64,000 nt of DNA from the NCBI RefSeq assembly GCF_040144835.1, contig NZ_CP151632.1, forward strand, positions 1,302,001 through 1,366,000, written 5' to 3'. The notes below the pieces were generated by a model. It was not told the DNA's origin, did no database searches, and saw nothing but the letters and a program-made list of their open reading frames with translations. Shown piece by piece: positions 1 through 64,000 of the stretch (positions are counted from its first letter, which is position 1; every line of letters starts with the position of its first letter). This stretch comes from Microbacterium sp. LWS13-1.2. GTDB taxonomy: Bacteria > Actinomycetota > Actinomycetes > Actinomycetales > Microbacteriaceae. A program made the position numbers and the translations under genes.

Positions 1-1
1 C

Positions 2-625
2 ATCGGGCCCAAGCGGTTCGACGCGCCATGGAAGGAGATCGAGGCTCAGGGCTTCATCTCGCCGGCCGTCTGCTACGAGGTGCGGGTCGACCTGCCTGCC
101 GGCGACCGCCTCGAGTATGCCGCGGCCGCCGACGACGAGCGGTACCGCCTCGCAGCAACCGCGCCCGCCAAGATCGGCGTGGTCCGCGACCTGGTGGCGC
201 GCCACGAGGGCGAGCGCATCCTCATCATCGGCCAGTACCTGGACCAGATCGACGTGCTCGCCGAAGCTCTGAACGCCCCCAAGATCACGGGCCAGACCCC
301 GATCGACGAGCGGGAGCAGCTGTACCAGGCGTTCCGCGTCGGCGAGATCTCGGTGCTGGTGGTGTCGAAGGTGGCGAACTTCTCGATCGACCTCCCCGAG
401 GCATCCGTCGCCATCCAGGTATCGGGGTCGTTCGGCTCGCGCCAGGAGGAGGCGCAGCGGCTCGGACGCCTGCTGCGTCCCAAGCAGTCGAACCACACGG
501 CGAGCTTCTACACGCTGATCGCCCGCGACACCGTCGACCAGGACTTCGCTCAGAACCGGCAGCGGTTCCTCGCCGAGCAGGGCTACGCCTACACGATCCT
601 CGACGCGCACTCACTCGCGGCCTGA
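2..625 (+). CDS. XPB/Ssl2-type DNA repair helicase, C-terminal part (5' end outside window)
   Basis: The reading frame is open from the first bases of the window and stops with TGA at 623-625, so only the last 207 residues are present. They match the second RecA-like domain of bacterial XPB helicases: a linker containing FDAPWKEIEAQGF, then GERILIIGQYLDQ (strand and helix of motif IV), VSKVANFSIDLPEASVAIQ (motif V region) and GSRQEEAQRLGRLLRPK (motif VI with its arginine finger). XPB-family helicases unwind DNA in repair and transcription-coupled processes. The Walker A and DEAH motifs must lie upstream and cannot be checked. A perfect hairpin follows the stop codon. Confidence 0.9.
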   Translation: MGPKRFDAPWKEIEAQGFISPAVCYEVRVDLPAGDRLEYAAAADDERYRLAATAPAKIGVVRDLVARHEGERILIIGQYLDQIDVLAEALNAPKITGQTPIDEREQLYQAFRVGEISVLVVSKVANFSIDLPEASVAIQVSGSFGSRQEEAQRLGRLLRPKQSNHTASFYTLIARDTVDQDFAQNRQRFLAEQGYAYTILDAHSLAA

Positions 626-639
626 CACCCAGAGAACGC

Positions 640-678
640 CGAACGGCCCGGCGGTGCGATGCAGCGCCGGGCCGTTCG
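640..678. terminator. Hairpin terminator between convergent genes
   Basis: A perfect 14-bp inverted repeat (640-653 pairs with 665-678) encloses an 11-nt loop. It sits between the helicase stop and the stop of the convergent 5'-nucleotidase gene, so it could end transcription from both sides. There is no clear T-run, as in many high-GC actinobacterial terminators. Confidence 0.75.
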
Positions 679-685
679 TCCGCGC

Positions 686-2479
686 TTACTGCTGGATGAT
701 GCGGTCGAGCGTTCCGGGCGCGTACGGGCTGTTCGCGCTGAGGTACGCAGCGAACGCGTCGATGTCGAGCCCGCCGTAGTACACGTTGCCCGCCGCCAGG
801 AACGTCGGGAACCCATCGCCGCCGCCCGCGAGGAAGTTGTTCGTCACGACGCGATACACCGTCGTGTCGACCAACGGCTCGCCGTTCAGCGTGACCGTGC
901 CGAGCGTGGTGCCGGAGTACGTGTAGGCGAAGCCCTCGCTCACCTGCAGGATCTTCGGCTGGGCGGTGTTCGGGCCGCTCCACTGCTGCACCAGCAGCTC
1001 CTTGATCTGGGCACCGGTGAGGTCCAGCGACACGAGGTAGTTGTTGAACGGCTGCACGTTGAACGCCTCCTCGTAGGTGACGTCACCCGGCGCTTCGCCC
1101 CACGCCGACGCACTGTAGGTGAGATCGGTGCGGATCCCGCCGGGGTTCATCAGCGCGATCTGCGGTGCGGCGTACGGCCCGATGACGCTCGGGTCGGCCA
1201 GCTGGGCGTCGGCGATCAGATCTCCGAGCGCCGACTCGCCGCCCGCGTTGGGCACGCGGTTGATGTCCGACGCGATCGAACCGATCACCTCGCTCGCGAT
1301 CGGCGCGACCAGTTCCTTGTACTTTGCGATCAGATCGGTCTCGGCCGGGTCCTTGTCCACGTTGCGCGTCACGAGCATGTTCTCGCTCGTGACAGACGTG
1401 CGCACGATGTCCTGCGTGCGGCGGTCGTACGAGAGATTCGTCTCGGTGTACAGGCGCCCGAACGAGGAGGCGGACGTGACCATGCGGCTCTGGCCCGCGG
1501 GGTCCGGGATGTTGCAGACGTACGGCGCGTGGGTGTGCCCCGACACGATCAGGTCGATCGCCGGATCGAGGTTCTGAGCGATGGGGATGATCGGGCTGTT
1601 CGCCGCGATCTCCGCCCCGTTGCCGCAGGCCGCGTTGTAGGCGGCGCTCGACGGAGGTGTGCCGCCCTGGTGGATCAGCACGACGATCGCGTTCACGCCT
1701 TGGGCCCGGAGCACCGGCACCAGGGCGTTCGCGGTTTCCACCTCGTCCTTGAAGTCCAGGCCGGCCACACCGGAAGCGGTGACGATGTCGGGGGTCTCCT
1801 CGAGCGTCATGCCGATGAAGCCGATCTTGGCTCCTCGCACATTCTCGATGGAGTACGCGGGGAGGATCGTCTCGTTCGTCCCGTCGTAGACGACGTTCGC
1901 CGCGAGGAAGTCGAAATCGGCCCCGGCGAAGGAGCCGTCCGGGCACGAGTTCTGGTTGTTCGCGCCGTCGCCGTCGTCGATGCAGCCGCCGTTCGCCATG
2001 CGCAGCAGCTCGACATAGCCCTCGTCGAACTCGTGGTTGCCGACGGCCGAGACGTCGAGGTGGAGCGCATTGAGCGCCTCGATCGACGGTTCGTCGTGGA
2101 AGGCGCCGGACAGCAGCGGCGAGGCCCCGATGAGGTCGCCTGCCGCGACGGTGAGGGAGGTCTTCTCGTGCCCCTCCCGCGCCTGCGCGAGGTGGGTCGC
2201 GAGGTATTCGACGCCGCCGACCCCGGGAGGGGCGAGAGTGTCGGTGGTCACGCCGCCGGGCAGGTTCAGCCGGCCGCTGGAGCCAGCGGGGGGCTCGAGG
2301 TTGCCGTGGAAGTCGTTGAACGACAGCAGCTGGATCTCGATCTCCGGGCCGTTCGGCTTGTTCTTCTCGCCCGGAGCGGCGCTGGCGGCTCCGGGACCGG
2401 CCAGTGCGAGCGCCACGGCAGTCGCGGCGATGACCGCTCCTCCAGTCAGGCGCGAGATGGATGTCGTGCGCGTGTGCAC
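686..2479 (-). CDS. Secreted bifunctional metallophosphatase / 5'-nucleotidase (UshA family)
   Basis: This 597-residue protein has an N-terminal Sec signal (hydrophobic stretch about 12-33, AxA-type cleavage near residue 34). The calcineurin-like phosphoesterase domain follows, with the metal-binding motifs NDFHGN (D56, H58), GDLIG (114-118), GNHE (147-150) and GHTH (about 314-317). The C-terminal third is the 5'-nucleotidase substrate domain, containing NPGGIRTDL. Such enzymes dephosphorylate extracellular nucleotides to release nucleosides and phosphate. That would fit the phosphate-acquisition genes later in the window, although I found no convincing PHO box upstream. I see no sortase signal or C-terminal anchor, so it is probably secreted. 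Confidence 0.92.
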   Translation of the reverse strand: MHTRTTSISRLTGGAVIAATAVALALAGPGAASAAPGEKNKPNGPEIEIQLLSFNDFHGNLEPPAGSSGRLNLPGGVTTDTLAPPGVGGVEYLATHLAQAREGHEKTSLTVAAGDLIGASPLLSGAFHDEPSIEALNALHLDVSAVGNHEFDEGYVELLRMANGGCIDDGDGANNQNSCPDGSFAGADFDFLAANVVYDGTNETILPAYSIENVRGAKIGFIGMTLEETPDIVTASGVAGLDFKDEVETANALVPVLRAQGVNAIVVLIHQGGTPPSSAAYNAACGNGAEIAANSPIIPIAQNLDPAIDLIVSGHTHAPYVCNIPDPAGQSRMVTSASSFGRLYTETNLSYDRRTQDIVRTSVTSENMLVTRNVDKDPAETDLIAKYKELVAPIASEVIGSIASDINRVPNAGGESALGDLIADAQLADPSVIGPYAAPQIALMNPGGIRTDLTYSASAWGEAPGDVTYEEAFNVQPFNNYLVSLDLTGAQIKELLVQQWSGPNTAQPKILQVSEGFAYTYSGTTLGTVTLNGEPLVDTTVYRVVTNNFLAGGGDGFPTFLAAGNVYYGGLDIDAFAAYLSANSPYAPGTLDRIIQQ

Positions 2480-2679
2480 AGGGCCCTCCCCTTCTCTGGC
2501 GGACGCCTCCGCCCGCCGTATGCACGCGTCCTCGTGGGCGCGATCAGGATGAACCTAATACAGAGCACGCGGGTGCGACAGAGCCGGTGCCAGGATGCCG
2601 TGCACCTGTTAACGGAGACGTCACGGCGAAGTCGCCGAATCGCACGGGCGCGCAGAGCTATCGAGCCATGGCGAACCTC

Positions 2680-2719
2680 TTGCACTACATAAATAGTACC
2701 TTTACACTACGTTCGTAGT
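2680..2719 (+). promoter_or_regulatory. Promoter with an operator palindrome over the -10 (SDR-tetR unit)
   Basis: TTGCAC (2680-2685) and TACACT (2703-2708) are separated by 17 nt and form a good sigma-A-type promoter. The inverted repeat ACTACG-TT-CGTAGT (2706-2719) overlaps the -10. A looser ACTA...TAGT pair lies inside the spacer. The position suits repression by the TetR-family product encoded second in the unit, so autoregulation is inferred. Confidence 0.6.
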
Positions 2720-2763
2720 AGGCGTGATGAATCAGGCGCCCACGACGGGGACGGAGGGACGAC

Positions 2764-3591
2764 ATGCCGACAGCACTCGTCACCGGAACGAGGCGCGGGA
2801 TCGGAAGAGCGGTCGCCCGTCGGCTCGCGGGGTCGGGATGGACGGTCTTCGCGGGGGTCCGCGACCTCGCCGATTGGAACGACGTCACGGTGGCGGACGA
2901 GCACATCACCCCCGTCAGCCTCGATGTCACCGACCAGACACGTATCGACGCCCTCGCCGACGCCCTGCCCGAACGTGTGGACGCGCTCGTCAACAACGCC
3001 GCGTTCGCCGCTCTGGGACCGATCGAGACGCTCACCACAGCGGATCTTCGGCGACAGTTCGAGGTCAACGTCGTGGGCACGGTCGCCGTCACCCGGGCGG
3101 TGCTCCCCCGACTGCGCGCCGCAGCGGGCAGGATCGTCTTCGTCTCGTCGGTCGGCAGTCGGTCTGTTATCCCCATGGAGGGCGCCTACTGCGCCTCGAA
3201 GTGCGCCGTGGAGGGGATCGCCGATGCTCTCCGGGTGGAACTGCGCCCCTGGAACATCGCCGTGTCCGTCGTCGAACCCGGGCCTACCGACACCGAGACC
3301 TGGCGCGAGGTCGACACCATGATCGACGACATGGAGACCCGGATGTCGCCGCGGGATCGCGACCTCTACGCGCGGCACGTCGTCGGGCTGCGGAACAACA
3401 TTGCGCGAATGGGATCCGTTGCGGCACCACCCGACGCCGTCGTTCGCGCCATAGAACATGCGTTGACCGTGCGGCGGCCACGCGCGCGCTATGTGGTCGG
3501 GGCTCCGGCACGGGCGATGGTCGCCATGCACGCACTTCTTCCGACCCGCACCGGAGACGCGATCGGCGCCCGCATCGCGGGTCTGACGTGA
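2764..3591 (+). CDS. SDR-family NAD(P)-dependent oxidoreductase
   Basis: This 275-residue protein is a classical short-chain dehydrogenase. It has the glycine-rich nucleotide loop TGTRRGIG (7-14), an NNA motif at 77-79, catalytic serines around 128-129 and the YxxxK pair Y142/K146 in AYCASK. It has an extra C-terminal helix-rich tail. The substrate cannot be deduced. It is the first gene of a probable two-gene unit with a TetR regulator that starts 60 bp after its stop, and the promoter upstream carries an operator-like palindrome. The likely role is oxidation or reduction of a small molecule that acts as the regulator's inducer. That last point is inference. Confidence 0.88.
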   Translation: MPTALVTGTRRGIGRAVARRLAGSGWTVFAGVRDLADWNDVTVADEHITPVSLDVTDQTRIDALADALPERVDALVNNAAFAALGPIETLTTADLRRQFEVNVVGTVAVTRAVLPRLRAAAGRIVFVSSVGSRSVIPMEGAYCASKCAVEGIADALRVELRPWNIAVSVVEPGPTDTETWREVDTMIDDMETRMSPRDRDLYARHVVGLRNNIARMGSVAAPPDAVVRAIEHALTVRRPRARYVVGAPARAMVAMHALLPTRTGDAIGARIAGLT

Positions 3592-3651
3592 GCCACTGAG
3601 CCCCGCCGACGCGATGGCGCTCTGCGCCCAGCCGTCGCCTATGGTCAGAAC

Positions 3652-4200
3652 ATGGCTTCAACGAGAGATCGCGCTCTGGAAGCCGCGGTCGCGCTCGTGG
3701 GTGAGCAGGGCATAAGGGCGTTGACACACGCCCGGGTCGACGAGCGCGCCGGGCTGCCAAGGGGATCGACCTCGAACTGGTTCCGCACGCGTGACGCACT
3801 CATCGCCGGGGTCGTGACGTGGCTCGCCGAGAGCGAGCGAGCCGATTTCGGCTCGGACGCGAGGCCCTCGATCGAGACGCCCGAGCAGCTCGTCGACGCG
3901 CTCAGCGGTGCGATCGCGCTGCAGACCGGGCCACTCGCCTCGCGGACGAAGACGCGGTACGCGATCTTCCTCGAGTGCGCCGGTGATGCCGAGCTGCTGG
4001 CCCCCCTGCTCGCTCAGCGTCGGGTCTTCGTGGACTGGACCATCGCCCTGCTGACAGCCGTCGGCGCGCGCTCTCCCCGGGATGCGGCCCGCACGCTGAT
4101 GGCGACCGGCGAGGGACTCGTCCTCCATCGCATGACCGTGGATCCGGATGCCGAGATCCGGCCCGTCATCGAGCGCGCCGTGCGCGCCGCGCTCGACTGA
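3652..4200 (+). CDS. TetR/AcrR-family transcriptional regulator
   Basis: This 182-residue protein has an N-terminal helix-turn-helix of the TetR type: ALEAAVALVGEQGIRALT, then the recognition segment with GLPRGSTSNWFRTRDALI at about residues 35-52. The C-terminal two thirds is a divergent helical ligand domain. It lies downstream of, and probably co-transcribed with, the SDR gene. The palindrome ACTACG-TT-CGTAGT over the unit's -10 is the best candidate operator. The ATG start is followed directly by the HTH, and the length is normal for the family. Confidence 0.9.
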   Translation: MASTRDRALEAAVALVGEQGIRALTHARVDERAGLPRGSTSNWFRTRDALIAGVVTWLAESERADFGSDARPSIETPEQLVDALSGAIALQTGPLASRTKTRYAIFLECAGDAELLAPLLAQRRVFVDWTIALLTAVGARSPRDAARTLMATGEGLVLHRMTVDPDAEIRPVIERAVRAALD

Positions 4201-4218
4201 GGCAGGCCCGCGCCTGCC
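4201..4218. terminator. Short hairpin between convergent tetR and the RibD-like gene
   Basis: The 7-bp repeat GGCAGGC / GCCTGCC encloses a 4-nt loop and starts immediately after the tetR stop codon. It lies between two convergent genes. Confidence 0.55.
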
Positions 4219-4226
4219 CGGCGGCG

Positions 4227-4934
4227 TCACACCACGACGTAGCGCAGGAAGACGAATCCGTCCTCGTCCGTCATGACTCCGGCGAGCGCGAACCGGCGAT
4301 CGGACTCGGCCGCACCCTGTGCGATGCGTCCCGCGTCGCCGCTCACGAATCGGGGTGCCACGGTGAGGCAGACCTCATCGACCAGGCCGGCGTCGAGCAG
4401 CGCACCGAAGAGGTGCGGTCCGCCCTCGCACAGCACCTGATTCCATCCCCGGCGGGCGAAGGCGTCGAGCGCGGCGACGAGATCGACCGACGCCGCGCCG
4501 CACGGCAGCACCTCGGCCACCGCTGCGAAGAGATCGCCGCGGGCGTCGGCGGCGGCATCCGTCGTGACGATCAGCGGGCGCCCCGCCGCCTCGGCGAACA
4601 CGGAATCGTCGGGCTCGAGGTGCAGGCCGCCGCTGACCACGGCGAGGGCCGGCTGATCGGCGAGGCCGTGCGCACGCCGCCACTCGACGTGGCCGGCGTC
4701 GACCTGCAGTCCTCCGTAGCCCTCGGCGCGCACGGTCCCGGCGCCGACCACCACGACGTCGGCCATCGCGCGCAGCACCTGCATGAGCATGCGATCGGTG
4801 TCGCCGCCGAGGGCGCCGCTCTGCCCCCCGAGCGTGACGGCGCCGTCGGCGCTCGAGACGAAGTTCATGCGCACCCGCGGCTCGGTTCGGTCGGGCAGCT
4901 CATATGCGTCGAAGAGCTGATGGCGGGTCGGCAT
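4227..4934 (-). CDS. RibD C-terminal / dihydrofolate-reductase-like pyrimidine reductase (Rv2671-type)
   Basis: This 235-residue protein consists of a single RibD_C (DHFR-fold) domain without the deaminase half of RibD. Visible features are VRMNFVSSADGAVTL near the N-terminus, ADVVVVGAGTVRAEGYGG (NADPH-binding region) and VLCEGGPHLFGALLDAGLVDE, the conserved EGGP segment. From memory it resembles M. tuberculosis Rv2671, a RibD homologue reported to have dihydrofolate reductase activity. It is the last gene of a three-gene operon, and its ATG overlaps the stop of the FolP2-like gene (TGATG). A role in pterin/folate chemistry rather than riboflavin synthesis is therefore plausible but inferred. 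Confidence 0.85.
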   Translation of the reverse strand: MPTRHQLFDAYELPDRTEPRVRMNFVSSADGAVTLGGQSGALGGDTDRMLMQVLRAMADVVVVGAGTVRAEGYGGLQVDAGHVEWRRAHGLADQPALAVVSGGLHLEPDDSVFAEAAGRPLIVTTDAAADARGDLFAAVAEVLPCGAASVDLVAALDAFARRGWNQVLCEGGPHLFGALLDAGLVDEVCLTVAPRFVSGDAGRIAQGAAESDRRFALAGVMTDEDGFVFLRYVVV

Positions 4935-5842
4935 CAGGCGTTCCCTTCGGCGCGGGCGTTGTGCAGTTCGAGAACCGGCTCGCGCCAGCCCAGGATCGCC
5001 TCGACCATGCGCATCGCGTCGACGGTCTCGCGCACGTTGTGGGCGCGGACGATCCGGGCGCCGTGGAGCACGCAGTACACCGCCGCGGCGAGCGAACCCG
5101 AGAGGCGGTCGCCGCGGTCACGACCAAGCGTCTCGCCGACGAAGTCCTTGTTCGAGAGAGCGACGAGGAGCGTGGATCCCAGCGCGGTCAGCTCGTCGAG
5201 CCGCCGCGTCAGCTCGAGCGAATGACGCGTGCTCTTGTTGAGGTCGTGGCCCGGATCGAGCACGATCCGCGCGTCGGGCACGCCGCGTTCGCGCGCGAGC
5301 TCGCGCCGGTCGGCCAGGAAGCCGGCGATGTCGCCGATCACGTCGTCATACCGAGGCAGCGGATGCGGGGTCCGGGGCGCGGCAAGGCTGTGGGCGATGA
5401 CGACGCCCGCACCGCCCTCCGCGATGACGTCGGCCATCGCCGGGTCGTGCAGGCCCGTCGTGTCGTTGATGATCGCGGCACCGGCCTCGATGGCGGCGCG
5501 TGCCACCTCGGGCTGGAACGTGTCGACGCTCACGCGCGCGATCGGCGCCAGCTCGCGCACCACGGGCACGACGCGTGCGATCTCCTCCTCGACCGGCACC
5601 GGGGGTCCGGGCGCGAACTTCACCCCGCCGACGTCGACGATCTCCGCTCCCGCCTCGGCGGCGGCGACACCGGCTGCCACCGCGGCGTCGAGGGCGAAAG
5701 TCGCACCGCGGTCGTAGAAGGAGTCCGGCGTGCGGTTCACGATCGCCATGACCGCGACGTGCCGCGCGAGGTCGAGATGGCCGCCGGGAAGATCGAGCCC
5801 TCCCGTGAGCAGCGCGGCGGCCGAATCGGGAGCGAGGGTCAC
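4934..5842 (-). CDS. folP2: Dihydropteroate synthase-like protein, FolP2 type
   Basis: This 302-residue protein has the pterin-binding (DHPS) TIM-barrel fold: IVNRTPDSFYDRGATF (N-terminal loop 1), VSVDTFQPEVARAAIEAGA, INDTTGLHDPAM and LSNKDFVGETLGR. Canonical DHPS has GGESTRPG in loop 2; here the sequence is DVGGVKFAPG. This matches the actinobacterial FolP2 paralogue, which from memory does not replace true DHPS. The start is GTG at 5842, overlapping the stop of the upstream oxidoreductase (GTGA). It is coupled to the RibD-like gene downstream. The true folP1 is expected elsewhere in the genome. A folate-related function is likely, but the reaction is unproven. Confidence 0.85.
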   Translation of the reverse strand: MTLAPDSAAALLTGGLDLPGGHLDLARHVAVMAIVNRTPDSFYDRGATFALDAAVAAGVAAAEAGAEIVDVGGVKFAPGPPVPVEEEIARVVPVVRELAPIARVSVDTFQPEVARAAIEAGAAIINDTTGLHDPAMADVIAEGGAGVVIAHSLAAPRTPHPLPRYDDVIGDIAGFLADRRELARERGVPDARIVLDPGHDLNKSTRHSLELTRRLDELTALGSTLLVALSNKDFVGETLGRDRGDRLSGSLAAAVYCVLHGARIVRAHNVRETVDAMRMVEAILGWREPVLELHNARAEGNA

Positions 5843-7077
5843 GGAAGAAGGCTACTCAGTGGCACGTCCGCATTCCGCAGGCGCTCCGCGTCGAGCCGCT
5901 CGCCCGATCGGATCAGCGCCTGCACGGTCTCGTTCACGTCCCAGATGTTGACGTTCATACCCGCGACCACGCGACCCCTGCCTGTGGAATCGGGGGCGTC
6001 GACCCAGAACGCGATGAACTCCCGGCCCGCGAGATCCCCGCGGACGACGAGCTCGGCATCCGTCATGAGCGGCGCGTAGCCGGACAGCTCCATGCCGAGG
6101 TCGAACTGATCCGTGTAGAAGTACGGGATGTCGTCGAAGGATGCCGGCTTGCCGAGCATCGACCGCGCCGCGACCTTGCCGGCGTTCAGCGCATTCGCCC
6201 AATGCTCGTTGCGCAGATGCCGCTGCAGCACCGGGTGGAACGGGTTGGCGACGTCCCCCGCCGCGTACACGTCGGGTGCGCTGGTGCGCAGTGCCGCATC
6301 GGTGAGGACGCCGTTCAGGATGTCGAGGCCGGCCGCCTCGGCGAGCGCGGTGTCGGGTGCGGCGCCGACGCCGACCAGCACCAGGTCTGCGGGAAGCGTC
6401 TCACCGTCGACGACGACGCCTTCCGCTCGGTCGGATCCGGCGATGCGCTCCACCGCGACCGACGTGCGCAGGTCCACGCCGTGCTCCAGGTGCAGACCCC
6501 GGAAGACCTCCCCCATCTCGGGACCGAGCGCGGCCGCGAGCGGCACGTCGTCGCGCTCGAGGATCGCCACGTCGTTGCCGAAGCCACGCGCGGTGGCGGC
6601 GACCTCCATGCCGATCCACCCCGCACCGATGACCACCAGCCGCCGGCCCCCGTCGCGCAGCTGCGCGGCGAGCGCGTCCGAGTCGTCGAGGCGACGCAGC
6701 GTCACGACGCCGGGCAGCTCGTGGCCGGGCAGCGGGATCATGCGCGGCGTCGCACCGGTCGCCAGCAGCACGGCGTCGTAGCCCAGTCGTGTCCCGTCCT
6801 CGAGCTCCGCCGTGTGAGCGGCGGCGTCGAGCGCACGCACGGCTACGCCGGCGATCAGCCGGATGCCCCGCTCGGCGTACCACTCGGCGGGGTGCAGGAT
6901 GACGGCATCCGTCCCCTCGCTCCCCGCGAGGTACCCCTTCGACAGCGGGGGTCGCTGGTAGGGCGGATGCGGCTCTGCGGCGACGACCGTGATGTCGCCG
7001 TCGAAGCCCTCGTCGCGCAGGGCCTCGGCCGCCGTACCGCCGGCAAGGCCCCCTCCGATGATCAGCATGTGGCTCAT
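5839..7077 (-). CDS. NAD(P)/FAD-dependent oxidoreductase (ferredoxin reductase-like)
   Basis: From the chosen ATG at 7077, preceded by a GAGGAG ribosome site, the protein is 412 residues long. It has two Rossmann motifs: IIGGGLAGGTAAEALR at the N-terminus for FAD and VVIGAGWIGMEVAATARG in the middle for NAD(P)H. The closing FAD motif is TSAPDVYAAGDVAN. A C-terminal reductase domain follows (about 320-412). This is the layout of rubredoxin/ferredoxin reductases and AIF-like oxidoreductases. No partner ferredoxin gene is adjacent. It opens an operon with the FolP2-like and RibD-like genes, each joined by stop-start overlap. Longer starts up to 7410 are open but lack a ribosome site. Confidence 0.88.
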   Translation of the reverse strand: MSHMLIIGGGLAGGTAAEALRDEGFDGDITVVAAEPHPPYQRPPLSKGYLAGSEGTDAVILHPAEWYAERGIRLIAGVAVRALDAAAHTAELEDGTRLGYDAVLLATGATPRMIPLPGHELPGVVTLRRLDDSDALAAQLRDGGRRLVVIGAGWIGMEVAATARGFGNDVAILERDDVPLAAALGPEMGEVFRGLHLEHGVDLRTSVAVERIAGSDRAEGVVVDGETLPADLVLVGVGAAPDTALAEAAGLDILNGVLTDAALRTSAPDVYAAGDVANPFHPVLQRHLRNEHWANALNAGKVAARSMLGKPASFDDIPYFYTDQFDLGMELSGYAPLMTDAELVVRGDLAGREFIAFWVDAPDSTGRGRVVAGMNVNIWDVNETVQALIRSGERLDAERLRNADVPLSSLLP

Positions 7078-7306
7078 GACGGCTCCTCTCGTCGACGTGC
7101 GGGCGTCAGGGGAAGCGCGCGGACGGCAGACGTCACCTCGATCCATCGCGCAACAGCGAACGGCTCGCCTTGCCCTGACGCTACCCTTCCTCGCCTCCGC
7201 AGTGGCCGCTCGAGGTTCGAGATCCGCCGCACCGGCGCGTGGACTAATTCGGGGCCGCGTCGCAGATATCCAGACGCCGCATGGATTCCGCCGACATAAT
7301 GAGGGC

Positions 7307-7999
7307 ATGACCGCACCGCGCATCCTCGTCGTGGACGACGAACCGAACATTCGCGATCTGCTGATCACGAGCCTGCGATTCGCCGGATTCCAGGTACGGG
7401 CCGTCTCCAACGGCGCTCAGACGATCTCGGCCGTCCTCGAAGAGGAACCGGACCTCATCATCCTCGACGTGATGCTGCCCGACATGAACGGGTTCAGCGT
7501 CACCAAGCGCCTCCGCGGCGCCGGCTACACGGCGCCCATCCTCTTCCTGACCGCGAAGGACGAGACCGAGGACAAGATCACCGGCCTCAACGCCGGCGGT
7601 GACGACTACGTCACCAAGCCCTTCAGCCTCGACGAGATCGTGGCCCGCATCCAGGCGATCCTGCGCCGCACGATGCAGGCGGACGAGGAGTCCGTGATCC
7701 GCGCGGGCGAGATCACGATGGACCAGGACACGCACGACGTGCAGGTCGGCGAGGCCTCCATCGACCTCAGCCCCACCGAGTTCAAGCTGCTGCGCTACCT
7801 CATGCTCAACCCCAACCGCGTGCTGTCGAAGGCGCAGATCCTGGACCACGTCTGGGAGTACGACTTCAACGGCGACGCCGGCATCGTCGAGAGCTACATC
7901 TCGTACCTCCGCCGCAAGATCGATCCGCACTCGTCGGAGCCGCTCATCCAGACCAAGCGCGGCTTCGGCTACATGCTGAAGGCCGGCAAGACCGCCTAG
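7307..7999 (+). CDS. OmpR/PhoB-family response regulator (PhoP-like)
   Basis: This 230-residue protein starts at ATG 7307. The receiver domain has the acidic pair DDE near residues 9-11, the phospho-acceptor aspartate in LIILDVMLPDMNG, the conserved T in FLTAKD and the lysine in DDYVTKPFS. The winged-helix effector domain ends with IQTKRGFGYML. The receiver resembles mycobacterial PhoP (GGDDYVTKPFSL). It is followed 23 bp later by the sensor kinase gene, so the two form a two-component system. Signal and targets cannot be told from the sequence. It is transcribed divergently from the FAD-oxidoreductase operon. Confidence 0.9.
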   Translation: MTAPRILVVDDEPNIRDLLITSLRFAGFQVRAVSNGAQTISAVLEEEPDLIILDVMLPDMNGFSVTKRLRGAGYTAPILFLTAKDETEDKITGLNAGGDDYVTKPFSLDEIVARIQAILRRTMQADEESVIRAGEITMDQDTHDVQVGEASIDLSPTEFKLLRYLMLNPNRVLSKAQILDHVWEYDFNGDAGIVESYISYLRRKIDPHSSEPLIQTKRGFGYMLKAGKTA

Positions 8000-8022
8000 C
8001 GGCGGCGAGCAAGGGGGACGAT

Positions 8023-9771
8023 CTGGCGCAGAAGCCCGACGCGATCACCCGGTGGTGGCGCGGCACGAGTCTGCGCGCGAAGGTCACCGGGGTCACTGTC
8101 GCGCTCCTCGCGGTCGGCCTCATCGCCGCCGGCGTCGGCACGGCGGCGTTCCTGCGCAACTCGCTGATCGACGGCGTCGACACGCAGGTGGACTCGCTCG
8201 CCCGCACGGATGCGGCAGGCCCACTGATGGATCTGAGCGCCAACGAGGGGAATCTCGAGGCCGAGCCGATCACGAACGCGCCGCCGACGGATTATTTCGT
8301 CGCGGTCTACGAACCGACCCACGGCAAGCTGCTCGAGACCGCGGGAGGGCGAGGCGGCCCGGAGCCGGCGTTCCCTTCGGCGTTCCCCCTGGACGTCGCG
8401 CAGTCGCAGGAGCTGCGGATCGCGACGCTATCCTCCGAGGACGGCGACACGGAATTCCGCGCAACCGTCACGGTGCAGGAACTGGCCAACACAGGACTGC
8501 TCTACACGCAGATGGTCGCCGTCCCCCTCGCCACCGTGAACCGCACGATCGCCTCGTACATCGGCATCTACAGCATCCTCGCCATTCTGATCCTCGTGGG
8601 CGGGGCGGTGGCCACCCGCTACCTCGTCACCCTCACCTTCCGCAGCCTCGGCCAGGTCGAATCGACGGCCGACGCGATCGCCGCGGGCGATTTCAGCCTG
8701 CGCATGACCGACATCGAGCCCACGACGACCGAGGTCGGGCGCCTCAAGACCGCCATCAACGCGATGCTCGACCGCGTCGACGCCGCCATCACGCAGCGCG
8801 ATGCGACCGTGCGGCAGATGCGTCGGTTCATCGGCGACGCCAGCCATGAGCTGCGCACCCCGCTGGTGACCGTGCGCGGCTATGCCGAGCTGTACCGCAT
8901 GGGAGCCGTGCGCGGCGACGAGGACGTCGCGCAGTCCATGGAGCGCATCGAGAAGGAGGCGATCCGCATGGGGCTGCTGGTCGAGGACCTGCTTGCCCTC
9001 GCGCGCCTCGACGAGCGCCGCGACGTCGTCATCGGTCCGGTCGACCTGCGCCCCGTCGCCCGCGATGCCGCACTCGACGTCCGTGCGGCCTCCCCCGCAC
9101 GCCCGGTCACCGTCATCGACACCACGGTCGAGCATCCTGCGCGGCCGGTCGAGGAGGAAGCGGCAGGCGTCGCCGACGAGAAGCGGCGCACCGGAAGCAC
9201 TTCGGCGATCTCCCGGGCCGGCGCGACGCTGTCGCTGCTGCGACGGCGTCCGAAGCCCGTGCCGGCGACCGGAGCGGCGGCATCCGCCCTGCCCCCGCTG
9301 CTGCCGGATGCCGACGGCACCGCCCCTGCGGACGGGCTTCCGCCCATCGTGCTCGGGGACGAGAACCGGATCCGCCAGGTCGTGACGAACCTCCTCGGCA
9401 ACGCGCGACGGTTCACCGCCGACGACTCGCCCATCGAGCTGCGCGTCGGGACGGACGCGCGCTCCCGCATGGGCTGGATCGAGATCGTCGACCACGGCGA
9501 GGGCGTGCCGGATCAGATCAAGGACAAGATCTTCCAGCGCTTCTGGCGGGCCGACACGTCGCGAACGCGTGAGACGGGCGGCTCCGGGCTCGGTCTGTCT
9601 ATCGTGGCATCGATCGTGGAGGCGCTGCACGGCTCGGTCGACGTCGTCGACACCCCAGGCGGCGGCGCGACGTTCCGCGTCGCGTTCCCGCTGGCCGACG
9701 CCCGCGCCGCTGCGGAGCACCTCGACGTCCTGACCCAGCCGATGCCGCGCCTGGCCGACGCGTCGGAGTGA
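8023..9771 (+). CDS. Membrane sensor histidine kinase, probable CTG start
   Basis: The frame encodes an N-terminal membrane segment (TVALLAVGLIAAGVG), an extracytoplasmic region, a second membrane segment (SILAILILVGGAVA), a HAMP domain, the H-box SHELRTPLVTVRG (H near residue 274), and ATP-binding motifs NLLGNA (N box), DHGEGVP (G1) and GGSGLGLSI (G2). A long low-similarity insert separates the dimerisation and ATPase parts. The first ATG/GTG in frame (GTG 8188) would remove the first membrane helix. CTG at 8023, 5 nt after AAGGGGG (8011-8017), restores it and gives 582 residues. It partners the response regulator just upstream. Confidence 0.87.
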   Translation: MAQKPDAITRWWRGTSLRAKVTGVTVALLAVGLIAAGVGTAAFLRNSLIDGVDTQVDSLARTDAAGPLMDLSANEGNLEAEPITNAPPTDYFVAVYEPTHGKLLETAGGRGGPEPAFPSAFPLDVAQSQELRIATLSSEDGDTEFRATVTVQELANTGLLYTQMVAVPLATVNRTIASYIGIYSILAILILVGGAVATRYLVTLTFRSLGQVESTADAIAAGDFSLRMTDIEPTTTEVGRLKTAINAMLDRVDAAITQRDATVRQMRRFIGDASHELRTPLVTVRGYAELYRMGAVRGDEDVAQSMERIEKEAIRMGLLVEDLLALARLDERRDVVIGPVDLRPVARDAALDVRAASPARPVTVIDTTVEHPARPVEEEAAGVADEKRRTGSTSAISRAGATLSLLRRRPKPVPATGAAASALPPLLPDADGTAPADGLPPIVLGDENRIRQVVTNLLGNARRFTADDSPIELRVGTDARSRMGWIEIVDHGEGVPDQIKDKIFQRFWRADTSRTRETGGSGLGLSIVASIVEALHGSVDVVDTPGGGATFRVAFPLADARAAAEHLDVLTQPMPRLADASE

Positions 9772-9912
9772 CGCGCCTCCTCCCCCGCCGGCGATTCCGC
9801 GCCTCCGTCCCCAGATGACGACGGATGCCGTTTCCCGCGCATCCCAGACCCCTAGCGTGGCGTGCACCGCGGGTTCGGCATCCGGCCGCCGCACGTTGAT
9901 CAGGAGTCCCGA

Positions 9913-10200
9913 ATGGCCGTCTTCACCGTCGACAGCGACAGCATCCTCACCTCGACCGCCACGGTGCGCGGCACGATCGACCGGCTGCAGGCGGAGTCGA
10001 ACGCGATGCTCTCACAGCTGACCCAGCTGCAGTCCTCGTGGACCGGCTCTGCCTCTGCGGCATTCGCGGGTGTCGTCGAGCAGTGGCGCGCCACGCAGCG
10101 CCAGGTCGAGGAGTCCCTCGCCAGCATCAACGCGTCGCTCGCCGCCGCCGGCCGCCAGTACGCCGACACCGAACTGGCGACGACGAGCCTGTTCCGCTGA
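9913..10200 (+). CDS. WXG100-family protein (ESAT-6-like), orphan
   Basis: This 95-residue protein starts at ATG 9913, after an AGGAG ribosome site at 9902-9906. It is predicted to form two helices with a central turn carrying the W-x-G motif in SSWTGSAS, the hallmark of substrates and chaperones of ESX/type VII secretion. No ESX ATPase (EccC), membrane component or second WXG100 gene is nearby, so the exporting machinery is elsewhere or absent. The gene stands alone between the histidine kinase and a terminator shared with groL. A C-terminal YxxxD/E-like secretion signal (YADTE) is visible. Confidence 0.85.
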   Translation: MAVFTVDSDSILTSTATVRGTIDRLQAESNAMLSQLTQLQSSWTGSASAAFAGVVEQWRATQRQVEESLASINASLAAAGRQYADTELATTSLFR

Positions 10201-10227
10201 TCTTGTTCCGCTGAACCCCCCCGAACG

Positions 10228-10261
10228 CAGAACGGCCCCTCCGCGAGGAGGGGCCGTTCTG
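10228..10261. terminator. Bidirectional hairpin between WXG100 gene and groL
   Basis: A perfect 15-bp stem (10228-10242 with 10247-10261) with a 4-nt loop sits between two convergent genes. Confidence 0.85.
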
Positions 10262-10286
10262 TGAACGCGTTACGCGAGGGGCGGGA

Positions 10287-11942
<1,656 letters not shown>

Positions 11943-11969
11943 TTAGCACTCAACAAACACGAGTGCTAA
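11943..11969. promoter_or_regulatory. CIRCE element (HrcA operator), perfect copy
   Basis: TTAGCACTC-N9-GAGTGCTAA matches the CIRCE consensus at all 18 arm positions. It lies 36 bp upstream of the groL start. HrcA bound here would block groL transcription until heat stress. Confidence 0.95.
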
Positions 11970-11975
11970 ATCATT

Positions 11976-12002
11976 CTGGCACTCGACCCTATCGAGTGCA
12001 AG
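11976..12002. promoter_or_regulatory. Second CIRCE element, imperfect outer bases
   Basis: The core GCACTC-N9-GAGTGC is intact with the same 9-nt spacer, while the outer arm bases deviate from TTA/TAA. It is centred 33 bp from the perfect copy. On the minus strand it overlaps a possible -35 (TTGCAC) for groL. Confidence 0.8.
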
Positions 12003-12095
12003 CCGCGGTGACGGATGCCGACATACGAGGAGACGGGATGCCTCGCGGCATCCCGTCTCCTGGGTCATGTCAGCGCCGGGCGCTGGGTCGGCTGG

Positions 12096-12296
12096 TCAGA
12101 CGACGCGCACCGACTCCGCCTGAGGGCCTTTCTGGCCGGAGCCGACCGTGAACTCCACGGTCTGACCCTCTTCGAGCACGCGGAAGCCCGACATGTCGAT
12201 GTTCGAGTAGTGGACGAAGACGTCCTGGCCGTCGGCGACGGTGATGAAGCCGAATCCCTTCTCGGCGTTGAACCATTTGACGGTGCCCTGGGTCAT
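12096..12296 (-). CDS. Cold shock protein (CspA family)
   Basis: This 66-residue protein is a single cold-shock (OB-fold) domain: [15 protein letters not shown] carries RNP1 and VFVHYSNI carries RNP2. The ATG at 12296 has an AGGAG ribosome site upstream; the open frame extends further but without support. Cold-shock proteins bind single-stranded RNA and DNA and act as RNA chaperones. It is a single gene with its own intergenic regions. Confidence 0.95.
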
Positions 12297-12426
12297 GCGA
12301 ATCTCCTGTAGCCGACGGTGCAGGGCTTCATCGTATGCAGGCGAAAACTCGGCCTCGGCGCGATTCGTCACTTGTTGACACGCAGGAATACAAGTGTTTA
12401 CCGGCGCGAAACACGACGCCCGGCGA

Positions 12427-12996
12427 TCAGGGAGTGGGTGCGGGCGTCTGCCCCGCGGCGGTGCGGTCTAGGCCGATCACGACCGTCAGCTGAGGGACAT
12501 CGGGCGAGGTGGCCGGATAGGCCTCGCTCTGCTCGATCTCCGCGCCGCCGATGACGCCGGCGAGGCCGGCCGCAGCCGCTTCGTCGGCAGGATCCACGTA
12601 GAAGACGGTGGTCGTCGGGAAGTCCTGCGAGCCCGCTTCACCCGCCGTCACCTTCTCGTCGGCCCATCCGGCGCCGACGACGACGTCCTTCATCTGCGTG
12701 GCCAGTCCCTGCTCGGGAGTCGCGTTGAGGATCATGACGTCGTAGTTCACGTCGACGACCGGCGTGACCTCGGGGAGGGGCGCCACCGTGGGAGTCGGCG
12801 TCGGCACGAGCTCGATGCGGCCGGACGCCAGCAGCGTCCCGAAGATCCCGATGACGATGAGCACGACGGTGGCCAGCGCCGCCCACAGCAGCACGACCCA
12901 GCCGCGCATCCGCGGGTTCTCCGCCCGGTGGGCGCCCACGCGGTCCGTCTCCGGCACATCGTCGAAACGATCCCGAGGGAAACTGGTGGTCGGCAC
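12427..12996 (-). CDS. LytR C-terminal domain protein, membrane-anchored
   Basis: This 189-residue protein has a short cytoplasmic N-terminus, one membrane helix at about 32-57 ([20 protein letters not shown]), a Pro/Thr linker and a LytR_C domain (about 83-180) beginning [13 protein letters not shown]. LytR_C domains accompany cell-envelope LytR-CpsA-Psr enzymes, but the catalytic LCP domain is absent, so the protein is probably an accessory or binding subunit on the outer face of the membrane. It is followed on the same strand by the cold shock gene and preceded by a DUF3263 gene. The function is not established. Confidence 0.8.
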
Positions 12997-13064
12997 CCGT
13001 CGATGCTACCCGGCGAACGCCGGGCGTTCCGTCTGCGACAGCCGGTCCGGGCCCGAACCGCGAC

Positions 13065-13313
13065 TCAGCGCGCGTCGGCGGCGCGGGCGGCGCGCTCGTG
13101 GAGGCGGACCTCACGCAGCCGGCGCAGCCGCTTGACGAGCATCGGATCGTGCTCCTGCGCCTCGGTCGTGTCGATGAGCCGCCCGAGGAGTTGGTAGTAC
13201 CGTGCCGGCGAGATCCCCAGCTCGGCGCGGATCGCCTCCTCCTTGGCTCCCGCGTGCCGGCGCCATTCGACCTCGAATTCGAGGATGGCGCGGTCGCGGT
13301 CGGTCAGAGGCAC
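13065..13313 (-). CDS. DUF3263 family small protein
   Basis: This 82-residue protein is basic and helical. It begins with LTDRDRAILEFEVEWRRHAG and contains ELGISPARYYQLLGRLI, which reads like a helix-turn-helix recognition segment. DUF3263 proteins are conserved in Actinobacteria and probably bind DNA, but the role is unknown. It lies 9 bp downstream of the DUF2332 gene on the same strand, so the two are likely co-transcribed, with the LytR_C gene further along. Confidence 0.82.
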   Translation of the reverse strand: MPLTDRDRAILEFEVEWRRHAGAKEEAIRAELGISPARYYQLLGRLIDTTEAQEHDPMLVKRLRRLREVRLHERAARAADAR

Positions 13314-13322
13314 GCGTCCACG

Positions 13323-14342
13323 CTAGCCCGCGGCATCCGTCTCTCCGGTGCGCCACGCGCGCCAGTGCACGAACGAGCCGAGCGGATCCACCGCGGCGAG
13401 CGCCTCGCCGTCGCGGCCGAGCACGAAGCCGCCCCACGCGTCGGGGTCCACGGGCGACCGCCACCCCTCGTGCAGGGCCGGCGGATCGATCGTGATCCAC
13501 ACCGCGTCCAGTCGCCGCACGGCCTCGATGAGGCGCTCGCGTCCGGCACGCGGGATGTGCGGGAGCACGCCCGGGGTCGTCACGACGAGCGTCGCGCCGG
13601 CCGGCGCGGCCCCGGCGGCGGCGTGCAGCACGTCCGGGTCGGACGCGTCACCCGCCCGCAGCAGTGGTGGGTCCGCCGCGGCGATGTCGAGGGCTGCGGC
13701 GATGCGGTCGGCTCGCCCGGCCTCTCCCGGCCACACGAGGCTCGTGAGGAAACGGCGATCGCCGGCGTCGGCGGCGTCTAGCGGATCGAGGTCGATCCCG
13801 CCGCGCCACACCAGCTCCGGCATGCGCAGGGGCGGATCGCCGGTGATCTCGCATTCCAGCACCACCGTCGATTGACCGCCGGCAGGATCCAGCGCCACGA
13901 CGCCGCCACCGCTGCGGTAGCGGTACGAGTAGCGGTCCGGATAGAGGCACAGTCCCGCGCTCGCGCCGACCTCCAGCAGCGCGATCGGCCCGAGGATCGT
14001 CGCCAGCGCGGGGAGCAGGACGGCACACCGCATCGGCTCGTTGGTCTGCAGGCGCCGCACGGATGCCTCGGCCACGGTCTGGTCGGCGTGAGCTCGCAGC
14101 CACGCGGCCCACGCCGCGAAGTCCGCCTCGGGCGCGCCGAGCATGCGCGTGACCGCGAAGACGAGCGGCGGCTGCCGGCGCGTGGCCGGGATGCGCGCGA
14201 GGATCGCGGCGACCTCCGGGTCGGCGGCCACACCGCCGGCCCAGCCCGCGTAGAGCTCCGAGCGCCCGGGGGCCTCGTCGCGGGCGAAGCGCGCGTACCG
14301 CTCCACGACCGCCGCGGTCTCGGCATCCGGGTCCTGGATCAT
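13323..14342 (-). CDS. DUF2332 family protein
   Basis: From ATG 14342, with GGGAGG upstream, the protein is 339 residues. DUF2332 proteins are common in Actinobacteria and other bacteria. A GASAG segment in LLEVGASAGLCLYPDRYSYRY resembles the SAM-binding glycine loop of class I methyltransferases, and TLVVTTPGVLPHIP could be a later strand of the same fold. A methyltransferase-like fold is therefore possible but unproven. The frame is open upstream to 14504, but that stretch runs through the palindromic repeat at 14374-14448 and looks non-coding. Confidence 0.8.
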   Translation of the reverse strand: MIQDPDAETAAVVERYARFARDEAPGRSELYAGWAGGVAADPEVAAILARIPATRRQPPLVFAVTRMLGAPEADFAAWAAWLRAHADQTVAEASVRRLQTNEPMRCAVLLPALATILGPIALLEVGASAGLCLYPDRYSYRYRSGGGVVALDPAGGQSTVVLECEITGDPPLRMPELVWRGGIDLDPLDAADAGDRRFLTSLVWPGEAGRADRIAAALDIAAADPPLLRAGDASDPDVLHAAAGAAPAGATLVVTTPGVLPHIPRAGRERLIEAVRRLDAVWITIDPPALHEGWRSPVDPDAWGGFVLGRDGEALAAVDPLGSFVHWRAWRTGETDAAG

Positions 14343-14373
14343 CCCGCCATCCTCCCCCACGGTCCTGCTCTCC

Positions 14374-14448
14374 GGGGTTTGGGGCGCCCGGTGAACGTTC
14401 GGGGCGCACGCGACGCGCCCCGAACGTTCCTGGCGCGCCCCGAACCCC
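14374..14448. repeat. Large nested palindrome (REP/BIME-like element)
   Basis: The arms 14374-14407 and 14415-14448 (34 nt each) form an imperfect palindrome with a 7-nt loop. The inner 15 bp (14393-14407 with 14415-14429) are perfect. The unit GGGGCGC with flanking GAACGTTC or GGGGTT is repeated in direct and inverted orientation, giving four related half-units. It lies between the divergent DUF2332 and msrB genes, so it is not a terminator of either. I take it to be an extragenic palindromic repeat. Confidence 0.7.
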
Positions 14449-14533
14449 TCCACCCGACGACCCGCTGCCCCACCGGCTGGGGTTGAATGGAACCTGGAAT
14501 ACACGGGCCGGATGCTGTGCCCAGGAGGAGACC

Positions 14534-14950
14534 ATGAACTACGCCGTCGACAAGAGCGACGCCCAGTGGCGCGAAGACCTGACCGCCGAGCAGTACGCGG
14601 TCCTGCGCGAAGCCGGCACCGAGCGGCCGTGGACCGGTGAGCTGCTCGACGAGGGCCGCGCCGGCCTGTACACGTGCGCGGCGTGCGGCGCCGAGCTGTT
14701 CCAGAGCGGCACGAAGTTCGACTCGCACTGCGGGTGGCCGAGCTTCTACGAGTCGATCCGTCCCGACGCGGTCGAACTGATCGAGGACAGCAGTCACGGG
14801 ATGGTGCGCACCGAAGTGCGCTGCGCGAACTGCGGCTCGCACCTCGGCCACGTGTTCCCCGACGGCTTCGGCACCCCGACGGGCGACCGCTACTGCATGA
14901 ACTCGATCTCGCTGCAGTTCACGCCGGGCGACGACGCCGGGACCGTCTGA
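14534..14950 (+). CDS. msrB: Peptide-methionine (R)-S-oxide reductase
   Basis: This 138-residue protein is a complete MsrB domain. The two zinc-binding CxxC motifs are CAACG and CANCG, FDSHCGWPSFYE contains a conserved active-site region, and the catalytic cysteine is in RYCMNS near the C-terminus. It reduces methionine-R-sulfoxide in oxidised proteins using thioredoxin. The ATG at 14534 follows AGGAGGAG. Its stop overlaps the start of the nitroreductase gene (TGATG), so the two are translationally coupled, which suggests a shared redox role. Confidence 0.96.
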   Translation: MNYAVDKSDAQWREDLTAEQYAVLREAGTERPWTGELLDEGRAGLYTCAACGAELFQSGTKFDSHCGWPSFYESIRPDAVELIEDSSHGMVRTEVRCANCGSHLGHVFPDGFGTPTGDRYCMNSISLQFTPGDDAGTV

Positions 14951-15486
14951 TGCCCGGAGCACTGGAGGCTGCCCTCGCGCGCCGTTCGTGGTCGAAGGTG
15001 ACCGACGAGGCGCCGACCCACGCCGAACTGCTGCAGTTCGTGGCGGCCGCGGGCCGAGTCGCCGACCACTCGTCGCTGCGGCCGTGGCGGCTCATCGAGC
15101 TGCGCGGCGAGGACCGCGAGCGACTCGGCCGCGCGATCAACAAGGGGCAGGGAGACAAGGGCGTCTCGTCGAAGCCGCTGCGCGCACCGCTGCTCGTCGC
15201 GGTGGTGGCGAGCTACCACAAGAGCCACAAGGTGCCGCGCTGGGAGCAGGAGGCCGTGGCCTCGGGCGTCGCGCACATGCTGAGCCTGCTGCTCGACGAG
15301 GCCGGCTGGGGCGTCTTCTGGCGCACCGGCCACTACACGCGTGCGAAGGCCGTCGCGAAGGCCCACGGTCTCAAGAAGAACGAGGAGCTGCTCGGCTGGC
15401 TCTACGTCGGCGGCAAGCCGCCGCGCTCCCGGCCGGAACGGCGCAAGGCCGTCGACGCCCGCGCGTTCGTCACCCGCATGCCCTGA
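14950..15486 (+). CDS. Nitroreductase-family protein
   Basis: This 178-residue protein matches the FMN-dependent nitroreductase fold: an N-terminal basic stretch with RRSWSKV, an RVADHSSLRPWRL segment typical of the FMN-phosphate site, a hydrophobic dimer region and a C-terminal LLGWLYVGGKPP. The ATG overlaps the msrB stop. Substrates are unknown. Such enzymes use NAD(P)H to reduce nitro compounds or quinones. A hairpin follows before the convergent bcp gene. Confidence 0.82.
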   Translation: MPGALEAALARRSWSKVTDEAPTHAELLQFVAAAGRVADHSSLRPWRLIELRGEDRERLGRAINKGQGDKGVSSKPLRAPLLVAVVASYHKSHKVPRWEQEAVASGVAHMLSLLLDEAGWGVFWRTGHYTRAKAVAKAHGLKKNEELLGWLYVGGKPPRSRPERRKAVDARAFVTRMP

Positions 15487-15533
15487 GGCAGGCACATCGT
15501 CGCCCTGGCGCCACGTAGGCGCCCGGGAGGCGG

Positions 15534-15561
15534 GCGGATCGAGACGGATGCCGCGATCCGC
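15534..15561. terminator. Hairpin between convergent nitroreductase and bcp
   Basis: The 8-bp stem GCGGATCG / CGATCCGC with a 12-nt loop lies in the 117-bp gap between two convergent genes. The loop contains the common local word GGATGCCG. Confidence 0.45.
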
Positions 15562-15603
15562 GCTCCCTGCCGGGAGAGCGTCGGCGGCCGGGCCGAACCC
15601 GGC

Positions 15604-16077
15604 TCAGGCGGCGAGCTGTGCCCGGAGGCGGTCGACGTGGCCCTGCGGGTCGACGCGGTACTCGGCGGACTCCACCGTGCCGTCGGCGGCCAGCACGAAG
15701 GTCGAGCGGATGAGACCCACGCGCTCCTCGCCGCCCACGACCTTGGCGCCCCAGGCGCCCCACGCCTCGGCGACCGCGTGGTCCTCGTCCGAGAGCAGCG
15801 GGAACTCCAGCTGCTCGGCGTTCGCCCACTCCGCGAGCCGCTCGACCGGGTCGGGCGAGATGCCGACGACGGCCACGCCGGCGGCCTGGAGCGAGGCGAG
15901 GTTGTCGCGGAAGTCGCAGGCCTCGGTCGTACAGCCGGGTGTGAACGCGGCCGGGTAGAAGTACACGATCAGGCGGCGCCCGGCGAAGTCCTCCGGGCGC
16001 ACGACGGCGCCGGTGGAGTCGGGAAGGGCGAAGCCGGGGTTCCGGTCGCCTTCGTGCAGGCGGATGTCGTCGGCCAT
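15604..16077 (-). CDS. bcp: Thioredoxin-dependent peroxiredoxin, Bcp/PrxQ type
   Basis: This 157-residue AhpC/TSA-fold protein has the peroxidatic cysteine in FTPGCTTEACDF and the resolving cysteine five residues later, the atypical 2-Cys PrxQ/Bcp signature. It reduces hydrogen peroxide and organic peroxides in the cytoplasm using thioredoxin. The ATG at 16077 follows a GAAGGGA ribosome site. It lies 38 bp after the CitE-like gene on the same strand and may be co-transcribed with it. Confidence 0.94.
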   Translation of the reverse strand: MADDIRLHEGDRNPGFALPDSTGAVVRPEDFAGRRLIVYFYPAAFTPGCTTEACDFRDNLASLQAAGVAVVGISPDPVERLAEWANAEQLEFPLLSDEDHAVAEAWGAWGAKVVGGEERVGLIRSTFVLAADGTVESAEYRVDPQGHVDRLRAQLAA

Positions 16078-16115
16078 GTCATTTGTCCCTTCGAGGGTCG
16101 GGGGTGATGCGGCGG

Positions 16116-17030
16116 TCACGACGTCGGGTGGACGCCGAACGCCATCGCAAGCTTCTCGATCTTCTGCGCCCGGCCCAGGCGAGGCAAGTCGCTGCCGTCG
16201 CGGATGACGCGGCCCCGGCCCTCGAAGTCGGCCAGGAAGTCCAGTGCCCACTCCACCTCGCTCGGGGTCGGGCAGATCACCTCGTTGATGACGGGCGCCT
16301 GCTCGGCGGCCAGGCACAGCTTGCCGGTCATGCCCATCGAGACGGTGATCGCGGAGTGCTCGCGCAGCGTCGGCATGCTGTTGCCGACGGTGGGGCCGTC
16401 GATGGGGCCGGGAAGGTCTCCCACGCGACTGGCGACGACCAGGCGGGCGCGCGGGTAGGCCATGGCCTCGGCATCCGCGCTCATGCCGGTGTCGCGCCGG
16501 AAGTCTCCGCTGCCGAACGCGAGCCGGAACGCGCCGCGCGCGCGGGCGATGTGCGCGGCATCCTCCACGCCCAGTGCTGACTCGATCAGCGCCACCACGG
16601 GCACGCTGGCGCGCAGGCGGTCGAACGAGCTTGTGACCTGGTCGGGCGACTCGGTCTTGGCGAGCATGATGCCCAGCAGCCCGGGCGCGCCGACGAGCGC
16701 AGCCAGATCGTCGGCCCAGAAGGGGCTCGCCGCGTCGTTCACTCGCACCCACGCGCGGCCGCCGGCGGTAAGCCAGTCGACCACGTCCTGACGGGCCTGC
16801 GACTTGTTGCTCGGATCGACCGCGTCCTCGATGTCGAGGACCACTGCGTCGGCACGCGAGGCCGCCATGTCGTGGAACGAGTCGGGGCGCGTTCCGGGCA
16901 CGAGCAGCCAGGAGCGGGCGATCGACGGGTCTACGGCGCGATGGGGCCCCGGACGGGTCGAGATCAGGGTGCGCAGATCCTCCTCGGGATCGAGCACCTC
17001 TGCACCGTTGCCATAGGGATCTGCCGACAT
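16116..17030 (-). CDS. HpcH/HpaI aldolase / citrate lyase beta-like (CitE family)
   Basis: This 304-residue protein has the CitE-type TIM barrel: RSWLLVPGTRPDSF near residue 40, the metal-site segment VVLDIEDAVDPSNK, the arginine of WVRVNDAASPFW, VVALIESALGVED and AFGSGDFRRDTGM. These enzymes cleave or transfer short-chain acyl-CoA esters such as citramalyl-, malyl- or beta-methylmalyl-CoA. No CitD or CitF subunits are nearby, so it acts as a free-standing lyase or thioesterase with unknown substrate. The frame extends to 17162, but the start at 17030 fits the family length. Confidence 0.85.
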   Translation of the reverse strand: MSADPYGNGAEVLDPEEDLRTLISTRPGPHRAVDPSIARSWLLVPGTRPDSFHDMAASRADAVVLDIEDAVDPSNKSQARQDVVDWLTAGGRAWVRVNDAASPFWADDLAALVGAPGLLGIMLAKTESPDQVTSSFDRLRASVPVVALIESALGVEDAAHIARARGAFRLAFGSGDFRRDTGMSADAEAMAYPRARLVVASRVGDLPGPIDGPTVGNSMPTLREHSAITVSMGMTGKLCLAAEQAPVINEVICPTPSEVEWALDFLADFEGRGRVIRDGSDLPRLGRAQKIEKLAMAFGVHPTS

Positions 17031-17360
17031 CTCACTCTTCTTCCGTGCTTCGGGTCTCGCGCGGCCCGGGCCGTCGGGGTCTCGGCCACGCGGGGCGCGA
17101 CGGGCGGCCGGCCGGATTCTCCGGTCGACCGCGTCGGGTGCGCGCTCGCGGGGGTTCCACACGGAGCACGACGCCTCGGTGCGGCTGACGACGCCGGGGG
17201 TCCGACGGTCGCGCCGCCATCCATTCCATCATCTTCTCGAGCGCGACAGCGCATGTGACGGCGGCAGGGACCCGCGGAAGCGCCGGACGGGTGCGTCGTG
17301 CGTCCGCGGGGAGAGCCGCCGATTCTTCCGCGGGGAGCGCTGCCCGTTCGGGCCGCAGCG
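17031..17360. other. 330-bp stretch without a supported gene
   Basis: The stretch lies between the start of the CitE-like gene and the stop of the DMT permease gene, both on the minus strand. Several frames are open because of the high GC content, but none has a convincing start, ribosome site or family-like sequence. I see no strong hairpin or repeat. It presumably holds the promoter of the citE-bcp unit. Confidence 0.5.
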
Positions 17361-18317
17361 TCAGCGCCGCGGCCGCGGCATCCCTCGCCAGGGCACGGCC
17401 GCCACGACGACCGATAGGATCGCGAGCGTCGACATCAGCAGCGACACCCCGAGCGCCGGCCCGCCCGCCGCGGGCCAGATCGCATCGATCAGGACCGACG
17501 TGACCACCTGCCCCACGACGGTGCCGAGGCCGAGCAGGAGCACCCCCGTGAAGGGCACGAGGGCGGCGGCGAGGAAGATGTACGCCACCCCGATCACGCC
17601 GCCGAGGTACAGCCACGGATCCGCCGGGTACGACGTCGGCGCGCCCGCGACCGCCGCGTGGATGAGCTCGGCGACACCGAGCACCGCCGTGCCGCCGATG
17701 AAGTTGACGAGCGTCGCGGTCAGCGGTGTGCCGACACGCTGACGCAGCCGCCCGTTGACCGCAGACTGCCAGGCGATGCCCGCCCCGACGAGGAACGGCA
17801 GCACGACGAGCACGGGCGGCGCGTCCACGCCCCCGGCCAGCGACACGCCGGCGGCGAGCATCGCGAGGGCGCCGCCCAGGAGCCGCGCCGGCGTCACCGC
17901 GACGATGCCGGCGGGACCCACGCCCGCGCGGTCGAGCAGCAGGCCGCTCACCGTCTGCCCGGCGACCGTTCCCACGGTGAACAGCGCGACGCCGATGATG
18001 GCGACGGAAAGCGACTGGGTCGCGACCGACAGCGCGCCGGCGACGCCGCCGCACAGCATCCAGATCGGGAGGCGGCGCCCGCGGACTCCGGTGACCAGCG
18101 CGGCGAATCCTCTGCGCCCCTGCGGCAGCGCCGCCGAGAGCACGAGGACCACGATCAGGCCGGAACCGAACGAGATCACGGCCGCGGCGAACCCGTCGCC
18201 GATGCGGACGCCGAGCTGGCCGTTGATGCGGGCCTGCGCCGCGGTGAGGATGCCGATGAGCGCGGCGCCGCCGAGGCCGATCCAGACGGGCGGGCGGGAT
18301 GCGGTCACCCGATCCAT
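17361..18317 (-). CDS. DMT-family permease, YdcZ/DUF606 type
   Basis: This 318-residue protein has about ten hydrophobic helices in two homologous halves. Each half starts with the DUF606 pattern of a helix followed by ARINGQLG (near residue 30) or SAVNGRLRQRVG. YdcZ-like permeases belong to the drug/metabolite transporter superfamily; substrates are unknown. It is transcribed alone on the minus strand, with tRNA-Thr(TGT) directly upstream. Confidence 0.85.
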   Translation of the reverse strand: MDRVTASRPPVWIGLGGAALIGILTAAQARINGQLGVRIGDGFAAAVISFGSGLIVVLVLSAALPQGRRGFAALVTGVRGRRLPIWMLCGGVAGALSVATQSLSVAIIGVALFTVGTVAGQTVSGLLLDRAGVGPAGIVAVTPARLLGGALAMLAAGVSLAGGVDAPPVLVVLPFLVGAGIAWQSAVNGRLRQRVGTPLTATLVNFIGGTAVLGVAELIHAAVAGAPTSYPADPWLYLGGVIGVAYIFLAAALVPFTGVLLLGLGTVVGQVVTSVLIDAIWPAAGGPALGVSLLMSTLAILSVVVAAVPWRGMPRPRR

Positions 18318-18339
18318 CTTGCCCGCTGCCGGTTCGTGG

Positions 18340-18412
18340 AGCCGACTACGGGACTTGAACCCGTAACCCCCGTATTACAAGTACGGTGCGCTACCAATTG
18401 CGCCAAGTCGGC
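18340..18412 (-). tRNA. tRNA-Thr(TGT)
   Basis: This 73-nt cloverleaf reads on the minus strand. The acceptor arm is GCCGACT / AGTCGGC, the anticodon stem CCGTA / TACGG holds loop CTTGTAA with anticodon TGT (complement of 18377-18379), and the T loop is TTCAAGT. CCA is not encoded. Confidence 0.96.
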
Positions 18413-18450
18413 AGAGCGCCCAGTCTAGCGGCGCCCGCGCGGGCACCCGA

Positions 18451-19407
18451 TCAGGGGGCCGTCGTCGGCGTCGGCGTGGGAGTCGGCGTGGCCTTGTAGT
18501 ACGCGTCGCTCGCGACGGTGAGCACGAACTGGGCGAACTCCTTGGGGTCGTCGAGCTTGCCCACGTACTGGGTGCCGTTGACGAGCACCATCGGCGTGCC
18601 GGTGAGGGTTGCACCGTCTGTGTCAGGCAGCTCCTGCAGGGCACGCTCGGTGGCGGTCTTCGCCCACGAGGCGTACGACTGGTCCTCGATGCACGCGCGC
18701 ACGACCTTGGGCCCGTCCAGGCCGGTCGCGATGGCGAGCGCGGCGAGCTCGCTGTCGCTGTAGCCGTCGGAGTCGACCTCGGGCTGCTGGCGAAGGAGCG
18801 CGTCGTTGAATGCGAAGAAGTAATCGGGCGCGTGCTGCGCGACGCATGCCGCGGCGCCGGCGGCGCGCAGCGAGTACTTGGTGCCGTTCGACTTCGCCGT
18901 CAGCATCGCCACCGGGTAGTAGGTCAGAGTCGCAGCGCCGTCGCCGACCCACTCCGACAGCTGCTTCGTGTTCGCGAGCTGGAAGTCGCGCGAGCCGGTC
19001 GAGAGGTAGTCGACGTAGACACGGATCTCGACGGCGGGGGCCTCGGTGGGGCTGGCGGTCGGTGTCGGCTCGGGCTCGGGGGTCGGGCTCGGTGTGGCCG
19101 CCTCGCCCTCGAGCGAGCCGTTCGAGTCGGGGTCTACGGAGTCGACGCCGCCGCCCCTGACATCGCTCACCACGAAGCCGTCGTTCACGACGTTCGCGGG
19201 GCTCATCATCGGCTTCGACGCGCTCGACGACACGGTCCACGTCACCACGACGGCGATGACGGCGACGAACGCGACCGCGACCACCGCGAGCGAAGTGCGC
19301 CGGATCAGACGCGCCCGCGACTGTCGCACCTTCACCTGCTGTGCCTTCTCACGCACGGCGTCGCGGCGCTCGCTGGACGCGGCGTTCTGTGACTCGTCGC
19401 TCGACAT
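18451..19407 (-). CDS. DsbA-like thioredoxin-fold protein lacking the CxxC motif
   Basis: This 318-residue protein has a basic cytoplasmic N-terminus, one membrane helix (about 38-58), a Thr/Pro/Glu-rich linker (about 105-124) and an extracytoplasmic DsbA-like thioredoxin domain starting VEIRVYVDY. The family normally has a CxxC motif after this strand; here the sequence is DYLSTGSRDF, with serines at 136 and 139. The cis-proline loop is kept (LTGTPMVLVNG). Without the cysteines it cannot be a normal thiol oxidase, so it may be a binding or scaffold protein. The C-terminus is again Thr/Pro-rich. It lies downstream of, and divergent from, the msmK-like gene. Confidence 0.82.
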   Translation of the reverse strand: MSSDESQNAASSERRDAVREKAQQVKVRQSRARLIRRTSLAVVAVAFVAVIAVVVTWTVSSSASKPMMSPANVVNDGFVVSDVRGGGVDSVDPDSNGSLEGEAATPSPTPEPEPTPTASPTEAPAVEIRVYVDYLSTGSRDFQLANTKQLSEWVGDGAATLTYYPVAMLTAKSNGTKYSLRAAGAAACVAQHAPDYFFAFNDALLRQQPEVDSDGYSDSELAALAIATGLDGPKVVRACIEDQSYASWAKTATERALQELPDTDGATLTGTPMVLVNGTQYVGKLDDPKEFAQFVLTVASDAYYKATPTPTPTPTTAP

Positions 19408-19629
19408 GGAACCTCTCGGGGCGGAAATCAGCCGGCATCCGGCGGGGCCGAACGGGAAAACGGCCGTCCACGATGCTAGTCAGCCACCCTGGGAAATGCC
19501 CAGACGCAACCTCCGTGCGCGCCGTGTCATACTGTTCGTGCGCCCGATGAAGGGCGTGCGGGAAAGCCCCCGCTCATTCCATCACTACGGATCGTCCGGC
19601 ACGTACCTGCCGGTGAAGGAGAAGAGAAC

Positions 19630-20733
<1,104 letters not shown>

Positions 20734-20749
20734 CACCGTTTCGCATATC

Positions 20750-20788
20750 GCGACGGCGCGGGTGGGAGCAATTCCCCCGCGCCGTCGC
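20750..20788 (+). terminator. Hairpin after the msmK-like gene
   Basis: A 13-bp perfect stem (20750-20762 with 20776-20788) encloses a 13-nt loop that can itself pair partly (TGGGA with TTCCC). It lies between the ABC ATPase stop and the DUF4032 start, so it may only partly separate the two transcripts. Confidence 0.7.
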
Positions 20789-20807
20789 TGTCTTCTCCGG
20801 AGGGAAC

Positions 20808-22115
20808 GTGCCTGACGCCCTGAACATCACGGCCAGCAGCGTGGATCCCGGGCTGCTGACGCTGCCCTGGTCGACACCGCTCGGCGACTGGCCGTCGCAG
20901 CACATCGTGTTCCTCCCGAAGGGCATCTCACGCCACCTGGTGCGTTTCGCCAATCTCTCTGGCCGCGTCGTCGCCATCAAGGAGACGACGCAGGCGATGG
21001 CGCAGCGCGAGTACGACATGCTCGGCAACCTCGCGCGTCTGGACGTCCCCTGCGTCGAGCGGGTCGCGGTGATCGCCGGACGCACGGATGCCGCGGGCGA
21101 GCCGCTGCCGGCCGCGCTGGTGACCGCGCACCTGAAGTTCTCACTCCCCTACCGGGCCCTGTTCACGCAGGTGCTGCGGCCCGACACCGCCACGCGCCTC
21201 GTGGATGCGCTCGCCCTGCTGCTGGTGCGTCTGCACAACGTCGGCTTCTTCTGGGGCGACGTCTCGCTGTCGAACACGCTGTTCCGCCGCGACGCCGGCG
21301 CCTTCGCCGCCTACCTCGTCGACGCCGAGACGGGCGAGCTGCACGAGAGCGGTCTGACGCCCGGTCAGCGCGCGCACGACCTCGACGTGGCCCGCACGAA
21401 CATCGCGGGCGAGATCATGGATCTCGAGGCGGGCGGGCGCCTCGAGGGCGGCGTCGACGCCATCGCGGTCGCCGACGGCATCGTGTCGGCGTACCACGCG
21501 CTGTGGGCGGCGCTCACCGACGAGGAGAGCTTCCGCGCCGACGAGGCCTGGCGCCTGACCGAGCGCGTGCAGCGGCTCAACGACCTCGGGTTCGACATCG
21601 GCGAGATGTCGATCCAGGCCACGGCCGACGGCGCCAGGGTCTCGATCCAGCCCAAGGTCGTCGACGCGGGACACCACCAGCGGCGGCTGCTGCGCCTGAC
21701 AGGCCTCGACGTCGAGGAGAACCAGGCCCGCCGCCTGCTCAACGACCTCGACGAGTTCCGCGCGCGCATCTCGCGCCTGGGCGACGACGAGGAGATGGTC
21801 GCCCACGAGTGGCTCACGCGCGTCTTCGAGCCGGTCGTCAAGGCGATCCCGTGGGACCTGCGATCCAAGCTCGAGCCCGCCGAGGTGTTCCACCAGCTGC
21901 TCGAGCACCGCTGGTACCTGTCGCAGGCCAAGGGGAAGTCGGTGCCTCTCGCCGAGTCGCTCACGAGCTACATCGACAACGTGCTGCGTCACCGCCGCGA
22001 CGAGGCGACGCTGATGGGCCCGCCGACAGAGACGGTGTCGCTGTCGGTCATCACGTCGCCGACCCCCGTCGTCGACGACGACGAGGCCGACATCGACTGG
22101 CGCGACCTGGTCTGA
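20808..22115 (+). CDS. DUF4032 protein with kinase-like N-terminal part
   Basis: This 435-residue protein starts with GTG at 20808 after GGAGGGAAC. The N-terminal half looks like a lipopolysaccharide-kinase / protein-kinase-like fold: VVAIKETTQAMAQREYDML (lysine and helix C), LLLVRLHNVGFFWGDVSLSNTLF (catalytic-loop-like D and N) and YLVDAETGELH (DxE in the DFG position). The C-terminal half is the DUF4032 domain. Phosphorylation of a small molecule or envelope component is possible but unproven. Conserved in Actinobacteria. A perfect terminator follows. Confidence 0.78.
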   Translation: MPDALNITASSVDPGLLTLPWSTPLGDWPSQHIVFLPKGISRHLVRFANLSGRVVAIKETTQAMAQREYDMLGNLARLDVPCVERVAVIAGRTDAAGEPLPAALVTAHLKFSLPYRALFTQVLRPDTATRLVDALALLLVRLHNVGFFWGDVSLSNTLFRRDAGAFAAYLVDAETGELHESGLTPGQRAHDLDVARTNIAGEIMDLEAGGRLEGGVDAIAVADGIVSAYHALWAALTDEESFRADEAWRLTERVQRLNDLGFDIGEMSIQATADGARVSIQPKVVDAGHHQRRLLRLTGLDVEENQARRLLNDLDEFRARISRLGDDEEMVAHEWLTRVFEPVVKAIPWDLRSKLEPAEVFHQLLEHRWYLSQAKGKSVPLAESLTSYIDNVLRHRRDEATLMGPPTETVSLSVITSPTPVVDDDEADIDWRDLV

Positions 22116-22133
22116 CGCGCCCCAGAACAGCGC

Positions 22134-22169
22134 GAGAGGCAGGTCCCGCCGAGCGGCGACCTGCCTCTC
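22134..22169. terminator. Bidirectional hairpin
   Basis: A perfect 12-bp stem (22134-22145 with 22158-22169) with a 12-nt loop lies between the convergent DUF4032 and NAD(P)H-binding protein genes. Confidence 0.8.
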
Positions 22170-22181
22170 CGCGATCAGCGC

Positions 22182-22823
22182 TCAGTAGCCGACGGTGAAC
22201 CGCTTGCGGGGGTGCTGCGGCTTCTCGATCTCGTCGACGATGGCGACCGCGAGGTCTTCGCCCGAGATGTACGACTCTCCCTCGGCGTCGGTCACGATGA
22301 CGTCGCCGCCGGTGCGGTACGAGCCGGTGCGCTCGCCGGGGTTGTAGGCGCCGAACCCGCCGGCGGGGTGGATGTAGAACCAGTCGAGCGACTCCGGCCC
22401 CGCCTGCAGGTCTTCGAGGATGCCGATCGCCTCGAGGGCCTCTGCCTTGTACTCCTCGCTGAACGACGGCAGGTCCACGACCCGCTGCCCGTCCTCGGTG
22501 ACCAGGCTGCCGCCGGCGCCGCCGATGACGCCCAGCCGGACGCCCTCGGGCAGGAGCGAGGCGAGCGCGGCGATGTTGGGGCGCACGAGACCCTGCATGT
22601 CGCCGCGCGGCGCGACGGCCGACACGACGACGTCGACGCCCTCGAGCTGGGCGAGCAGGTCGGGCACGTCCGTGAGCGAGCCCTCGATGTACACCGCGCC
22701 CGGCTGGCGCTCGCTCGGGACGCGGCGCGCGATCGCGAGGACGCTGTGGCCGCGATTCACCGCCTCGGCGACGATGTGTCGTCCGGCGTAGCCGGAGCCT
22801 CCGATGACGGCGATGCGTGCCAT
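22182..22823 (-). CDS. NAD(P)H-binding atypical SDR (NmrA/YwnB-like)
   Basis: This 213-residue protein begins with the dinucleotide loop IAVIGGSGYAGRHIV and continues as an atypical SDR with VDVVVSAVAPRGD and SGEDLAVAIVDEIEKP. No classical YxxxK pair is obvious. The family includes redox sensors and putative NADH-flavin reductases. It is a single-gene unit; the reaction is unknown. Confidence 0.82.
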   Translation of the reverse strand: MARIAVIGGSGYAGRHIVAEAVNRGHSVLAIARRVPSERQPGAVYIEGSLTDVPDLLAQLEGVDVVVSAVAPRGDMQGLVRPNIAALASLLPEGVRLGVIGGAGGSLVTEDGQRVVDLPSFSEEYKAEALEAIGILEDLQAGPESLDWFYIHPAGGFGAYNPGERTGSYRTGGDVIVTDAEGESYISGEDLAVAIVDEIEKPQHPRKRFTVGY

Positions 22824-22925
22824 GTTGTGCCTTTCGATCTGTCGTACCGCCGAACGCTCGCCGGCTCTGGGTGGGACAAGCGCGTCACGGGGCGGTTCAT
22901 TCCAGTGAATGCGTCATGCGGCGAC

Positions 22926-23918
22926 TCAGGCGGGCGGAGCCGTCCGGAGAGTCGCGACCTGATAGAGGGCGACGGATGCCGCGATGCCCGCGTTGAGCGA
23001 CTCGGTGCTCGACGAGATCGGGATCGAGACGATCTGGTCGCAGGTCTCGGTGACCAGCCGCGAGAGGCCTTTGCCCTCGGAGCCGACGACGATCACGACC
23101 GGGCGATCGGCGAGCTGGAGCTCGGGGAGGGAGACCTCTCCCCCGCCGTCGAGCCCGAGCACGAACACGCCCTGCTTCTTGAAGTCCTTGAGCATCGCGG
23201 TGAGGTTGGCGGCGATCGCGACGGGGATGCGTGCCGCCGCGCCGGCGCTCGTCTTCCACGCGGCCGAGTTGACGCTCGCCGAGCGTCGCTGCGGCACGAT
23301 GACGGCGTGGCCGCCGAACGCCGCGGTCGAACGCAGGATGGCCCCGAGGTTGCGGGGGTCTGTGATGCCGTCGAGCGCGACGAACAGCGGCGTCTGGCCC
23401 TTCTCGATGACCTGCTCCAGCAGGTCCTGCGGGTGGGCGTACTCGTACGGCGGCACCTTGAGGGCGACGCCCTGGTGCACACCGTCGAAGCCGGCCATGC
23501 GGTCCAGCTCGGGCCGCGTGACCTCGAGCACCGGGATCTCCCGGTGAGTGGCGATCGCCAGCATCTCCTTGACGCGGTCGTCCATCTCGACGCGCTGCGC
23601 GATGTAGAACGCGGTCGCCGGGATCTTCGCCCGCAGCGCCTCGAGCACCGAGTTGCGCCCGGTGACGGTCTCGGTGTCATCGTCCTTCTTGCCGGGCCGT
23701 GACGACCGGGGAGCCGGCTGCCCGGGCTTGCCGGTGCCGCCCGCGGCGGCGTACCGCTCGGCGGCCGCCTTGCGCTTGCCGGCGGGGTGCCACGCGCGGT
23801 CCTCGGCCTTGGGCGTCGGCCCCCGGCCGGCGAGCGACCGCTTGTTCTTGCCGCCCGTGCCCTTGGTGGGGCCCTTCTTGTTGCCCTTGCTCGCGCCGGG
23901 GCGTCCTGGCTTGGCCAT
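22926..23918 (-). CDS. rlmB: 23S rRNA (guanosine-2'-O-)-methyltransferase RlmB (SpoU/TrmH family)
   Basis: This 330-residue protein has a long basic, disordered N-terminus (about 1-82, rich in G, K, P), a substrate-binding domain (about 83-160) and a SPOUT methyltransferase domain. The SPOUT domain carries the three SpoU motifs: ALDGITDPRNLGAILRSTAA, VVIVVGSEGKGLS and IPISSSTESLNAGIAAS. It methylates the 2'-OH of a guanosine in 23S rRNA. It lies 30 bp downstream of cysS on the same strand, a very common actinobacterial pair. Confidence 0.93.
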   Translation of the reverse strand: MAKPGRPGASKGNKKGPTKGTGGKNKRSLAGRGPTPKAEDRAWHPAGKRKAAAERYAAAGGTGKPGQPAPRSSRPGKKDDDTETVTGRNSVLEALRAKIPATAFYIAQRVEMDDRVKEMLAIATHREIPVLEVTRPELDRMAGFDGVHQGVALKVPPYEYAHPQDLLEQVIEKGQTPLFVALDGITDPRNLGAILRSTAAFGGHAVIVPQRRSASVNSAAWKTSAGAAARIPVAIAANLTAMLKDFKKQGVFVLGLDGGGEVSLPELQLADRPVVIVVGSEGKGLSRLVTETCDQIVSIPISSSTESLNAGIAASVALYQVATLRTAPPA

Positions 23919-23948
23919 CAGTTCTCCTTCATGCGGGGCGCCGCCCCG

Positions 23949-25406
23949 TCAGTTTCTCTCCGCGGGGCGAGGCGTGTCGGCGACACTCCAATGCGTCCCG
24001 TCGGGTCCGTCTTCGAGGGCGATGCCGGCCGCCGCGATCGCATCGCGGATGCGGTCGGCCGCCGCCCAGTCCTTCGCCGCGCGCGCGTCGGCGCGCTGCG
24101 CGATCATCGTCTGCACGAGGGCGTCGAGAGCGGCTGCCTCGGCTGAGACGTCCGTCGAACGCCAGTGCGGGTCGAGGGGGTCGATGCCGAGCACCCCGGT
24201 CATCACGGCGACGTCGGCGAACGCGCGCAGCGCGCCGGCCCGGTCGCCGGCGTCCAGCGCCGTGTTGCCGTCGCGCACGGCCTCGTGCAGCACGGCGAGC
24301 GCCTGGGGCACGCCGAGGTCGTCGTCGAGCGCTGCCGCGAACGCGGCCGGGACGGCGGCATCCACCCGCACATCCTCGGTGCCCCGAAGCGTCCGGATCG
24401 CGCGCTCGAGGAACGTGCGGATGCGGTCGAGCGCCGCCTCGGCCTCGTCGAACGTCGAGCCGGTGATGTCGAGGCTCGAGCGATAGTGGGCCGCAGCGAG
24501 CGCGTAGCGCACGACGAGCGGGTCGCGTTCGCGCAGCACGTCCTCGGCGAGGACGAAGTTGAACAGCGACTTCGACATCTTCTGCGCGCCGACGGTCACG
24601 AGTCCGTTGTGCACCCAGTAGCGCGCGAAGCCGTCGCCGGCGGCCGTCGACTGGGCCAGCTCGTTCTCGTGGTGCGGGAAGCGCAGGTCGAGGCCGCCGC
24701 CGTGGATGTCGAACTCGCTGCCGAGGTAGCGCCGCGCCATCGCGGAGCACTCGATGTGCCAGCCGGGGCGTCCGGCACCCCAGGGCGAGTCCCACGTCGC
24801 CGATGCGGGCTCGTCGGCCTTGGCGCCCTTCCACAGCGCGAAGTCCCGGGGGTCGCGCTTGCCGCGCGGGTCCGCGTCCGCGGCGGGCTCCATCGCGTCG
24901 AGGCTCTGCCGTGTGAGCGAGCCGTACGAATCCCATGACCGGACGTCGAAGTACACGTCGCCGGCGGCATCCGCGGCCTCCGAGCCTGTCGAAGGCGCGG
25001 CGTAGGCGTGCCCCGCGTCGATCAGCCGCGCGATCAGCTCCTGCATCTGCGGGATCGAGGCGGTCGCGCGCGGCTCGTATGTGGGAGGGAGGATGCCGAT
25101 GGCCGTGTACGCGCGCGTGAACTCCAGCTCCATGCGGTAGGCGAGCGCCCACCACGGCTCGCCGTCGCTCGCGTTCGCGAGCACCTTGTCGTCGATGTCG
25201 GTCACGTTGCGGACGAACGTGACGCGGCCATAGCGGTGGGTGAGCCAGCGCCGCAGGATGTCGAAGCTCAACGCGCCGCGGAGATGCCCGATGTGGGGAC
25301 CCGACTGCACGGTCGGACCGCAGACGTAGATCGTGACGTTTCCGGGGTCGAGGGGCACGAAGTCGCGCAGGGTCTGCGCCTTGGTGTCATACAACTGAAC
25401 CGTCAC
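23949..25406 (-). CDS. cysS: Cysteinyl-tRNA synthetase
   Basis: This 485-residue class I synthetase has zinc ligand C29 and the HIGH sequence in [13 protein letters not shown], further zinc ligands in HIECSAMA and PHHENE, and KMSKS near residue 277. It charges tRNA-Cys. The related mycothiol ligase MshC is shorter, and the full C-terminal DALR-like region supports CysS. A short extra segment ([12 protein letters not shown], around residue 140) contains an in-frame copy of a small GAGCCTGTCGAAGG-type word. It forms an operon with rlmB. Confidence 0.95.
24981..24995. repeat. Short GAGCCTGTCGAAGG-type word inside cysS
   Basis: The 15-mer CGAGCCTGTCGAAGG lies in a Ser/Gly/Glu-rich linker of cysS. 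Very similar words (CCTGAGCCTGTCGAAGG) are, from memory, abundant as dispersed repeats in high-GC bacteria. Only one copy is in this window, so its repeat nature rests on that knowledge. Confidence 0.35.
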
Positions 25407-25459
25407 CGCACCAGCCTACCGGCGGGTGCCACGGCGGCCCCTGGGAGCCCGGTGGGGCC

Positions 25460-26449
25460 ATGTCGGTCGGAGGGCGCCGATGCGGATATAAACGGAGGGT
25501 GCATGTCCTCGCTGTCCTCGCCGCCGCGGTGCTGTTCGGCACGACCGGGACATCGCAGGCTCTCGGCCCCGACGGCACGACCCCGCTGTCGATCGGTGTC
25601 ATGCGCATGGTCATCGGCGGCGCGGGTCTGGCCCTCATCGCGTTCGCCCTCGCCGCCCGCCACGCCCGCCGGCGCCCGGACGCCGCGGCTAAGAGCCTCC
25701 GGTCGCTGAGCCCCTCGAAGGGCGGCATCCGCCCGCTCGCTCTCATGGTGCTCACCGGCGTCTGCATCTCGGTCTACCAGCCCCTCTTCTTCCTCGGCAC
25801 CGGCCGCAACGGCGTGGCGGTCGGCACCGTCGTCGCGCTCGGCTCCGCCCCGATCCTCGCGGGGCTCCTGGAGTGGGCGCTCACGCGACGGATGCCGAGC
25901 TGGACGTGGATGGCGGCGACCGCCCTCGCGACGATCGGCGTCGTGCTGCTGGGCTTCGGCGGCGAAGCGGGCTCCGCGGGCGGGACCGATCCCCTCGGGA
26001 TCCTCGGCTCCGTGGGCGCCGGCGCGTCGTTCGCGGTGATCGCCAACGCGCAGCGCCGACTGCTCGACGACGGCTGGGATCCGTTCACCGTCGTAGGCGC
26101 CATGGGGGCGAGCGCGGCGCTCATCTGCGCCTGCGCGCTGCCCTTCGTCGACCTGACCTGGCTGGGAACGCCGACCGGCGTCACGATGGCGCTGTGGCTG
26201 GGACTCGCGACGATCGCGATCGCCTACGTCCTGTTCACGTGGGGCTTGAGCGGGCTGACCGCCGCCACCGCGGCGACCCTCACCCTGGGCGAACCGCTGA
26301 CCGCGAGCGTGCTCGGGATCGTCGTGCTGGGCGAGCGGCTCTCGGCGCTCGCGGTCATCGGCCTGGTCGTGCTCGCCGCGGGCCTGGCTCTGCTCGCCTG
26401 GGGTTCGCGGGCGCCGCGCGACCCCGCGCCGTTCGCGGTCGAGGCCTGA
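25460..26449 (+). CDS. EamA/DMT-family transporter
   Basis: This protein of up to 329 residues has ten hydrophobic helices in two EamA halves; the second half includes LTAATAATLTLGEPLTASVLGIVVLGERL, a conserved DMT stretch (quoted in part). Export of metabolites is usual for the family; the substrate is unknown. The ATG at 25460 is the first in-frame start. GTG 25499 would begin closer to the first helix but has a ribosome site (GGAGG) that nearly abuts it, so the true start is uncertain. Confidence 0.85.
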   Translation: MSVGGRRCGYKRRVHVLAVLAAAVLFGTTGTSQALGPDGTTPLSIGVMRMVIGGAGLALIAFALAARHARRRPDAAAKSLRSLSPSKGGIRPLALMVLTGVCISVYQPLFFLGTGRNGVAVGTVVALGSAPILAGLLEWALTRRMPSWTWMAATALATIGVVLLGFGGEAGSAGGTDPLGILGSVGAGASFAVIANAQRRLLDDGWDPFTVVGAMGASAALICACALPFVDLTWLGTPTGVTMALWLGLATIAIAYVLFTWGLSGLTAATAATLTLGEPLTASVLGIVVLGERLSALAVIGLVVLAAGLALLAWGSRAPRDPAPFAVEA

Positions 26450-26505
26450 CAGCCCCGGGCGCTTGAAACACGCCGGCAACAGCGGCGTGGCACACTGGGC
26501 GCGAC

Positions 26506-26979
26506 ATGCAGCGCACCATCGAGATCCACACCGACGACCTGAGCGGCGAGGCCACACGGCGTCTCATCGCTTTCCACCTGGCAGGTATGCATGACATCTC
26601 TCCGGCGGAGAGCGTGCATGCGCTCGACATCGACGCGCTGCGGCATCCGTCGCTCTCCGTGTGGTCGGCGTGGATAGACGGCGAGCTCGCGGGTGTCGGT
26701 GCGCTCAAGGAGATGGATGCCGACCGCGGCGAGGTCAAGTCGATGCGGGTCGACGACCGGTTCCGCGGCAGCGGCGTCGGGCGGGCGGTGCTGCGCCACA
26801 TCGTCGACGAGGCACGGCGGCGAGGCATGTCGAGCCTGTGGCTCGAGACCGGCACGACCGCCGACTTCGCACCGGCGCAGCGCCTGTACGAGAGCGAGGG
26901 CTTCGTGGTGTGCGGGCCGTTCGGCGGCTACGCGCTCGATCCGTTCTCGATCTTCATGACGCGTGTTCTCAGCTCCTGA
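26506..26979 (+). CDS. GNAT-family N-acetyltransferase
   Basis: This 157-residue acetyltransferase has the acetyl-CoA loop VDDRFRGSGVGRAVL and the C-terminal strand-helix ESEGFVVCGPFGGY. The arrangement resembles the YafP/ElaA-like group. The substrate is unknown. It starts about 55 bp after the EamA gene and ends only 6 bp before the convergent ispDF stop. Confidence 0.87.
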   Translation: MQRTIEIHTDDLSGEATRRLIAFHLAGMHDISPAESVHALDIDALRHPSLSVWSAWIDGELAGVGALKEMDADRGEVKSMRVDDRFRGSGVGRAVLRHIVDEARRRGMSSLWLETGTTADFAPAQRLYESEGFVVCGPFGGYALDPFSIFMTRVLSS

Positions 26980-26985
26980 TCCCGT

Positions 26986-28188
26986 TCACGCGGGGATCAC
27001 GAGGGCGACGGCGAAGACCGACACGCCTTCGGTGCGCCCGGTGAACCCGAGTCCGTCGGTGGTCGTCGCCGAGACCGCCACCGGTGCTCCGCCGAGGGCG
27101 GCCGAGAGCACCCGTTCGGCCTCGGCACGGCGGCTGGAGAAGCGGGGGCGGTTCGCCTGCACCTGCACCGACACGTTGCCCACACCCCACCCCGCCTCGC
27201 CGAGGAGGGCGACCGCGCGGCTGAGGAAGACATCCGCGTGCGCGCCCGCGTACTCCGGATGATCGGTGCCGAAGTGCGTGCCGATGTCGCCCAGGCCGGC
27301 GGCGGAGAGCAGCGCGTCGACGATGGCATGGGCCACGGCATCCCCATCGGAGTGTCCCGACAGCGGAGTCTCGCCGGGCCATTCGAGGCCGGCGAGCCAC
27401 AGCGTGCCGTCGCCGCCGAACGCGTGCACGTCCGTGCCGACGCCGACGCGAGGAATCGGATGCGGGTTCTCCAGGTGCCCGACAGCATGCGGGGCGGGCC
27501 GGGCGAGCAGATGGCGGGCACGGTCGAGGTCGGCGGCGGTCGTGATCTTGAAGGCGAGCGGATGCCCCGGCACGGCCGCAACGGCATGACCGGCCTCGGC
27601 GACCAGAGCGGCGTCGTCCGTGAAGTCGGCACGGGCCGCGGCATATGCCGCGTCGAGCACGTCACGGCGGAAGCCCTGCGGAGTCTGCGCGGCGGCGAGC
27701 TCGGACCGGTCGACGACGGCGACGATCTCGTCCGCGACGACGCGCTTGATGGTGTCGATGACCGGGAGCACCGGGATCGCGCCGGACGCCCCGGCGTCGA
27801 TGGCGGCGACGACGCGTTCGAACACCTCGGGCGGGGTCAGCGCCCGCGCCGCGTCGTGCACGAGGACGATCTCGACGTCGGCCCAGAGGGCGTCGAGTCC
27901 GGCGGCCACGGAGGCCTGGCGGGTCTCGCCACCGGGGACCACGGACACGAGGTCACGACGATCCCCTGCGGTCGCGAGCGCCTCGCTCCACGCATCGCCC
28001 TCGCGCCCGTCGGGGGCCACGATCACGACCTGCGCCGCCGGGGCGGCGAACACGCCCTCGAGCGCGTGGCGCAGGATGCTGCCGCCGTCGATGCCCACGA
28101 AGGCCTTCGGCGCACCCGCTCCGAGGCGGGTGCCGGAACCTGCGGCCACGACGACGATGCCGATGCGCGGCACGGGGGTGATCCTCAC
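26986..28188 (-). CDS. ispDF: Bifunctional IspD/IspF of the MEP isoprenoid pathway
   Basis: This 400-residue fusion has an N-terminal IspD cytidylyltransferase (1 to about 235) with [16 protein letters not shown] and [12 protein letters not shown], and a C-terminal IspF synthase (about 245-400) with [28 protein letters not shown] and DIGTHFG for metal and substrate binding. It converts MEP to CDP-ME and, after IspE acts, forms MEcPP. The fusion is known from alphaproteobacteria and some Actinobacteria. It lies downstream of carD on the same strand, the usual carD-ispD-ispF order, but a hairpin intervenes. Confidence 0.95.
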
Positions 28189-28267
28189 CCGATCACGCTA
28201 TCGCGATCGGCCTCGGGCGCCGCCGCGCGCGCTGCGCCGGGCGCCGGCGAACAGGCGGCGCACACAG

Positions 28268-28297
28268 CAGAACGGCGCCCCGCGGGGCGCCGTTCTG
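28268..28297. terminator. Perfect 30-nt palindrome downstream of carD
   Basis: The arms 28268-28282 and 28283-28297 are perfectly complementary and would form a hairpin with a small central loop. It lies 6 bp beyond the carD stop, between carD and ispDF on the same strand. It probably terminates or attenuates carD transcription. Confidence 0.75.
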
Positions 28298-28303
28298 GGA
28301 GTC

Positions 28304-28786
28304 TCAGCTCGCGAGGACCTCGTCGAGGAGGACGCTCGCCTTCTCCTCGTCCGTCTTCTCGGCGAGGGCCAGCTCGGAGATCAGGATCTGCTTCGCCTTG
28401 GCGAGCATGCGCTTCTCTCCGGCCGACAGGCCGCGGTCCTGATCGCGGCGCCAGAGGTCGCGCACGACCTCGCTGACCTTGATGACGTCACCGGAGGCGA
28501 GCTTCTCGAGGTTGGCCTTGTATCGGCGCGACCAGTTGGTCGGCTCCTCCGTGAAGGGAGCGCGCAGCACCTCGAAGACCTTGTCGAGACCCTCCTTGCC
28601 GATGACATCTCGGACGCCGACCAGGTCGACGTTCTCTGCGGGGACTTCGATGATGAGATCACCCTGCGTGACGTTGAGCTTCAGATACTTCTTCGTCTCG
28701 CCCTTGATGATCCGGTCTTTGACCTCGATGATCGTTGCCGCCCCGTGGTGGGGGTAGACGACCGTCTCGCCAACCTCAAAAAGCAT
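28304..28786 (-). CDS. carD: CarD-family transcription regulator
   Basis: This 160-residue protein has an N-terminal RNA polymerase-interacting Tudor-like domain ([17 protein letters not shown]) and a helical C-terminal DNA-binding domain with [16 protein letters not shown], which contains the tryptophan that contacts the -10 upstream edge in mycobacterial CarD. CarD stabilises promoter open complexes, especially at rRNA genes, and is essential in mycobacteria. The ATG at 28786 follows AAAGGA; the longer frame is not supported. Confidence 0.95.
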
Positions 28787-28963
28787 GGAGTTATGTCCTT
28801 TCGGCAACCTCCAGGATACCACAGGAGAAATACGCTAAGGTTCTCCGCCCCACCGGCCGGGGCGTGGCACATCCCCCACCGGGCATCGGCCGCGGAGGTG
28901 CTCCGCGCGCTCGGCGACGAGCCCCTAGAATGCTGGAGAACCGTCATCCGTCTAGGAGGATCC

Positions 28964-29494
28964 GTGATCTCGATACACCGCCGCAGCGGTTCTACGCGCG
29001 GACGATCCGCGGCGGCCCCCGGCACCCGCAATCGCCGGCTGATCGCGTCGCTGGCCGTCGGCGGCGCCCTCGTCCTCACCGCCACCGGGTGCAGCATGAT
29101 CTCGCCCCAGGCGACCACGATCGCGTACTCGGCCGCCGAGGGCACGAACGTCTACGGCTCCGGCCCCCTCGAGGTGCGCAACGCCCTCATCGTGGCGAAC
29201 GAGGACGGCTCCGAGGGCAACTTCGTCGCCGCGATCATCAACCGCACCGACGACTCGCACACCCTCAACGTCGAGATCGGCGAGGACGGCGTCGCCCTGA
29301 CGGTGCGCGTCCCCGCCAACACGACGGTGAGCCTCGGCTCCGAAGAGGACGAGCCGCTGCTGATCGAAGAGCTCGACGCTCTGCCCGGCACGGACGTCAC
29401 GGCCTTCTTCCAGTCCGGCGACGCCGAGGGCACGCTGGTCTCCGTGCCGGTTCTCGACGGCTCGCTCGACTACCTCTCCGCGCTCGCCCCCTGA
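28964..29494 (+). CDS. Small secreted lipoprotein of unknown function
   Basis: This 176-residue protein starts with GTG at 28964 after AGGAGGA. A basic N-terminus is followed by a hydrophobic segment and a lipobox-like VLTATGC (cysteine near residue 43), then about 130 residues of beta-rich sequence including VRVPANTTVSLGSEED. The mature part may adopt an Ig-like or copper-chaperone-like fold, but I recognise no family. It is adjacent to the convergent regX3-senX3 genes and is separated from them by a terminator. Confidence 0.75.
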   Translation: MISIHRRSGSTRGRSAAAPGTRNRRLIASLAVGGALVLTATGCSMISPQATTIAYSAAEGTNVYGSGPLEVRNALIVANEDGSEGNFVAAIINRTDDSHTLNVEIGEDGVALTVRVPANTTVSLGSEEDEPLLIEELDALPGTDVTAFFQSGDAEGTLVSVPVLDGSLDYLSALAP

Positions 29495-29514
29495 GCGGAC
29501 GCGTCGCACGCACC

Positions 29515-29550
29515 ACGAAGAGGGCGCCCCGGTCGGGGCGCCCTCTTCGT
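29515..29550. terminator. Bidirectional hairpin between lipoprotein gene and regX3
   Basis: A perfect 16-bp stem (29515-29530 with 29535-29550) with loop GGTC lies between two convergent genes. Confidence 0.9.
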
Positions 29551-29563
29551 TCGTCTGCCGCGC

Positions 29564-30247
29564 TCAGCCCTCGAAGCGGTAGCCCAGACCGCGGACGGTG
29601 ACCAGCATCTCGGGGGATCCCGGGTTCCTCTCGATGCGCGAGCGGATCCGCTTGATGTGCACGTCGAGCGTCTTGGTGTCGCCGAAGTAGTCGCTCCCCC
29701 ACACCCGGTCGATGAGCTGCCCACGGGTGAGCACCCGGCCGGCGTTGCGCATCAGCACCTCGAGCAGCTCGAATTCCTTGAGCGGCATGTTGATCTCGCC
29801 GCCCTCGACCGCCACGGTGTGCCGGTCGATGTCGAGCACCACACGCCCGCCCTCGAGCACGCGATCCTCGAGGTCTGTGTCGATCTGCGAGAAGCGCCGC
29901 AGCACGGCACGCATGCGCGCCAGCAGCTCACGGGCCGAGTAGGGCTTGGTGACGTAATCGTCCGCGCCGAGCTCGAGCCCCACGACGATGTCGACCTCGG
30001 AGTCCTTGGCCGTCAGCATGATGATCGGCACCGCCGAGGTGGTCCGGATCTGCCGGCACACCTCGGTCCCCGGCATCCCGGGCAGCATGAGGTCGAGCAG
30101 TACGATGTCGGCGCCGCGCTCCCGGAACGAGGCGAGGGCGGCGGGACCGTCCTCGGCGATCTCGACGTCGTACCCCTCGCGGCGCAGGAGGTAGGCGAGC
30201 GGGTCGGCGAGATCGGGCTCGTCCTCGACGATCAAGACGCGGGTCAT
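29564..30247 (-). CDS. regX3: Phosphate-responsive response regulator (RegX3/PhoP family)
   Basis: This 227-residue OmpR-family regulator has acidic residues EDE near 8-10, phospho-acceptor D in LLDLMLPGMPG, T in MLTAKDSEVD and K in DDYVTKPYSA. The winged-helix DNA-binding domain ends VTVRGLGYRFEG. Its partner kinase overlaps it (ATGA), and phoU is divergent from the pair. That is the order of mycobacterial senX3-regX3 and streptomycete phoR-phoP, which control phosphate-starvation genes. PHO boxes before phoU and pstS in this window are its likely targets. Confidence 0.92.
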   Translation of the reverse strand: MTRVLIVEDEPDLADPLAYLLRREGYDVEIAEDGPAALASFRERGADIVLLDLMLPGMPGTEVCRQIRTTSAVPIIMLTAKDSEVDIVVGLELGADDYVTKPYSARELLARMRAVLRRFSQIDTDLEDRVLEGGRVVLDIDRHTVAVEGGEINMPLKEFELLEVLMRNAGRVLTRGQLIDRVWGSDYFGDTKTLDVHIKRIRSRIERNPGSPEMLVTVRGLGYRFEG

Positions 30248-31563
30248 GCGGGGTCTCCATTCCTGCCGGAGGCGAGGTTCTTGCCGGCAGCAGGGCCGAC
30301 GATGGTTCGGGGGGCGGTCGCGCCGCCGGCAGCGGAGGTCGCACCGACGGCGGGGCCGGTGGCCCCGGTGGAGGTCGCGGCCGGCCGCTTCTTCTTACGC
30401 CCGCGCTTGGGTGCCGGGTCGAGGTCAGGGGCGTCGATCTGCGGCAGCCGGATGGTGAACGTCGACCCGCGGCCAGGGCGCGACCACAGCCGCACCTCGC
30501 CGCCGTGCCGCTGGACCGCATGCTTGACGATGGACAGTCCGAGGCCGCTGCCGCCGGTGCGGCGCGCTCGGGCCGGATCGGCGCGGTAGAAGCGCTCGAA
30601 GACACGGTCCTGCTCGCCCTCGGCGATGCCGATCCCGCGGTCGGTCACGGTGATCTCGACGACGCGGTCCGCGGCCTTGATGCCGACCCCCACGCTCGAG
30701 CCGCGGGGCGAGTAAGCGATGGCGTTCGCGATGAGGTTGCCGACGGCCTCGCTCAGGATCTGCGCGTCGCCGCGGACGTAAAGGCCGCGGGCGCCGCCTC
30801 GCACCACCTCGACGCCGGCCGAATCGGCCTGAATGGCGTGCGCGTCCAACGCGGAGGCGATGACCTCGTCGACCGAGACGTCCCGCTGCGGCAGCTCGTC
30901 GGATGCCTGCAGTCGCGAGAGGTTCATGATGCGCGACGTGAGCAGTGCGAGCCGGTTCGCCTCGGCCTGCAGCCGCGTCGCGAAGATCCGCACCTGCGGC
31001 GGGTCATCGGATGCCGACTCGATGGCTTCGGCGAGCAGGCTCACCGCGCCCACCGGCGTCTTGAGCTCGTGACTCGTGTTGGCGACGAAGTCGCGGCGCA
31101 TCTCTTCGACGCGCTCGCGTTCGGTGATGTCGCGGAGCACGAACAGGGTCAGCCGCGGCGAGATCCGCGACGCCCGGACCACCACGAGACGAGGCTCCGC
31201 CGGCGGGGCGCCCCGGCGCATGCGCATGGTCTCGGTCGCACTGGTCTCGGTCGCGACCGCGTCGCTCGTGCGCACACGGCGCACCAGGGCGCGCAGCTCG
31301 TCGTTCGGGAGCGTGCCGCCCTCCACGAGGTCGAAGGCGGCGGCGGCCGCCGACGCCGCCAGGACCGTGAACGACGCGTCGACCACGAGCGCGGCGTCAT
31401 CCATGCCGTGGAGCACGCCGCGGACGCCGTCGGGAATCTCTACAGACATCTCCGCGTGCGCACGATCGCGCGCCCGCATCGCCGCGACGACGACGGCGGA
31501 GATCGAACCGCCGATGATGATCCCCGCGAGGAGGGCGAGCAGCGCGAGCTGCGTCGTGTCCAT
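30244..31563 (-). CDS. senX3: Phosphate-sensing histidine kinase (SenX3/PhoR family)
   Basis: This 439-residue kinase has an N-terminal membrane segment (ALLALLAGIIIGGSISAVVVAAM), a PAS-like cytoplasmic sensor domain, the H-box DFVANTSHELKTPVGAVSLL, N box NAIAYSP and G boxes DRGIGIAE and GGSGLGLSIV. The C-terminal tail (about the last 55 residues) is Ala/Gly/Pro-rich and basic and has no recognised domain. Its stop overlaps the regX3 start. It shares the PHO-box-containing 171-bp intergenic region with phoU. It probably reads the state of PstSCAB through PhoU. Confidence 0.93.
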   Translation of the reverse strand: MDTTQLALLALLAGIIIGGSISAVVVAAMRARDRAHAEMSVEIPDGVRGVLHGMDDAALVVDASFTVLAASAAAAAFDLVEGGTLPNDELRALVRRVRTSDAVATETSATETMRMRRGAPPAEPRLVVVRASRISPRLTLFVLRDITERERVEEMRRDFVANTSHELKTPVGAVSLLAEAIESASDDPPQVRIFATRLQAEANRLALLTSRIMNLSRLQASDELPQRDVSVDEVIASALDAHAIQADSAGVEVVRGGARGLYVRGDAQILSEAVGNLIANAIAYSPRGSSVGVGIKAADRVVEITVTDRGIGIAEGEQDRVFERFYRADPARARRTGGSGLGLSIVKHAVQRHGGEVRLWSRPGRGSTFTIRLPQIDAPDLDPAPKRGRKKKRPAATSTGATGPAVGATSAAGGATAPRTIVGPAAGKNLASGRNGDPA

Positions 31564-31635
31564 GCGACCAGCGTAGAGCCACGCTCACGGTGGGGTTTGA
31601 CGCGAACGGGAAGGACTCCGCATCGGCCGGGTACT

Positions 31636-31668
31636 GTTCACCGCGGAGGCACCATCCGTTAACCTTCC
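31636..31668. promoter_or_regulatory. PHO box between senX3 and phoU
   Basis: Three 11-nt units in tandem: GTTCACC-N4 (31636), AGGCACC-N4 (31647) and GTTAACC-N4 (31658). This is the streptomycete PhoP-binding pattern of direct repeats of GTTCACC every 11 nt. The middle unit is the least conserved. It can serve phoU on one side and senX3-regX3 on the other. Confidence 0.75.
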
Positions 31669-31734
31669 CTGGCGACAATCGGCGGGGCGCGGGGCCGAGC
31701 CTCATCCCCCGAAACCCATGAAAGGTGCGTCGGA

Positions 31735-32412
31735 ATGCGCGAAGTCTTCCACCAGTCCCTCGAGGACGTGCAGGGGCGTCTCGTCGAGATCGCCGAACTC
31801 GTCACGGTCGCCATCGACAAGGCGACGCGCGCGTTCGGCACGAGCGACGTCGCCCTGGCGGAGGAGGTCATCGAGGCCGACGCGGTCATCGACGAGAAGG
31901 CCGTCGAGCTCGACGAGCTCGCGATCGAGATCCTCGCGCGTCAGCAGCCGGTGGCCCGCGACCTGCGCATCGTCGTGAGCGCGCTGCGCATGAGCGCATC
32001 GCTCGAGCGGATGGGTGACATCGCCGAGCACATCGCGCAGCTCACCCGCATGCGCTTCCCCGAGCGAGCCATCCCCAAGGGGCTGAAGTCGACCTTCCTG
32101 AAGATGGGCGAGCTCGACGTCGAGGCGGCTCGCCAGCTGACCGAGCTGCTGCGCACCCAGGACGGCGACCTCATCGACGAGATCCGCAACGCCGACGACA
32201 AGCTCGACGAGCTGCACGTGTCGGTGTTCGAGAAGGTGCTGAGCGACAGCTGGCAGGGCGACCCGTCGGCCACCGTCGACGCGACGCTCGCCAGCCGCTA
32301 CCACGAGCGCTTCGGCGACCACGCCGTCTCGGTGGCGAAGAAGGTCGCCTACCTGTCGACGGGCGACTGGACGACGAGCACCGACACCATCGACGTGGTG
32401 ACCCCGCAGTAG
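31735..32412 (+). CDS. phoU: Phosphate signalling protein PhoU
   Basis: This 225-residue protein has two PhoU repeats of three helices each. Each repeat contains the metal-cluster motif, ExxxD-type at EADAVIDEKAVELDE and at IRNADDKLDELHVSVF. PhoU links the Pst transporter to the SenX3/PhoR kinase and represses phosphate-starvation signalling when phosphate is ample. It is divergent from senX3 behind a PHO box. The ATG follows AAAGG. A perfect hairpin follows the stop. Confidence 0.95.
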   Translation: MREVFHQSLEDVQGRLVEIAELVTVAIDKATRAFGTSDVALAEEVIEADAVIDEKAVELDELAIEILARQQPVARDLRIVVSALRMSASLERMGDIAEHIAQLTRMRFPERAIPKGLKSTFLKMGELDVEAARQLTELLRTQDGDLIDEIRNADDKLDELHVSVFEKVLSDSWQGDPSATVDATLASRYHERFGDHAVSVAKKVAYLSTGDWTTSTDTIDVVTPQ

Positions 32413-32440
32413 CCCAGACGCTACCGCCACGCGGAACAGC

Positions 32441-32475
32441 AAGCGCGGATGCCTCGGGGGGAGGCATCCGCGCTT
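32441..32475. terminator. Bidirectional hairpin between phoU and gpmA
   Basis: A perfect 15-bp stem (32441-32455 with 32461-32475) with a GGGGG loop lies between convergent genes. The stem contains the local word GGATGCC. Confidence 0.88.
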
Positions 32476-32491
32476 CTCTGCGCGTCTGGGG

Positions 32492-33241
32492 TCAGGCCTT
32501 GCCCTGATTGGCGACCGCGGCGGCCCCGGCGGCGGCGGCCTCGGGGTCGAGGTACTCCCCCGGGCTGAGCGGCTCGAGGTTCTCGTCGAGGCGGTACACC
32601 AGCGGGATGCCGGTGGGGATGTTGAGCTCCGAGATGTCGGCGTCGCTGATGCCGTCGAGGTGCTTGACCAGCCCGCGCAGGGAGTTGCCGTGCGCCGTCA
32701 CGAGGACGGTCTTGCCGGCCTTGAGGTCGGGGACGATGTCGCTGTGCCAGTACGGCAGCATGCGGTCGATCACGATCTTCAGCGACTCGGTGTCGGGCAC
32801 CTCGCCGTCGATGCCCACGTAGCGCGGGTCGCCGACCTGACTGTACTGGTCGTCGGCAGCCAGCGGCGGCGGCGGCACGTCGAACGAGCGGCGCCACAGC
32901 ATGAACTGCTCGTTGCCGAACTCCTCGAGGGTCTGCGCCTTGTCCTTGCCCTGCAGAGCGCCGTAGTGCCGCTCGTTCAGGCGCCACGAGCGCTTCACCG
33001 GGATCCAGAGGCGGTCAGCCGCGTCGAGGGCGATGTCGGCGGTCTGGATGGCGCGGCTCAGCACCGAGGTGTGGAGGACGTCAGGGAGGATGCCGGACTC
33101 GGCGAGCAGCTCGCCGCCGCGCGCGGCCTCGGCCTTGCCCTGGTCGGTGAGGCGGACGTCGACCCAGCCCGTGAACTGGTTGGTCTTGTTCCACTCGCTC
33201 TGGCCGTGACGGAGGAGGATCAGCGTATAGGGCGCGGTCAT
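32492..33241 (-). CDS. gpmA: 2,3-bisphosphoglycerate-dependent phosphoglycerate mutase
   Basis: This 249-residue protein has the dPGM phosphohistidine motif [10 protein letters not shown] at the N-terminus, [15 protein letters not shown] and [16 protein letters not shown] with the second histidine. It interconverts 3- and 2-phosphoglycerate in glycolysis. ATG 33241 gives the standard length; an ATG three codons upstream (33250) is an alternative. It faces phoU across a terminator. Confidence 0.95.
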
Positions 33242-33340
33242 GCGCCCCATGATATCCGGGCGATGCCGCCCGCCCCGGCGCTGTGTCGGCGGGCGGGACC
33301 CGTCAGCTCGACCGTGGCGACGGCCTGGCATCATGGGGGG

Positions 33341-34159
33341 ATGGCGCGGGGACCGGTCGGGCAGATCACGCGCGGCACGACCGGGACCAACCGGCTGCGG
33401 CGCGTGGATCGCTGGATCGCGCGGCAGCCCGCTCTCCGCCGGGCCGCGGATCCGCTCGTGGTCGATCTCGGCTACGGCGCGAGCGGCGTCACCGCGCTCG
33501 AGCTGCACTCCCGGCTCGCGCACGTCCGCCCGGACGTCGAGGTGCTGGGTCTCGAGATCGATCCGGCGCGTGTGACGCGCGCCCGCGCGCAGCTCGAGCA
33601 GGTGCGCAGCGGCGGCACCTCGTTCGCACGGGATGCGCGGGTCTCGTTCGCGCGCGGCGGGTTCGAGGTGCCCGTGGCCGGCGGCCGCCGGCCGGCCGTC
33701 GTGCGGGCATTCAACGTCCTGCGCCAGTACGACGAGGCCGAGGTCGCCGAGGCCTGGGGGACGATGGCCGCGCGTCTCGCCTTCGACGGGCTTCTCGTCG
33801 AAGGCACCTGCGACGAGATCGGGCGGATCGCGACCTGGGCCGCGATCGGCCCCGACGCGGCACCGCGGACCCTCACGGTGTCACTGCGGCTGGCCGGGCT
33901 GGAGCATCCGTCCGTCGCCGCGGAGCGGCTTCCGAAAGCTCTCATCCACCGGAACGTCCCCGGCGAGCGCGTGCACGCGTTCCTGGCCGCCCTCGACGCC
34001 GAGTGGGAACGCGCGGCGAGCGTCTCGCCGTTCGGGCCGGTGCATCGCTGGCGCACGTCGCTTTCCGCGCTCGTCGAGGGCGGATGGCCGGTCCTCGAAC
34101 GGTCGCGGTGGCGCCTGGGCGAGGTCACCGTCCCCTGGGAGGCCGTCGCGCCGCGCTGA
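33341..34159 (+). CDS. Class I SAM-dependent methyltransferase-like protein
   Basis: This 272-residue protein has the SAM-binding motif [16 protein letters not shown] and an acidic residue at the end of strand 2 ([14 protein letters not shown]). [13 protein letters not shown] follows as the motif-IV region. The glycine loop reads GYGASG instead of GxGxG, so binding should be tested. The substrate is unknown. It is encoded as a single gene, convergent with the FUSC gene. Confidence 0.78.
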
Positions 34160-34169
34160 CCCCGGATCC

Positions 34170-35282
34170 TCACACCCGCGGCAGCAGGGCGCGCGCCTCG
34201 GCCGACGGCATGCCGGTTGCGGTGAGAAGGTCGACCGCGAGAGGGCGCAGCGCCGTGATGAGGTACTGCTCGCCCTGCGAGCCGTCAGGCAGGATCTGTG
34301 CCGGGTCGAGACGGGTCGCCACCGCCCGCACCGCCTCCTGGGCGGCGGGCTGGAACGAGATGTCGTCGAGGCTCTCGCCGACGAGGGAGGCGCCACGCAT
34401 CAGCTCGGCCAGGAGCTCCGCCGGCACCGGGCGGCGCTGGCCGTCGTCGCACAGGTACACCGCCCGGCGGGCGACCACGCGAAGATTGCGCGTGGCGAAG
34501 TCCATGGCCTGCAGCACCGTCTGATGGCGCCGCAGCTCGGCGCGCTGGGGACGCAGCCACGGCGAGAATCCGGCCACCGCGAGTCCCGACTCCAGCGACG
34601 CGCGCCATTCGTCGATCCGGGGGCCGATCGCCCGGGCCTTCTCGAGCCCTCGTGTCGCCCGCAGCGCATCGCCGCGGCGGAGCGCCTGCACGATGGTGCG
34701 CGCGGCGGCATCGGCCGCCGCGAACACGGCGTGTCCGTCTCTCGCCTCCTCGCTGCGGGGGTTGCGCGGGATGAGCGCGGTCACGACGAGGGCGGCCACA
34801 CCGCCCACGATCCCGTCGATGAGCCGGGAGAAGGGCTGCGACGCCGGCAGCGACATCACGATCGACGCCTGGATCCCGGCCATGATCGCGAACGGCGGAT
34901 ACGGCGACAGGAACCGGGCGACGAGCAGCGTGACACCCAGCGCGAGCGCGAGCTGCCACCACCCCGGCCCGACGACCACGACGAAGCCCTCGGCGACGAG
35001 GATGCCCACCAGCATCCCGACGACGGTCTCCAGCACGCGGCGAGGACGGGCGTCGCGCACGAGGCCGAGGCTCGAGATCGTGACGGTCGCCGCGAGCAGC
35101 GGCGCCGGATGCCCCACCACGTAGTGCGCGAAGGCCCACGCTGCGGTCGCGGCCACCGTGATCTGCACGATCGCGATCGCGGATCCGCGGACGCGCGCCA
35201 GCTGCGGCCGCAGATCGAGCCGGGCGCGCCAGCCCGTGGGCACGGTCTGGGTGATCGCGGCGGTGTCGCCGTCGCCGCTCAC
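34170..35282 (-). CDS. FUSC-family (aromatic-acid exporter-like) membrane protein
   Basis: This 370-residue protein starts at GTG 35282 after AGGAG. It has about six closely spaced N-terminal helices (about 35-160, including IAIVQITVAATAAWAFAHYVV and LLAATVTISSLGL) and a long cytoplasmic helical domain. The layout matches FUSC/ArAE proteins that export aromatic acids or stress-related compounds. The start lies 11 bp after the ygfZ stop, so it is probably co-transcribed with ygfZ. Confidence 0.8.
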   Translation of the reverse strand: MSGDGDTAAITQTVPTGWRARLDLRPQLARVRGSAIAIVQITVAATAAWAFAHYVVGHPAPLLAATVTISSLGLVRDARPRRVLETVVGMLVGILVAEGFVVVVGPGWWQLALALGVTLLVARFLSPYPPFAIMAGIQASIVMSLPASQPFSRLIDGIVGGVAALVVTALIPRNPRSEEARDGHAVFAAADAAARTIVQALRRGDALRATRGLEKARAIGPRIDEWRASLESGLAVAGFSPWLRPQRAELRRHQTVLQAMDFATRNLRVVARRAVYLCDDGQRRPVPAELLAELMRGASLVGESLDDISFQPAAQEAVRAVATRLDPAQILPDGSQGEQYLITALRPLAVDLLTATGMPSAEARALLPRV

Positions 35283-35293
35283 CGCCGCCGCTC

Positions 35294-36400
35294 CTACTGC
35301 GCTGCCGCGCGCCGCGACAGCCGGGTGATCCGGGGGACGTTCGCCGTGGCGCCGGCGTCGGGCGGCACGACGACCTCTTGCGCCGCGGCGATGCGGCCGT
35401 CGGCGGTATCCACCGTGAGCGGCGCGTCGACCGGAGTGGTGCGGCGCACGACCGCCAGGGCGATGGGCCCCTCCTCGTAGTGAAGCGCCGCGGACGTCAC
35501 GATGCCGACCGCGTCGTCGCCGACCCGCACCGCAGCACCATGCTCGGGCAGGACGCTGTCCGAGCCGTCGAGCTGCAGGGCGACGAGCCGTCGCGGCGGG
35601 TGGCCGAGATTGTGCACCTTCGCGATGGTCTCCTGGCCGCGGTAGCACCCCTTGTCGAGGTGGACGGCGGTGCGCAGCCAGTCGAGCTCGTGCGGCAGCG
35701 CGCGCTCGTCGACATCGGCCGTCCACCGCGGCCGCCATGCCGCGACGCGGAGCGCGTCGACCGCTGCGAGCCCGGCGAGCTCGAGATCACCGGCGGCCGC
35801 GGCATCCGCGATCCGCTGCTCCTCGTCACGCGTCACGATCGCCTCGGCCCAGTCGCGGTCGGCACCGGGGTGCGGGTCGACCGGGGCGTATGCGTGCCCG
35901 CCGGGCGTGACGGACGGCCACGGGTCGTGCCACACGACGGGCATGCCGGACGGCGCGGCGGGCGAGATGCGCTCGAGCGCCGCGGCGGTGCCGCCGACCA
36001 CCGTGTACTCGTCGTCGGCGATGCGCGGGTCGACGCGCAGCCGGAAGCGCATCTTGCGCAGCCAGTCGAAGAGGCCGTCGACGTCCGCCCGGTCGGCGAT
36101 CAGCCAGGTGGTCTCGCCGTCGTCGAGGACGGATGCCGCATGCTCGACGTGTCCTTGCGGATCGAGGATGAGAAGCTCCGTGCTCACGCCGGGCTGAAGG
36201 CGCGCCAGCGCCTGCGACGACAGCGAGTCGAGCCAGGTCAGCCGGTCCTCGCCGGGAACCGCGATGACCGCGCGGTCGCGGCGCGGCGCGATCGCGGCGC
36301 CTGCGGCGAGACGACGCTGCTCCACGAGGGGGCTGCCCACGTGCTGCAGACCGGCGTCGTCGACGACGGCGCCGGGGACGGCGGCGAACGGGTCAGTCAT
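35294..36400 (-). CDS. ygfZ: YgfZ/GcvT-like folate-binding Fe-S maintenance protein
   Basis: This 368-residue protein has the GcvT fold with the YgfZ signature KGCYRGQE, whose cysteine is required in E. coli YgfZ. YgfZ uses tetrahydrofolate to help repair or assemble Fe-S clusters, for example in MiaB. N-terminal GEDRLTWLDSLSSQ and C-terminal barrel domains are intact. It is followed by the FUSC gene on the same strand and preceded by the nitrobindin-like gene. Confidence 0.92.
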   Translation of the reverse strand: MTDPFAAVPGAVVDDAGLQHVGSPLVEQRRLAAGAAIAPRRDRAVIAVPGEDRLTWLDSLSSQALARLQPGVSTELLILDPQGHVEHAASVLDDGETTWLIADRADVDGLFDWLRKMRFRLRVDPRIADDEYTVVGGTAAALERISPAAPSGMPVVWHDPWPSVTPGGHAYAPVDPHPGADRDWAEAIVTRDEEQRIADAAAAGDLELAGLAAVDALRVAAWRPRWTADVDERALPHELDWLRTAVHLDKGCYRGQETIAKVHNLGHPPRRLVALQLDGSDSVLPEHGAAVRVGDDAVGIVTSAALHYEEGPIALAVVRRTTPVDAPLTVDTADGRIAAAQEVVVPPDAGATANVPRITRLSRRAAAQ

Positions 36401-36442
36401 CGATCACTCTGCTCATTTCGGGGAGTGCTCATTCCACAGCGC

Positions 36443-37045
36443 TCATTCCAGCTTCGCGAGGCGGGCTGAGGCATGCGCGCCGAGTTCGAAGCCGAGTGCG
36501 GCGATGTCCCACGCCCACAGCAGGTGGCCGTCGACGAGGCCGTACATGCGGGTCGCCGCGGCGTAGGCCTTGGCGCTCGCCGGACGCACCACGGCGTCCG
36601 TGGCGATGTCGATGCGGGGGCCTTTGATCTGGCCGAGGTACAGTTCGCTCACGCCGTCGGCGTGCACGAGGGCCACCTCGAGGTCGAACCCGCCGTCGCT
36701 GTTGCGCAGCCCCTCGATGTCGTCGGCGGTGCGGGTGACCGGAGCCGAGACGGCGGGGAGCAGGCCAGGTCCGGCGTCCGCGTCGGTCGCAGAGAGGGTG
36801 AGACGCCAGTAGCCGAGCTCGGCCACCAGTCGCGTGCGCGCCTCGGGATCGTCGGCGTCGTGCAGCCATGCCTCGGCGGAGTAGTTCAGGTAGTCGCCGC
36901 CATCGTGGCTGAAGCTCACGCGGTGCGTGAACTCGCCCGTGTAGGCGTGGTCACCGTAGTCGATGACGCCGGTTCCCTCCCACACGCCGATGAGCCACGA
37001 CAGCGGCACGAGCTCTGCGGGAAGGTCGGTCGGAATCTCGAGCAC
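36443..37045 (-). CDS. FABP-like / nitrobindin-family heme protein (DUF1794)
   Basis: This 200-residue protein has the nitrobindin motif LIGVWEGTGVIDY (GxWxGxG) at the start of a ten-strand beta barrel. Nitrobindins bind heme through a C-terminal histidine and handle NO or peroxynitrite. The C-terminal region is ATRMYGLVDGHLLWAWDI, with H near residue 173. It lies upstream of ygfZ on the same strand, in a group of Fe-S/heme-related genes. Annotated in many genomes only as FABP family. Confidence 0.85.
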   Translation of the reverse strand: MLEIPTDLPAELVPLSWLIGVWEGTGVIDYGDHAYTGEFTHRVSFSHDGGDYLNYSAEAWLHDADDPEARTRLVAELGYWRLTLSATDADAGPGLLPAVSAPVTRTADDIEGLRNSDGGFDLEVALVHADGVSELYLGQIKGPRIDIATDAVVRPASAKAYAAATRMYGLVDGHLLWAWDIAALGFELGAHASARLAKLE

Positions 37046-37056
37046 GACGCGACCCG

Positions 37057-37170
37057 TCAGCGCTGGCCGCGGTACAGGTTCTTGACGACGACCGCGGAGA
37101 CGAAGGCGATCGCGAGCGACGCCAGACCGAGCAGGCCCACGAAGAACAGTTCGAGCGCGACGAGATCCAT
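37057..37170 (-). CDS. 37-residue single-pass membrane miniprotein
   Basis: ATG 37170 to TGA 37057 encodes 37 residues: an acidic N-terminus (MDLVALELFF), a hydrophobic stretch of about 22 residues and a basic end (KNLYRGQR). It lies 10 bp after the preceding membrane-protein gene and 11 bp before the nitrobindin gene on the same strand, so it sits in an operon. No strong ribosome site is visible and translation may be coupled. Small size makes the call tentative, but the membrane helix and positive-inside tail are clear. Confidence 0.6.
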   Translation of the reverse strand: MDLVALELFFVGLLGLASLAIAFVSAVVVKNLYRGQR

Positions 37171-37180
37171 GAGACCGAGT

Positions 37181-37489
37181 CTAGCCGGGAACGAGGGCGG
37201 CCAGACCGAAGCCGAGACTGATGACCCCCATCACCAGGGCCGCACCGAGGACGCTCGCCGCCACCCGCTCGGTGAACCCCTGGGAGCGGCCCGACCAGAG
37301 CTGGGTGGCGAACGCGACGATGAGGCATCCGCCCAAGCCGACGCCCAGCCAGGCCGCGCGCCAGTCCGGCGTCGCGAAGACGCCGACGACGATCGCGATC
37401 AGCGCCGCCAGCACCCACACGGCGACGATGCCACCGAAGGTGCGACGAGGGGCGAGTTCAGGGACGGCCACGCCTCCATCATCGCCCAT
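37181..37489 (-). CDS. Small integral membrane protein (3 TM), unknown
   Basis: From ATG 37489 the protein is 102 residues, with three hydrophobic helices: [21 protein letters not shown], a glycine-rich second helix and [20 protein letters not shown]. No family is recognised. It heads a same-strand group with the 37-residue miniprotein, the nitrobindin-like protein, ygfZ and the FUSC gene. It is divergent from glnR. Confidence 0.7.
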
Positions 37490-37608
37490 CGGGTCGCTCG
37501 GCGCACGCGTCCAGACAGCGTCCACGAAGTCATGAGAGCGAACCGCAACCCGGCCACGCCCTACACTGGGGTTCGCGGCGCGCCCCCACGCGCCGGGAAG
37601 GCGATCCA

Positions 37609-38307
37609 TTGGCACAGCTCCTGGTTCTCAGTTCCACTCACGGAGGCGGCCCCGTGCTGCCCTCGCTCGAGTTGCTGAGCCACCGCGTGCGCCTGATCCC
37701 CGCCGAGCCCGCCCAGCTGGTCAACGCCCCCAGCGCCGACATCATCTTCGTCGACGCCCGTGTGGACCTCGTCGGAGCGAAGTCGCTGTGCAAGATCCTC
37801 AACACGACGGGTCTGGACGCGCCGCTCCTGCTGATCGTCACGGAGGGCGGTCTCACCGCCGTCTCGCCGGACTGGGGCGTCGACGACGTGATCCTCTTCA
37901 CCGCGGGCCCGGCCGAGGTGGACGCGCGCATCCGGCTGGCGGTCGGACGCCAGTCGGCCGAGCAGGTGTCGACCCGCATCCAGACGTCGGGCATCACGAT
38001 CGACGAGTCGTCGTACTCCGCGAAGGTGCACGGCCGGCCGCTCGACCTCACCTACAAGGAGTTCCAGCTCCTGCACTTCTTCGCCACGCACCCGTCGCGG
38101 GTGTTCACGCGCGAGCAGCTGCTGAGCGAGGTCTGGGGCTACGACTACTTCGGCGGCACCCGCACGGTGGACGTGCATGTCCGGCGACTGCGGGCCAAGC
38201 TCGGCGACATGGAGCAGCTCATCGGCACCGTCCGCAACGTGGGCTACCGCTTCAACGTGTACGAGGACGAGCCCGAGCCCGCTCCTCGCGAGCGCACCGA
38301 GGCGTAG
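37609..38307 (+). CDS. glnR: Nitrogen regulator GlnR (atypical OmpR family)
   Basis: This 232-residue protein starts with TTG at 37609 after GGAAGG. The receiver-like domain has [13 protein letters not shown] and [20 protein letters not shown]; the usual acidic triad is incomplete, as in actinobacterial GlnR, which acts without phosphorylation. The winged-helix domain [19 protein letters not shown] and the ending [10 protein letters not shown] are nearly identical to GlnR of other Actinobacteria. GlnR controls ammonium assimilation and often cross-talks with PhoP; its neighbours here are phosphate genes. Confidence 0.9.
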
Positions 38308-38341
38308 GCGACCGGGCTCGACCCGCGGCATCCGTCACCCC

Positions 38342-38359
38342 GTTCACACTCTCGTCACG
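38342..38359 (+). promoter_or_regulatory. Weak PHO-box-like repeat before ppk
   Basis: GTTCACA (38342) and CGTCACG (38353) are 11 nt apart, the PHO-box period, but the second unit matches GTTCACC at only four of seven positions. A CGTCACC word lies just upstream, out of register. Confidence 0.4.
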
Positions 38360-38380
38360 TGACCCTGCAATGATGAGGGG

Positions 38381-40543
38381 ATGATCGAACCCGAGGTGCT
38401 CGACGCCGGCCTGGGCGATGCGGACGACGACGACTTCGACCTCTCGGAGGTCTTCGACTCGCAGCTTCCCGACCATCGCTACCTGGACCGCGAGCTCAGC
38501 TGGCTCGCCTTCAACCAGCGCGTGCTCGAACTCGCCGAGGATCCGAACCTGCCCACGCTGGAGCGGGCGAACTTCCTGGCGATCTTCGCGAACAACCTCG
38601 ACGAGTTCTTCATGGTGCGCGTCGCGGGCCTCAAGCGCCGCATCGTCACCGGTCTGGCGCTCCCGACGAACATCGGCCGCTCCCCCGCGGACGTCCTCGC
38701 CGACATCTCGGCGGAGGTGCGCCGCCTGCAGCTGCGTCACGCCGAGGCGTGGACGTCGCTCGTCAAACCGGCGCTCGCCGACGCCGGCATCCAGATCGTC
38801 TCGTACGACACCCTCGACGAGGACGAACGCGCACGGCTCTACGACTACTTCCAGGCGCAGGTCTTCCCCGTCCTGATGCCACTCGCGGTCGACCCCGCAC
38901 ACCCGTTCCCCTACATCTCCGGGCTGTCGCTGAACCTCGCGATCCGCATCCGCAGCGCCCGCACCGGTCGTCAGGAGTTCGCGCGTCTGAAGGTGCCGCC
39001 GATGCTCCCCCGGTTCGTCGAGCTGCCCGCCGCCGCGGGCACGGTGCGCTACCTGCCGCTCGAAGACCTCATCTCCAACCACCTCGACGATCTGTTCCCG
39101 GGCATGGAGGTGCTGGACCACCACGCGTTCCGCCTCACACGCAACGAGGACGTCGCGATCGAGGAGGACGAGACCGAGAACCTCATCCAGGCGCTCGAGG
39201 CGGAGCTGCTGCGGCGCCGCTTCGGCCCGCCGATCCGGCTCGAGATCACGGACGACATGGACGACGTGACGCTCGACCTCCTCGTCAAGGAGCTCGACGT
39301 CACCGAGCAGGAGGTCTACCGCCTCCCCGGTCCACTCGACCTGCGCGGCCTGTTCGATCTGCGCATCGATCGCCCGGACCTGCGCTTCACGCCGCATCTG
39401 CCGACGACCGCGGTCGCCTTCCAGCCCGGCGACAACAACGAGCGGCCCGACATCTTCGCATCGATCCGCAAGGGCGACGTGCTCGTGCACCACCCCTACG
39501 AGTCCTTCGCGACCAGCGTGCAGGCCTTCCTCGAGCAGGCGGCGAAGGACCCCCACGTCCTCGCCATCAAGCAGACCCTCTACCGCACGTCGGGTGACAG
39601 CCCCATCGTTGAGGCGCTCATCGACGCCGCCGAGGCCGGCAAGCAGGTCCTGGCGCTCGTGGAGATCAAGGCACGCTTCGACGAGGCGAACAACATCGTC
39701 TGGGCGCGCAAGCTCGAGAAGGCGGGCGTCCACGTCGTATACGGCCTGGTGGGCCTGAAGACCCACTGCAAGCTGGCGCTCGTGATCCGCGAGGAGAACG
39801 GCGTGCTGCGCAGCTACAGCCATGTCGGCACCGGCAACTACAACCCGAAGACCAGCCGCGTCTATGAGGACTTCGGCCTGTTCACGGCTGACGACGTCGT
39901 GGGCCGCGACCTCACCCGCCTGTTCAACGAGCTGAGCGGCTACGCGATCGAGAAGAAGTTCAAGCGCCTCCTGGTCGCGCCTCTCCACCTGCGCAAGGGC
40001 CTGCTGCGCCTCATCGACAAGGAGCGCCGCAATGCCCTCGCCGGCAAGCCCGCGAGTGTGCGCATCAAGGTCAACTCCATGGTCGACGAGCAGATCATCG
40101 ACGCGCTCTACCGGGCCAGCCAGGCCGGCGTGAAGGTCGAGGTGTGGGTGCGGGGCATCTGCTCGCTGAAACCGGGCGTGGTGGGCATGAGCGAGAACAT
40201 CACGGTCCGCTCCATTCTCGGTCGCTACCTGGAGCACTCGCGCATCTTCGCGTTCCACAACGACGGCGACCCGGTGGTGTACATCGGCAGCGCCGACATG
40301 ATGCACCGCAACCTCGACCGCCGGGTCGAGGCGCTCGTGCGCGTGTCGATGCCCGCCCACGTCAAGGAGCTCAACGACCTCTTCACGCTGTCCATGAGCG
40401 ACACCACCAGCTCGTGGCATCTGGGACCCGACGGCGAATGGGTGCGCCACAACGTCGGCGAGGACGGCAAGCTGCTCCTGGACCTCCAGGACCGGACCAT
40501 GATCAACGTGCAGCGCCGCCGGCGGGCACGGGCGGTGCGATGA
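38381..40543 (+). CDS. ppk: Polyphosphate kinase 1
   Basis: This 720-residue PPK1 has the four usual parts: N-terminal helical domain ([18 protein letters not shown]), head domain and two C-terminal PLD-like catalytic domains. The catalytic histidine is in [12 protein letters not shown], and a second conserved histidine is in KTHCKLALV. It synthesises long-chain polyphosphate from ATP reversibly. The start is at 38381, behind a weak PHO-like repeat. Its stop overlaps the start of mutT1 (ATGA), the same pair as in M. tuberculosis. Confidence 0.96.
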
Positions 40544-41478
40544 CCGAGACGGCCGTCTACGCGGCCGGGGGCGTCGTCTGGCGTGTCGTCGACGGCAAGC
40601 TGCGCGTGCTCCTGATCCACCGCACGAAGTATCGCGATGTGACGCTGCCCAAGGGCAAGGTCGACCCCGGCGAGATGCTCGCCGAGACCGCGGTCCGCGA
40701 GATCCACGAAGAGACGGGCATCCGTGTCGCTCTCGGCGTGCCCGTCGGCGTGTCTCGCTACCGACTGCCCAGCAAGCGCACCAAGATCGTGCACTACTGG
40801 GCGGCGGAGGCGACGGAGACGGCGATCCGCACCTCCGCGTTCGTCCCGAACAAGGAGATCGCCGCGATCGAGTGGGTCTCGCCGAAGAAGGCCCTCCGCC
40901 GGCTCAGTTATCCCGTCGACGCCGAGATCCTGGAGTACTTCGTCCGGCTGATCGACGAGGGCGTGCTGCGCACCTTCCCCATCGTCGCGCTGCGGCACGC
41001 CAAGGCGGTCGCCCGCGAGGAGTGGGACGGCAGCGATGCCGCGCGTCCGCTCGCGGCGCGCGGCCGCAAGCAGGCGAACTCGATCGTCGGCCCGCTGGTC
41101 GCGTTCGGCGTCCGCAAGATCGTGTCGAGCCCGGCGGTGCGCTGCGTCAAGACGGTTGCGCCGCTGTCGGCCGCTCTCGGTCGCAAGATCGACACCACCA
41201 GGATGATCGGCCAGGACGCGTGGGAGGAAGGCACCTCCGACGCGCGCACCGTCGTCGGCGAACGCGTCCGCGCCCGCAAGCCCTCCGTGCTGTGCAGCCA
41301 TGGGCCGGTGCTGCCCGACATCCTCAGTGAGCTCGCACTCGCGACGGGCACACTGCGCGGGTCGTACCTCGGCAGCGCGTCGGCGCTCGAGCCGGCAGCG
41401 TTCTCGGTCGTGCACATGTCGGTGGACAATCCCGGCTCGGGCATCGTCGCCATCGAGACCCACATCCCGAAGGTCTGA
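40540..41478 (+). CDS. mutT1: NUDIX hydrolase fused to histidine phosphatase (MutT1 type)
   Basis: This 312-residue protein has an N-terminal NUDIX domain whose box [20 protein letters not shown] (about 39-58) is complete, and a C-terminal SixA-like histidine phosphatase domain with ALRHAKAV and CSHGPVLP. Mycobacterial MutT1 hydrolyses 8-oxo-(d)GTP and diadenosine polyphosphates and is encoded next to ppk, as here. Translational coupling with ppk (ATGA) suggests a joint role in nucleotide and polyphosphate turnover. A hairpin follows. Confidence 0.92.
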
Positions 41479-41520
41479 TCCGCGCGCCTCAGCCGGGTGA
41501 GTGAACAGCAGCCACCGGAT

Positions 41521-41538
41521 GCCGCGGAATCCCGCGGC
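41521..41538 (+). terminator. Hairpin after mutT1
   Basis: The 7-bp stem GCCGCGG / CCGCGGC with loop AATC lies 43 bp after the mutT1 stop and upstream of the pstS PHO box. Confidence 0.5.
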
Positions 41539-41584
41539 GGGACGCCGTGCGACCTCGATGCCGGCGCATGGATGTCGGCATCCC

Positions 41585-41602
41585 GTTCACCTTCCGTTCA
41601 CC
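41585..41602 (+). promoter_or_regulatory. PHO box of pstS
   Basis: Two perfect copies of GTTCACC (41585 and 41596) are spaced exactly 11 nt apart, matching the streptomycete PHO-box unit GTTCACC-N4. It lies 116 bp before the pstS start and probably binds the RegX3/PhoP-type regulator encoded at 29564-30247. Confidence 0.85.
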
Positions 41603-41717
41603 CGCGCAGCGCACTCTCTTAAGAGTCCGAGCCTACGTTTCAGAACGAACCCCGCACCGGGTTCGAACCCGAAGGCCTTCCCGGGCCTCTTTCCCTGACA
41701 CGTGAAGGATTCACACA

Positions 41718-42827
41718 GTGAAGATCTCTCGCATCGCCCAGGTGGGCGCTGTCGCCGCAATCGCGGCCCTCGCCCTCGCAGGCTGCGCCTCCAACGAGAC
41801 CCCCTCGGGCGAGACCACCGACGCACCCGAGTCGAACCTCTCCGGCGAGATCGCCGGCGGCGGCTCCTCGGCTCAGGAGGTCGCCGTCCAGGCGTGGACC
41901 GCCGGCTTCCAGACCGCCAACCCCGACGTGACGATCACGTACGACCCGTCGGGTTCCGGCGCCGGCCGCGAGTCGTTCCAGGCGGGAGCCTTCCCGTTCG
42001 CGGGCTCCGACCGCGCGTTCACGATCGAAGAGGTCGAGGCCGGTCCGTTCGACGGCTGCGTCGAGGAGTCGGGCATCATCGAGCTGCCGACGTACATCTC
42101 GCCGATCGCCGTCATCTTCAACGTCGAGGGCGTCGACTCGCTCAACCTCGACGCGGCGACGATGGCCGGCCTGTTCGCCGGCACGATCACGAACTGGAAC
42201 GACCCGGCGATCGCCGCTCTCAACCCCGACGTGACCTTCCCCGACCTGGCCGTGACGCCGGTGCACCGCGCCGACGACTCGGGCACCACCGAGAACTTCA
42301 CCGACTACCTCTACCAGGCGGCCGGCGACGTGTGGACGAACGAGGCCGACGGCGTGTGGCCGCTGTCCAGCGGTGAGGCCGCCCAGGGCACCTCGGGTGT
42401 CGTCTCCGCCGTCGCGGGCGGCAACGGCACCATCGGCTACGCCGACGCGTCGCGTGCCGCTGAGGAGGGCCTCTCGACCGCTGCGGTGAAGGTCGGCGAC
42501 GAGTTCGTCGAGTACTCGCCGGAGGCGGCTGCCGCCATCGTCGACGAGTCGCCGTTCGAGGAGGGCCGCGGCGAGGGCGATCTCGCCATCGAGCTGAACC
42601 GCACCTCCGACGTCGCGGGCGTCTACCCGATCGTGCTCGTGAGCTACATGATCGCGTGCCAGGAGTACGCCGACGCGGCCGCGGCGCCGATCGTCAAGGG
42701 CTACCTGCAGTACGTGGCCAGCGCTGAGGGCCAGGATGCCGCTGCTGCCGCCGCCGGCAGCGCGCCGATCTCGGACTCCCTGCGTGAGCAGGTCAACGCC
42801 GCGATCGACCTGATCGTCACCCCGTAA
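41718..42827 (+). CDS. pstS: Phosphate-binding lipoprotein PstS
   Basis: This 369-residue protein starts at GTG 41718 after GAAGGA. A signal peptide ends in the lipobox ALALAGC with C23. The mature part has the phosphate-binding pattern IAGGGSSAQEVAVQAW, DPSGSGAGRESF and RADDSGTTENFTDYL (S, D, R, T ligands). It captures phosphate for PstCAB. It heads the pst operon behind a perfect PHO box and is separated from pstC by a strong stem-loop that likely keeps its mRNA in excess. Confidence 0.96.
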   Translation: MKISRIAQVGAVAAIAALALAGCASNETPSGETTDAPESNLSGEIAGGGSSAQEVAVQAWTAGFQTANPDVTITYDPSGSGAGRESFQAGAFPFAGSDRAFTIEEVEAGPFDGCVEESGIIELPTYISPIAVIFNVEGVDSLNLDAATMAGLFAGTITNWNDPAIAALNPDVTFPDLAVTPVHRADDSGTTENFTDYLYQAAGDVWTNEADGVWPLSSGEAAQGTSGVVSAVAGGNGTIGYADASRAAEEGLSTAAVKVGDEFVEYSPEAAAAIVDESPFEEGRGEGDLAIELNRTSDVAGVYPIVLVSYMIACQEYADAAAAPIVKGYLQYVASAEGQDAAAAAAGSAPISDSLREQVNAAIDLIVTP

Positions 42828-42833
42828 GACCCC

Positions 42834-42870
42834 GATACCCGGCCCGGTCCTCGCGATCGGGCCGGGTATC
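42834..42870 (+). terminator. Intra-operon stem-loop between pstS and pstC
   Basis: A perfect 13-bp stem (42834-42846 with 42858-42870) with an 11-nt loop starts 6 bp after the pstS stop. It could act as an attenuator or 3' stabiliser and give more PstS than PstCAB. Confidence 0.75.
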
Positions 42871-42902
42871 ACCCTGAGAGAACCCGAATCCAGAAGGACA
42901 CC

Positions 42903-43847
42903 ATGACCACGACGACCGCCCCCGCCTCGGGCAAGGTCAAGCAGCGGCCGGGCGACCGCTGGTTCTCGGGAACCGCGCTCGGCGCCGGCGTGATGATCCT
43001 CGTCACGCTGGCCGCGGTCGCCATCTTCCTCCTCATCCAGTCCGTGCCCGGTCTGACCGCCACGTCGGAGACCGCCAGCATCCTTGCGGGGAACTTCTGG
43101 GAGTACGTCTGGCCGCTCGCCTTCGGCACCGTGTGGGCCTCCTTCCTGGCCCTTCTGATGGCCGTCCCTCTGGCAGTCTCGGTCGCCCTCTTCATCTCGC
43201 ACTATGCACCGCGTCGACTCGCGCAGGGGCTCGGCTACATCGTCGACCTGCTCGCCGCCGTTCCGTCGGTGGTCTTCGGCCTGTGGGGCATCCTCGTGCT
43301 CGCCCCCGCCGTCCAGCCGATCTACGCATGGCTCAACGCCAACATGGGATGGTTCCCGCTCTTCTCGGGCACCGTCTCCAGCACCGGCCGCACCATCTTC
43401 ACCGCCGCGATCGTCCTCGCGGTGATGGTCGTCCCGATCATCACCGCCATCTGCCGCGAGATCTTCCTGCAGACCCCGGTCCTGCATGAGGAGGCGGCCC
43501 TGGCGCTCGGCGCCACGCGGTGGGAGATGATCAAGATGGCCGTCTTCCCGTTCGGCCGCAGCGGCATCGTCTCGGCCTCGATGCTGGGCCTCGGCCGCGC
43601 GCTCGGCGAGACGATGGCGGTCGCCATGGTGCTCTCCGTCGCGAACGTGGTGACCTTCCAGCTGTTCACGGCCGAGAACCCCGGCACGATCCCCGCCAAC
43701 ATCGCCCTGACCTTCCCCGAGGCGTACGGCGTCAACATCAACGTCCTCATCGCCACCGGCCTCATCCTCTTCATCGTCACCTTCGCGGTCAACGCCATCG
43801 CCCGATGGATCGTCAGCCGCCGCAAGGAATTCTCGGGAGCGAACTGA
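42903..43847 (+). CDS. pstC: Phosphate ABC transporter permease PstC
   Basis: This 314-residue permease has six hydrophobic helices and the EAA loop EEAALALGATRWEMIKMAVFP, which docks onto PstB (quoted in part). DLLAAVPSVVFGLWG is a conserved PstC segment. It is followed by pstA after 1 bp (stop TGA, then ATG at 43849). Confidence 0.95.
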   Translation: MTTTTAPASGKVKQRPGDRWFSGTALGAGVMILVTLAAVAIFLLIQSVPGLTATSETASILAGNFWEYVWPLAFGTVWASFLALLMAVPLAVSVALFISHYAPRRLAQGLGYIVDLLAAVPSVVFGLWGILVLAPAVQPIYAWLNANMGWFPLFSGTVSSTGRTIFTAAIVLAVMVVPIITAICREIFLQTPVLHEEAALALGATRWEMIKMAVFPFGRSGIVSASMLGLGRALGETMAVAMVLSVANVVTFQLFTAENPGTIPANIALTFPEAYGVNINVLIATGLILFIVTFAVNAIARWIVSRRKEFSGAN

Positions 43848-43848
43848 C

Positions 43849-44955
43849 ATGACCGTGACGACCGCTCCACCCCGGGCTCCGCAGTCGGCGCCCGTGCGCG
43901 AGACCCCGCGGCTGACCAGCGGCCACCTCCCCTCCTGGGCGCCATGGGCCATCCTCGTCGGCAGCCTCGTCATCAGCGCCATCCTCTTCGCGATCGTCGC
44001 GATGGGCTCCGGAGACGGCTTCAACGTCGCCGGCTGGGCGGTCGTGGCGGCGCTGGTGTACCTCGCGCTGATCACGACGACGTCGTCCCTCGTCGAGGGC
44101 CGCCGCAAGGGCATGGATCGCCTTGTGACCGGCGTCGTGACGATCGCATTCCTCATCGCCATGGTCCCGCTGGTCTCGGTGGCGATCACGGTCGTCGTCA
44201 ACGGCGTCGCCGGCATCTCGGCCGAGTTCTTCACCTCCTCGATGCGCAACGTCGTGGGCGAAGGCGGCGGCGCGCTCCACGCGATCGTCGGCACCGTCCT
44301 CATCACGTTCGCAGCCGCCGTGATCTCGATCCCGATCGGCATCTTCACCGCCATCTACCTCGTCGAGTACGGGCAGGGCGGACGCCTGAGCCGCGGCATC
44401 ACGTTCCTCGTGGACGTCATGACCGGCATCCCGTCGATCGTCGCCGGTCTGTTCGCGTACGCCCTGTTCGCGCTGTTCCTCGGGCCCGGCATCCGCATGG
44501 GCATCATGGGCTCGGTCGCACTGGCGGTGCTGATGATCCCGGTGGTCGTGCGTTCGACGGAGGAGATGCTGCGCCTCGTGCCCAACGAGCTCCGCGAAGC
44601 GTCGTACGCGCTCGGCGTGCCCAAGTGGCGCACGATCGCGAAGATCGTCCTGCCGACCTCGCTCGCCGGCATCACCACGGGCGTCATGCTCTCGATCTCC
44701 CGCGTGATCGGCGAGACCGCTCCGCTGCTTCTCACGGCGGGCGTCGCGACGTCGATGAACTACAACCTCTTCGAGGGCCGCATGATGACGCTGCCGGTCA
44801 TGGCCTACTCGCAGTACATGAACCAGGGCATCCCCGCCCAGGCCTACATCGACCGCGCGTGGGCGTGCGCTCTCGTCCTCATCGTCATCGTGATGCTCCT
44901 CAACCTCATCGCGCGCCTCGTCGCGAAGGTGTTCTCCCCCAAGCTGGGCCGCTGA
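43849..44955 (+). CDS. pstA: Phosphate ABC transporter permease PstA
   Basis: This 368-residue permease has an N-terminal cytoplasmic and membrane extension (two extra helices before residue 110, as in other actinobacterial PstA). It then has the core with DVMTGIPSIVAGLFAYALF and the EAA loop LREASYALGVPKWRTIAKIV. With PstC it forms the phosphate channel. pstB follows after 33 bp. Confidence 0.95.
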   Translation: MTVTTAPPRAPQSAPVRETPRLTSGHLPSWAPWAILVGSLVISAILFAIVAMGSGDGFNVAGWAVVAALVYLALITTTSSLVEGRRKGMDRLVTGVVTIAFLIAMVPLVSVAITVVVNGVAGISAEFFTSSMRNVVGEGGGALHAIVGTVLITFAAAVISIPIGIFTAIYLVEYGQGGRLSRGITFLVDVMTGIPSIVAGLFAYALFALFLGPGIRMGIMGSVALAVLMIPVVVRSTEEMLRLVPNELREASYALGVPKWRTIAKIVLPTSLAGITTGVMLSISRVIGETAPLLLTAGVATSMNYNLFEGRMMTLPVMAYSQYMNQGIPAQAYIDRAWACALVLIVIVMLLNLIARLVAKVFSPKLGR

Positions 44956-44988
44956 AGCAGCCTCCACCCGAAAGCACTGACAGGAACC

Positions 44989-45768
44989 ATGTCCAAGAGC
45001 ATCGAAGTCAACGACCTCAACGTCTACTACGGCGACTTCAAGGCCGTCGAAGGCGTCTCCCTCGGCATCGAGCCGCGCAGCGTCACCGCCTTCATCGGCC
45101 CGTCGGGCTGCGGCAAGTCGACGTTCCTGCGCACGCTCAACCGCATGCACGAAGTGATCCCCGGCGCGCGTGTGGAGGGCGAGGTGCTCCTGGACGGAAA
45201 CAACCTCTACGGCGCGAACGTCGACCCGGTGCTCGTGCGCCGTCAGGTCGGCATGGTCTTCCAGCGCCCCAACCCGTTCCCCACGATGTCGATCAAGGAG
45301 AACGTGCTGGCGGGGGTCAAGCTCAACAACAAGAAGATGTCGAAGTCCGACTCGGATGCTCTCGTCGAGAAGTCGCTGCGTGGCGCGAACCTGTGGAACG
45401 AGGTCAAGGACCGCCTCGACAAGCCCGGATCGGGCCTGTCTGGCGGCCAGCAGCAGCGTCTGTGCATCGCGCGCGCCATCGCGGTCTCGCCCGAGGTGAT
45501 CCTCATGGACGAGCCATGCTCCGCCCTCGACCCGATCTCGACCTACGCGATCGAGGAGCTGATCGGCGAACTCAAGAACGACTACACGGTCGTCATCGTG
45601 ACGCACAACATGCAGCAGGCGTCACGGGTGAGCGACAAGACGGCGTTCTTCAACATCGCGGGCACCGGCAAGCCCGGCAAGCTCATCGAGTACAACGACA
45701 CGCGCTCGATCTTCACGACTCCGTCGGTGCAGGCGACCGAGGACTACGTCTCCGGTCGATTCGGCTGA
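44989..45768 (+). CDS. pstB: Phosphate ABC transporter ATPase PstB
   Basis: This 259-residue ATPase has Walker [11 protein letters not shown]-loop [13 protein letters not shown], signature [15 protein letters not shown], Walker [16 protein letters not shown] and H-loop [11 protein letters not shown]. The RPNPFP segment is specific to PstB. It energises high-affinity phosphate uptake. It closes the operon and is followed by a hairpin. Confidence 0.97.
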
Positions 45769-45785
45769 ACCGCCCGATCGCTGCC

Positions 45786-45815
45786 CGAAGCCCTCGCCGA
45801 TCGGCGGGGGCTTCG
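45786..45815. terminator. Hairpin between pstB and pabC
   Basis: A 14-bp stem with one T.G pair (CGAAGCCC... with ...GGGCTTCG) has a very small loop around 45800. It lies between convergent genes. Confidence 0.7.
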
Positions 45816-45851
45816 TCGTCGGCTCAGTCGTGCGGGATCAGTCGGTCGGGC

Positions 45852-46739
45852 TCAGTCGCGCGGGCTCAGCAGGTAGCGGTTGAAGGATGCCGTGACCTCG
45901 GCATCCACCGGCACCGCCGCGCCGTCGATGGCTGTGATGGGCGCCGCCAGTCGCACGCTCGACACCAGCCACGCGGCATCCGCGTCCGTCAGCGCGCTCG
46001 TCGGCAGCGTGGCGTAACCGGTCTCGTGCCCCTCCTCCTCGAGGTGGGCGAAGAGGCTCAGCTGCGTCGTGCCGTGGAGGATGCCGCCGTTCGGCGCGGG
46101 CGTGACGAAGCGGCCGTCGATGCGCAGGATGAGAGAGGCGGTGGGCGCCTCGAGCACGAAGCCGTCCGAGGTGACGAAGACGGCGTCGTCGGCCCCTCGG
46201 CGCTTGGCCTCGCGGATCGCAGCCATGTTGACCGCGTACGACAGGGTCTTCGCGCCGAGCAGCAGCCACGGCGCCTTCGCAGGGGTGTCGATGCCGTAGC
46301 CGCGATCGAGCGTGACGACCCTGATGCCGTGCTCGCGCACGGCGGTGTTGTCGGCGGCGGCAGCCACCGTCACCCACGCCGTCGGTGCGGGGCCGTGCTC
46401 GACGCCGCGGCTCAGGATGAGCTTGATGACGCCCTCGCCCTGGCGAGGCGCGTGCTGCGCGGCGGCGTCGACGGCCTGGCGCCACTGCTCGAGGTGCGGA
46501 GCGGCCAGGTCGCAGATGCGCGCGGAGTGTGCGAGCCGCTCGAGGTGGGCCTGTGTCTCCTGCGCGTGGCCGTCGACGACCCCGATCGACTCGAAGATGC
46601 CGTCGCCGCGCTGCGTGCTCAGCTCGCCGACGCTCAGGGCCGGCGCCGACGGGTTGATGACCCGGAACGTGCCGGCGAAATCGGACCGAGGATCATCGGA
46701 TGCCGCGGGGTCGATGACGAGCGCGAAGAGCAATGCCAT
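45852..46739 (-). CDS. pabC: Class IV PLP aminotransferase, aminodeoxychorismate lyase-like
   Basis: This 295-residue fold-type IV PLP enzyme has the PLP lysine in LLGAKTLSYAVNM and the phosphate-binding loops ADDAVFVTSDGFVLEA and GGILHGTTQ. The N-terminal GDGIFESIGV matches aminodeoxychorismate lyases, which form 4-aminobenzoate for folate. Branched-chain or D-amino-acid transaminases share the fold, so the substrate is not certain. No pabA/pabB is adjacent. The region upstream contains a structured element. Confidence 0.8.
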   Translation of the reverse strand: MALLFALVIDPAASDDPRSDFAGTFRVINPSAPALSVGELSTQRGDGIFESIGVVDGHAQETQAHLERLAHSARICDLAAPHLEQWRQAVDAAAQHAPRQGEGVIKLILSRGVEHGPAPTAWVTVAAAADNTAVREHGIRVVTLDRGYGIDTPAKAPWLLLGAKTLSYAVNMAAIREAKRRGADDAVFVTSDGFVLEAPTASLILRIDGRFVTPAPNGGILHGTTQLSLFAHLEEEGHETGYATLPTSALTDADAAWLVSSVRLAAPITAIDGAAVPVDAEVTASFNRYLLSPRD

Positions 46740-46785
46740 GTCCCCGAGCCTAAGTGCTCGGGAATGCCCGGCCCCTCGTCTCGGT

Positions 46786-46974
46786 TACACTGGATCGGCC
46801 GGGCCGCAGTAACCCCGGGCTCCAACTTTTGCCGCTACGAGCGGCGCCGCGCCGAGAGGCGTTCTGCGGCCCGGCACTTTCGTACCCGGCATCCGTCCGG
46901 GCGCTTCCTTCGCGCCGTGCTCCGTGAGACCTCAACTGACCGCCGAGACCGTGGGTTTCACCCGCAGTCTCGGC
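46786..46974 (+). ncRNA. Candidate structured RNA / leader without a downstream gene
   Basis: The 285-bp gap holds a TACACT -10-like hexamer (46786-46791), then a perfect 12-bp stem (46798-46809 with 46864-46875) that encloses smaller hairpins such as GCCGC-TACGA-GCGGC (46831-46845). A second long hairpin (46942-46974) reads GCCGAGAC / GTCTCGGC with further pairing up to a TTC loop. No gene follows on this strand; the next gene is antisense. No good -35 is visible. It could be a small RNA, an orphan leader (an L10-type ribosomal leader is one idea), or a 5' region of pabC read on the other strand. Confidence 0.4.
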
Positions 46975-47024
46975 AGCCGGCTGCAGTCTCACCGCCAGGG
47001 CTGTGAGCGAAGCGCCAGCGGATC

Positions 47025-47663
47025 TCAGGTCAGGGCGTCGCGGCGCCAGAGGGCTGCGCAGGCCGACAGGTCGGCGCCATAGTCCGAGAGGCGCAGCGCC
47101 CGCGTGGTGAACGCCGACGCGCGCTCGGGTTCGGTCGTCTCGTAGTCGTCTGCGAGGTGTGTCGCGCCCGATGCCTGGACGCGGCAGAACGCCGCGGCGC
47201 GGTCGAGGGCCACCGCGAAGTCGCCCTCGAAAAGCCCGCGCAGGATGGTGTCGACCAGGGCGACGAGCTCGTCGGGACCGGCGGGCGATGGCGCGCCGGC
47301 CACGACGTCGTCGACGGAGGCGAGCTCGGCACGGCCGCGCTCGTACAGGAGCGCGGCCGTGCGCGGGTCGTCGTGGATCATGAGCTGCACGAGGTACAGC
47401 CGCCACAGCGCGCCGGGCAGCGTCTTCGCAGGCGAACGCGACCACAGCTCGGCGAGGTCGTCGATGCCGTTCTCGTCGGTGAACGAGACGAGCCGGTCGA
47501 CGACGCCGCCGTCCGGGTCGGCGCGGACCCTGGCGAGCAAGGCGTGCGCGGTGGTGTGCGCGACGCGCGAGACCTCAGCCGGGTCCTCGGCTGCGAACGC
47601 CCGGTCGAAGACCTCGGCCGGGCGCCGGACGGGCTTGTGGAACTCCCTGGACGAATCGCTCAT
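47025..47663 (-). CDS. Conserved actinobacterial protein of unknown function
   Basis: From ATG 47663 the protein is 212 residues, soluble and mostly helical, beginning MSDSSREFHKPVRRPAEVF. It contains AHTTAHALLARVRADPDGG and repeated Ala-rich amphipathic helices, without cysteine clusters or nucleotide loops. I do not recognise a functional family. The frame is open to 47732, but the shorter start suits the neighbouring sequence. It is the last coding unit before the structured intergenic element and pabC. Confidence 0.7.
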   Translation of the reverse strand: MSDSSREFHKPVRRPAEVFDRAFAAEDPAEVSRVAHTTAHALLARVRADPDGGVVDRLVSFTDENGIDDLAELWSRSPAKTLPGALWRLYLVQLMIHDDPRTAALLYERGRAELASVDDVVAGAPSPAGPDELVALVDTILRGLFEGDFAVALDRAAAFCRVQASGATHLADDYETTEPERASAFTTRALRLSDYGADLSACAALWRRDALT

Positions 47664-47742
47664 TCGGTCCAGGCTACTCGCCGCCACGAGAACCGGCTCG
47701 CGCGGCATCGCGGCCGCCCAGGGGAGGCACATGACCCGGCGC

Positions 47743-48150
47743 TCAGACCTGGTTGATGCGGATGTGGTTGCCGGCGAGGTCGCGGAAGGCGCAGTCGCGC
47801 GGACCCCACCCCTGCTCCTTGGGCTCCTGGAGCACCTCCGCGCCGAAGGCGCGCAGCTTCTCGAACGTCGCGTCGAGGTCGCTGGTCGTGAAGACGTAGG
47901 GTCCGGGGCCGGACCCCTTCACGATCAGACGCTGGAGCGCCTCGCCGTCGTCGGGCGAACGGCCCGCGGACGGATCCGACACCACGAGCGAGAGGCCGGG
48001 CTGGCCCGGGAAGCCGAAGCTCACCCAGCGGTGACCGTCGTACGAGACGTCGTTGACGACCTCGAGGCCGAGACCGTCGCGGTAGAAGGGGATGGCGGCG
48101 TCGACGTCGTCGACGGTGATGGGGCTGTATGCCAGGGCGATGTTCGTCAT
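47743..48150 (-). CDS. VOC-family (glyoxalase/bleomycin-resistance fold) protein
   Basis: This 135-residue protein has two beta-alpha-beta-beta-beta units: ITVDDVDAAIPFYRDGLGLEVVND and FTTSDLDATFEKLRAFGAEV (quoted in part), ending RDLAGNHIRINQV. The possible metal ligands of the fold are present in part (H in DGHRWVSF and in GNHI). Function may be resistance, an isomerase or a lyase. It lies 94 bp downstream of an AraC-type regulator on the same strand, which probably controls it. Confidence 0.87.
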   Translation of the reverse strand: MTNIALAYSPITVDDVDAAIPFYRDGLGLEVVNDVSYDGHRWVSFGFPGQPGLSLVVSDPSAGRSPDDGEALQRLIVKGSGPGPYVFTTSDLDATFEKLRAFGAEVLQEPKEQGWGPRDCAFRDLAGNHIRINQV

Positions 48151-48244
48151 GCATGCCACGCTACGATCCCTCGCGAACCCGCGCTTCTCCGATCCTGCTC
48201 GGTTCACGAGCGGCGAGCCGGGCACTGCGCCGAGCCGCTCCGCG

Positions 48245-48661
48245 TCAGACGTACCGGGTCGGCCGCGTGAGGATCTTCGCGACGCACAGCGGCATGGCCT
48301 CGGCGGCATCGTGCGGGCGCGAGCGGTATGAGCTCGGGGTCTCCCCCACGATCTCGGAGAACGTCGAGCTGAACGAGCCGAGCGATGTCGCACCGACGGC
48401 GGTGCAGGCATCCGTCACCGAGACACCCTCGCGGAGCAGCGCCATCGCCCGCTCGATGCGCCGCGTCATGAGGTACGCGTACGGCGTCTCGCCGTAGGCG
48501 GCCTTGAACTCCCGGGAGAAGTGCGCGGGCGACATCAGGGCCCGGGTCGCCATCGTCGGCACGTCGAGCGGCTGGGCGTAGTCGCGGTCGATGAGGTCGC
48601 GGGCGCGGCGCAGGTGTGCGAGCGTCTGGGTCGTCTGCGGAGCGGAAACCACGGACTTCAC
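48245..48661 (-). CDS. AraC-family transcriptional regulator (DNA-binding domain only)
   Basis: This 138-residue protein starts at GTG 48661 and consists almost only of the double helix-turn-helix AraC domain: PLDVPTMATRALMSPAHFSREFKAAYGETP and a second HTH ending SFSSTFSEIVGETPSSYR (quoted in pieces). There is no sensor domain; such short forms often act with or on a neighbouring VOC-family gene. The VOC gene directly downstream is the obvious target. Confidence 0.88.
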   Translation of the reverse strand: MKSVVSAPQTTQTLAHLRRARDLIDRDYAQPLDVPTMATRALMSPAHFSREFKAAYGETPYAYLMTRRIERAMALLREGVSVTDACTAVGATSLGSFSSTFSEIVGETPSSYRSRPHDAAEAMPLCVAKILTRPTRYV

Positions 48662-48700
48662 GCTACCGGGATGACGACTGCGCGCGCTTCGGATCGCGGT

Positions 48701-49513
48701 TCACGCCGTCGGGATCGTGACGATCGGAACCGTCGACGGCTCGCCGGTGGGCGACCCGCCCTGCGGCTCGATCGTCACCGCGATGACATCGCCCGGCTCC
48801 AGCGCACCGTCGAGCAGTGCCGTCGCCTCGCCCTCAGCGGAGTCGAAAGTGCCCGCCGAGACAGCACCTCCGTCGCGTACGAACCACAGCTCGAAGCTCT
48901 CGTCGTCGGCGATCTGCGGGAGCCCTTGCGAGACGAGCACGACCGTGCCGAGCGATTCCGACCAGTGCGCGGTCGCGGTGCCGCCGTCGGTGACCTCGAC
49001 CGTGGCCGACTGCGCGTCGGGGGCATCCTCGATCTGCTGTAGCGCGACGACCTCGGCCGGCCGGTTCAGGTAGTCGTTGATCATGGCCGCGCCGAGCCCC
49101 AGCGCGACGAGCAGCACCAACGATGCGGCGAGCGCGACGATGCCGCGGGTCCAGCGACGCCGGGAGACGGCCTGGATGACCGCGGTGGCGGGCGGCGGCT
49201 CAGAGGCCGGCCGATCGCTGCTCTCGGACCACGCGGCGACCGGTTCGGCGACCGCGGCGGCGGACGCGTCCATGGCAGGCAGCTGAGGGGTCGCGGCGAC
49301 CCGCGACAGCAGCGTGGACCGCAGCGTCAGCGGGGGCACGGCATCGGCGACGGTGTCGGCGAGGGCGGCGGCGGTCGCGGCATCCGCGTCCACTCGCTCC
49401 TCCCACTCGGGGTGCCGGCGGCGCGCAGCCTCGAACGCCTCGCGGTCGGCGGGCGACAGCGCGTTCAGCGCAGCACCTGCGGCGAGCTCGGCGAACTCCT
49501 CCTCGTTCATCAC
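48701..49513 (-). CDS. rskA: Anti-sigma-K factor RskA
   Basis: This 270-residue protein has an N-terminal cytoplasmic anti-sigma domain (EFAELAAGAALNALSPADREAF), one membrane helix (GIVALAASLVLLVALGLGAAMI, about 130-151) and an extracytoplasmic RskA domain ending PTGEPSTVPIVTI. It would hold SigK inactive until the membrane protein is cleaved by regulated proteolysis. The start overlaps the sigK stop (ATGA), ensuring balanced synthesis. Confidence 0.93.
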   Translation of the reverse strand: MMNEEEFAELAAGAALNALSPADREAFEAARRRHPEWEERVDADAATAAALADTVADAVPPLTLRSTLLSRVAATPQLPAMDASAAAVAEPVAAWSESSDRPASEPPPATAVIQAVSRRRWTRGIVALAASLVLLVALGLGAAMINDYLNRPAEVVALQQIEDAPDAQSATVEVTDGGTATAHWSESLGTVVLVSQGLPQIADDESFELWFVRDGGAVSAGTFDSAEGEATALLDGALEPGDVIAVTIEPQGGSPTGEPSTVPIVTIPTA

Positions 49514-50112
49514 GCGGTCACCCCCATCTCTGCTCTCAGGCGGGACAGACCGTCCCGCATCCTCGTCTTGATCGTCCCCAGCGGCGCTCCCACCAGGGCC
49601 GCGATCTCGCTCTGACTGTAGCCCCCGTAATACGCGAGGGTCAGCGCTTCCTTCTGGGCGTCCGGCAGTGCCGACAGCGCGGTCGCCACCCTCTCCCCCT
49701 CGATGCGCAGCTCGACCTGTTCCGCCACCTCGTCATGGGCTACCCCGAGGTCGCGGAATCCCGCGCGCACGTCGCGATCCGTGCTCGACTGCGAGGCCCG
49801 CACACGGTCCACAGCCCGGCGGTGCGCGATCGTGAGCACCCACGTTCTCCCCTGACCTCTGTTCGGAGCGAACCGCGACGCGGATTGCCACACCTCGAGG
49901 AAGACCTCCTGCAGCACCTCCTCGCTCTGCGCCCGGTCAACGAGCACCCGCAGGATCAGACCGAAGACGCGCGGCGAGAGCAGGTCGTAGACGCGCGCGA
50001 AGGCCGCCTGATCGCCGGCAGCCACCCGCAGCAGCAGCTCTCCGATGCGGTCGACCGGCTCCGTGCCGTCCTCCGGCACGTCGATCCCGTCGATCACCAT
50101 GTCCACCAGCAT
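49510..50112 (-). CDS. sigK: ECF RNA polymerase sigma factor SigK
   Basis: This 200-residue ECF sigma factor has region 2 (FARVYDLLSPRVFGLILRVL, SRFAPNRGQGRTWVLTIAHR) and region 4 (ALSALPDAQKEALTLAYYGG, then SQSEIAALVGAPLGTIKTRM). The pairing with RskA, dipZ and a fasciclin gene fits SigK. An internal ATG at 50100 is an alternative start. It lies 39 bp downstream of dipZ, so SigK is probably transcribed from the dipZ promoter, which resembles its own target sequence: positive autoregulation. Confidence 0.92.
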   Translation of the reverse strand: MLVDMVIDGIDVPEDGTEPVDRIGELLLRVAAGDQAAFARVYDLLSPRVFGLILRVLVDRAQSEEVLQEVFLEVWQSASRFAPNRGQGRTWVLTIAHRRAVDRVRASQSSTDRDVRAGFRDLGVAHDEVAEQVELRIEGERVATALSALPDAQKEALTLAYYGGYSQSEIAALVGAPLGTIKTRMRDGLSRLRAEMGVTA

Positions 50113-50151
50113 GCCCTACGTCACCTCCCCGCGACCTGATCGCACCCGGTG

Positions 50152-51879
50152 TCAGCCGAACGTGAACGAGTAGACGTCGACTCCCGGCGAGACGCGCACG
50201 TCGAGCACGTGCGCGGCCGCATCGTCGGTCTCCGCCACGGCATACGAACGCGGCGTCCCCGACACGGCCAGGGTCTGCTCGCGGCCATCGTCCAGGCGCA
50301 CGCGCACCTCCCCCTCGCCGGCGAGCACCATGCGCACCTCCTCGGCATGGAACTGCAGACGGATGCCGCCGCCCGCGGTCCCCGACGGAGCCGCGTACTG
50401 CGTCTCGACCCGCCACGCGCCGTCCAGGGCGAACGAATCGGCCGGCTGGTCGTCGGGCAGCCGGTACTCGGCTTCGCCCGCCCGATACGCGGGCTCACCG
50501 CCGTAGTTGACGTCCTTCGCCGACCCGAGGAACGTCTCGCGCGTGCGGGTGCCGGCGTCCGGAGTGTGATCGGCGACGTCGGTCGGATCGGGCAGCGTCA
50601 CATCGGGATCGGCATCCTCCAGCAGCTCGCGGATGAGCTTCTCGGTCGCGGCGTAGTTGCCCTCGCCGAGCGCGATGTGCCGGACCGTTCCGTCCGCGTC
50701 GATCAGATAGTGCGCGGGCCAATAGCGGTTCCGGTAGTTCGTCCACGTCGACAGGCTGTTGTCGAGGGCCACCGGGTAGGTGATGCCGAAGTCGCGCGCG
50801 CCGGCGACGACGTTGCCGGCATCCTTCTCGAACGCGTACTCGGGAGAGTGGATGCCGATCACCTGCAGCCCCGCGTCGCGGTACGCCTGGTCCCACGCGA
50901 CGACGTGCGGGATGCTGCGCTGGCAGTTGATGCAGGAGTACGCCCAGAAGTCGATCAGGACGACCTGGCCGCGAAGGTCTTTGAGGTCGAGCGCGGCGCC
51001 GCCCGGCGTGTTCAGCCACGCCCCGATGCCGCGGATGCTCGGCGCCGTACCGCACGACTCGAGCTCGGACGCGCCGTTCGTGCACTGGTCGAGCTCGCGG
51101 TTCTCGTCGGTGACGAGACCGCCGAGGTCGAGCGCCCGCCGGGCGTCGGAATTGTCGGTGAGCTCCCGCTGGACGCCTGCGGTGTAGTCGGGCACGAGGC
51201 GCTGCAGCGCCTGCGGCACGTTGAAGACGAGGCCCACGGCGAGGGCGAGCATCGCGACGCCCGCGGCGACGCGCAGGCCGCGCTCGCGCTTGCGGAACGC
51301 GCGGATGCGCTCGACGAGCCCACGGCCCGCCAGTGCGAAGAACAGGAGCGGGATGGCGACCCCCACCGCGAACGAGACCGTCAGCACGACCGTGCCGGCG
51401 TCGATGCGTCCCGTGGATCCGGCGACGATGATCGCCGCGAGCACCGGTCCCGCGCACGGCACGAAGACGGTTCCCAATGCGAGCCCCACGCCGTACCCGC
51501 TTCCCCGGTTCTGCACCTCCGAGCGACGCGCGAGCTTCTGGAAAGGCTTCTCGAGCAGCTGCTCGAATCGCGGCACGAGCAGCCCGATACCGATGAGCAC
51601 GAGCACGGCGATACCCGCCCAGCGCAGCACGTCCTGGGGAAGCCCGAGGGCTCCGAGCACGAGCGAGCCGAGCAGCGTCACGAGGGTGAAGCTCGTGATG
51701 AGACCCGCGATCACGAGATAGGGCCGCCATCGCGACACGGGCGCCGCGCCGCCTGCCGCGTCGTCGAGCCGGGCGGACTGCGCGCCCCCGGTCAGGAAGA
51801 TGACCGGCAGCACCGGCAGGATGCACGGCGAGATCCCCGTGATGAGTCCGCCGAGCAGACCGATGATGACGAGCTCCAT
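50152..51879 (-). CDS. dipZ: DipZ: CcdA-like membrane thiol transporter fused to thioredoxin domain
   Basis: This 575-residue fusion has an N-terminal CcdA/DsbD-beta membrane domain (about 1-255, starting [20 protein letters not shown] with a conserved PC, second PC in [12 protein letters not shown]), an extracytoplasmic TlpA-like thioredoxin domain (about 275-435) with active site SCINC near residue 318, and a C-terminal beta-sandwich DipZ domain. It would carry reducing equivalents across the membrane. ATG 51879 follows AGGGGGACG. It heads a dipZ-sigK-rskA unit. M. tuberculosis dipZ is a SigK-regulon gene between mpt83 and mpt70. Confidence 0.93.
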
Positions 51880-51902
51880 ACGTCCCCCTAGGTGTTGCGG
51901 GT

Positions 51903-51931
51903 TGTTCGCTCCGGAGTCCGGTTCGGATTGG
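51903..51931 (-). promoter_or_regulatory. Probable SigK promoter of dipZ-sigK-rskA
   Basis: On the minus strand CCAATCC (51931-51925) is followed after 16 nt by CGAACA (51908-51903). Exactly the same two hexamer-like blocks and spacing occur in the opposite direction for the fasciclin gene. The -35 resembles the mycobacterial SigK -35 (CCATCC, from memory). Confidence 0.65.
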
Positions 51932-51978
51932 TCGGACGCGTGTGATGCGGGCGTGCTGGGGATCGGCATCCGATTCTT

Positions 51979-52007
51979 CCAATCCGTTCCGGCGAGCCCT
52001 CCGAACA
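51979..52007 (+). promoter_or_regulatory. Probable SigK promoter of the fasciclin gene
   Basis: CCAATCC (51979-51985), a 16-nt spacer and CGAACA (52002-52007). It is the mirror image of the dipZ promoter-like element 48 bp away, with the GTTCCGG/GAACCGG spacer starts also related. It lies about 84 bp before the start codon. Confidence 0.65.
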
Positions 52008-52090
52008 GTCCGTGTAGCCGCTCCTGCGGCACGCTCCCCGCACCGGGGGCCACCAGACCGCGGTCGCACGACCGCATGGAGGAGGAAGAC

Positions 52091-52753
52091 ATGTCTCGCA
52101 TCACCAGGAAGCGTCTGTCGGCCGGGCTCGCTCTCGCCGTCGCCGCGACCTTCGCGCTGTCCGCCTGTTCGATGGGCGGCTCGGCCGCCGAACCTTCCAC
52201 CGAACCGTCCGCACCCGCCATGGAATCGAGCGAGGCGCCGATGGCGGCCGACCCCGCCGCAGACCTCGTCGGCCCGGGCTGCGCCGCCTACGCCGAGGCC
52301 GTGCCGGACGGCGCCGGCTCGATCGAGGGCATGTCGGCGGACCCGGTCGCGGTGGCGGCATCCAACAATCCGATGCTGACGACCCTCACCGCTGCCGTGA
52401 GCGGCCAGCTGAACCCTGAGGTGGACCTCGTCGACACTCTCAACGGTGACGAGTTCACGGTCTTCGCGCCGGTCGACGAAGCGTTCGCGGCGCTCGACCC
52501 CGCCACGATCGAGTCGCTAAAGACCGACACCGCGACGCTGACATCGATCCTCACCTACCACGTGGTGCCTGGCCGGATCGAGCCCGCCGACATCGCCGGC
52601 ATGCACACCACCGTGCAGGGCGCCGATCTCGAGGTGACCGGCAGCGGCGACGCCTGGATGGTCAACGACGCGAACGTGATCTGCGGCGGCGTGCAGACGG
52701 CCAACGCCACCGTGTATCTCATCGACTCGGTCCTGATGCCTCCGGCACAGTGA
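52091..52753 (+). CDS. Fasciclin-domain lipoprotein (MPT70/MPT83-like)
   Basis: This 220-residue protein starts at ATG 52091 after GGAGGAAG. A signal peptide ends in the lipobox FALSAC (C26), followed by a Pro/Ser/Glu linker and one FAS1 domain (about 88-219) with [32 protein letters not shown] and ending [11 protein letters not shown]. It closely follows the layout of mycobacterial MPT83/MPT70, which are SigK targets. It is surface-exposed and probably adhesive or structural. It diverges from dipZ. Confidence 0.93.
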
Positions 52754-52758
52754 CCGAC

Positions 52759-52774
52759 GCCGGCTTCGGCCGGC
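52759..52774 (+). terminator. UUCG-capped hairpin after the fasciclin gene
   Basis: A perfect 6-bp stem GCCGGC / GCCGGC caps a stable TTCG loop 5 bp after the stop codon. Confidence 0.6.
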
Positions 52775-52785
52775 ATGCAGGGGGG

Positions 52786-52826
52786 CACGAGGCCGCCGGC
52801 GAAGCGAGGTCGCCGGCGGTCTCGTG
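52786..52826 (+). terminator. Long hairpin after the fasciclin gene
   Basis: A 17-bp stem (52786-52802 with 52810-52826) with one G.T pair and a 7-nt loop. Together with the UUCG hairpin it forms a tandem terminator before the kinase gene. Confidence 0.75.
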
Positions 52827-52947
52827 GTGTCCACATGCACGCGGTCGCGGGAGAGTCAAGGGTGTGGGCCTGATCAGTTGTGCTGTCTAGCCTTATCCTC
52901 GGCCTGGGGTTGTGCCGGAGGGGTGCGGACACCGGGTGGGAGGAGAC

Positions 52948-54369
52948 GTGACAGACCTGCGCGAGTCGGCGGAGTTGTCCACCGGCGAGATCTTGGACGA
53001 TCGCTACGTCCTGCATGAGCGGATCGGCGAGGGTGGAATGGCGCGCGTCTATCGCGCCGAAGACACCCATCTCCAGCGCTCAGTGGCGGTGAAGGTGTTC
53101 CGAGAGCCCACCGACGGCATCGACTCCGTCGAGCGTGCGCTGTCGGAGACGACGCTCCTCGCCTCTCTGAGTCACCATTCCCTGGTCACCGTGTTCGATG
53201 CTCGCGTGGGCACGGGTGAGACCAGCTACCTGGTCATGGAGCACGTCGACGGCATCACCCTGCGCGATCTCATCGCGCGCGGGTCTGTCGATCCGCGGAT
53301 CGTCGCATCGATCGCGATCGACATCGCGGAGGGCCTGCACGTCGCGCACGAGCACGGGGTCGTGCATCGCGACATCAAGCCCTCGAACGTGCTCCTGTGG
53401 TCATCTCCGCGGCCGGGATGGGAGTGGCGGGCGAAGCTCGCGGACTTCGGCATCGCCTACTTGATGGACACGGCGCGCGTCACGACCCCCGGAGTGATCG
53501 TCGGCACGATGGCGTACGTCGCTCCGGAGCAGGCGCGAGGTGTGCCGCCGGCGCCGGCCGCCGACATCTACGCGTTCGGTCTCCTGCTGATCGAGGCGCT
53601 GACCGGCGAACGCCCGTTCGGCGATGCGGAAGGCATCGGAACCGTTGTGGCACGTCTGTCGTCGGCGCCCGAGATCCCGGAGTCGCTCCACCCGTCGTGG
53701 CAGGGCCTGCTGCGCGGCATGACGGCGATCCGCCCGGACGACCGACCCACCGCGCTCGAGGTCGTGACGGCGGCTTCCCGCCTGGCGGCGATGGAGAACA
53801 CCATCGCCCGTGAAAGGGCCGACCCCGCGACGGTGCCTGTCGCGTCGCCCGTCACCGGCCCTACCCAGGTCTTCCCCGGGCCGGCGCTCGTGGCTCATCC
53901 CCCAGGCCTGGTCGAGCGCGGCGCGCTCCGCCGCGATGCGCGCATGGCCGCCCTCGCCTCGGGAGCTTCGGCAGTGACGGATAGCGCGGCCGTGGTCGTC
54001 CCATCCGTTCCGGACGAGCAGCGCCGACCCTCCCGTCGAGTCCTGGTGATCGGTGCTGTCATCGCGGCGCTGCTGGTGCTCGGACTAGCGCTCGGGTCGC
54101 TGCTGCTGGCGAACAGCTGGTCCCCAGAACCGGACCCCGCATCCACTCCCCCCGCGGAGCAGCTGGCTCCGGCGGTGCCCACCCAGGAGGCTCCGGTCGA
54201 GGATGCGCCGGCGAACGTGCCCGCTGAGCAGCTCCCGGCCGAGGACGTGCCGCCGGTAGACACCGGCGGCGGAGGCGACGTCAACGACAACAGCGGCCCG
54301 GGGAACAACAACGGCAACGGAAACGGAAACGGCAACAGCGGGCGCGGGAACGGGAACGGGCGGGGCTGA
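52948..54369 (+). CDS. Membrane-anchored Ser/Thr protein kinase (PknB-like, no PASTA)
   Basis: This 473-residue protein starts at GTG 52948 after GGGAGGAGAC. The cytoplasmic kinase domain (about 16-285) has the glycine loop GEGGMA, catalytic lysine K49 in VAVKV, HRD at 140-142 (VVHRDIKPSNVLL), DFG at 166-168 and APE at 192-194. A membrane helix lies at about 364-388. The outside part has no PASTA repeats but a Pro/Ala/Glu-rich stalk and a Gly/Asn repeat tail (NGNGNGNGNS). It is encoded alone between the SigK module and the HNH gene. Substrates are unknown. Confidence 0.92.
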   Translation: MTDLRESAELSTGEILDDRYVLHERIGEGGMARVYRAEDTHLQRSVAVKVFREPTDGIDSVERALSETTLLASLSHHSLVTVFDARVGTGETSYLVMEHVDGITLRDLIARGSVDPRIVASIAIDIAEGLHVAHEHGVVHRDIKPSNVLLWSSPRPGWEWRAKLADFGIAYLMDTARVTTPGVIVGTMAYVAPEQARGVPPAPAADIYAFGLLLIEALTGERPFGDAEGIGTVVARLSSAPEIPESLHPSWQGLLRGMTAIRPDDRPTALEVVTAASRLAAMENTIARERADPATVPVASPVTGPTQVFPGPALVAHPPGLVERGALRRDARMAALASGASAVTDSAAVVVPSVPDEQRRPSRRVLVIGAVIAALLVLGLALGSLLLANSWSPEPDPASTPPAEQLAPAVPTQEAPVEDAPANVPAEQLPAEDVPPVDTGGGGDVNDNSGPGNNNGNGNGNGNSGRGNGNGRG

Positions 54370-54376
54370 GCCGCGT

Positions 54377-54841
54377 TCAGCGCGAAGCGATATCGCGCAT
54401 CGCTCGTGATCGCCAGTTGTCGCCGCCGCGCTCGAGCGTCACGATCGCGTGACAGTTGCGGCACCTCACGTCGCACTTGGCGATCTCCTCCGACAGCTTG
54501 GCGATGCTGAACCCCTCCTTGACCATCGCCATGACGTCCTTGCGCTTGTGAGCGCCCGGCCTGTGGTCGAAGTCGAGGACGCGGAGGTCAGTCACACCGC
54601 AATCCGCACACGGGTGGTCGCGCAGGTAGGTCGCGAGGAACGCCTTCGCCTCGGCGCGGCGCTTCGCGGTGCGTTCGACGATGACCCGCACATGACGTTC
54701 ACGATTGCGCGCGTAGTAGTCGCGCGACGACTGCCGGTTGCACTCACGGCATACCTCCTGGAGACCGTCGGGGCGGGACGCCTTGCGGTTGAACTCGGTG
54801 AGCGGCTTTGCGCGCCCGCATGCGCCGCAGTGCTTGCTCAT
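54377..54841 (-). CDS. HNH-type nuclease-like zinc protein
   Basis: This 154-residue protein starts at ATG 54841 after GGAG. It has four CxxC-type pairs: C5/C8, C31/C34, C78/C81 and C127/C130, with DFDHRPG (D92, H93) and CRNCH (H131) forming an HNH/endonuclease VII-like core. The first two pairs look like an N-terminal zinc finger in a basic region. Such proteins occur in actinobacterial chromosomes and phages. It lies 104 bp upstream of, and opposite to, the tRNA-Lys with a group I intron, so a past or present role in intron mobility is conceivable but unproven. Confidence 0.78.
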   Translation of the reverse strand: MSKHCGACGRAKPLTEFNRKASRPDGLQEVCRECNRQSSRDYYARNRERHVRVIVERTAKRRAEAKAFLATYLRDHPCADCGVTDLRVLDFDHRPGAHKRKDVMAMVKEGFSIAKLSEEIAKCDVRCRNCHAIVTLERGGDNWRSRAMRDIASR

Positions 54842-54945
54842 CACGCTCCCGTCTCCTTCCCCAACGCCTCCAGAGGTGGGAACCCACAGCGTAGATGCGG
54901 GCTCCGACGCTCCGACCACCCGCGTCGCCTTGCTAGGGTGGAGGC

Positions 54946-55284
54946 GCCCCTATAGCTCAGTTGGTTAGAGCAACGGACTTCAATACAACAAAATGGAGCG
55001 CCAGCGCCGAAATGCGCTGGATGACCGCCGCTATATGCTGGAACACCCTGAGAGCCCGAGGTACTCGCCAAGTGTCTGAACGACACCTGGCAGTGAAAAT
55101 CCGAGGGATTGGGCAATCAGCAGGTAACCGCAAGGGAACCTCAGAGACTACACGCGGCGCACCTGACCGGTCCGGCCGAAGGTGAAGATATAGTCCAGAC
55201 TGCAAGCCGGAGACGGTGGCTGGGGAAACTCAGTGCAGCAGGTTAATCCGTGGGTCCAGGGTTCGAGCCCCTGTGGGGGCACCA
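54946..55284 (+). tRNA. tRNA-Lys(TTT) gene split by a group I intron
   Basis: Exon 1 is 54946-54980 (acceptor GCCCCTA, D arm GCTC/GAGC, anticodon stem ACGGA, loop start CTT). Exon 2 is 55243-55281 (loop end TTAA, stem TCCGT, variable loop, T arm CAGGG-TTCGAGC-CCCTG, acceptor TGGGGGC, discriminator A), with CCA encoded at 55282-55284. Joining them gives a 74-nt cloverleaf plus CCA with anticodon loop CTTTTAA, that is anticodon TTT. The break lies between positions 34 and 35. A weak promoter TCCGAC-N17-TAGGGT (54911-54939) precedes it. No other tRNA-Lys is in the window. Confidence 0.93.
54981..55242 (+). ncRNA. ORF-less group I intron (self-splicing ribozyme) in tRNA-Lys
   Basis: The 262-nt intron has P1 CTTCA/TGGAG spanning the splice site with the required U.G pair (54980 with 54996); P2 CCAGCGC/GCGCTGG (55001-55007, 55014-55020); P3 CGCCGC/GCGGCG (55026-55031, 55154-55159); P4 TGCTG/CAGCA (55036-55040, 55118-55122); a P5-side hairpin GTGTC/GACAC; P6 GGT/ACC with a GCAA tetraloop (55130-55133); P7 GACTA/TAGTC (55146-55150, 55191-55195) inside the R and S sequences TCAGAGACTACACG and GAAGATATAGTCC; P8 CACCT/AGGTG; and P9 CTGCA/TGCAG. 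The last base is G. The R/S sequences resemble bacterial tRNA introns of the IC3 group. No protein is encoded. Confidence 0.95.
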
Positions 55285-55322
55285 CAACCGATCGAGCCGC
55301 AGCGCTACGCGCCGCCTCCCCT

Positions 55323-55631
55323 TCAGCGGGCGATCGCGGCGGCGATGAGCCACACCACGATGCTCAGCACGAGCGCGATCAGCGGATACCAGAACGCCGT
55401 GTGTTTGCGCGAGAGCGCGATGATGCCTGCAACTCCCCCGATGACCGCGAGAGCAAGCGGCATGTAGCCGCCCAGCACGATGGCGAGCGTGTTGTCATAG
55501 CTGCCGATGGCCCAGGCGAGCGAGACGAAGAACAACACCACCGCGGCGCCGACCGAGAACCCGATCAGCAGCAGTGTGGCGACCATGTCGCCGGTGGAGC
55601 GCTCGGCGGGCGCGGCGTCGGTCGTCATCAT
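55323..55631 (-). CDS. Small integral membrane protein (3 TM)
   Basis: This 102-residue protein has three hydrophobic helices: ATLLLIGFSVGAAVVLFFVSL, a glycine-rich middle helix (YMPLALAVIGGVAGIIAL) and FWYPLIALVLSIVVWLIAAA. No family is recognised. Its start overlaps the stop of the upstream GNAT gene (ATGATGA), so it is translationally coupled to it. It ends about 40 bp from the tRNA-Lys 3' end. Confidence 0.75.
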   Translation of the reverse strand: MMTTDAAPAERSTGDMVATLLLIGFSVGAAVVLFFVSLAWAIGSYDNTLAIVLGGYMPLALAVIGGVAGIIALSRKHTAFWYPLIALVLSIVVWLIAAAIAR

Positions 55632-56077
55632 CGGTTCAGTCCGATCTCGTAGTGCACGAACCCGGTGTGGCTCGCCACCCGGTCGTAGAGCGTGCGGGCC
55701 GTCCCGTTCGTCTCATGCGTGAGCCAGTAGACCTTCGCCGCATCGTGCGTGTGCGCCCACTCGGTCACGTGGTCGATGAGTGCTCGACCCGCACCCGTGC
55801 CGCGGGTATCGGGGGCGACGAAGAGGTCTTCGAGGTAGACGTACGGTGTCGCGGACCACGTGGCCGCATGCGTCAGCCAGTGGACGAGTCCGACCGCCCG
55901 GCCCCGGCCGTCGATTGCGATCGCGCCGTGGATCGGGAACTGCGGATCGAGGAGGCGGTTCCATGTCAGCTCGGTCTGCTCGTCGGAGAGCTCGGACTCG
56001 TAGAACTCCAGGTAGCCGCGCCAGAGCGGCAGCCATGCGTCGTGGTCGCCGGTGGCGAGCGGGCGGATGTCGGTCAC
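55628..56077 (-). CDS. GNAT-family N-acetyltransferase
   Basis: This 149-residue acetyltransferase has the acetyl-CoA loop VAPDTRGTGAGRALID and the following helix and strand VYWLTHETNGTARTLYDRVA, a pattern close to diamine or amino-acid N-acetyltransferases. The substrate is unknown. It is coupled to the small membrane protein downstream and preceded by the AlkD-like gene on the same strand (27-bp gap). Confidence 0.87.
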   Translation of the reverse strand: MTDIRPLATGDHDAWLPLWRGYLEFYESELSDEQTELTWNRLLDPQFPIHGAIAIDGRGRAVGLVHWLTHAATWSATPYVYLEDLFVAPDTRGTGAGRALIDHVTEWAHTHDAAKVYWLTHETNGTARTLYDRVASHTGFVHYEIGLNR

Positions 56078-56104
56078 AGGACAGACGCTAGCGGGTCGCG
56101 GGCG

Positions 56105-56758
56105 TCAGGTGAGTGCGGTGCGCGCCGTGCGTCGCGCGTGCGCGCTGAGATCGGCGCTGCGACGCGCGAGGAATTCCTCCAGGCGCGCACGATCGACCCG
56201 CCCGATCTCGCGCAGCGCCACGCCGACGTTCGTCTGCACCAGGTGCTCCGGGTCGTTCGCGAGGATCTCGCAAAGCGCGAGAGGGTCGTCGAGGTCGTGC
56301 GCGCGGATGATCCAGAACGCCGCCGTGATCGCCGTACGACGCCGCAGCCAGTCGTCGGATCGCGCGAGGTCGAACAGCACCTCCCGCGGCCGGTCGAGCA
56401 GGTACCCGCCCAGGACACGGGGAGCCCCGCGGTCGATGAAGTCCCAGGTGTCGATGCGGTCCATCCGCCGCATCCAGAGCTCGTACAGCGCGGCGCGGTC
56501 GGCGTCCTTCGTGCGCGCCTGGAAGTCGAGGATCGAGACCGCCACCATCCGCATCTCGTAGGCATCCGCGTCGAGGAGCCGGTCGACCTCGGCCAGCGGC
56601 ATCCGTGCATTCGTCTTCGCGATGCCGAAGACAGTGCCCATGCGCGCGCCGATCACCTCGGTGCGCGCATCTGCCATGCGCCGCTGGGTCTTGGCCCGCT
56701 CCTCAGCGGATGCCGCGGCCTCGAGCGCCGCGCGGACGCCCTCGGCCGTCGGTGGCAT
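56105..56758 (-). CDS. AlkD-like HEAT-repeat DNA glycosylase
   Basis: This 217-residue all-helical protein resembles the DNA alkylation repair (AlkD) family: ARMGTVFGIAKTNARMPLAEV, AVSILDFQA, MDRIDTWDFIDRGAPRVLGGYL and DDWLRRRTAITAAFWIIR. The W-D pair in the TWD segment and R in DWLRRR are conserved in AlkD and contact the lesion backbone. It likely removes alkylated purines. Same strand as pncA with a 9-bp gap. Confidence 0.85.
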   Translation of the reverse strand: MPPTAEGVRAALEAAASAEERAKTQRRMADARTEVIGARMGTVFGIAKTNARMPLAEVDRLLDADAYEMRMVAVSILDFQARTKDADRAALYELWMRRMDRIDTWDFIDRGAPRVLGGYLLDRPREVLFDLARSDDWLRRRTAITAAFWIIRAHDLDDPLALCEILANDPEHLVQTNVGVALREIGRVDRARLEEFLARRSADLSAHARRTARTALT

Positions 56759-56767
56759 GCCTGGGGC

Positions 56768-57358
56768 TCAGTCACCGCCGGAGAGACCGGAGTGGCTCAG
56801 CTCGGCTCCGGCGTGGGCGAGCTCGGCCAGTGCGGCGTCACTCGATTCCGGCGCGACGCCGGCGACGAGGTCGGTGAGGATCCGCACGTGCCGCCCGTGC
56901 TCGATGGCGTCGAGGGCGGAGGCGCGCACGCAGTAGTCCGTCGCGATGCCCGCGACGTCGACATCCACCACCCCGTGCTCTTCGAGCAGGTGCGCCACGG
57001 TGGCACCGTCGTCGGTGGTGCCCTCGAACAGCGAGTAGGCCGGCGCGCCCTGGCCCTTCTTGACGTGGTGCGTCACCGCCGAGGTGTCGAGGCCGGCGTC
57101 GTACTCCGCGCCCTCGGTGCCGCCCACGCAGTGCACCGGCCACGTGTCGACGAAGTCGGGCTCTGCGCTGAAGTGCCCGCCGTTGTCGCCCTCGCCGTGA
57201 TGCCAGTCGCGCGAGGCGACGATCACGGCGTACTCCTCGGCGTGCGTGACCAGATACTCCGTGATGCGCTGCGCGACGGCATCCCCGCCCTCCACGCCGA
57301 GCGCACCGCCCTCGGTGAAGTCGTTCTGGACATCGACGATGAACAGCGCCTTAGTCAT
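56768..57358 (-). CDS. pncA: Nicotinamidase (isochorismatase-like hydrolase)
   Basis: This 196-residue protein has the catalytic triad pattern: D9 in FIVDVQNDF, K in HHVKKGQGAPAYS and C in GIATDYCVRASALDA. Metal ligands D and H lie in SRDWHHG. PncA converts nicotinamide to nicotinate for NAD recycling. Its start overlaps the stop of the MMPL gene (ATGA), so it is coupled to it, an unusual pairing. Confidence 0.92.
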   Translation of the reverse strand: MTKALFIVDVQNDFTEGGALGVEGGDAVAQRITEYLVTHAEEYAVIVASRDWHHGEGDNGGHFSAEPDFVDTWPVHCVGGTEGAEYDAGLDTSAVTHHVKKGQGAPAYSLFEGTTDDGATVAHLLEEHGVVDVDVAGIATDYCVRASALDAIEHGRHVRILTDLVAGVAPESSDAALAELAHAGAELSHSGLSGGD

Positions 57359-59691
57359 GATTCGAGCGTACGCCTGTACTCCTCTCGAGTGAGGGGGTGT
57401 CCGTCGTCTGCGACGAGCGCGGCCTCCGTCTCCGCGGGCAGGGGCTGGTCGACCGGCTCAGCGGGAGAGCCCTCGGAAGAGCCGGGGTCGCGCCCGGCCG
57501 ATGCCGTCCCGTCGCGTCTCGCCAGCTTCGACGGCCACCAGATCGCCAGGCCGATGTCATACGACAGCGCCGGCACGAGAAGAGATCGCACGACGAAGGT
57601 GTCGAGCAGCACGCCGAGGGCCACGATGAAGGCGAGCTGCACCAGGAACAGGATCGGAATGACGCCGAGAGCGGCGAAGGTCGCTGCCAGCACCAGACCC
57701 GCCGAGGTGATGACGCCGCCGGTCGCGACCAGACCCCTCAGGATGCCGGGCCTGGTGCCGTGCACGAGGGACTCCTCGCGCACGCGCGACATCAGGAAGA
57801 TGTTGTAATCCACACCGAGCGCCACCAGGAACACGAACCCGTACAGCGGCACCGCGGGATCGGCGCCGGGGAACCCGAACACCTCGTTGAACACGAGCGC
57901 GCTCACACCGAGCGCCGTCGCGAACGACAGGATCACCGTCGCGATGAGCAGCACCGGCGCCAGGATCGACCGCAGCAGCAGCATGAGGATGAGCAGGATC
58001 ACCAGCAGGATGACCGGGATGATGACGGTCCGGTCGCGCGTCGACGTGTCGTTGGTGTCGATGTCGGTCGCCGTCTCGCCGCCGACGACCGCGGTCCCCG
58101 CGCCGAGCGTGTCGTCGAGATCCGCACGGAGCTGCCGGACGGTGTCCTCAGCGGCGAGCGAGTCGGCGGCATCCGTGAGCGTCCCGACGACGAGGACGTC
58201 GCCGTCGGCGACGGTCGCCTCGGGAGCAGGCGTGCCGGGCGGGTCGACCGCCGTGAGCACCGGCTCGCCGTCTTGGACCTCGACGGCGGCCTGTCCGGTC
58301 GGGGAGTCCTCAGAGGCGACGGCCACCGATTCGATGCCGTCCGACGCCTCGAGCACCTCGACCGTGCCGGCGAGGTCCTCTTCGGGAACGATCACGTACG
58401 CCGGCGATCCCGACCCCGCCGGGAAGTGCTCGGCGAGCACCTCCTGACCGTCGCGGGCCTCGGACGCTCCGAGCACGAGGTCGCTCGTGGGCACGCCGTC
58501 CGCCTTGAGCTGCGTGATACCGATCGCACCGGCGAGCAGGACGATCGTGCACGCGATCCACACGACGCGGGCATTGCGCGCCACGAACCGCGCCTGTCGC
58601 GGCCAGACGCCCTTGACCGGCTGCGTCAGATCGTCGGGGATCATGGCCAGCGGCTGCTTCGGGATGAAGGGCCAGAAGGCCGCGCGGCCGCAGAGCGCCA
58701 GGAGCGCCGGCAGGAACGTCAGCGCTGAGAGCACGGAGAACGCGATGCCGATGGACGCAATCGGTCCGAGGGCGCGGTTGGTCGCCAGGTCCGAGAGCAG
58801 CAGACACAGCAGGCCCGCGATCACGGTGCCGCCGGACGCGAGGATCGGCTCGAACGCTCCGCGCCACGCCGAGAGCGTCGCGTCCCATTTCGACGCGCCG
58901 GACGCGATGGATTCTCGGAATCGGGCGACGTACAGCAGCGCGTAGTCCGTCGCGGCGCCGATGACGAGGATGAAGAGGATGCCCTGCACCTGCCCGTTGA
59001 GCACGACGATGCCGGCGAAGGCGAGCCACCACACGGTGAGCAGCGCCGCGCAGAGCGCGAAGAGCGACGTCAGGAGCACGAGGACCGGCAGCAGCGGCGA
59101 ACGGTAGACGATCACGAGGATCAGGAACACCGCGATCAACGCCACGCCGAGCAGAAGTCCGTCGATGCCGAGGAAGCCCTCGACGAGGTCCGCCGTGAAG
59201 CCGGCCGGCCCGGTGACCCAGGCCTCGAAGCCGTCCGGAAGCTCGTCGGCCACGAGGGTCCGGAGGGCCTCCACCGTCTCGCCCACCTCGCCGGAGGCAT
59301 CGATCGGGACGAAGATCTGCACCGCCTCGCCGTCCTCCGACAGGATCGGCGGCGAGACATCCTCCTGCACGCCCTCGATCCCGGCGATGTCGTCGGCCAG
59401 CGCCTGGACGTCGGCGACGTCCTCCTCCGACAGTTCGCCGTCGCCGGTGACGACCACGACCGCGGGGATGCTGTCCTCGCCGAGGAAGTCGGCCAGCCGC
59501 TCGTTGACCTGCGTGGCGTCGGCCCCCTCGGGCAGGAAGCTGGACCGGTCGTTGGTCGACACCTCGTCGACCTTGCCGAAGTAGGGTCCGCCGATAGATC
59601 CTGCCGCGAGCCAGATCAGCACGAGCAGGGCGGGGATGCCGATGCGCAGCCACCCGGAGGGGCGGCGGTTCGCGTGGTGAGGCGAGGACAT
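57355..59691 (-). CDS. MMPL/RND-family membrane exporter
   Basis: This 778-residue transporter has the two-fold RND layout: helix 1 near residues 17-32, a large extracytoplasmic loop, helices 2-6 (including LLLGVALIAVFLILVIVY and the IGAATDYALLYVARFRE segment, with the proton-relay Asp-Tyr pair), helix 7, a second loop, and helices 8-12 with ALGVDYNIFLMSRVREE. MMPL proteins export lipids or drugs. A putative operator palindrome touches the start codon, which has no ribosome site, so the mRNA may be leaderless. It is coupled to pncA. Confidence 0.92.
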   Translation of the reverse strand: MSSPHHANRRPSGWLRIGIPALLVLIWLAAGSIGGPYFGKVDEVSTNDRSSFLPEGADATQVNERLADFLGEDSIPAVVVVTGDGELSEEDVADVQALADDIAGIEGVQEDVSPPILSEDGEAVQIFVPIDASGEVGETVEALRTLVADELPDGFEAWVTGPAGFTADLVEGFLGIDGLLLGVALIAVFLILVIVYRSPLLPVLVLLTSLFALCAALLTVWWLAFAGIVVLNGQVQGILFILVIGAATDYALLYVARFRESIASGASKWDATLSAWRGAFEPILASGGTVIAGLLCLLLSDLATNRALGPIASIGIAFSVLSALTFLPALLALCGRAAFWPFIPKQPLAMIPDDLTQPVKGVWPRQARFVARNARVVWIACTIVLLAGAIGITQLKADGVPTSDLVLGASEARDGQEVLAEHFPAGSGSPAYVIVPEEDLAGTVEVLEASDGIESVAVASEDSPTGQAAVEVQDGEPVLTAVDPPGTPAPEATVADGDVLVVGTLTDAADSLAAEDTVRQLRADLDDTLGAGTAVVGGETATDIDTNDTSTRDRTVIIPVILLVILLILMLLLRSILAPVLLIATVILSFATALGVSALVFNEVFGFPGADPAVPLYGFVFLVALGVDYNIFLMSRVREESLVHGTRPGILRGLVATGGVITSAGLVLAATFAALGVIPILFLVQLAFIVALGVLLDTFVVRSLLVPALSYDIGLAIWWPSKLARRDGTASAGRDPGSSEGSPAEPVDQPLPAETEAALVADDGHPLTREEYRRTLES

Positions 59692-59692
59692 A

Positions 59693-59729
59693 TCGCTAGC
59701 TTATCTAGCGAACTGCGTTTCGTGAAACG
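59693..59729. promoter_or_regulatory. Two adjacent operator-like palindromes before the MMPL gene
   Basis: TCGCTAG-CTTAT-CTAGCGA (59693-59711) has perfect 7-bp arms and begins 2 bp from the ATG. CGTTTC-GT-GAAACG (59716-59729) has perfect 6-bp arms. Both are typical sizes for TetR- or MarR-type repressor sites. No regulator gene is adjacent. Confidence 0.6.
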
Positions 59730-59780
59730 GAGTCCGGATGCCGCCCGAGGGTCTCGGCCTGCCTCCTATGCTGGGTCGCG

Positions 59781-60734
59781 ATGCTCTCCGCCGCCCTCGC
59801 CCTCGTCGGCGCCGTCATCTACGGCTCCGCCGACTTCCTCGGCGGCCTGGCCGCGCGGCGGCTGCGCTCCATCGTCGTCACCGCCGTGGCGGCTCTGTCC
59901 GGACTCGTCGCGCTCGCGCTCGTGCAGCCGCTGGTGTGCGGCGTATGGACGGCCGCGGACGTCGGGTGGGGCATCCTCGCCGGCATCGTCGGCGTCGTCG
60001 CCATCGCCCTGCTGTACGCCTGTCTCGCGATCGGACCGATGAGCATCCTGTCGCCGCTCACCGCGGTCGTCTCGGCGATCGCCCCGATGCTGTGGGGTCT
60101 GCTCGTTAAGGGCGATGCGATGGCGCCCATCGGCTACGCCGGGCTGGCGGTGGCCCTGGTCGCCGTCGTCCTGGTCGGCTTCATCCCGGGCGAGAAGATC
60201 GTGCGGCCGAACCCCCGTGGACTCGCAATGGCGGTCGGCGCCGGACTCGCGATCGGCGCCTTCCTCATCATCGTCGACCAGACCTCCGCCGACAGCGGCC
60301 TCGTGCCCCTCGTGACCGGCCGCGCCACGAGCAGCGTCGTCACGATGGCGGTGGTCGGCATCCTCTCCCTCATGGCGATGCGCCGCGGCGCGCCGGCGCG
60401 CTCCGTGCTCGCCGTCGCAGGTCCGCCGCTCGGGGCGATGCCGAGCGGACACGCCGATCTGGAGCACGCGGCGGAGCCGGGAGGCATGACGATGACGGCA
60501 CGGCGGGCGTGGACGCTCGCCGTCGCATGCGGGATCGCGGATGCCGCCGCCAACGCGCTCCTGCTGGTCGCGCTGCGCATCGGCGACCTCGCGGTGGTCT
60601 CGGCGCTCACAGCGCTGTACCCCGCCGGCACGATCCTGCTGGCCGCGATCGTCCTGCGAGAGCGCGTCGCAGCGATCCAGTGGGTAGGCCTCGGTCTGGC
60701 CCTCACCGCCGGAGGCATGCTCGCCGTCGCATAG
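59781..60734 (+). CDS. EamA/DMT-family transporter
   Basis: This 317-residue protein has ten hydrophobic helices in two EamA repeats. The start MLSAALALVGAVIYGSADFL is a typical first helix, and the last repeat contains VVSALTALYPAGTILLAAIV. A loop of about 45 residues (about 205-250) separates the halves. The substrate is unknown. It is divergent from the MMPL gene. Confidence 0.88.
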   Translation: MLSAALALVGAVIYGSADFLGGLAARRLRSIVVTAVAALSGLVALALVQPLVCGVWTAADVGWGILAGIVGVVAIALLYACLAIGPMSILSPLTAVVSAIAPMLWGLLVKGDAMAPIGYAGLAVALVAVVLVGFIPGEKIVRPNPRGLAMAVGAGLAIGAFLIIVDQTSADSGLVPLVTGRATSSVVTMAVVGILSLMAMRRGAPARSVLAVAGPPLGAMPSGHADLEHAAEPGGMTMTARRAWTLAVACGIADAAANALLLVALRIGDLAVVSALTALYPAGTILLAAIVLRERVAAIQWVGLGLALTAGGMLAVA

Positions 60735-60759
60735 GCGGCCGCCGGGGACGCCCGAGCGC

Positions 60760-61155
60760 TCAGCCGCGGGCGAAGAGCATCACGAGCGAGGTCACCAGTG
60801 CGACCACGCCGAGTGCGAGCATCCCGCCGGCAAGGAGCGCGACGGCCCGCACCGCCGGCGAGCCCTGCGTCAACCGCATACGGTTGAGGGATCCGCGCCG
60901 GACGAAGATGTCGGCCATGTCGGCGTCGCCGATGTGGTGCTCCTGCTCGTGGGTGAGGTGCGCCTCCCCCACGCCGCCGTCCTCATCGAACCAGCGGACC
61001 AGACGGCCATGGGCGGTTGACTCGACGACGGCTCGCGCCGGCACCCATGTGCCGTCGAACAGGTACATGATCAGCGCGACCCCGGCGAGCAGTGCGCCCA
61101 CGCCGAACCCGATCCACGAGAAGATCTCGGCGAGGGCGTCGATCGCCTGGGACAC
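60760..61155 (-). CDS. Predicted membrane protein (DUF-like, 2 TM)
   Basis: From GTG 61155, 10 nt after AAGGA, the protein is 131 residues. It has two hydrophobic helices (FSWIGFGVGALLAGVALIMYLF and AVRAVALLAGGMLALGVVALV) flanking a soluble part with VPARAVVESTAHGRLVRWFDEDG, which reads like a small beta barrel (SH3-like). A GTG at 61173 would add six residues. Function unknown. It lies just downstream of tRNA-Thr(CGT) and its terminator on the same strand. Confidence 0.72.
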   Translation of the reverse strand: MSQAIDALAEIFSWIGFGVGALLAGVALIMYLFDGTWVPARAVVESTAHGRLVRWFDEDGGVGEAHLTHEQEHHIGDADMADIFVRRGSLNRMRLTQGSPAVRAVALLAGGMLALGVVALVTSLVMLFARG

Positions 61156-61181
61156 CGCACCACCGTCCTTCACATACGGAA

Positions 61182-61204
61182 AACGGCCGCTGCTCGCGGC
61201 CGTT
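61182..61204 (-). terminator. Intrinsic terminator of tRNA-Thr(CGT)
   Basis: A perfect 9-bp stem AACGGCCGC / GCGGCCGTT with a 5-nt loop. Read on the minus strand it is followed by TTTT, a classical intrinsic terminator 10 nt past the tRNA. Confidence 0.85.
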
Positions 61205-61213
61205 CCGGTTCTG

Positions 61214-61286
61214 AGCCACCTAAGGGAATCGAACCCTTGACCTATTCATTACGAGTGAATCGCTCTGCCGACTGAGCTAAGGTGGC
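61214..61286 (-). tRNA. tRNA-Thr(CGT)
   Basis: This 73-nt cloverleaf on the minus strand has acceptor GCCACCT/AGGTGGC, D arm GCTC/GAGC, anticodon stem ATTCA/TGAAT with loop CTCGTAA (anticodon CGT, complement of 61251-61253) and T loop TTCGATT. CCA is not encoded. A second threonine isoacceptor besides TGT at 18340-18412. Confidence 0.96.
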
Positions 61287-61542
61287 GCGCCTCGCTTGCG
61301 CGATGCACAAGCAACGATCTTACAGGGTCTCGCGAGTGCTCGCGAACACGACGGGTCGCCTGCGGCTCGGCCTCCTCCCCCGGCATCGGCGCTCGCTGGG
61401 TGTCGACGTGTTACGGCCCGGTTCGAGCGAGCGGCGGGCGCCACATAGGTTCGAACGCGGTCCGCGACGAAGCGTGCGCGGTCCCGTGGATCGTGCACGC
61501 GGTCACCCGCCGACACGGGCCTCGATCCACAGGAGCACGCAC

Positions 61543-62445
61543 ATGTCCACGCCCAAGAAGCTCATCACCACCGCAGCGCTCGCGCTGCCGCTCGCCCTCC
61601 TCCTCGCCGGCTGCGCCGGAAACGGGACGGATGCCGCCGCCGGCGGCTCCGCCGAGGACGAGGTGGTCCGCATCGGCGTCGTCGACTCCGGCGACCCGTA
61701 CTGGGAGACCTACAAGGAGGCGGCCGCCGACGAGGGCATCGAGGTCGAGCTCGTCAACTTCAGCGAGTACACGCAGCCGAACCCCGCGCTCTCGGCCGAC
61801 GAGCTGGATCTCAACCAGTTCCAGCACATCATCTACCTCGCGACCTACAACGTGCAGAGCGACGACGACCTGCAGCCGATCGGCGCCACCGCGATCTACC
61901 CGCTGGGCCTGTACTCGTCGCAGTACGCGTCGGTCGACGACATCCCCGAGGGCTCCACGGTCGCCGTGCCCAACGACGAGTCGAACCAGGCCCGCGGGCT
62001 TCTCGTGCTGCAGTCGGCCGGACTCATCGAGCTGGCAGACGGCGGCTCGGTGTTCTCCACCGTCGCCGACGTGCTCCCCGAGTCGACGGTGAAGGTCGAG
62101 GCGCTCGACGCCGCGTTCACCGCGACATCCCTGCCCGACGTCGCCGCGTCGATCGTGAACAATGACTTCCTCGCAGACGCCGGCCTCACGCCCGAGGACG
62201 CGATCGCGACCGACGACCCGTCGGACCCGAACGCGTTCCCGTACATCAACATCTTCGCGGCCAAGGCCGAGGACGCCGACAACCCGACGTACCTCAAGCT
62301 CGTGGAGATCTACCAGAACACGCAGGACGTGCTCGATGGCGTCGTCGAGGCGTCGGGCGGCACCGCCGTGCTCGTCAAGACGCCTGTCGACGAGCTCCTC
62401 ACGTCGCTCACCGACGTCGAGGACGACATCCGCGCCAACTCGTAA
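61543..62445 (+). CDS. metQ: Methionine-binding lipoprotein MetQ (NlpA family)
   Basis: This 300-residue protein starts at ATG 61543 after AGGAG. The signal peptide ends in LLLAGC (C24). The NlpA domain (about 43-300) has IGVVDSGDPYWETYKEAA, LNQFQHIIYLATYN and VPNDESNQARGLLVLQSAGL. It delivers methionine to MetNI. The 256-bp leader between tRNA-Thr and metQ shows no recognisable S-box or SAM-IV motif. metN follows after 87 bp. Confidence 0.93.
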   Translation: MSTPKKLITTAALALPLALLLAGCAGNGTDAAAGGSAEDEVVRIGVVDSGDPYWETYKEAAADEGIEVELVNFSEYTQPNPALSADELDLNQFQHIIYLATYNVQSDDDLQPIGATAIYPLGLYSSQYASVDDIPEGSTVAVPNDESNQARGLLVLQSAGLIELADGGSVFSTVADVLPESTVKVEALDAAFTATSLPDVAASIVNNDFLADAGLTPEDAIATDDPSDPNAFPYINIFAAKAEDADNPTYLKLVEIYQNTQDVLDGVVEASGGTAVLVKTPVDELLTSLTDVEDDIRANS

Positions 62446-62532
62446 GACCGCCACACCGCGTCACTCGCCTGTGCGGCCCGTCGGCGCCTCGTTCGCCCGG
62501 GCCGCACACGCGCGTTCCGCCGAGGAGCATCC

Positions 62533-63570
62533 ATGACCCTCATCCGCCTGAACGGCGTGACCAAGACCTTCCCGGCGTCCGCCAAGGACGCCCCGCCCAT
62601 CGTCGCCGTCGACGACGTCTCGCTCGACGTCGCGGCCGGCGAGGTGTGCGGCATCATCGGCTACTCCGGCGCCGGCAAGAGCACCGTGCTGCGCTTGGTG
62701 AACGCACTGGAGACCCCGACCAGCGGCACCGTCGAGATCGACGGCCGCGACATCACCCGGCTTCGCGAGCGCGAACTGCGTGAACTGCGCGGCGACATCG
62801 GCATGATCTTCCAGCAGTTCAATCTCTTCGACTCGCGCACGGTGGCGAAGAACGTCGCCTACCCCCTCGAGGTCGCCGGCCGCTCGCGGGCCGAGATCGC
62901 AGCGCGCGTGGACGACCTGCTGCGCTTCGTCGGCCTGGCCGACAAGGCGCGCAGCTATCCCGAGCAGCTCTCGGGCGGGCAGAAGCAGCGCGTCGGCATC
63001 GCCCGGGCGCTCGCGACGAGCCCGCGCATCCTGCTGGCCGATGAGGCGACGAGCGCGCTCGATCCCGACACCACCCAGGAGGTGCTCGCCCTCCTCGCAC
63101 GCATCAACGCGGAGCTCGGCGTCACGATCCTCGTCATCACCCACGAGATGGACGTCATCCGCACGCTCGCCGACCGCGTGGTCGTGATGGAGAACGGGCG
63201 CATCATCGAGAGCGGAGCGGTCTTCGACGTACTGTCGGCACCCCGCCACGCGGCGACGCGCCGGTTCGTCGCGAGCATCATCGAGGACGTGCCCGCCGGC
63301 GACCAGCTGCGGACGCTCCGGGATCGACACCCCGGGCGGATCGTGACGTTCACGGTGCGCGAGGGCGACGTCACCCAGGCGGACGTGTTCGCCGCTCTGT
63401 CATCTCACGGTGTGCGGTTCGAACTCATCCACGGCGGAATCAACGACATCGCCGGCCGTGTGTTCGGGCATCTCACCCTGGCACTGACCGGAGAGCCGGA
63501 TGCCGTGCAGCAGGCGATCGACGCCGCTTCGGCGTTCGCGCCGCTCATCGAGGAGGACGCCCGTGGATAG
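62533..63570 (+). CDS. metN: Methionine ABC transporter ATPase MetN
   Basis: This 345-residue ATPase has Walker A GYSGAGKST, Q-loop IFQQFNLFD, signature LSGGQKQRVGIARAL, Walker B ILLADEATSALDPDT and H-loop ITHEMDV. The C-terminal NIL domain (about 265-345) senses cytoplasmic methionine and inhibits transport when it is plentiful. The start of metI overlaps its 3' end by 8 bp. Confidence 0.96.
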   Translation: MTLIRLNGVTKTFPASAKDAPPIVAVDDVSLDVAAGEVCGIIGYSGAGKSTVLRLVNALETPTSGTVEIDGRDITRLRERELRELRGDIGMIFQQFNLFDSRTVAKNVAYPLEVAGRSRAEIAARVDDLLRFVGLADKARSYPEQLSGGQKQRVGIARALATSPRILLADEATSALDPDTTQEVLALLARINAELGVTILVITHEMDVIRTLADRVVVMENGRIIESGAVFDVLSAPRHAATRRFVASIIEDVPAGDQLRTLRDRHPGRIVTFTVREGDVTQADVFAALSSHGVRFELIHGGINDIAGRVFGHLTLALTGEPDAVQQAIDAASAFAPLIEEDARG

Positions 63571-64000
63571 GCTCGTCGATCTGCTTCCCGAGCTCTGGGC
63601 CGCAACGGCCGAGACGCTGTACGTGGTGTCGCTCAGCCTCGTGTTCGGCGGCATCGCCGGCTTGTTCGTCGGCTTGGCGCTGTACGCGACGCGACCCGGA
63701 AGCCTCTTCCCCAACCGGTTCCTCTTCGGGACCATCAACGTGATCGTCAACTTCTTCCGGCCGATCCCGTTCGTGATCCTGCTCGCCGCGGTGCAGCCGA
63801 TCGCCCGCAGCCTCGGCATCCCCGGGATCGGCCCCGAGTTCGGGATCTTCGCGATCACCATCGCGTCGCTGTTCGCCATCAGCCGCATCGTCGAGCAGAA
63901 CCTGCTCACGGTACGCCCCGGTGTCGTCGAGGCGGCCCGGGCCACCGGCGCGAGCCGCTCGCGGATCCTCCTGCGCCTGCTCCCCCGCGAGGCGCTCGGC
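63563..64000 (+). CDS. metI: Methionine ABC transporter permease MetI (3' end outside window)
   Basis: GTG 63563 overlaps the end of metN. The first 146 residues are present: two N-terminal helices (ETLYVVSLSLVFGGIAGLFV), IVNFFRPIPFVILL, ITIASLFAISRIVEQNLL and the start of the EAA loop, EAARATGASRSRILLRLLPREALG. It forms the channel with MetN. The stop codon lies beyond the window. Confidence 0.94.
   Translation, partial: MDRLVDLLPELWAATAETLYVVSLSLVFGGIAGLFVGLALYATRPGSLFPNRFLFGTINVIVNFFRPIPFVILLAAVQPIARSLGIPGIGPEFGIFAITIASLFAISRIVEQNLLTVRPGVVEAARATGASRSRILLRLLPREALG

Follow-up and report, generated by a model that had tools for sequence, protein, structure and literature searches.

The window analysed here is a stretch of 64,000 nucleotides from Microbacterium sp. 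LWS13-1.2 that contains, between positions 54946 and 55284, a tRNA-Lys(UUU) gene interrupted in its anticodon by a group I intron. Upstream of it, in divergent orientation, there is a small gene assigned by sequence to the HNH endonucleases. The main features, with coordinates referring to the window, are as follows.

52121 to 52753, + strand: fasciclin-domain gene (Pfam PF02469, E 1.9e-28), a marker of the tRNA-Lys locus in the genus
52912 to 54369, + strand: protein kinase gene (Pfam PF00069) upstream of the tRNA locus, found in the same order in the relative G025, whose tRNA is canonical
54377 to 54841, - strand: HNH endonuclease gene, 154 aa from the ATG at 54841, divergent and 105 nt upstream of the tRNA
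54946 to 54980, + strand: 5' exon of tRNA-Lys(UUU), with U33 U34 as its last bases (type A tRNA: GCCCCTATAGCTCAGTTGGTTAGAGCAACGGACTT)
54981 to 55242, + strand: group I intron of type A, 262 nt (RF00028, 59.0 bits), with its terminal G at 55242
54995 to 54998, + strand: internal guide GGAG of P1, pairing with C32, U33, U34 (as U.G) and the first intron base
55026 to 55031, + strand: 5' strand of P3, CGCCGC (partner GCGGCG at 55154-55159; CCACUC/GGGUGG in type B)
55036 to 55040, + strand: 5' strand of P4, UGCUG (partner CAGCA at 55118-55122; UCGGG/CCCGA in type B)
55146 to 55150, + strand: 5' strand of P7, GACUA (partner UAGUC at 55191-55195; GACUG/CAGUC in type B)
55160 to 55184, + strand: stem-loop of P8, CACCU/AGGUG, from the intron comparison
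55243 to 55284, + strand: 3' exon of tRNA-Lys(UUU) from U35, with the body of the exon to 55281 and the encoded CCA at 55282-55284

Structure and identity of the split tRNA gene

An earlier note on this DNA had placed a group I intron at site 34/35 of the tRNA-Lys(UUU) anticodon. This was confirmed, the segment 54981-55242 being a complete group I intron between U34 and U35. The search with the Rfam model Intron_gpI (RF00028) that the note had suggested gave a match at 54971-55209 with 59.0 bits (cmscan; gathering cut-off 50, E 2e-12), and ARAGORN, run on the splice product, read the joined exons as tRNA-Lys(TTT). The core elements that it had named, P1 with the U.G at the splice site, P2, P3, P4, P6 with a GCAA loop, P7, P8 and the terminal G, are all present in the window intron, and the folding energy is moderately below that of shuffled sequences (z -2.34, with 1 of 200 shuffles equally good). 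No frame of 90 aa or more lies inside the intron; an antisense frame at 54841-55116, which extends into the exon and the flank, has no Pfam match. The genome consists of one contig of 4,326,447 bases, is 99.99% complete and contains this single Intron_gpI match. We take the site between U34 and U35 to be the same as that of the cyanobacterial tRNA-Leu(UAA) intron, and IC3 is presumably the subgroup of the related bacterial tRNA introns, the Rfam match here being to the general Intron_gpI model only. A blastn search of the pre-tRNA found no match in phages, and among plasmids only the 3' exon was matched, in two Arthrobacter records, one of which led to an intronless tRNA-Lys(TTT) homologue.

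As the earlier note had expected of ordinary tRNA finders, the split gene is missed by default ARAGORN and by the Rfam tRNA model. When introns were permitted, ARAGORN reported the window gene as tRNA-Asn(GTT), and in the first six loci its labels were Asn(GTT) in five and SeC in one. The Asn label appears because a one-base shift at both splice sites gives the loop CTGTTAA, and all eight compared type A introns (families A and B are described below) are compatible with both registers. The base before the final intron G is A or T in seven of the nine compared type B introns, so that there only the Lys register ends in the terminal G that group I introns need; at later loci intron-permitting ARAGORN gave Lys(TTT) for four type B introns. 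In addition, a plasmid of Arthrobacter sp. zg-Y1110 carries, within a tRNA array, a tRNA-Lys(TTT) gene that has no intron and is the same as the spliced type A tRNA in 71 of 75 aligned positions.

The Rfam tRNA model matched the genome 48 times, 46 of them above the cut-off. In the stretches covering these matches ARAGORN identified 46 genes, including one Asn(GTT) and one Lys(CTT) and no Lys(TTT), and a pattern search for the anticodon loop plus T arm found no intact Lys(TTT) elsewhere in the genome. The window tRNA-Lys(UUU) is the only UUU-reading lysine tRNA found in this complete genome. Of the results that would have spoken against the earlier note, neither a missing Intron_gpI match nor an intact tRNA-Lys(TTT) at another place was obtained. 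The asparagine register was rejected on these grounds together with the type B introns and the plasmid homologue. That the gene is a tRNA-Asn(GUU) or a dead relic has the intron-permitting label and the G-terminal shifted register of type A in its favour, and we give it a negligible chance, since an intact Asn(GTT) exists, no other Lys(TTT) was found, the Lys register is fixed by the type B introns and the plasmid gene, and core and exons are unbroken in the 17 compared introns. The labels that ARAGORN assigned to intron-containing tRNAs in the wider bacterial and viral scans are unreliable and were not taken as identities. Separately, the tRNA-Leu(UAA) of the window genome (L034, G000:C1:1043706-1043778) has only 75 nt according to ARAGORN and lacks the long variable arm that leucine tRNAs should have.

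Intron families and tRNA-Lys alleles across Microbacterium

Initial RF00028 matches were obtained in 6 of 58 genomes, the window genome included. In the genus sample of 159 Microbacterium genomes an intron interrupts tRNA-Lys(UUU) in 21, and the introns fall into two families. Type A introns have 247-269 nt and reside in a tRNA beginning GCCCCTATAGCTCAG; they were found in the window genome (G000), G028, G072, G084, G087, G102, G123, G124, G128 and G160, and in G002 inside an island. Type B introns (217-220 nt) are inserted in the native tRNA-Lys of the genus, which begins GGGCCT, in G001, G004, G014, G064, G086, G088, G097, G121, G165 and G169, and score 31-37 bits with RF00028, below the cut-off of 50. 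The type A host tRNA of the window, located at the native locus, appears to have been imported, as its sequence resembles the plasmid tRNA-array gene and not the native tRNA-Lys.

We compared eight type A and nine type B introns, 13 of these 17 in an alignment. P1, P3, P4, P7 and P8 pair in all of them, and the U.G at the 5' splice site and the terminal G are likewise present in 17 of 17. In P3, P4 and P7 both strands have changed between the two types with pairing kept, a pattern of compensatory change. The helix strings are invariant within each type and the comparison script was anchored on them; therefore it is the contrast between the two types that lends support. Beyond Microbacterium, Agromyces luteolus has an intron of type A and Tsukamurella sp. 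8F one of type B. Related introns are inserted in many other, very different bacterial tRNA genes (at least 119 stretches in a pattern scan of genome contigs which, like that of viral contigs, shows presence and not frequency), and the ribozyme itself therefore belongs to a known, wide family. A contig labelled Alphaproteobacteria has, near tRNA-Gln and tRNA-Thr, what looks like a tRNA-Lys(UUU) interrupted by a short group I intron (L252, 4300-4577); ARAGORN labels this gene Leu(CAA).

The canonical pattern CTTTTAA-N12-20-GGTTCGA was found in 125 of the 159 genomes, the copy in G002 being a 3' remnant only. Thirty loci with this pattern were examined over their whole length. Only that of G002 is incomplete, consisting of the 3' half; the other 29 are whole tRNA genes, and at 22 of them the fetched flank includes the fasciclin-domain gene. 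The uninterrupted allele that the earlier note had proposed to look for in relatives was found in G025, where the order of the fasciclin-domain gene, the kinase, a canonical tRNA and an isochorismatase-domain gene is that of the window, and where no HNH match was obtained. A third kind of altered allele, type C, is a tRNA-Lys(UUU) that has no intron but an aberrant T arm and loop, GAGATATCGTAATTCTC (GGGATGTCGGAATTCCC in G098), present in six Microbacterium genomes (G011, G012, G013, G098, G159 and G173; loci L139, L142, L143, L145, L147 and L160). The loop-plus-T-arm pattern detected no tRNA-Lys(UUU) with a normal T arm in G011, G012 and G013. Type C-like tRNA-Lys genes were also seen outside Microbacterium, at L425 and L426 in two genomes of another genus. 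Among the 34 genomes that lack the canonical pattern, eight are unclassified, namely G122, with 99% completeness, and G016, G062, G113, G130, G131, G146 and G154, with 88% or less.

In G002 the native tRNA-Lys is split into two pieces 21.8 kb apart, nt 1-26 at C1:760641-760616, adjoining the fasciclin-domain gene, and nt 25-75 at C1:738774-738724. Between them there are two tyrosine recombinases and a DUF6262 gene, followed by a type A intron tRNA. With its recombinases, a broken host tRNA and a supplied tRNA, this island has the layout of tRNA-dependent lysogeny or integration. No HNH homologue was found in G002. The 64-kb window contains neither a half of the native tRNA-Lys nor a match to the G002 recombinases. 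These had no match either at the remaining loci with an intron or a type C tRNA that were compared, and a search with a loose cut-off gave weak matches to them at one of the 29 canonical loci. Pieces of the island were recorded as L056 3225-7238 and L091 11616-11641.

The HNH gene and its association with altered alleles

The protein upstream of the tRNA matches PHROG 2255, HNH endonuclease (E 1.4e-34), and its Cys pairs, Asp-His and Cys-x2-Cys-His are invariant in the 13 bacterial rows of the HNH alignment, which places it in the HNH family by sequence. The longer frame at 54377-54919 has no Pfam or NCBIfam match, and a sequence search against PDB gave no match to the protein. The HNH fold is not confirmed, because AlphaFold models the catalytic half poorly (mean pLDDT 67.8, with blocks down to 39). 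The gene is under purifying selection in the nine pairs compared, where dN/dS ranges from 0.11 to 0.24; dS is greater than 1 in eight of them. In the HNH tree, from which M. yannicii (L223) is absent though it has the gene, 3 of 22 inner branches are well supported and types A and C are not separated.

A search of the 159 genomes at E 1e-10 found HNH matches in 26, five of which have distant homologues only (43-46% identity). Close HNH genes, intact or decayed, occur in 21 genomes, all among the 34 without the canonical pattern and in none of the 125 with it (hypergeometric 1e-17, ignoring kinship among genomes). In 20 of the 21 the gene is beside an altered tRNA-Lys(UUU), the exception being G160, where a decayed HNH piece is about 25 kb from the intron tRNA. 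Within the fetched flank, up to 1.5 kb per side, none of the 29 canonical loci has an HNH gene. Where measured, the gene that accompanies types A and C lies upstream of the tRNA in divergent orientation, except in G102 (type A), where it is downstream and co-directional, as it is in type B. It is present in eight of the ten type B genomes. Six intron genomes gave no HNH match in the 159-genome search: in G002, G004, G086, G124 and G128 there is none within the stretch examined, and G072 has a decayed piece only.

Agromyces luteolus has the type A intron tRNA together with the HNH gene; none was seen in the stretches examined of M. ihumii and Tsukamurella. Of 396 genomes of the order, 10 match, the window genome included. 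In the two genomes of another genus with a type C-like tRNA-Lys (G306, G519), this tRNA gene is beside the HNH gene. In G345, also outside Microbacterium, the distance between an open HNH frame and a canonical-looking tRNA-Lys(TTT) is about 160 nt, and this genome counts as a counterexample to a strict rule that the HNH gene occurs only without canonical tRNA-Lys.

The six distant HNH homologues of the genus, one of them a second copy in G014, are all located by tRNA-Arg(UCU), as is an HNH homologue in G451, beyond Microbacterium. At four of the six loci the tRNA-Arg(UCU) bodies are closely similar to one another and unlike the window genome's own tRNA-Arg(UCU), which suggests a parallel replacement at a second tRNA locus. 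The loci at which an HNH homologue accompanies tRNA-Arg(UCU), the body of the tRNA being often unusual, are recorded as L157-L159, L161, L162, L164, L428 and L429. In phages 157 records match the HNH protein, and in the four that we opened (two of them chosen since the listing already named tRNA) the homologue is among tRNA genes; in PegLeg, JimJam and ArcherS7 it overlaps one.

Proposed cassette, alternatives and known systems

We propose the following course of events for the tRNA. The precursor would be transcribed, the guide GGAG would pair with CUU of the anticodon loop, free guanosine would attack after U34, and the exons would join into a mature tRNA-Lys reading AAA. Such GTP-started splicing in two steps is the route of group I introns. 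From the structure and the sole copy, both observed, we infer splicing and the dependence of the cell on it: the intron most likely removes itself, and the decoding of AAA would depend on this, because tRNA-Lys(CUU) does not read AAA. We hold this intron part of the explanation to be nearly certain.

The HNH enzyme, in turn, would cut the canonical uninterrupted tRNA-Lys(UUU) gene, and repair would copy in the endonuclease gene plus a functional tRNA that it could not cut, because the intron splits the target (types A and B) or because the sequence differs (type C). The intron would be the resistant allele of the HNH cassette and, since the target is essential and usually single, the cassette would be a selfish element of the cut-and-replace kind. 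That the enzyme cuts the canonical gene and that the altered tRNAs are resistant alleles we consider an even bet. For the whole explanation, a self-splicing intron plus an HNH homing cassette with resistant tRNA alleles, we estimate a probability of roughly 55%. With odds somewhat below even, this may be a natural cleave-and-rescue element, in which the HNH enzyme would destroy canonical tRNA-Lys(UUU) and travel with an uncuttable replacement, a related HNH lineage acting likewise at tRNA-Arg(UCU).

If the proposal is true, a group I intron would be an immunity device and not a neutral parasite. The predicted splicing would also place the essential decoding of AAA behind a self-splicing RNA in a bacterium, at a gene which standard annotation either overlooks or wrongly calls tRNA-Asn. 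The genus offers a comparative set, with a canonical gene, two introns at one site, an aberrant intronless tRNA and the HNH gene, that makes two questions testable: why anticodon-loop introns persist, be it as a nuclease-resistant allele, as a parasite or as an integrase shield, and whether the replacement of essential tRNA genes can be driven by homing endonucleases.

One alternative is that the locus is a leftover of integration: a phage or island would have broken the native tRNA-Lys(UUU) and brought its own, the element would have decayed, and the HNH gene would be a passenger from a phage tRNA cluster that need not target the locus. The G002 island, which splits the native gene and carries recombinases and a type A intron tRNA, is a case in point, and mycobacteriophage Fionnbharth, in the description of its tRNA-dependent lysogeny, breaks the host tRNA-Lys-TTT and supplies its own (PMC10865867). 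The two share this broken and resupplied tRNA-Lys(UUU) and differ in that the tRNA carried in G002 is split by a ribozyme and accompanied by a recombinase pair and DUF6262, the likeness to the published system being one of gene layout; in the window no island was found. We regard this explanation as unlikely, for type B introns are in native and not foreign tRNA, yet eight of the ten type B genomes have the HNH gene; moreover, the G002 recombinases are unmatched in the window and at the other altered loci compared, and the HNH gene appears to be kept by purifying selection.

Still within the sphere of integration, the intron could have been kept as a shield, since breaking an attachment site would protect the carried tRNA gene from integrases. 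The idea that tRNA introns act against integrating elements in archaea is that of Randau and Soll, as cited in PMC3293823, and a carried tRNA gene serving as a second attB is a speculation made in PMC10865867. It would suit the G002 island, which cut the native gene at nt 25/26 and has its own tRNA-Lys split by an intron. That cut is at the border of the D arm and the anticodon stem, not at the intron site, and G002 is the single island of this kind, none having been noticed in the flanks of the other 20 intron alleles of the 159 genomes, so we think the shield distinctly improbable.

Finally, the intron may be an old immobile passenger of tRNA genes, associated with the HNH gene by shared ancestry only. 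This would fit the lack of frames of 90 aa or more within it, its relatives in very different tRNA genes across bacteria and its persistence where the HNH gene has decayed or was not seen. We find such neutrality very hard to credit when two distinct intron families and a third, intronless tRNA type share one HNH family, and when a close HNH gene occurs in 0 of 125 genomes with the canonical pattern.

The proposed cassette has several relatives among known systems. Group I introns in bacterial tRNA genes are already known (PMC3984707), and the window intron resembles them in size, core, anticodon-loop site, U.G and terminal G; unlike them it has a Lys(UUU) host, is actinobacterial, belongs to a pair of families (A and B) and is often accompanied by an HNH gene that lies outside it. 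A 'group I intron' has been reported in a cyanobacterial tRNA-Lys, with introns of 22-49 nt (PMC5733544), which we judge too short for a group I ribozyme. SegB is encoded beside the tRNA genes of T4 (PMC2988022), and HNH genes are described in the tRNA arrays of mycobacteria, their plasmids and phages (PMC5966550, PMC12803027). Like the window HNH gene, these are small endonuclease genes by tRNA genes, with phage relatives. SegB is a GIY-YIG enzyme that targets a tRNA intergenic region (PMC2988022), whereas the HNH gene here is beside one chromosomal tRNA and, in the genus sample, occurs only with altered alleles. In collaborative homing a free-standing endonuclease aids an intron lacking one (PMC2988022); here too an endonuclease gene is near a group I intron without its own, but the same HNH family also accompanies an intronless tRNA variant and the target is putative. 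A comparable aim is that of the endonuclease of the tRNA-fMet intron, directed at the anticodon region as proposed for the HNH enzyme, but intron-encoded. That enzyme is named I-Ssp6803I. Its specificity for the anticodon region is given by a title cited in PMC3984707.

The two intron families, the non-native host tRNA, the neighbouring HNH gene and the G002 island go beyond the earlier note, whose suggestion that the intron may be undescribed holds in so far as no actinobacterial tRNA-Lys group I intron was found in the literature searched. The main text of the intron database paper (PMC11835236) mentions neither Lys nor actinobacteria, and the same literature gave no description of an HNH gene that goes with altered forms of a single essential tRNA gene of the chromosome. 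As far as that literature goes, the actinobacterial tRNA-Lys(UUU) case and the tie of the HNH gene to altered alleles are new, the ribozyme family and the presence of HNH genes in tRNA arrays being known.

Some minor observations concern other introns and tRNAs. Viral contigs were considered as the source of the type A intron tRNA and rejected, as the seven loci with a type-A-like 5' exon all read as tRNA-Arg(UCU) and are intronless. Introns before a CTAAGC 3' exon, probably in tRNA-Arg(UCU), were seen in gammaproteobacterial and other genomes (L171, L176, L198, L283 and others). A 2014 review placed every phage intron observed until then in a protein gene (PMC3984707). In IMG/VR contigs (L284-L403) there are group I introns that share the core motif and probably interrupt tRNA-Leu(UAA) genes, and GAAAATC follows within 170 nt downstream in 81 of 120 IMG/VR stretches among the matches listed. 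In the window itself, an msiK RNA motif above the Rfam cut-off is located at 19569-19628.
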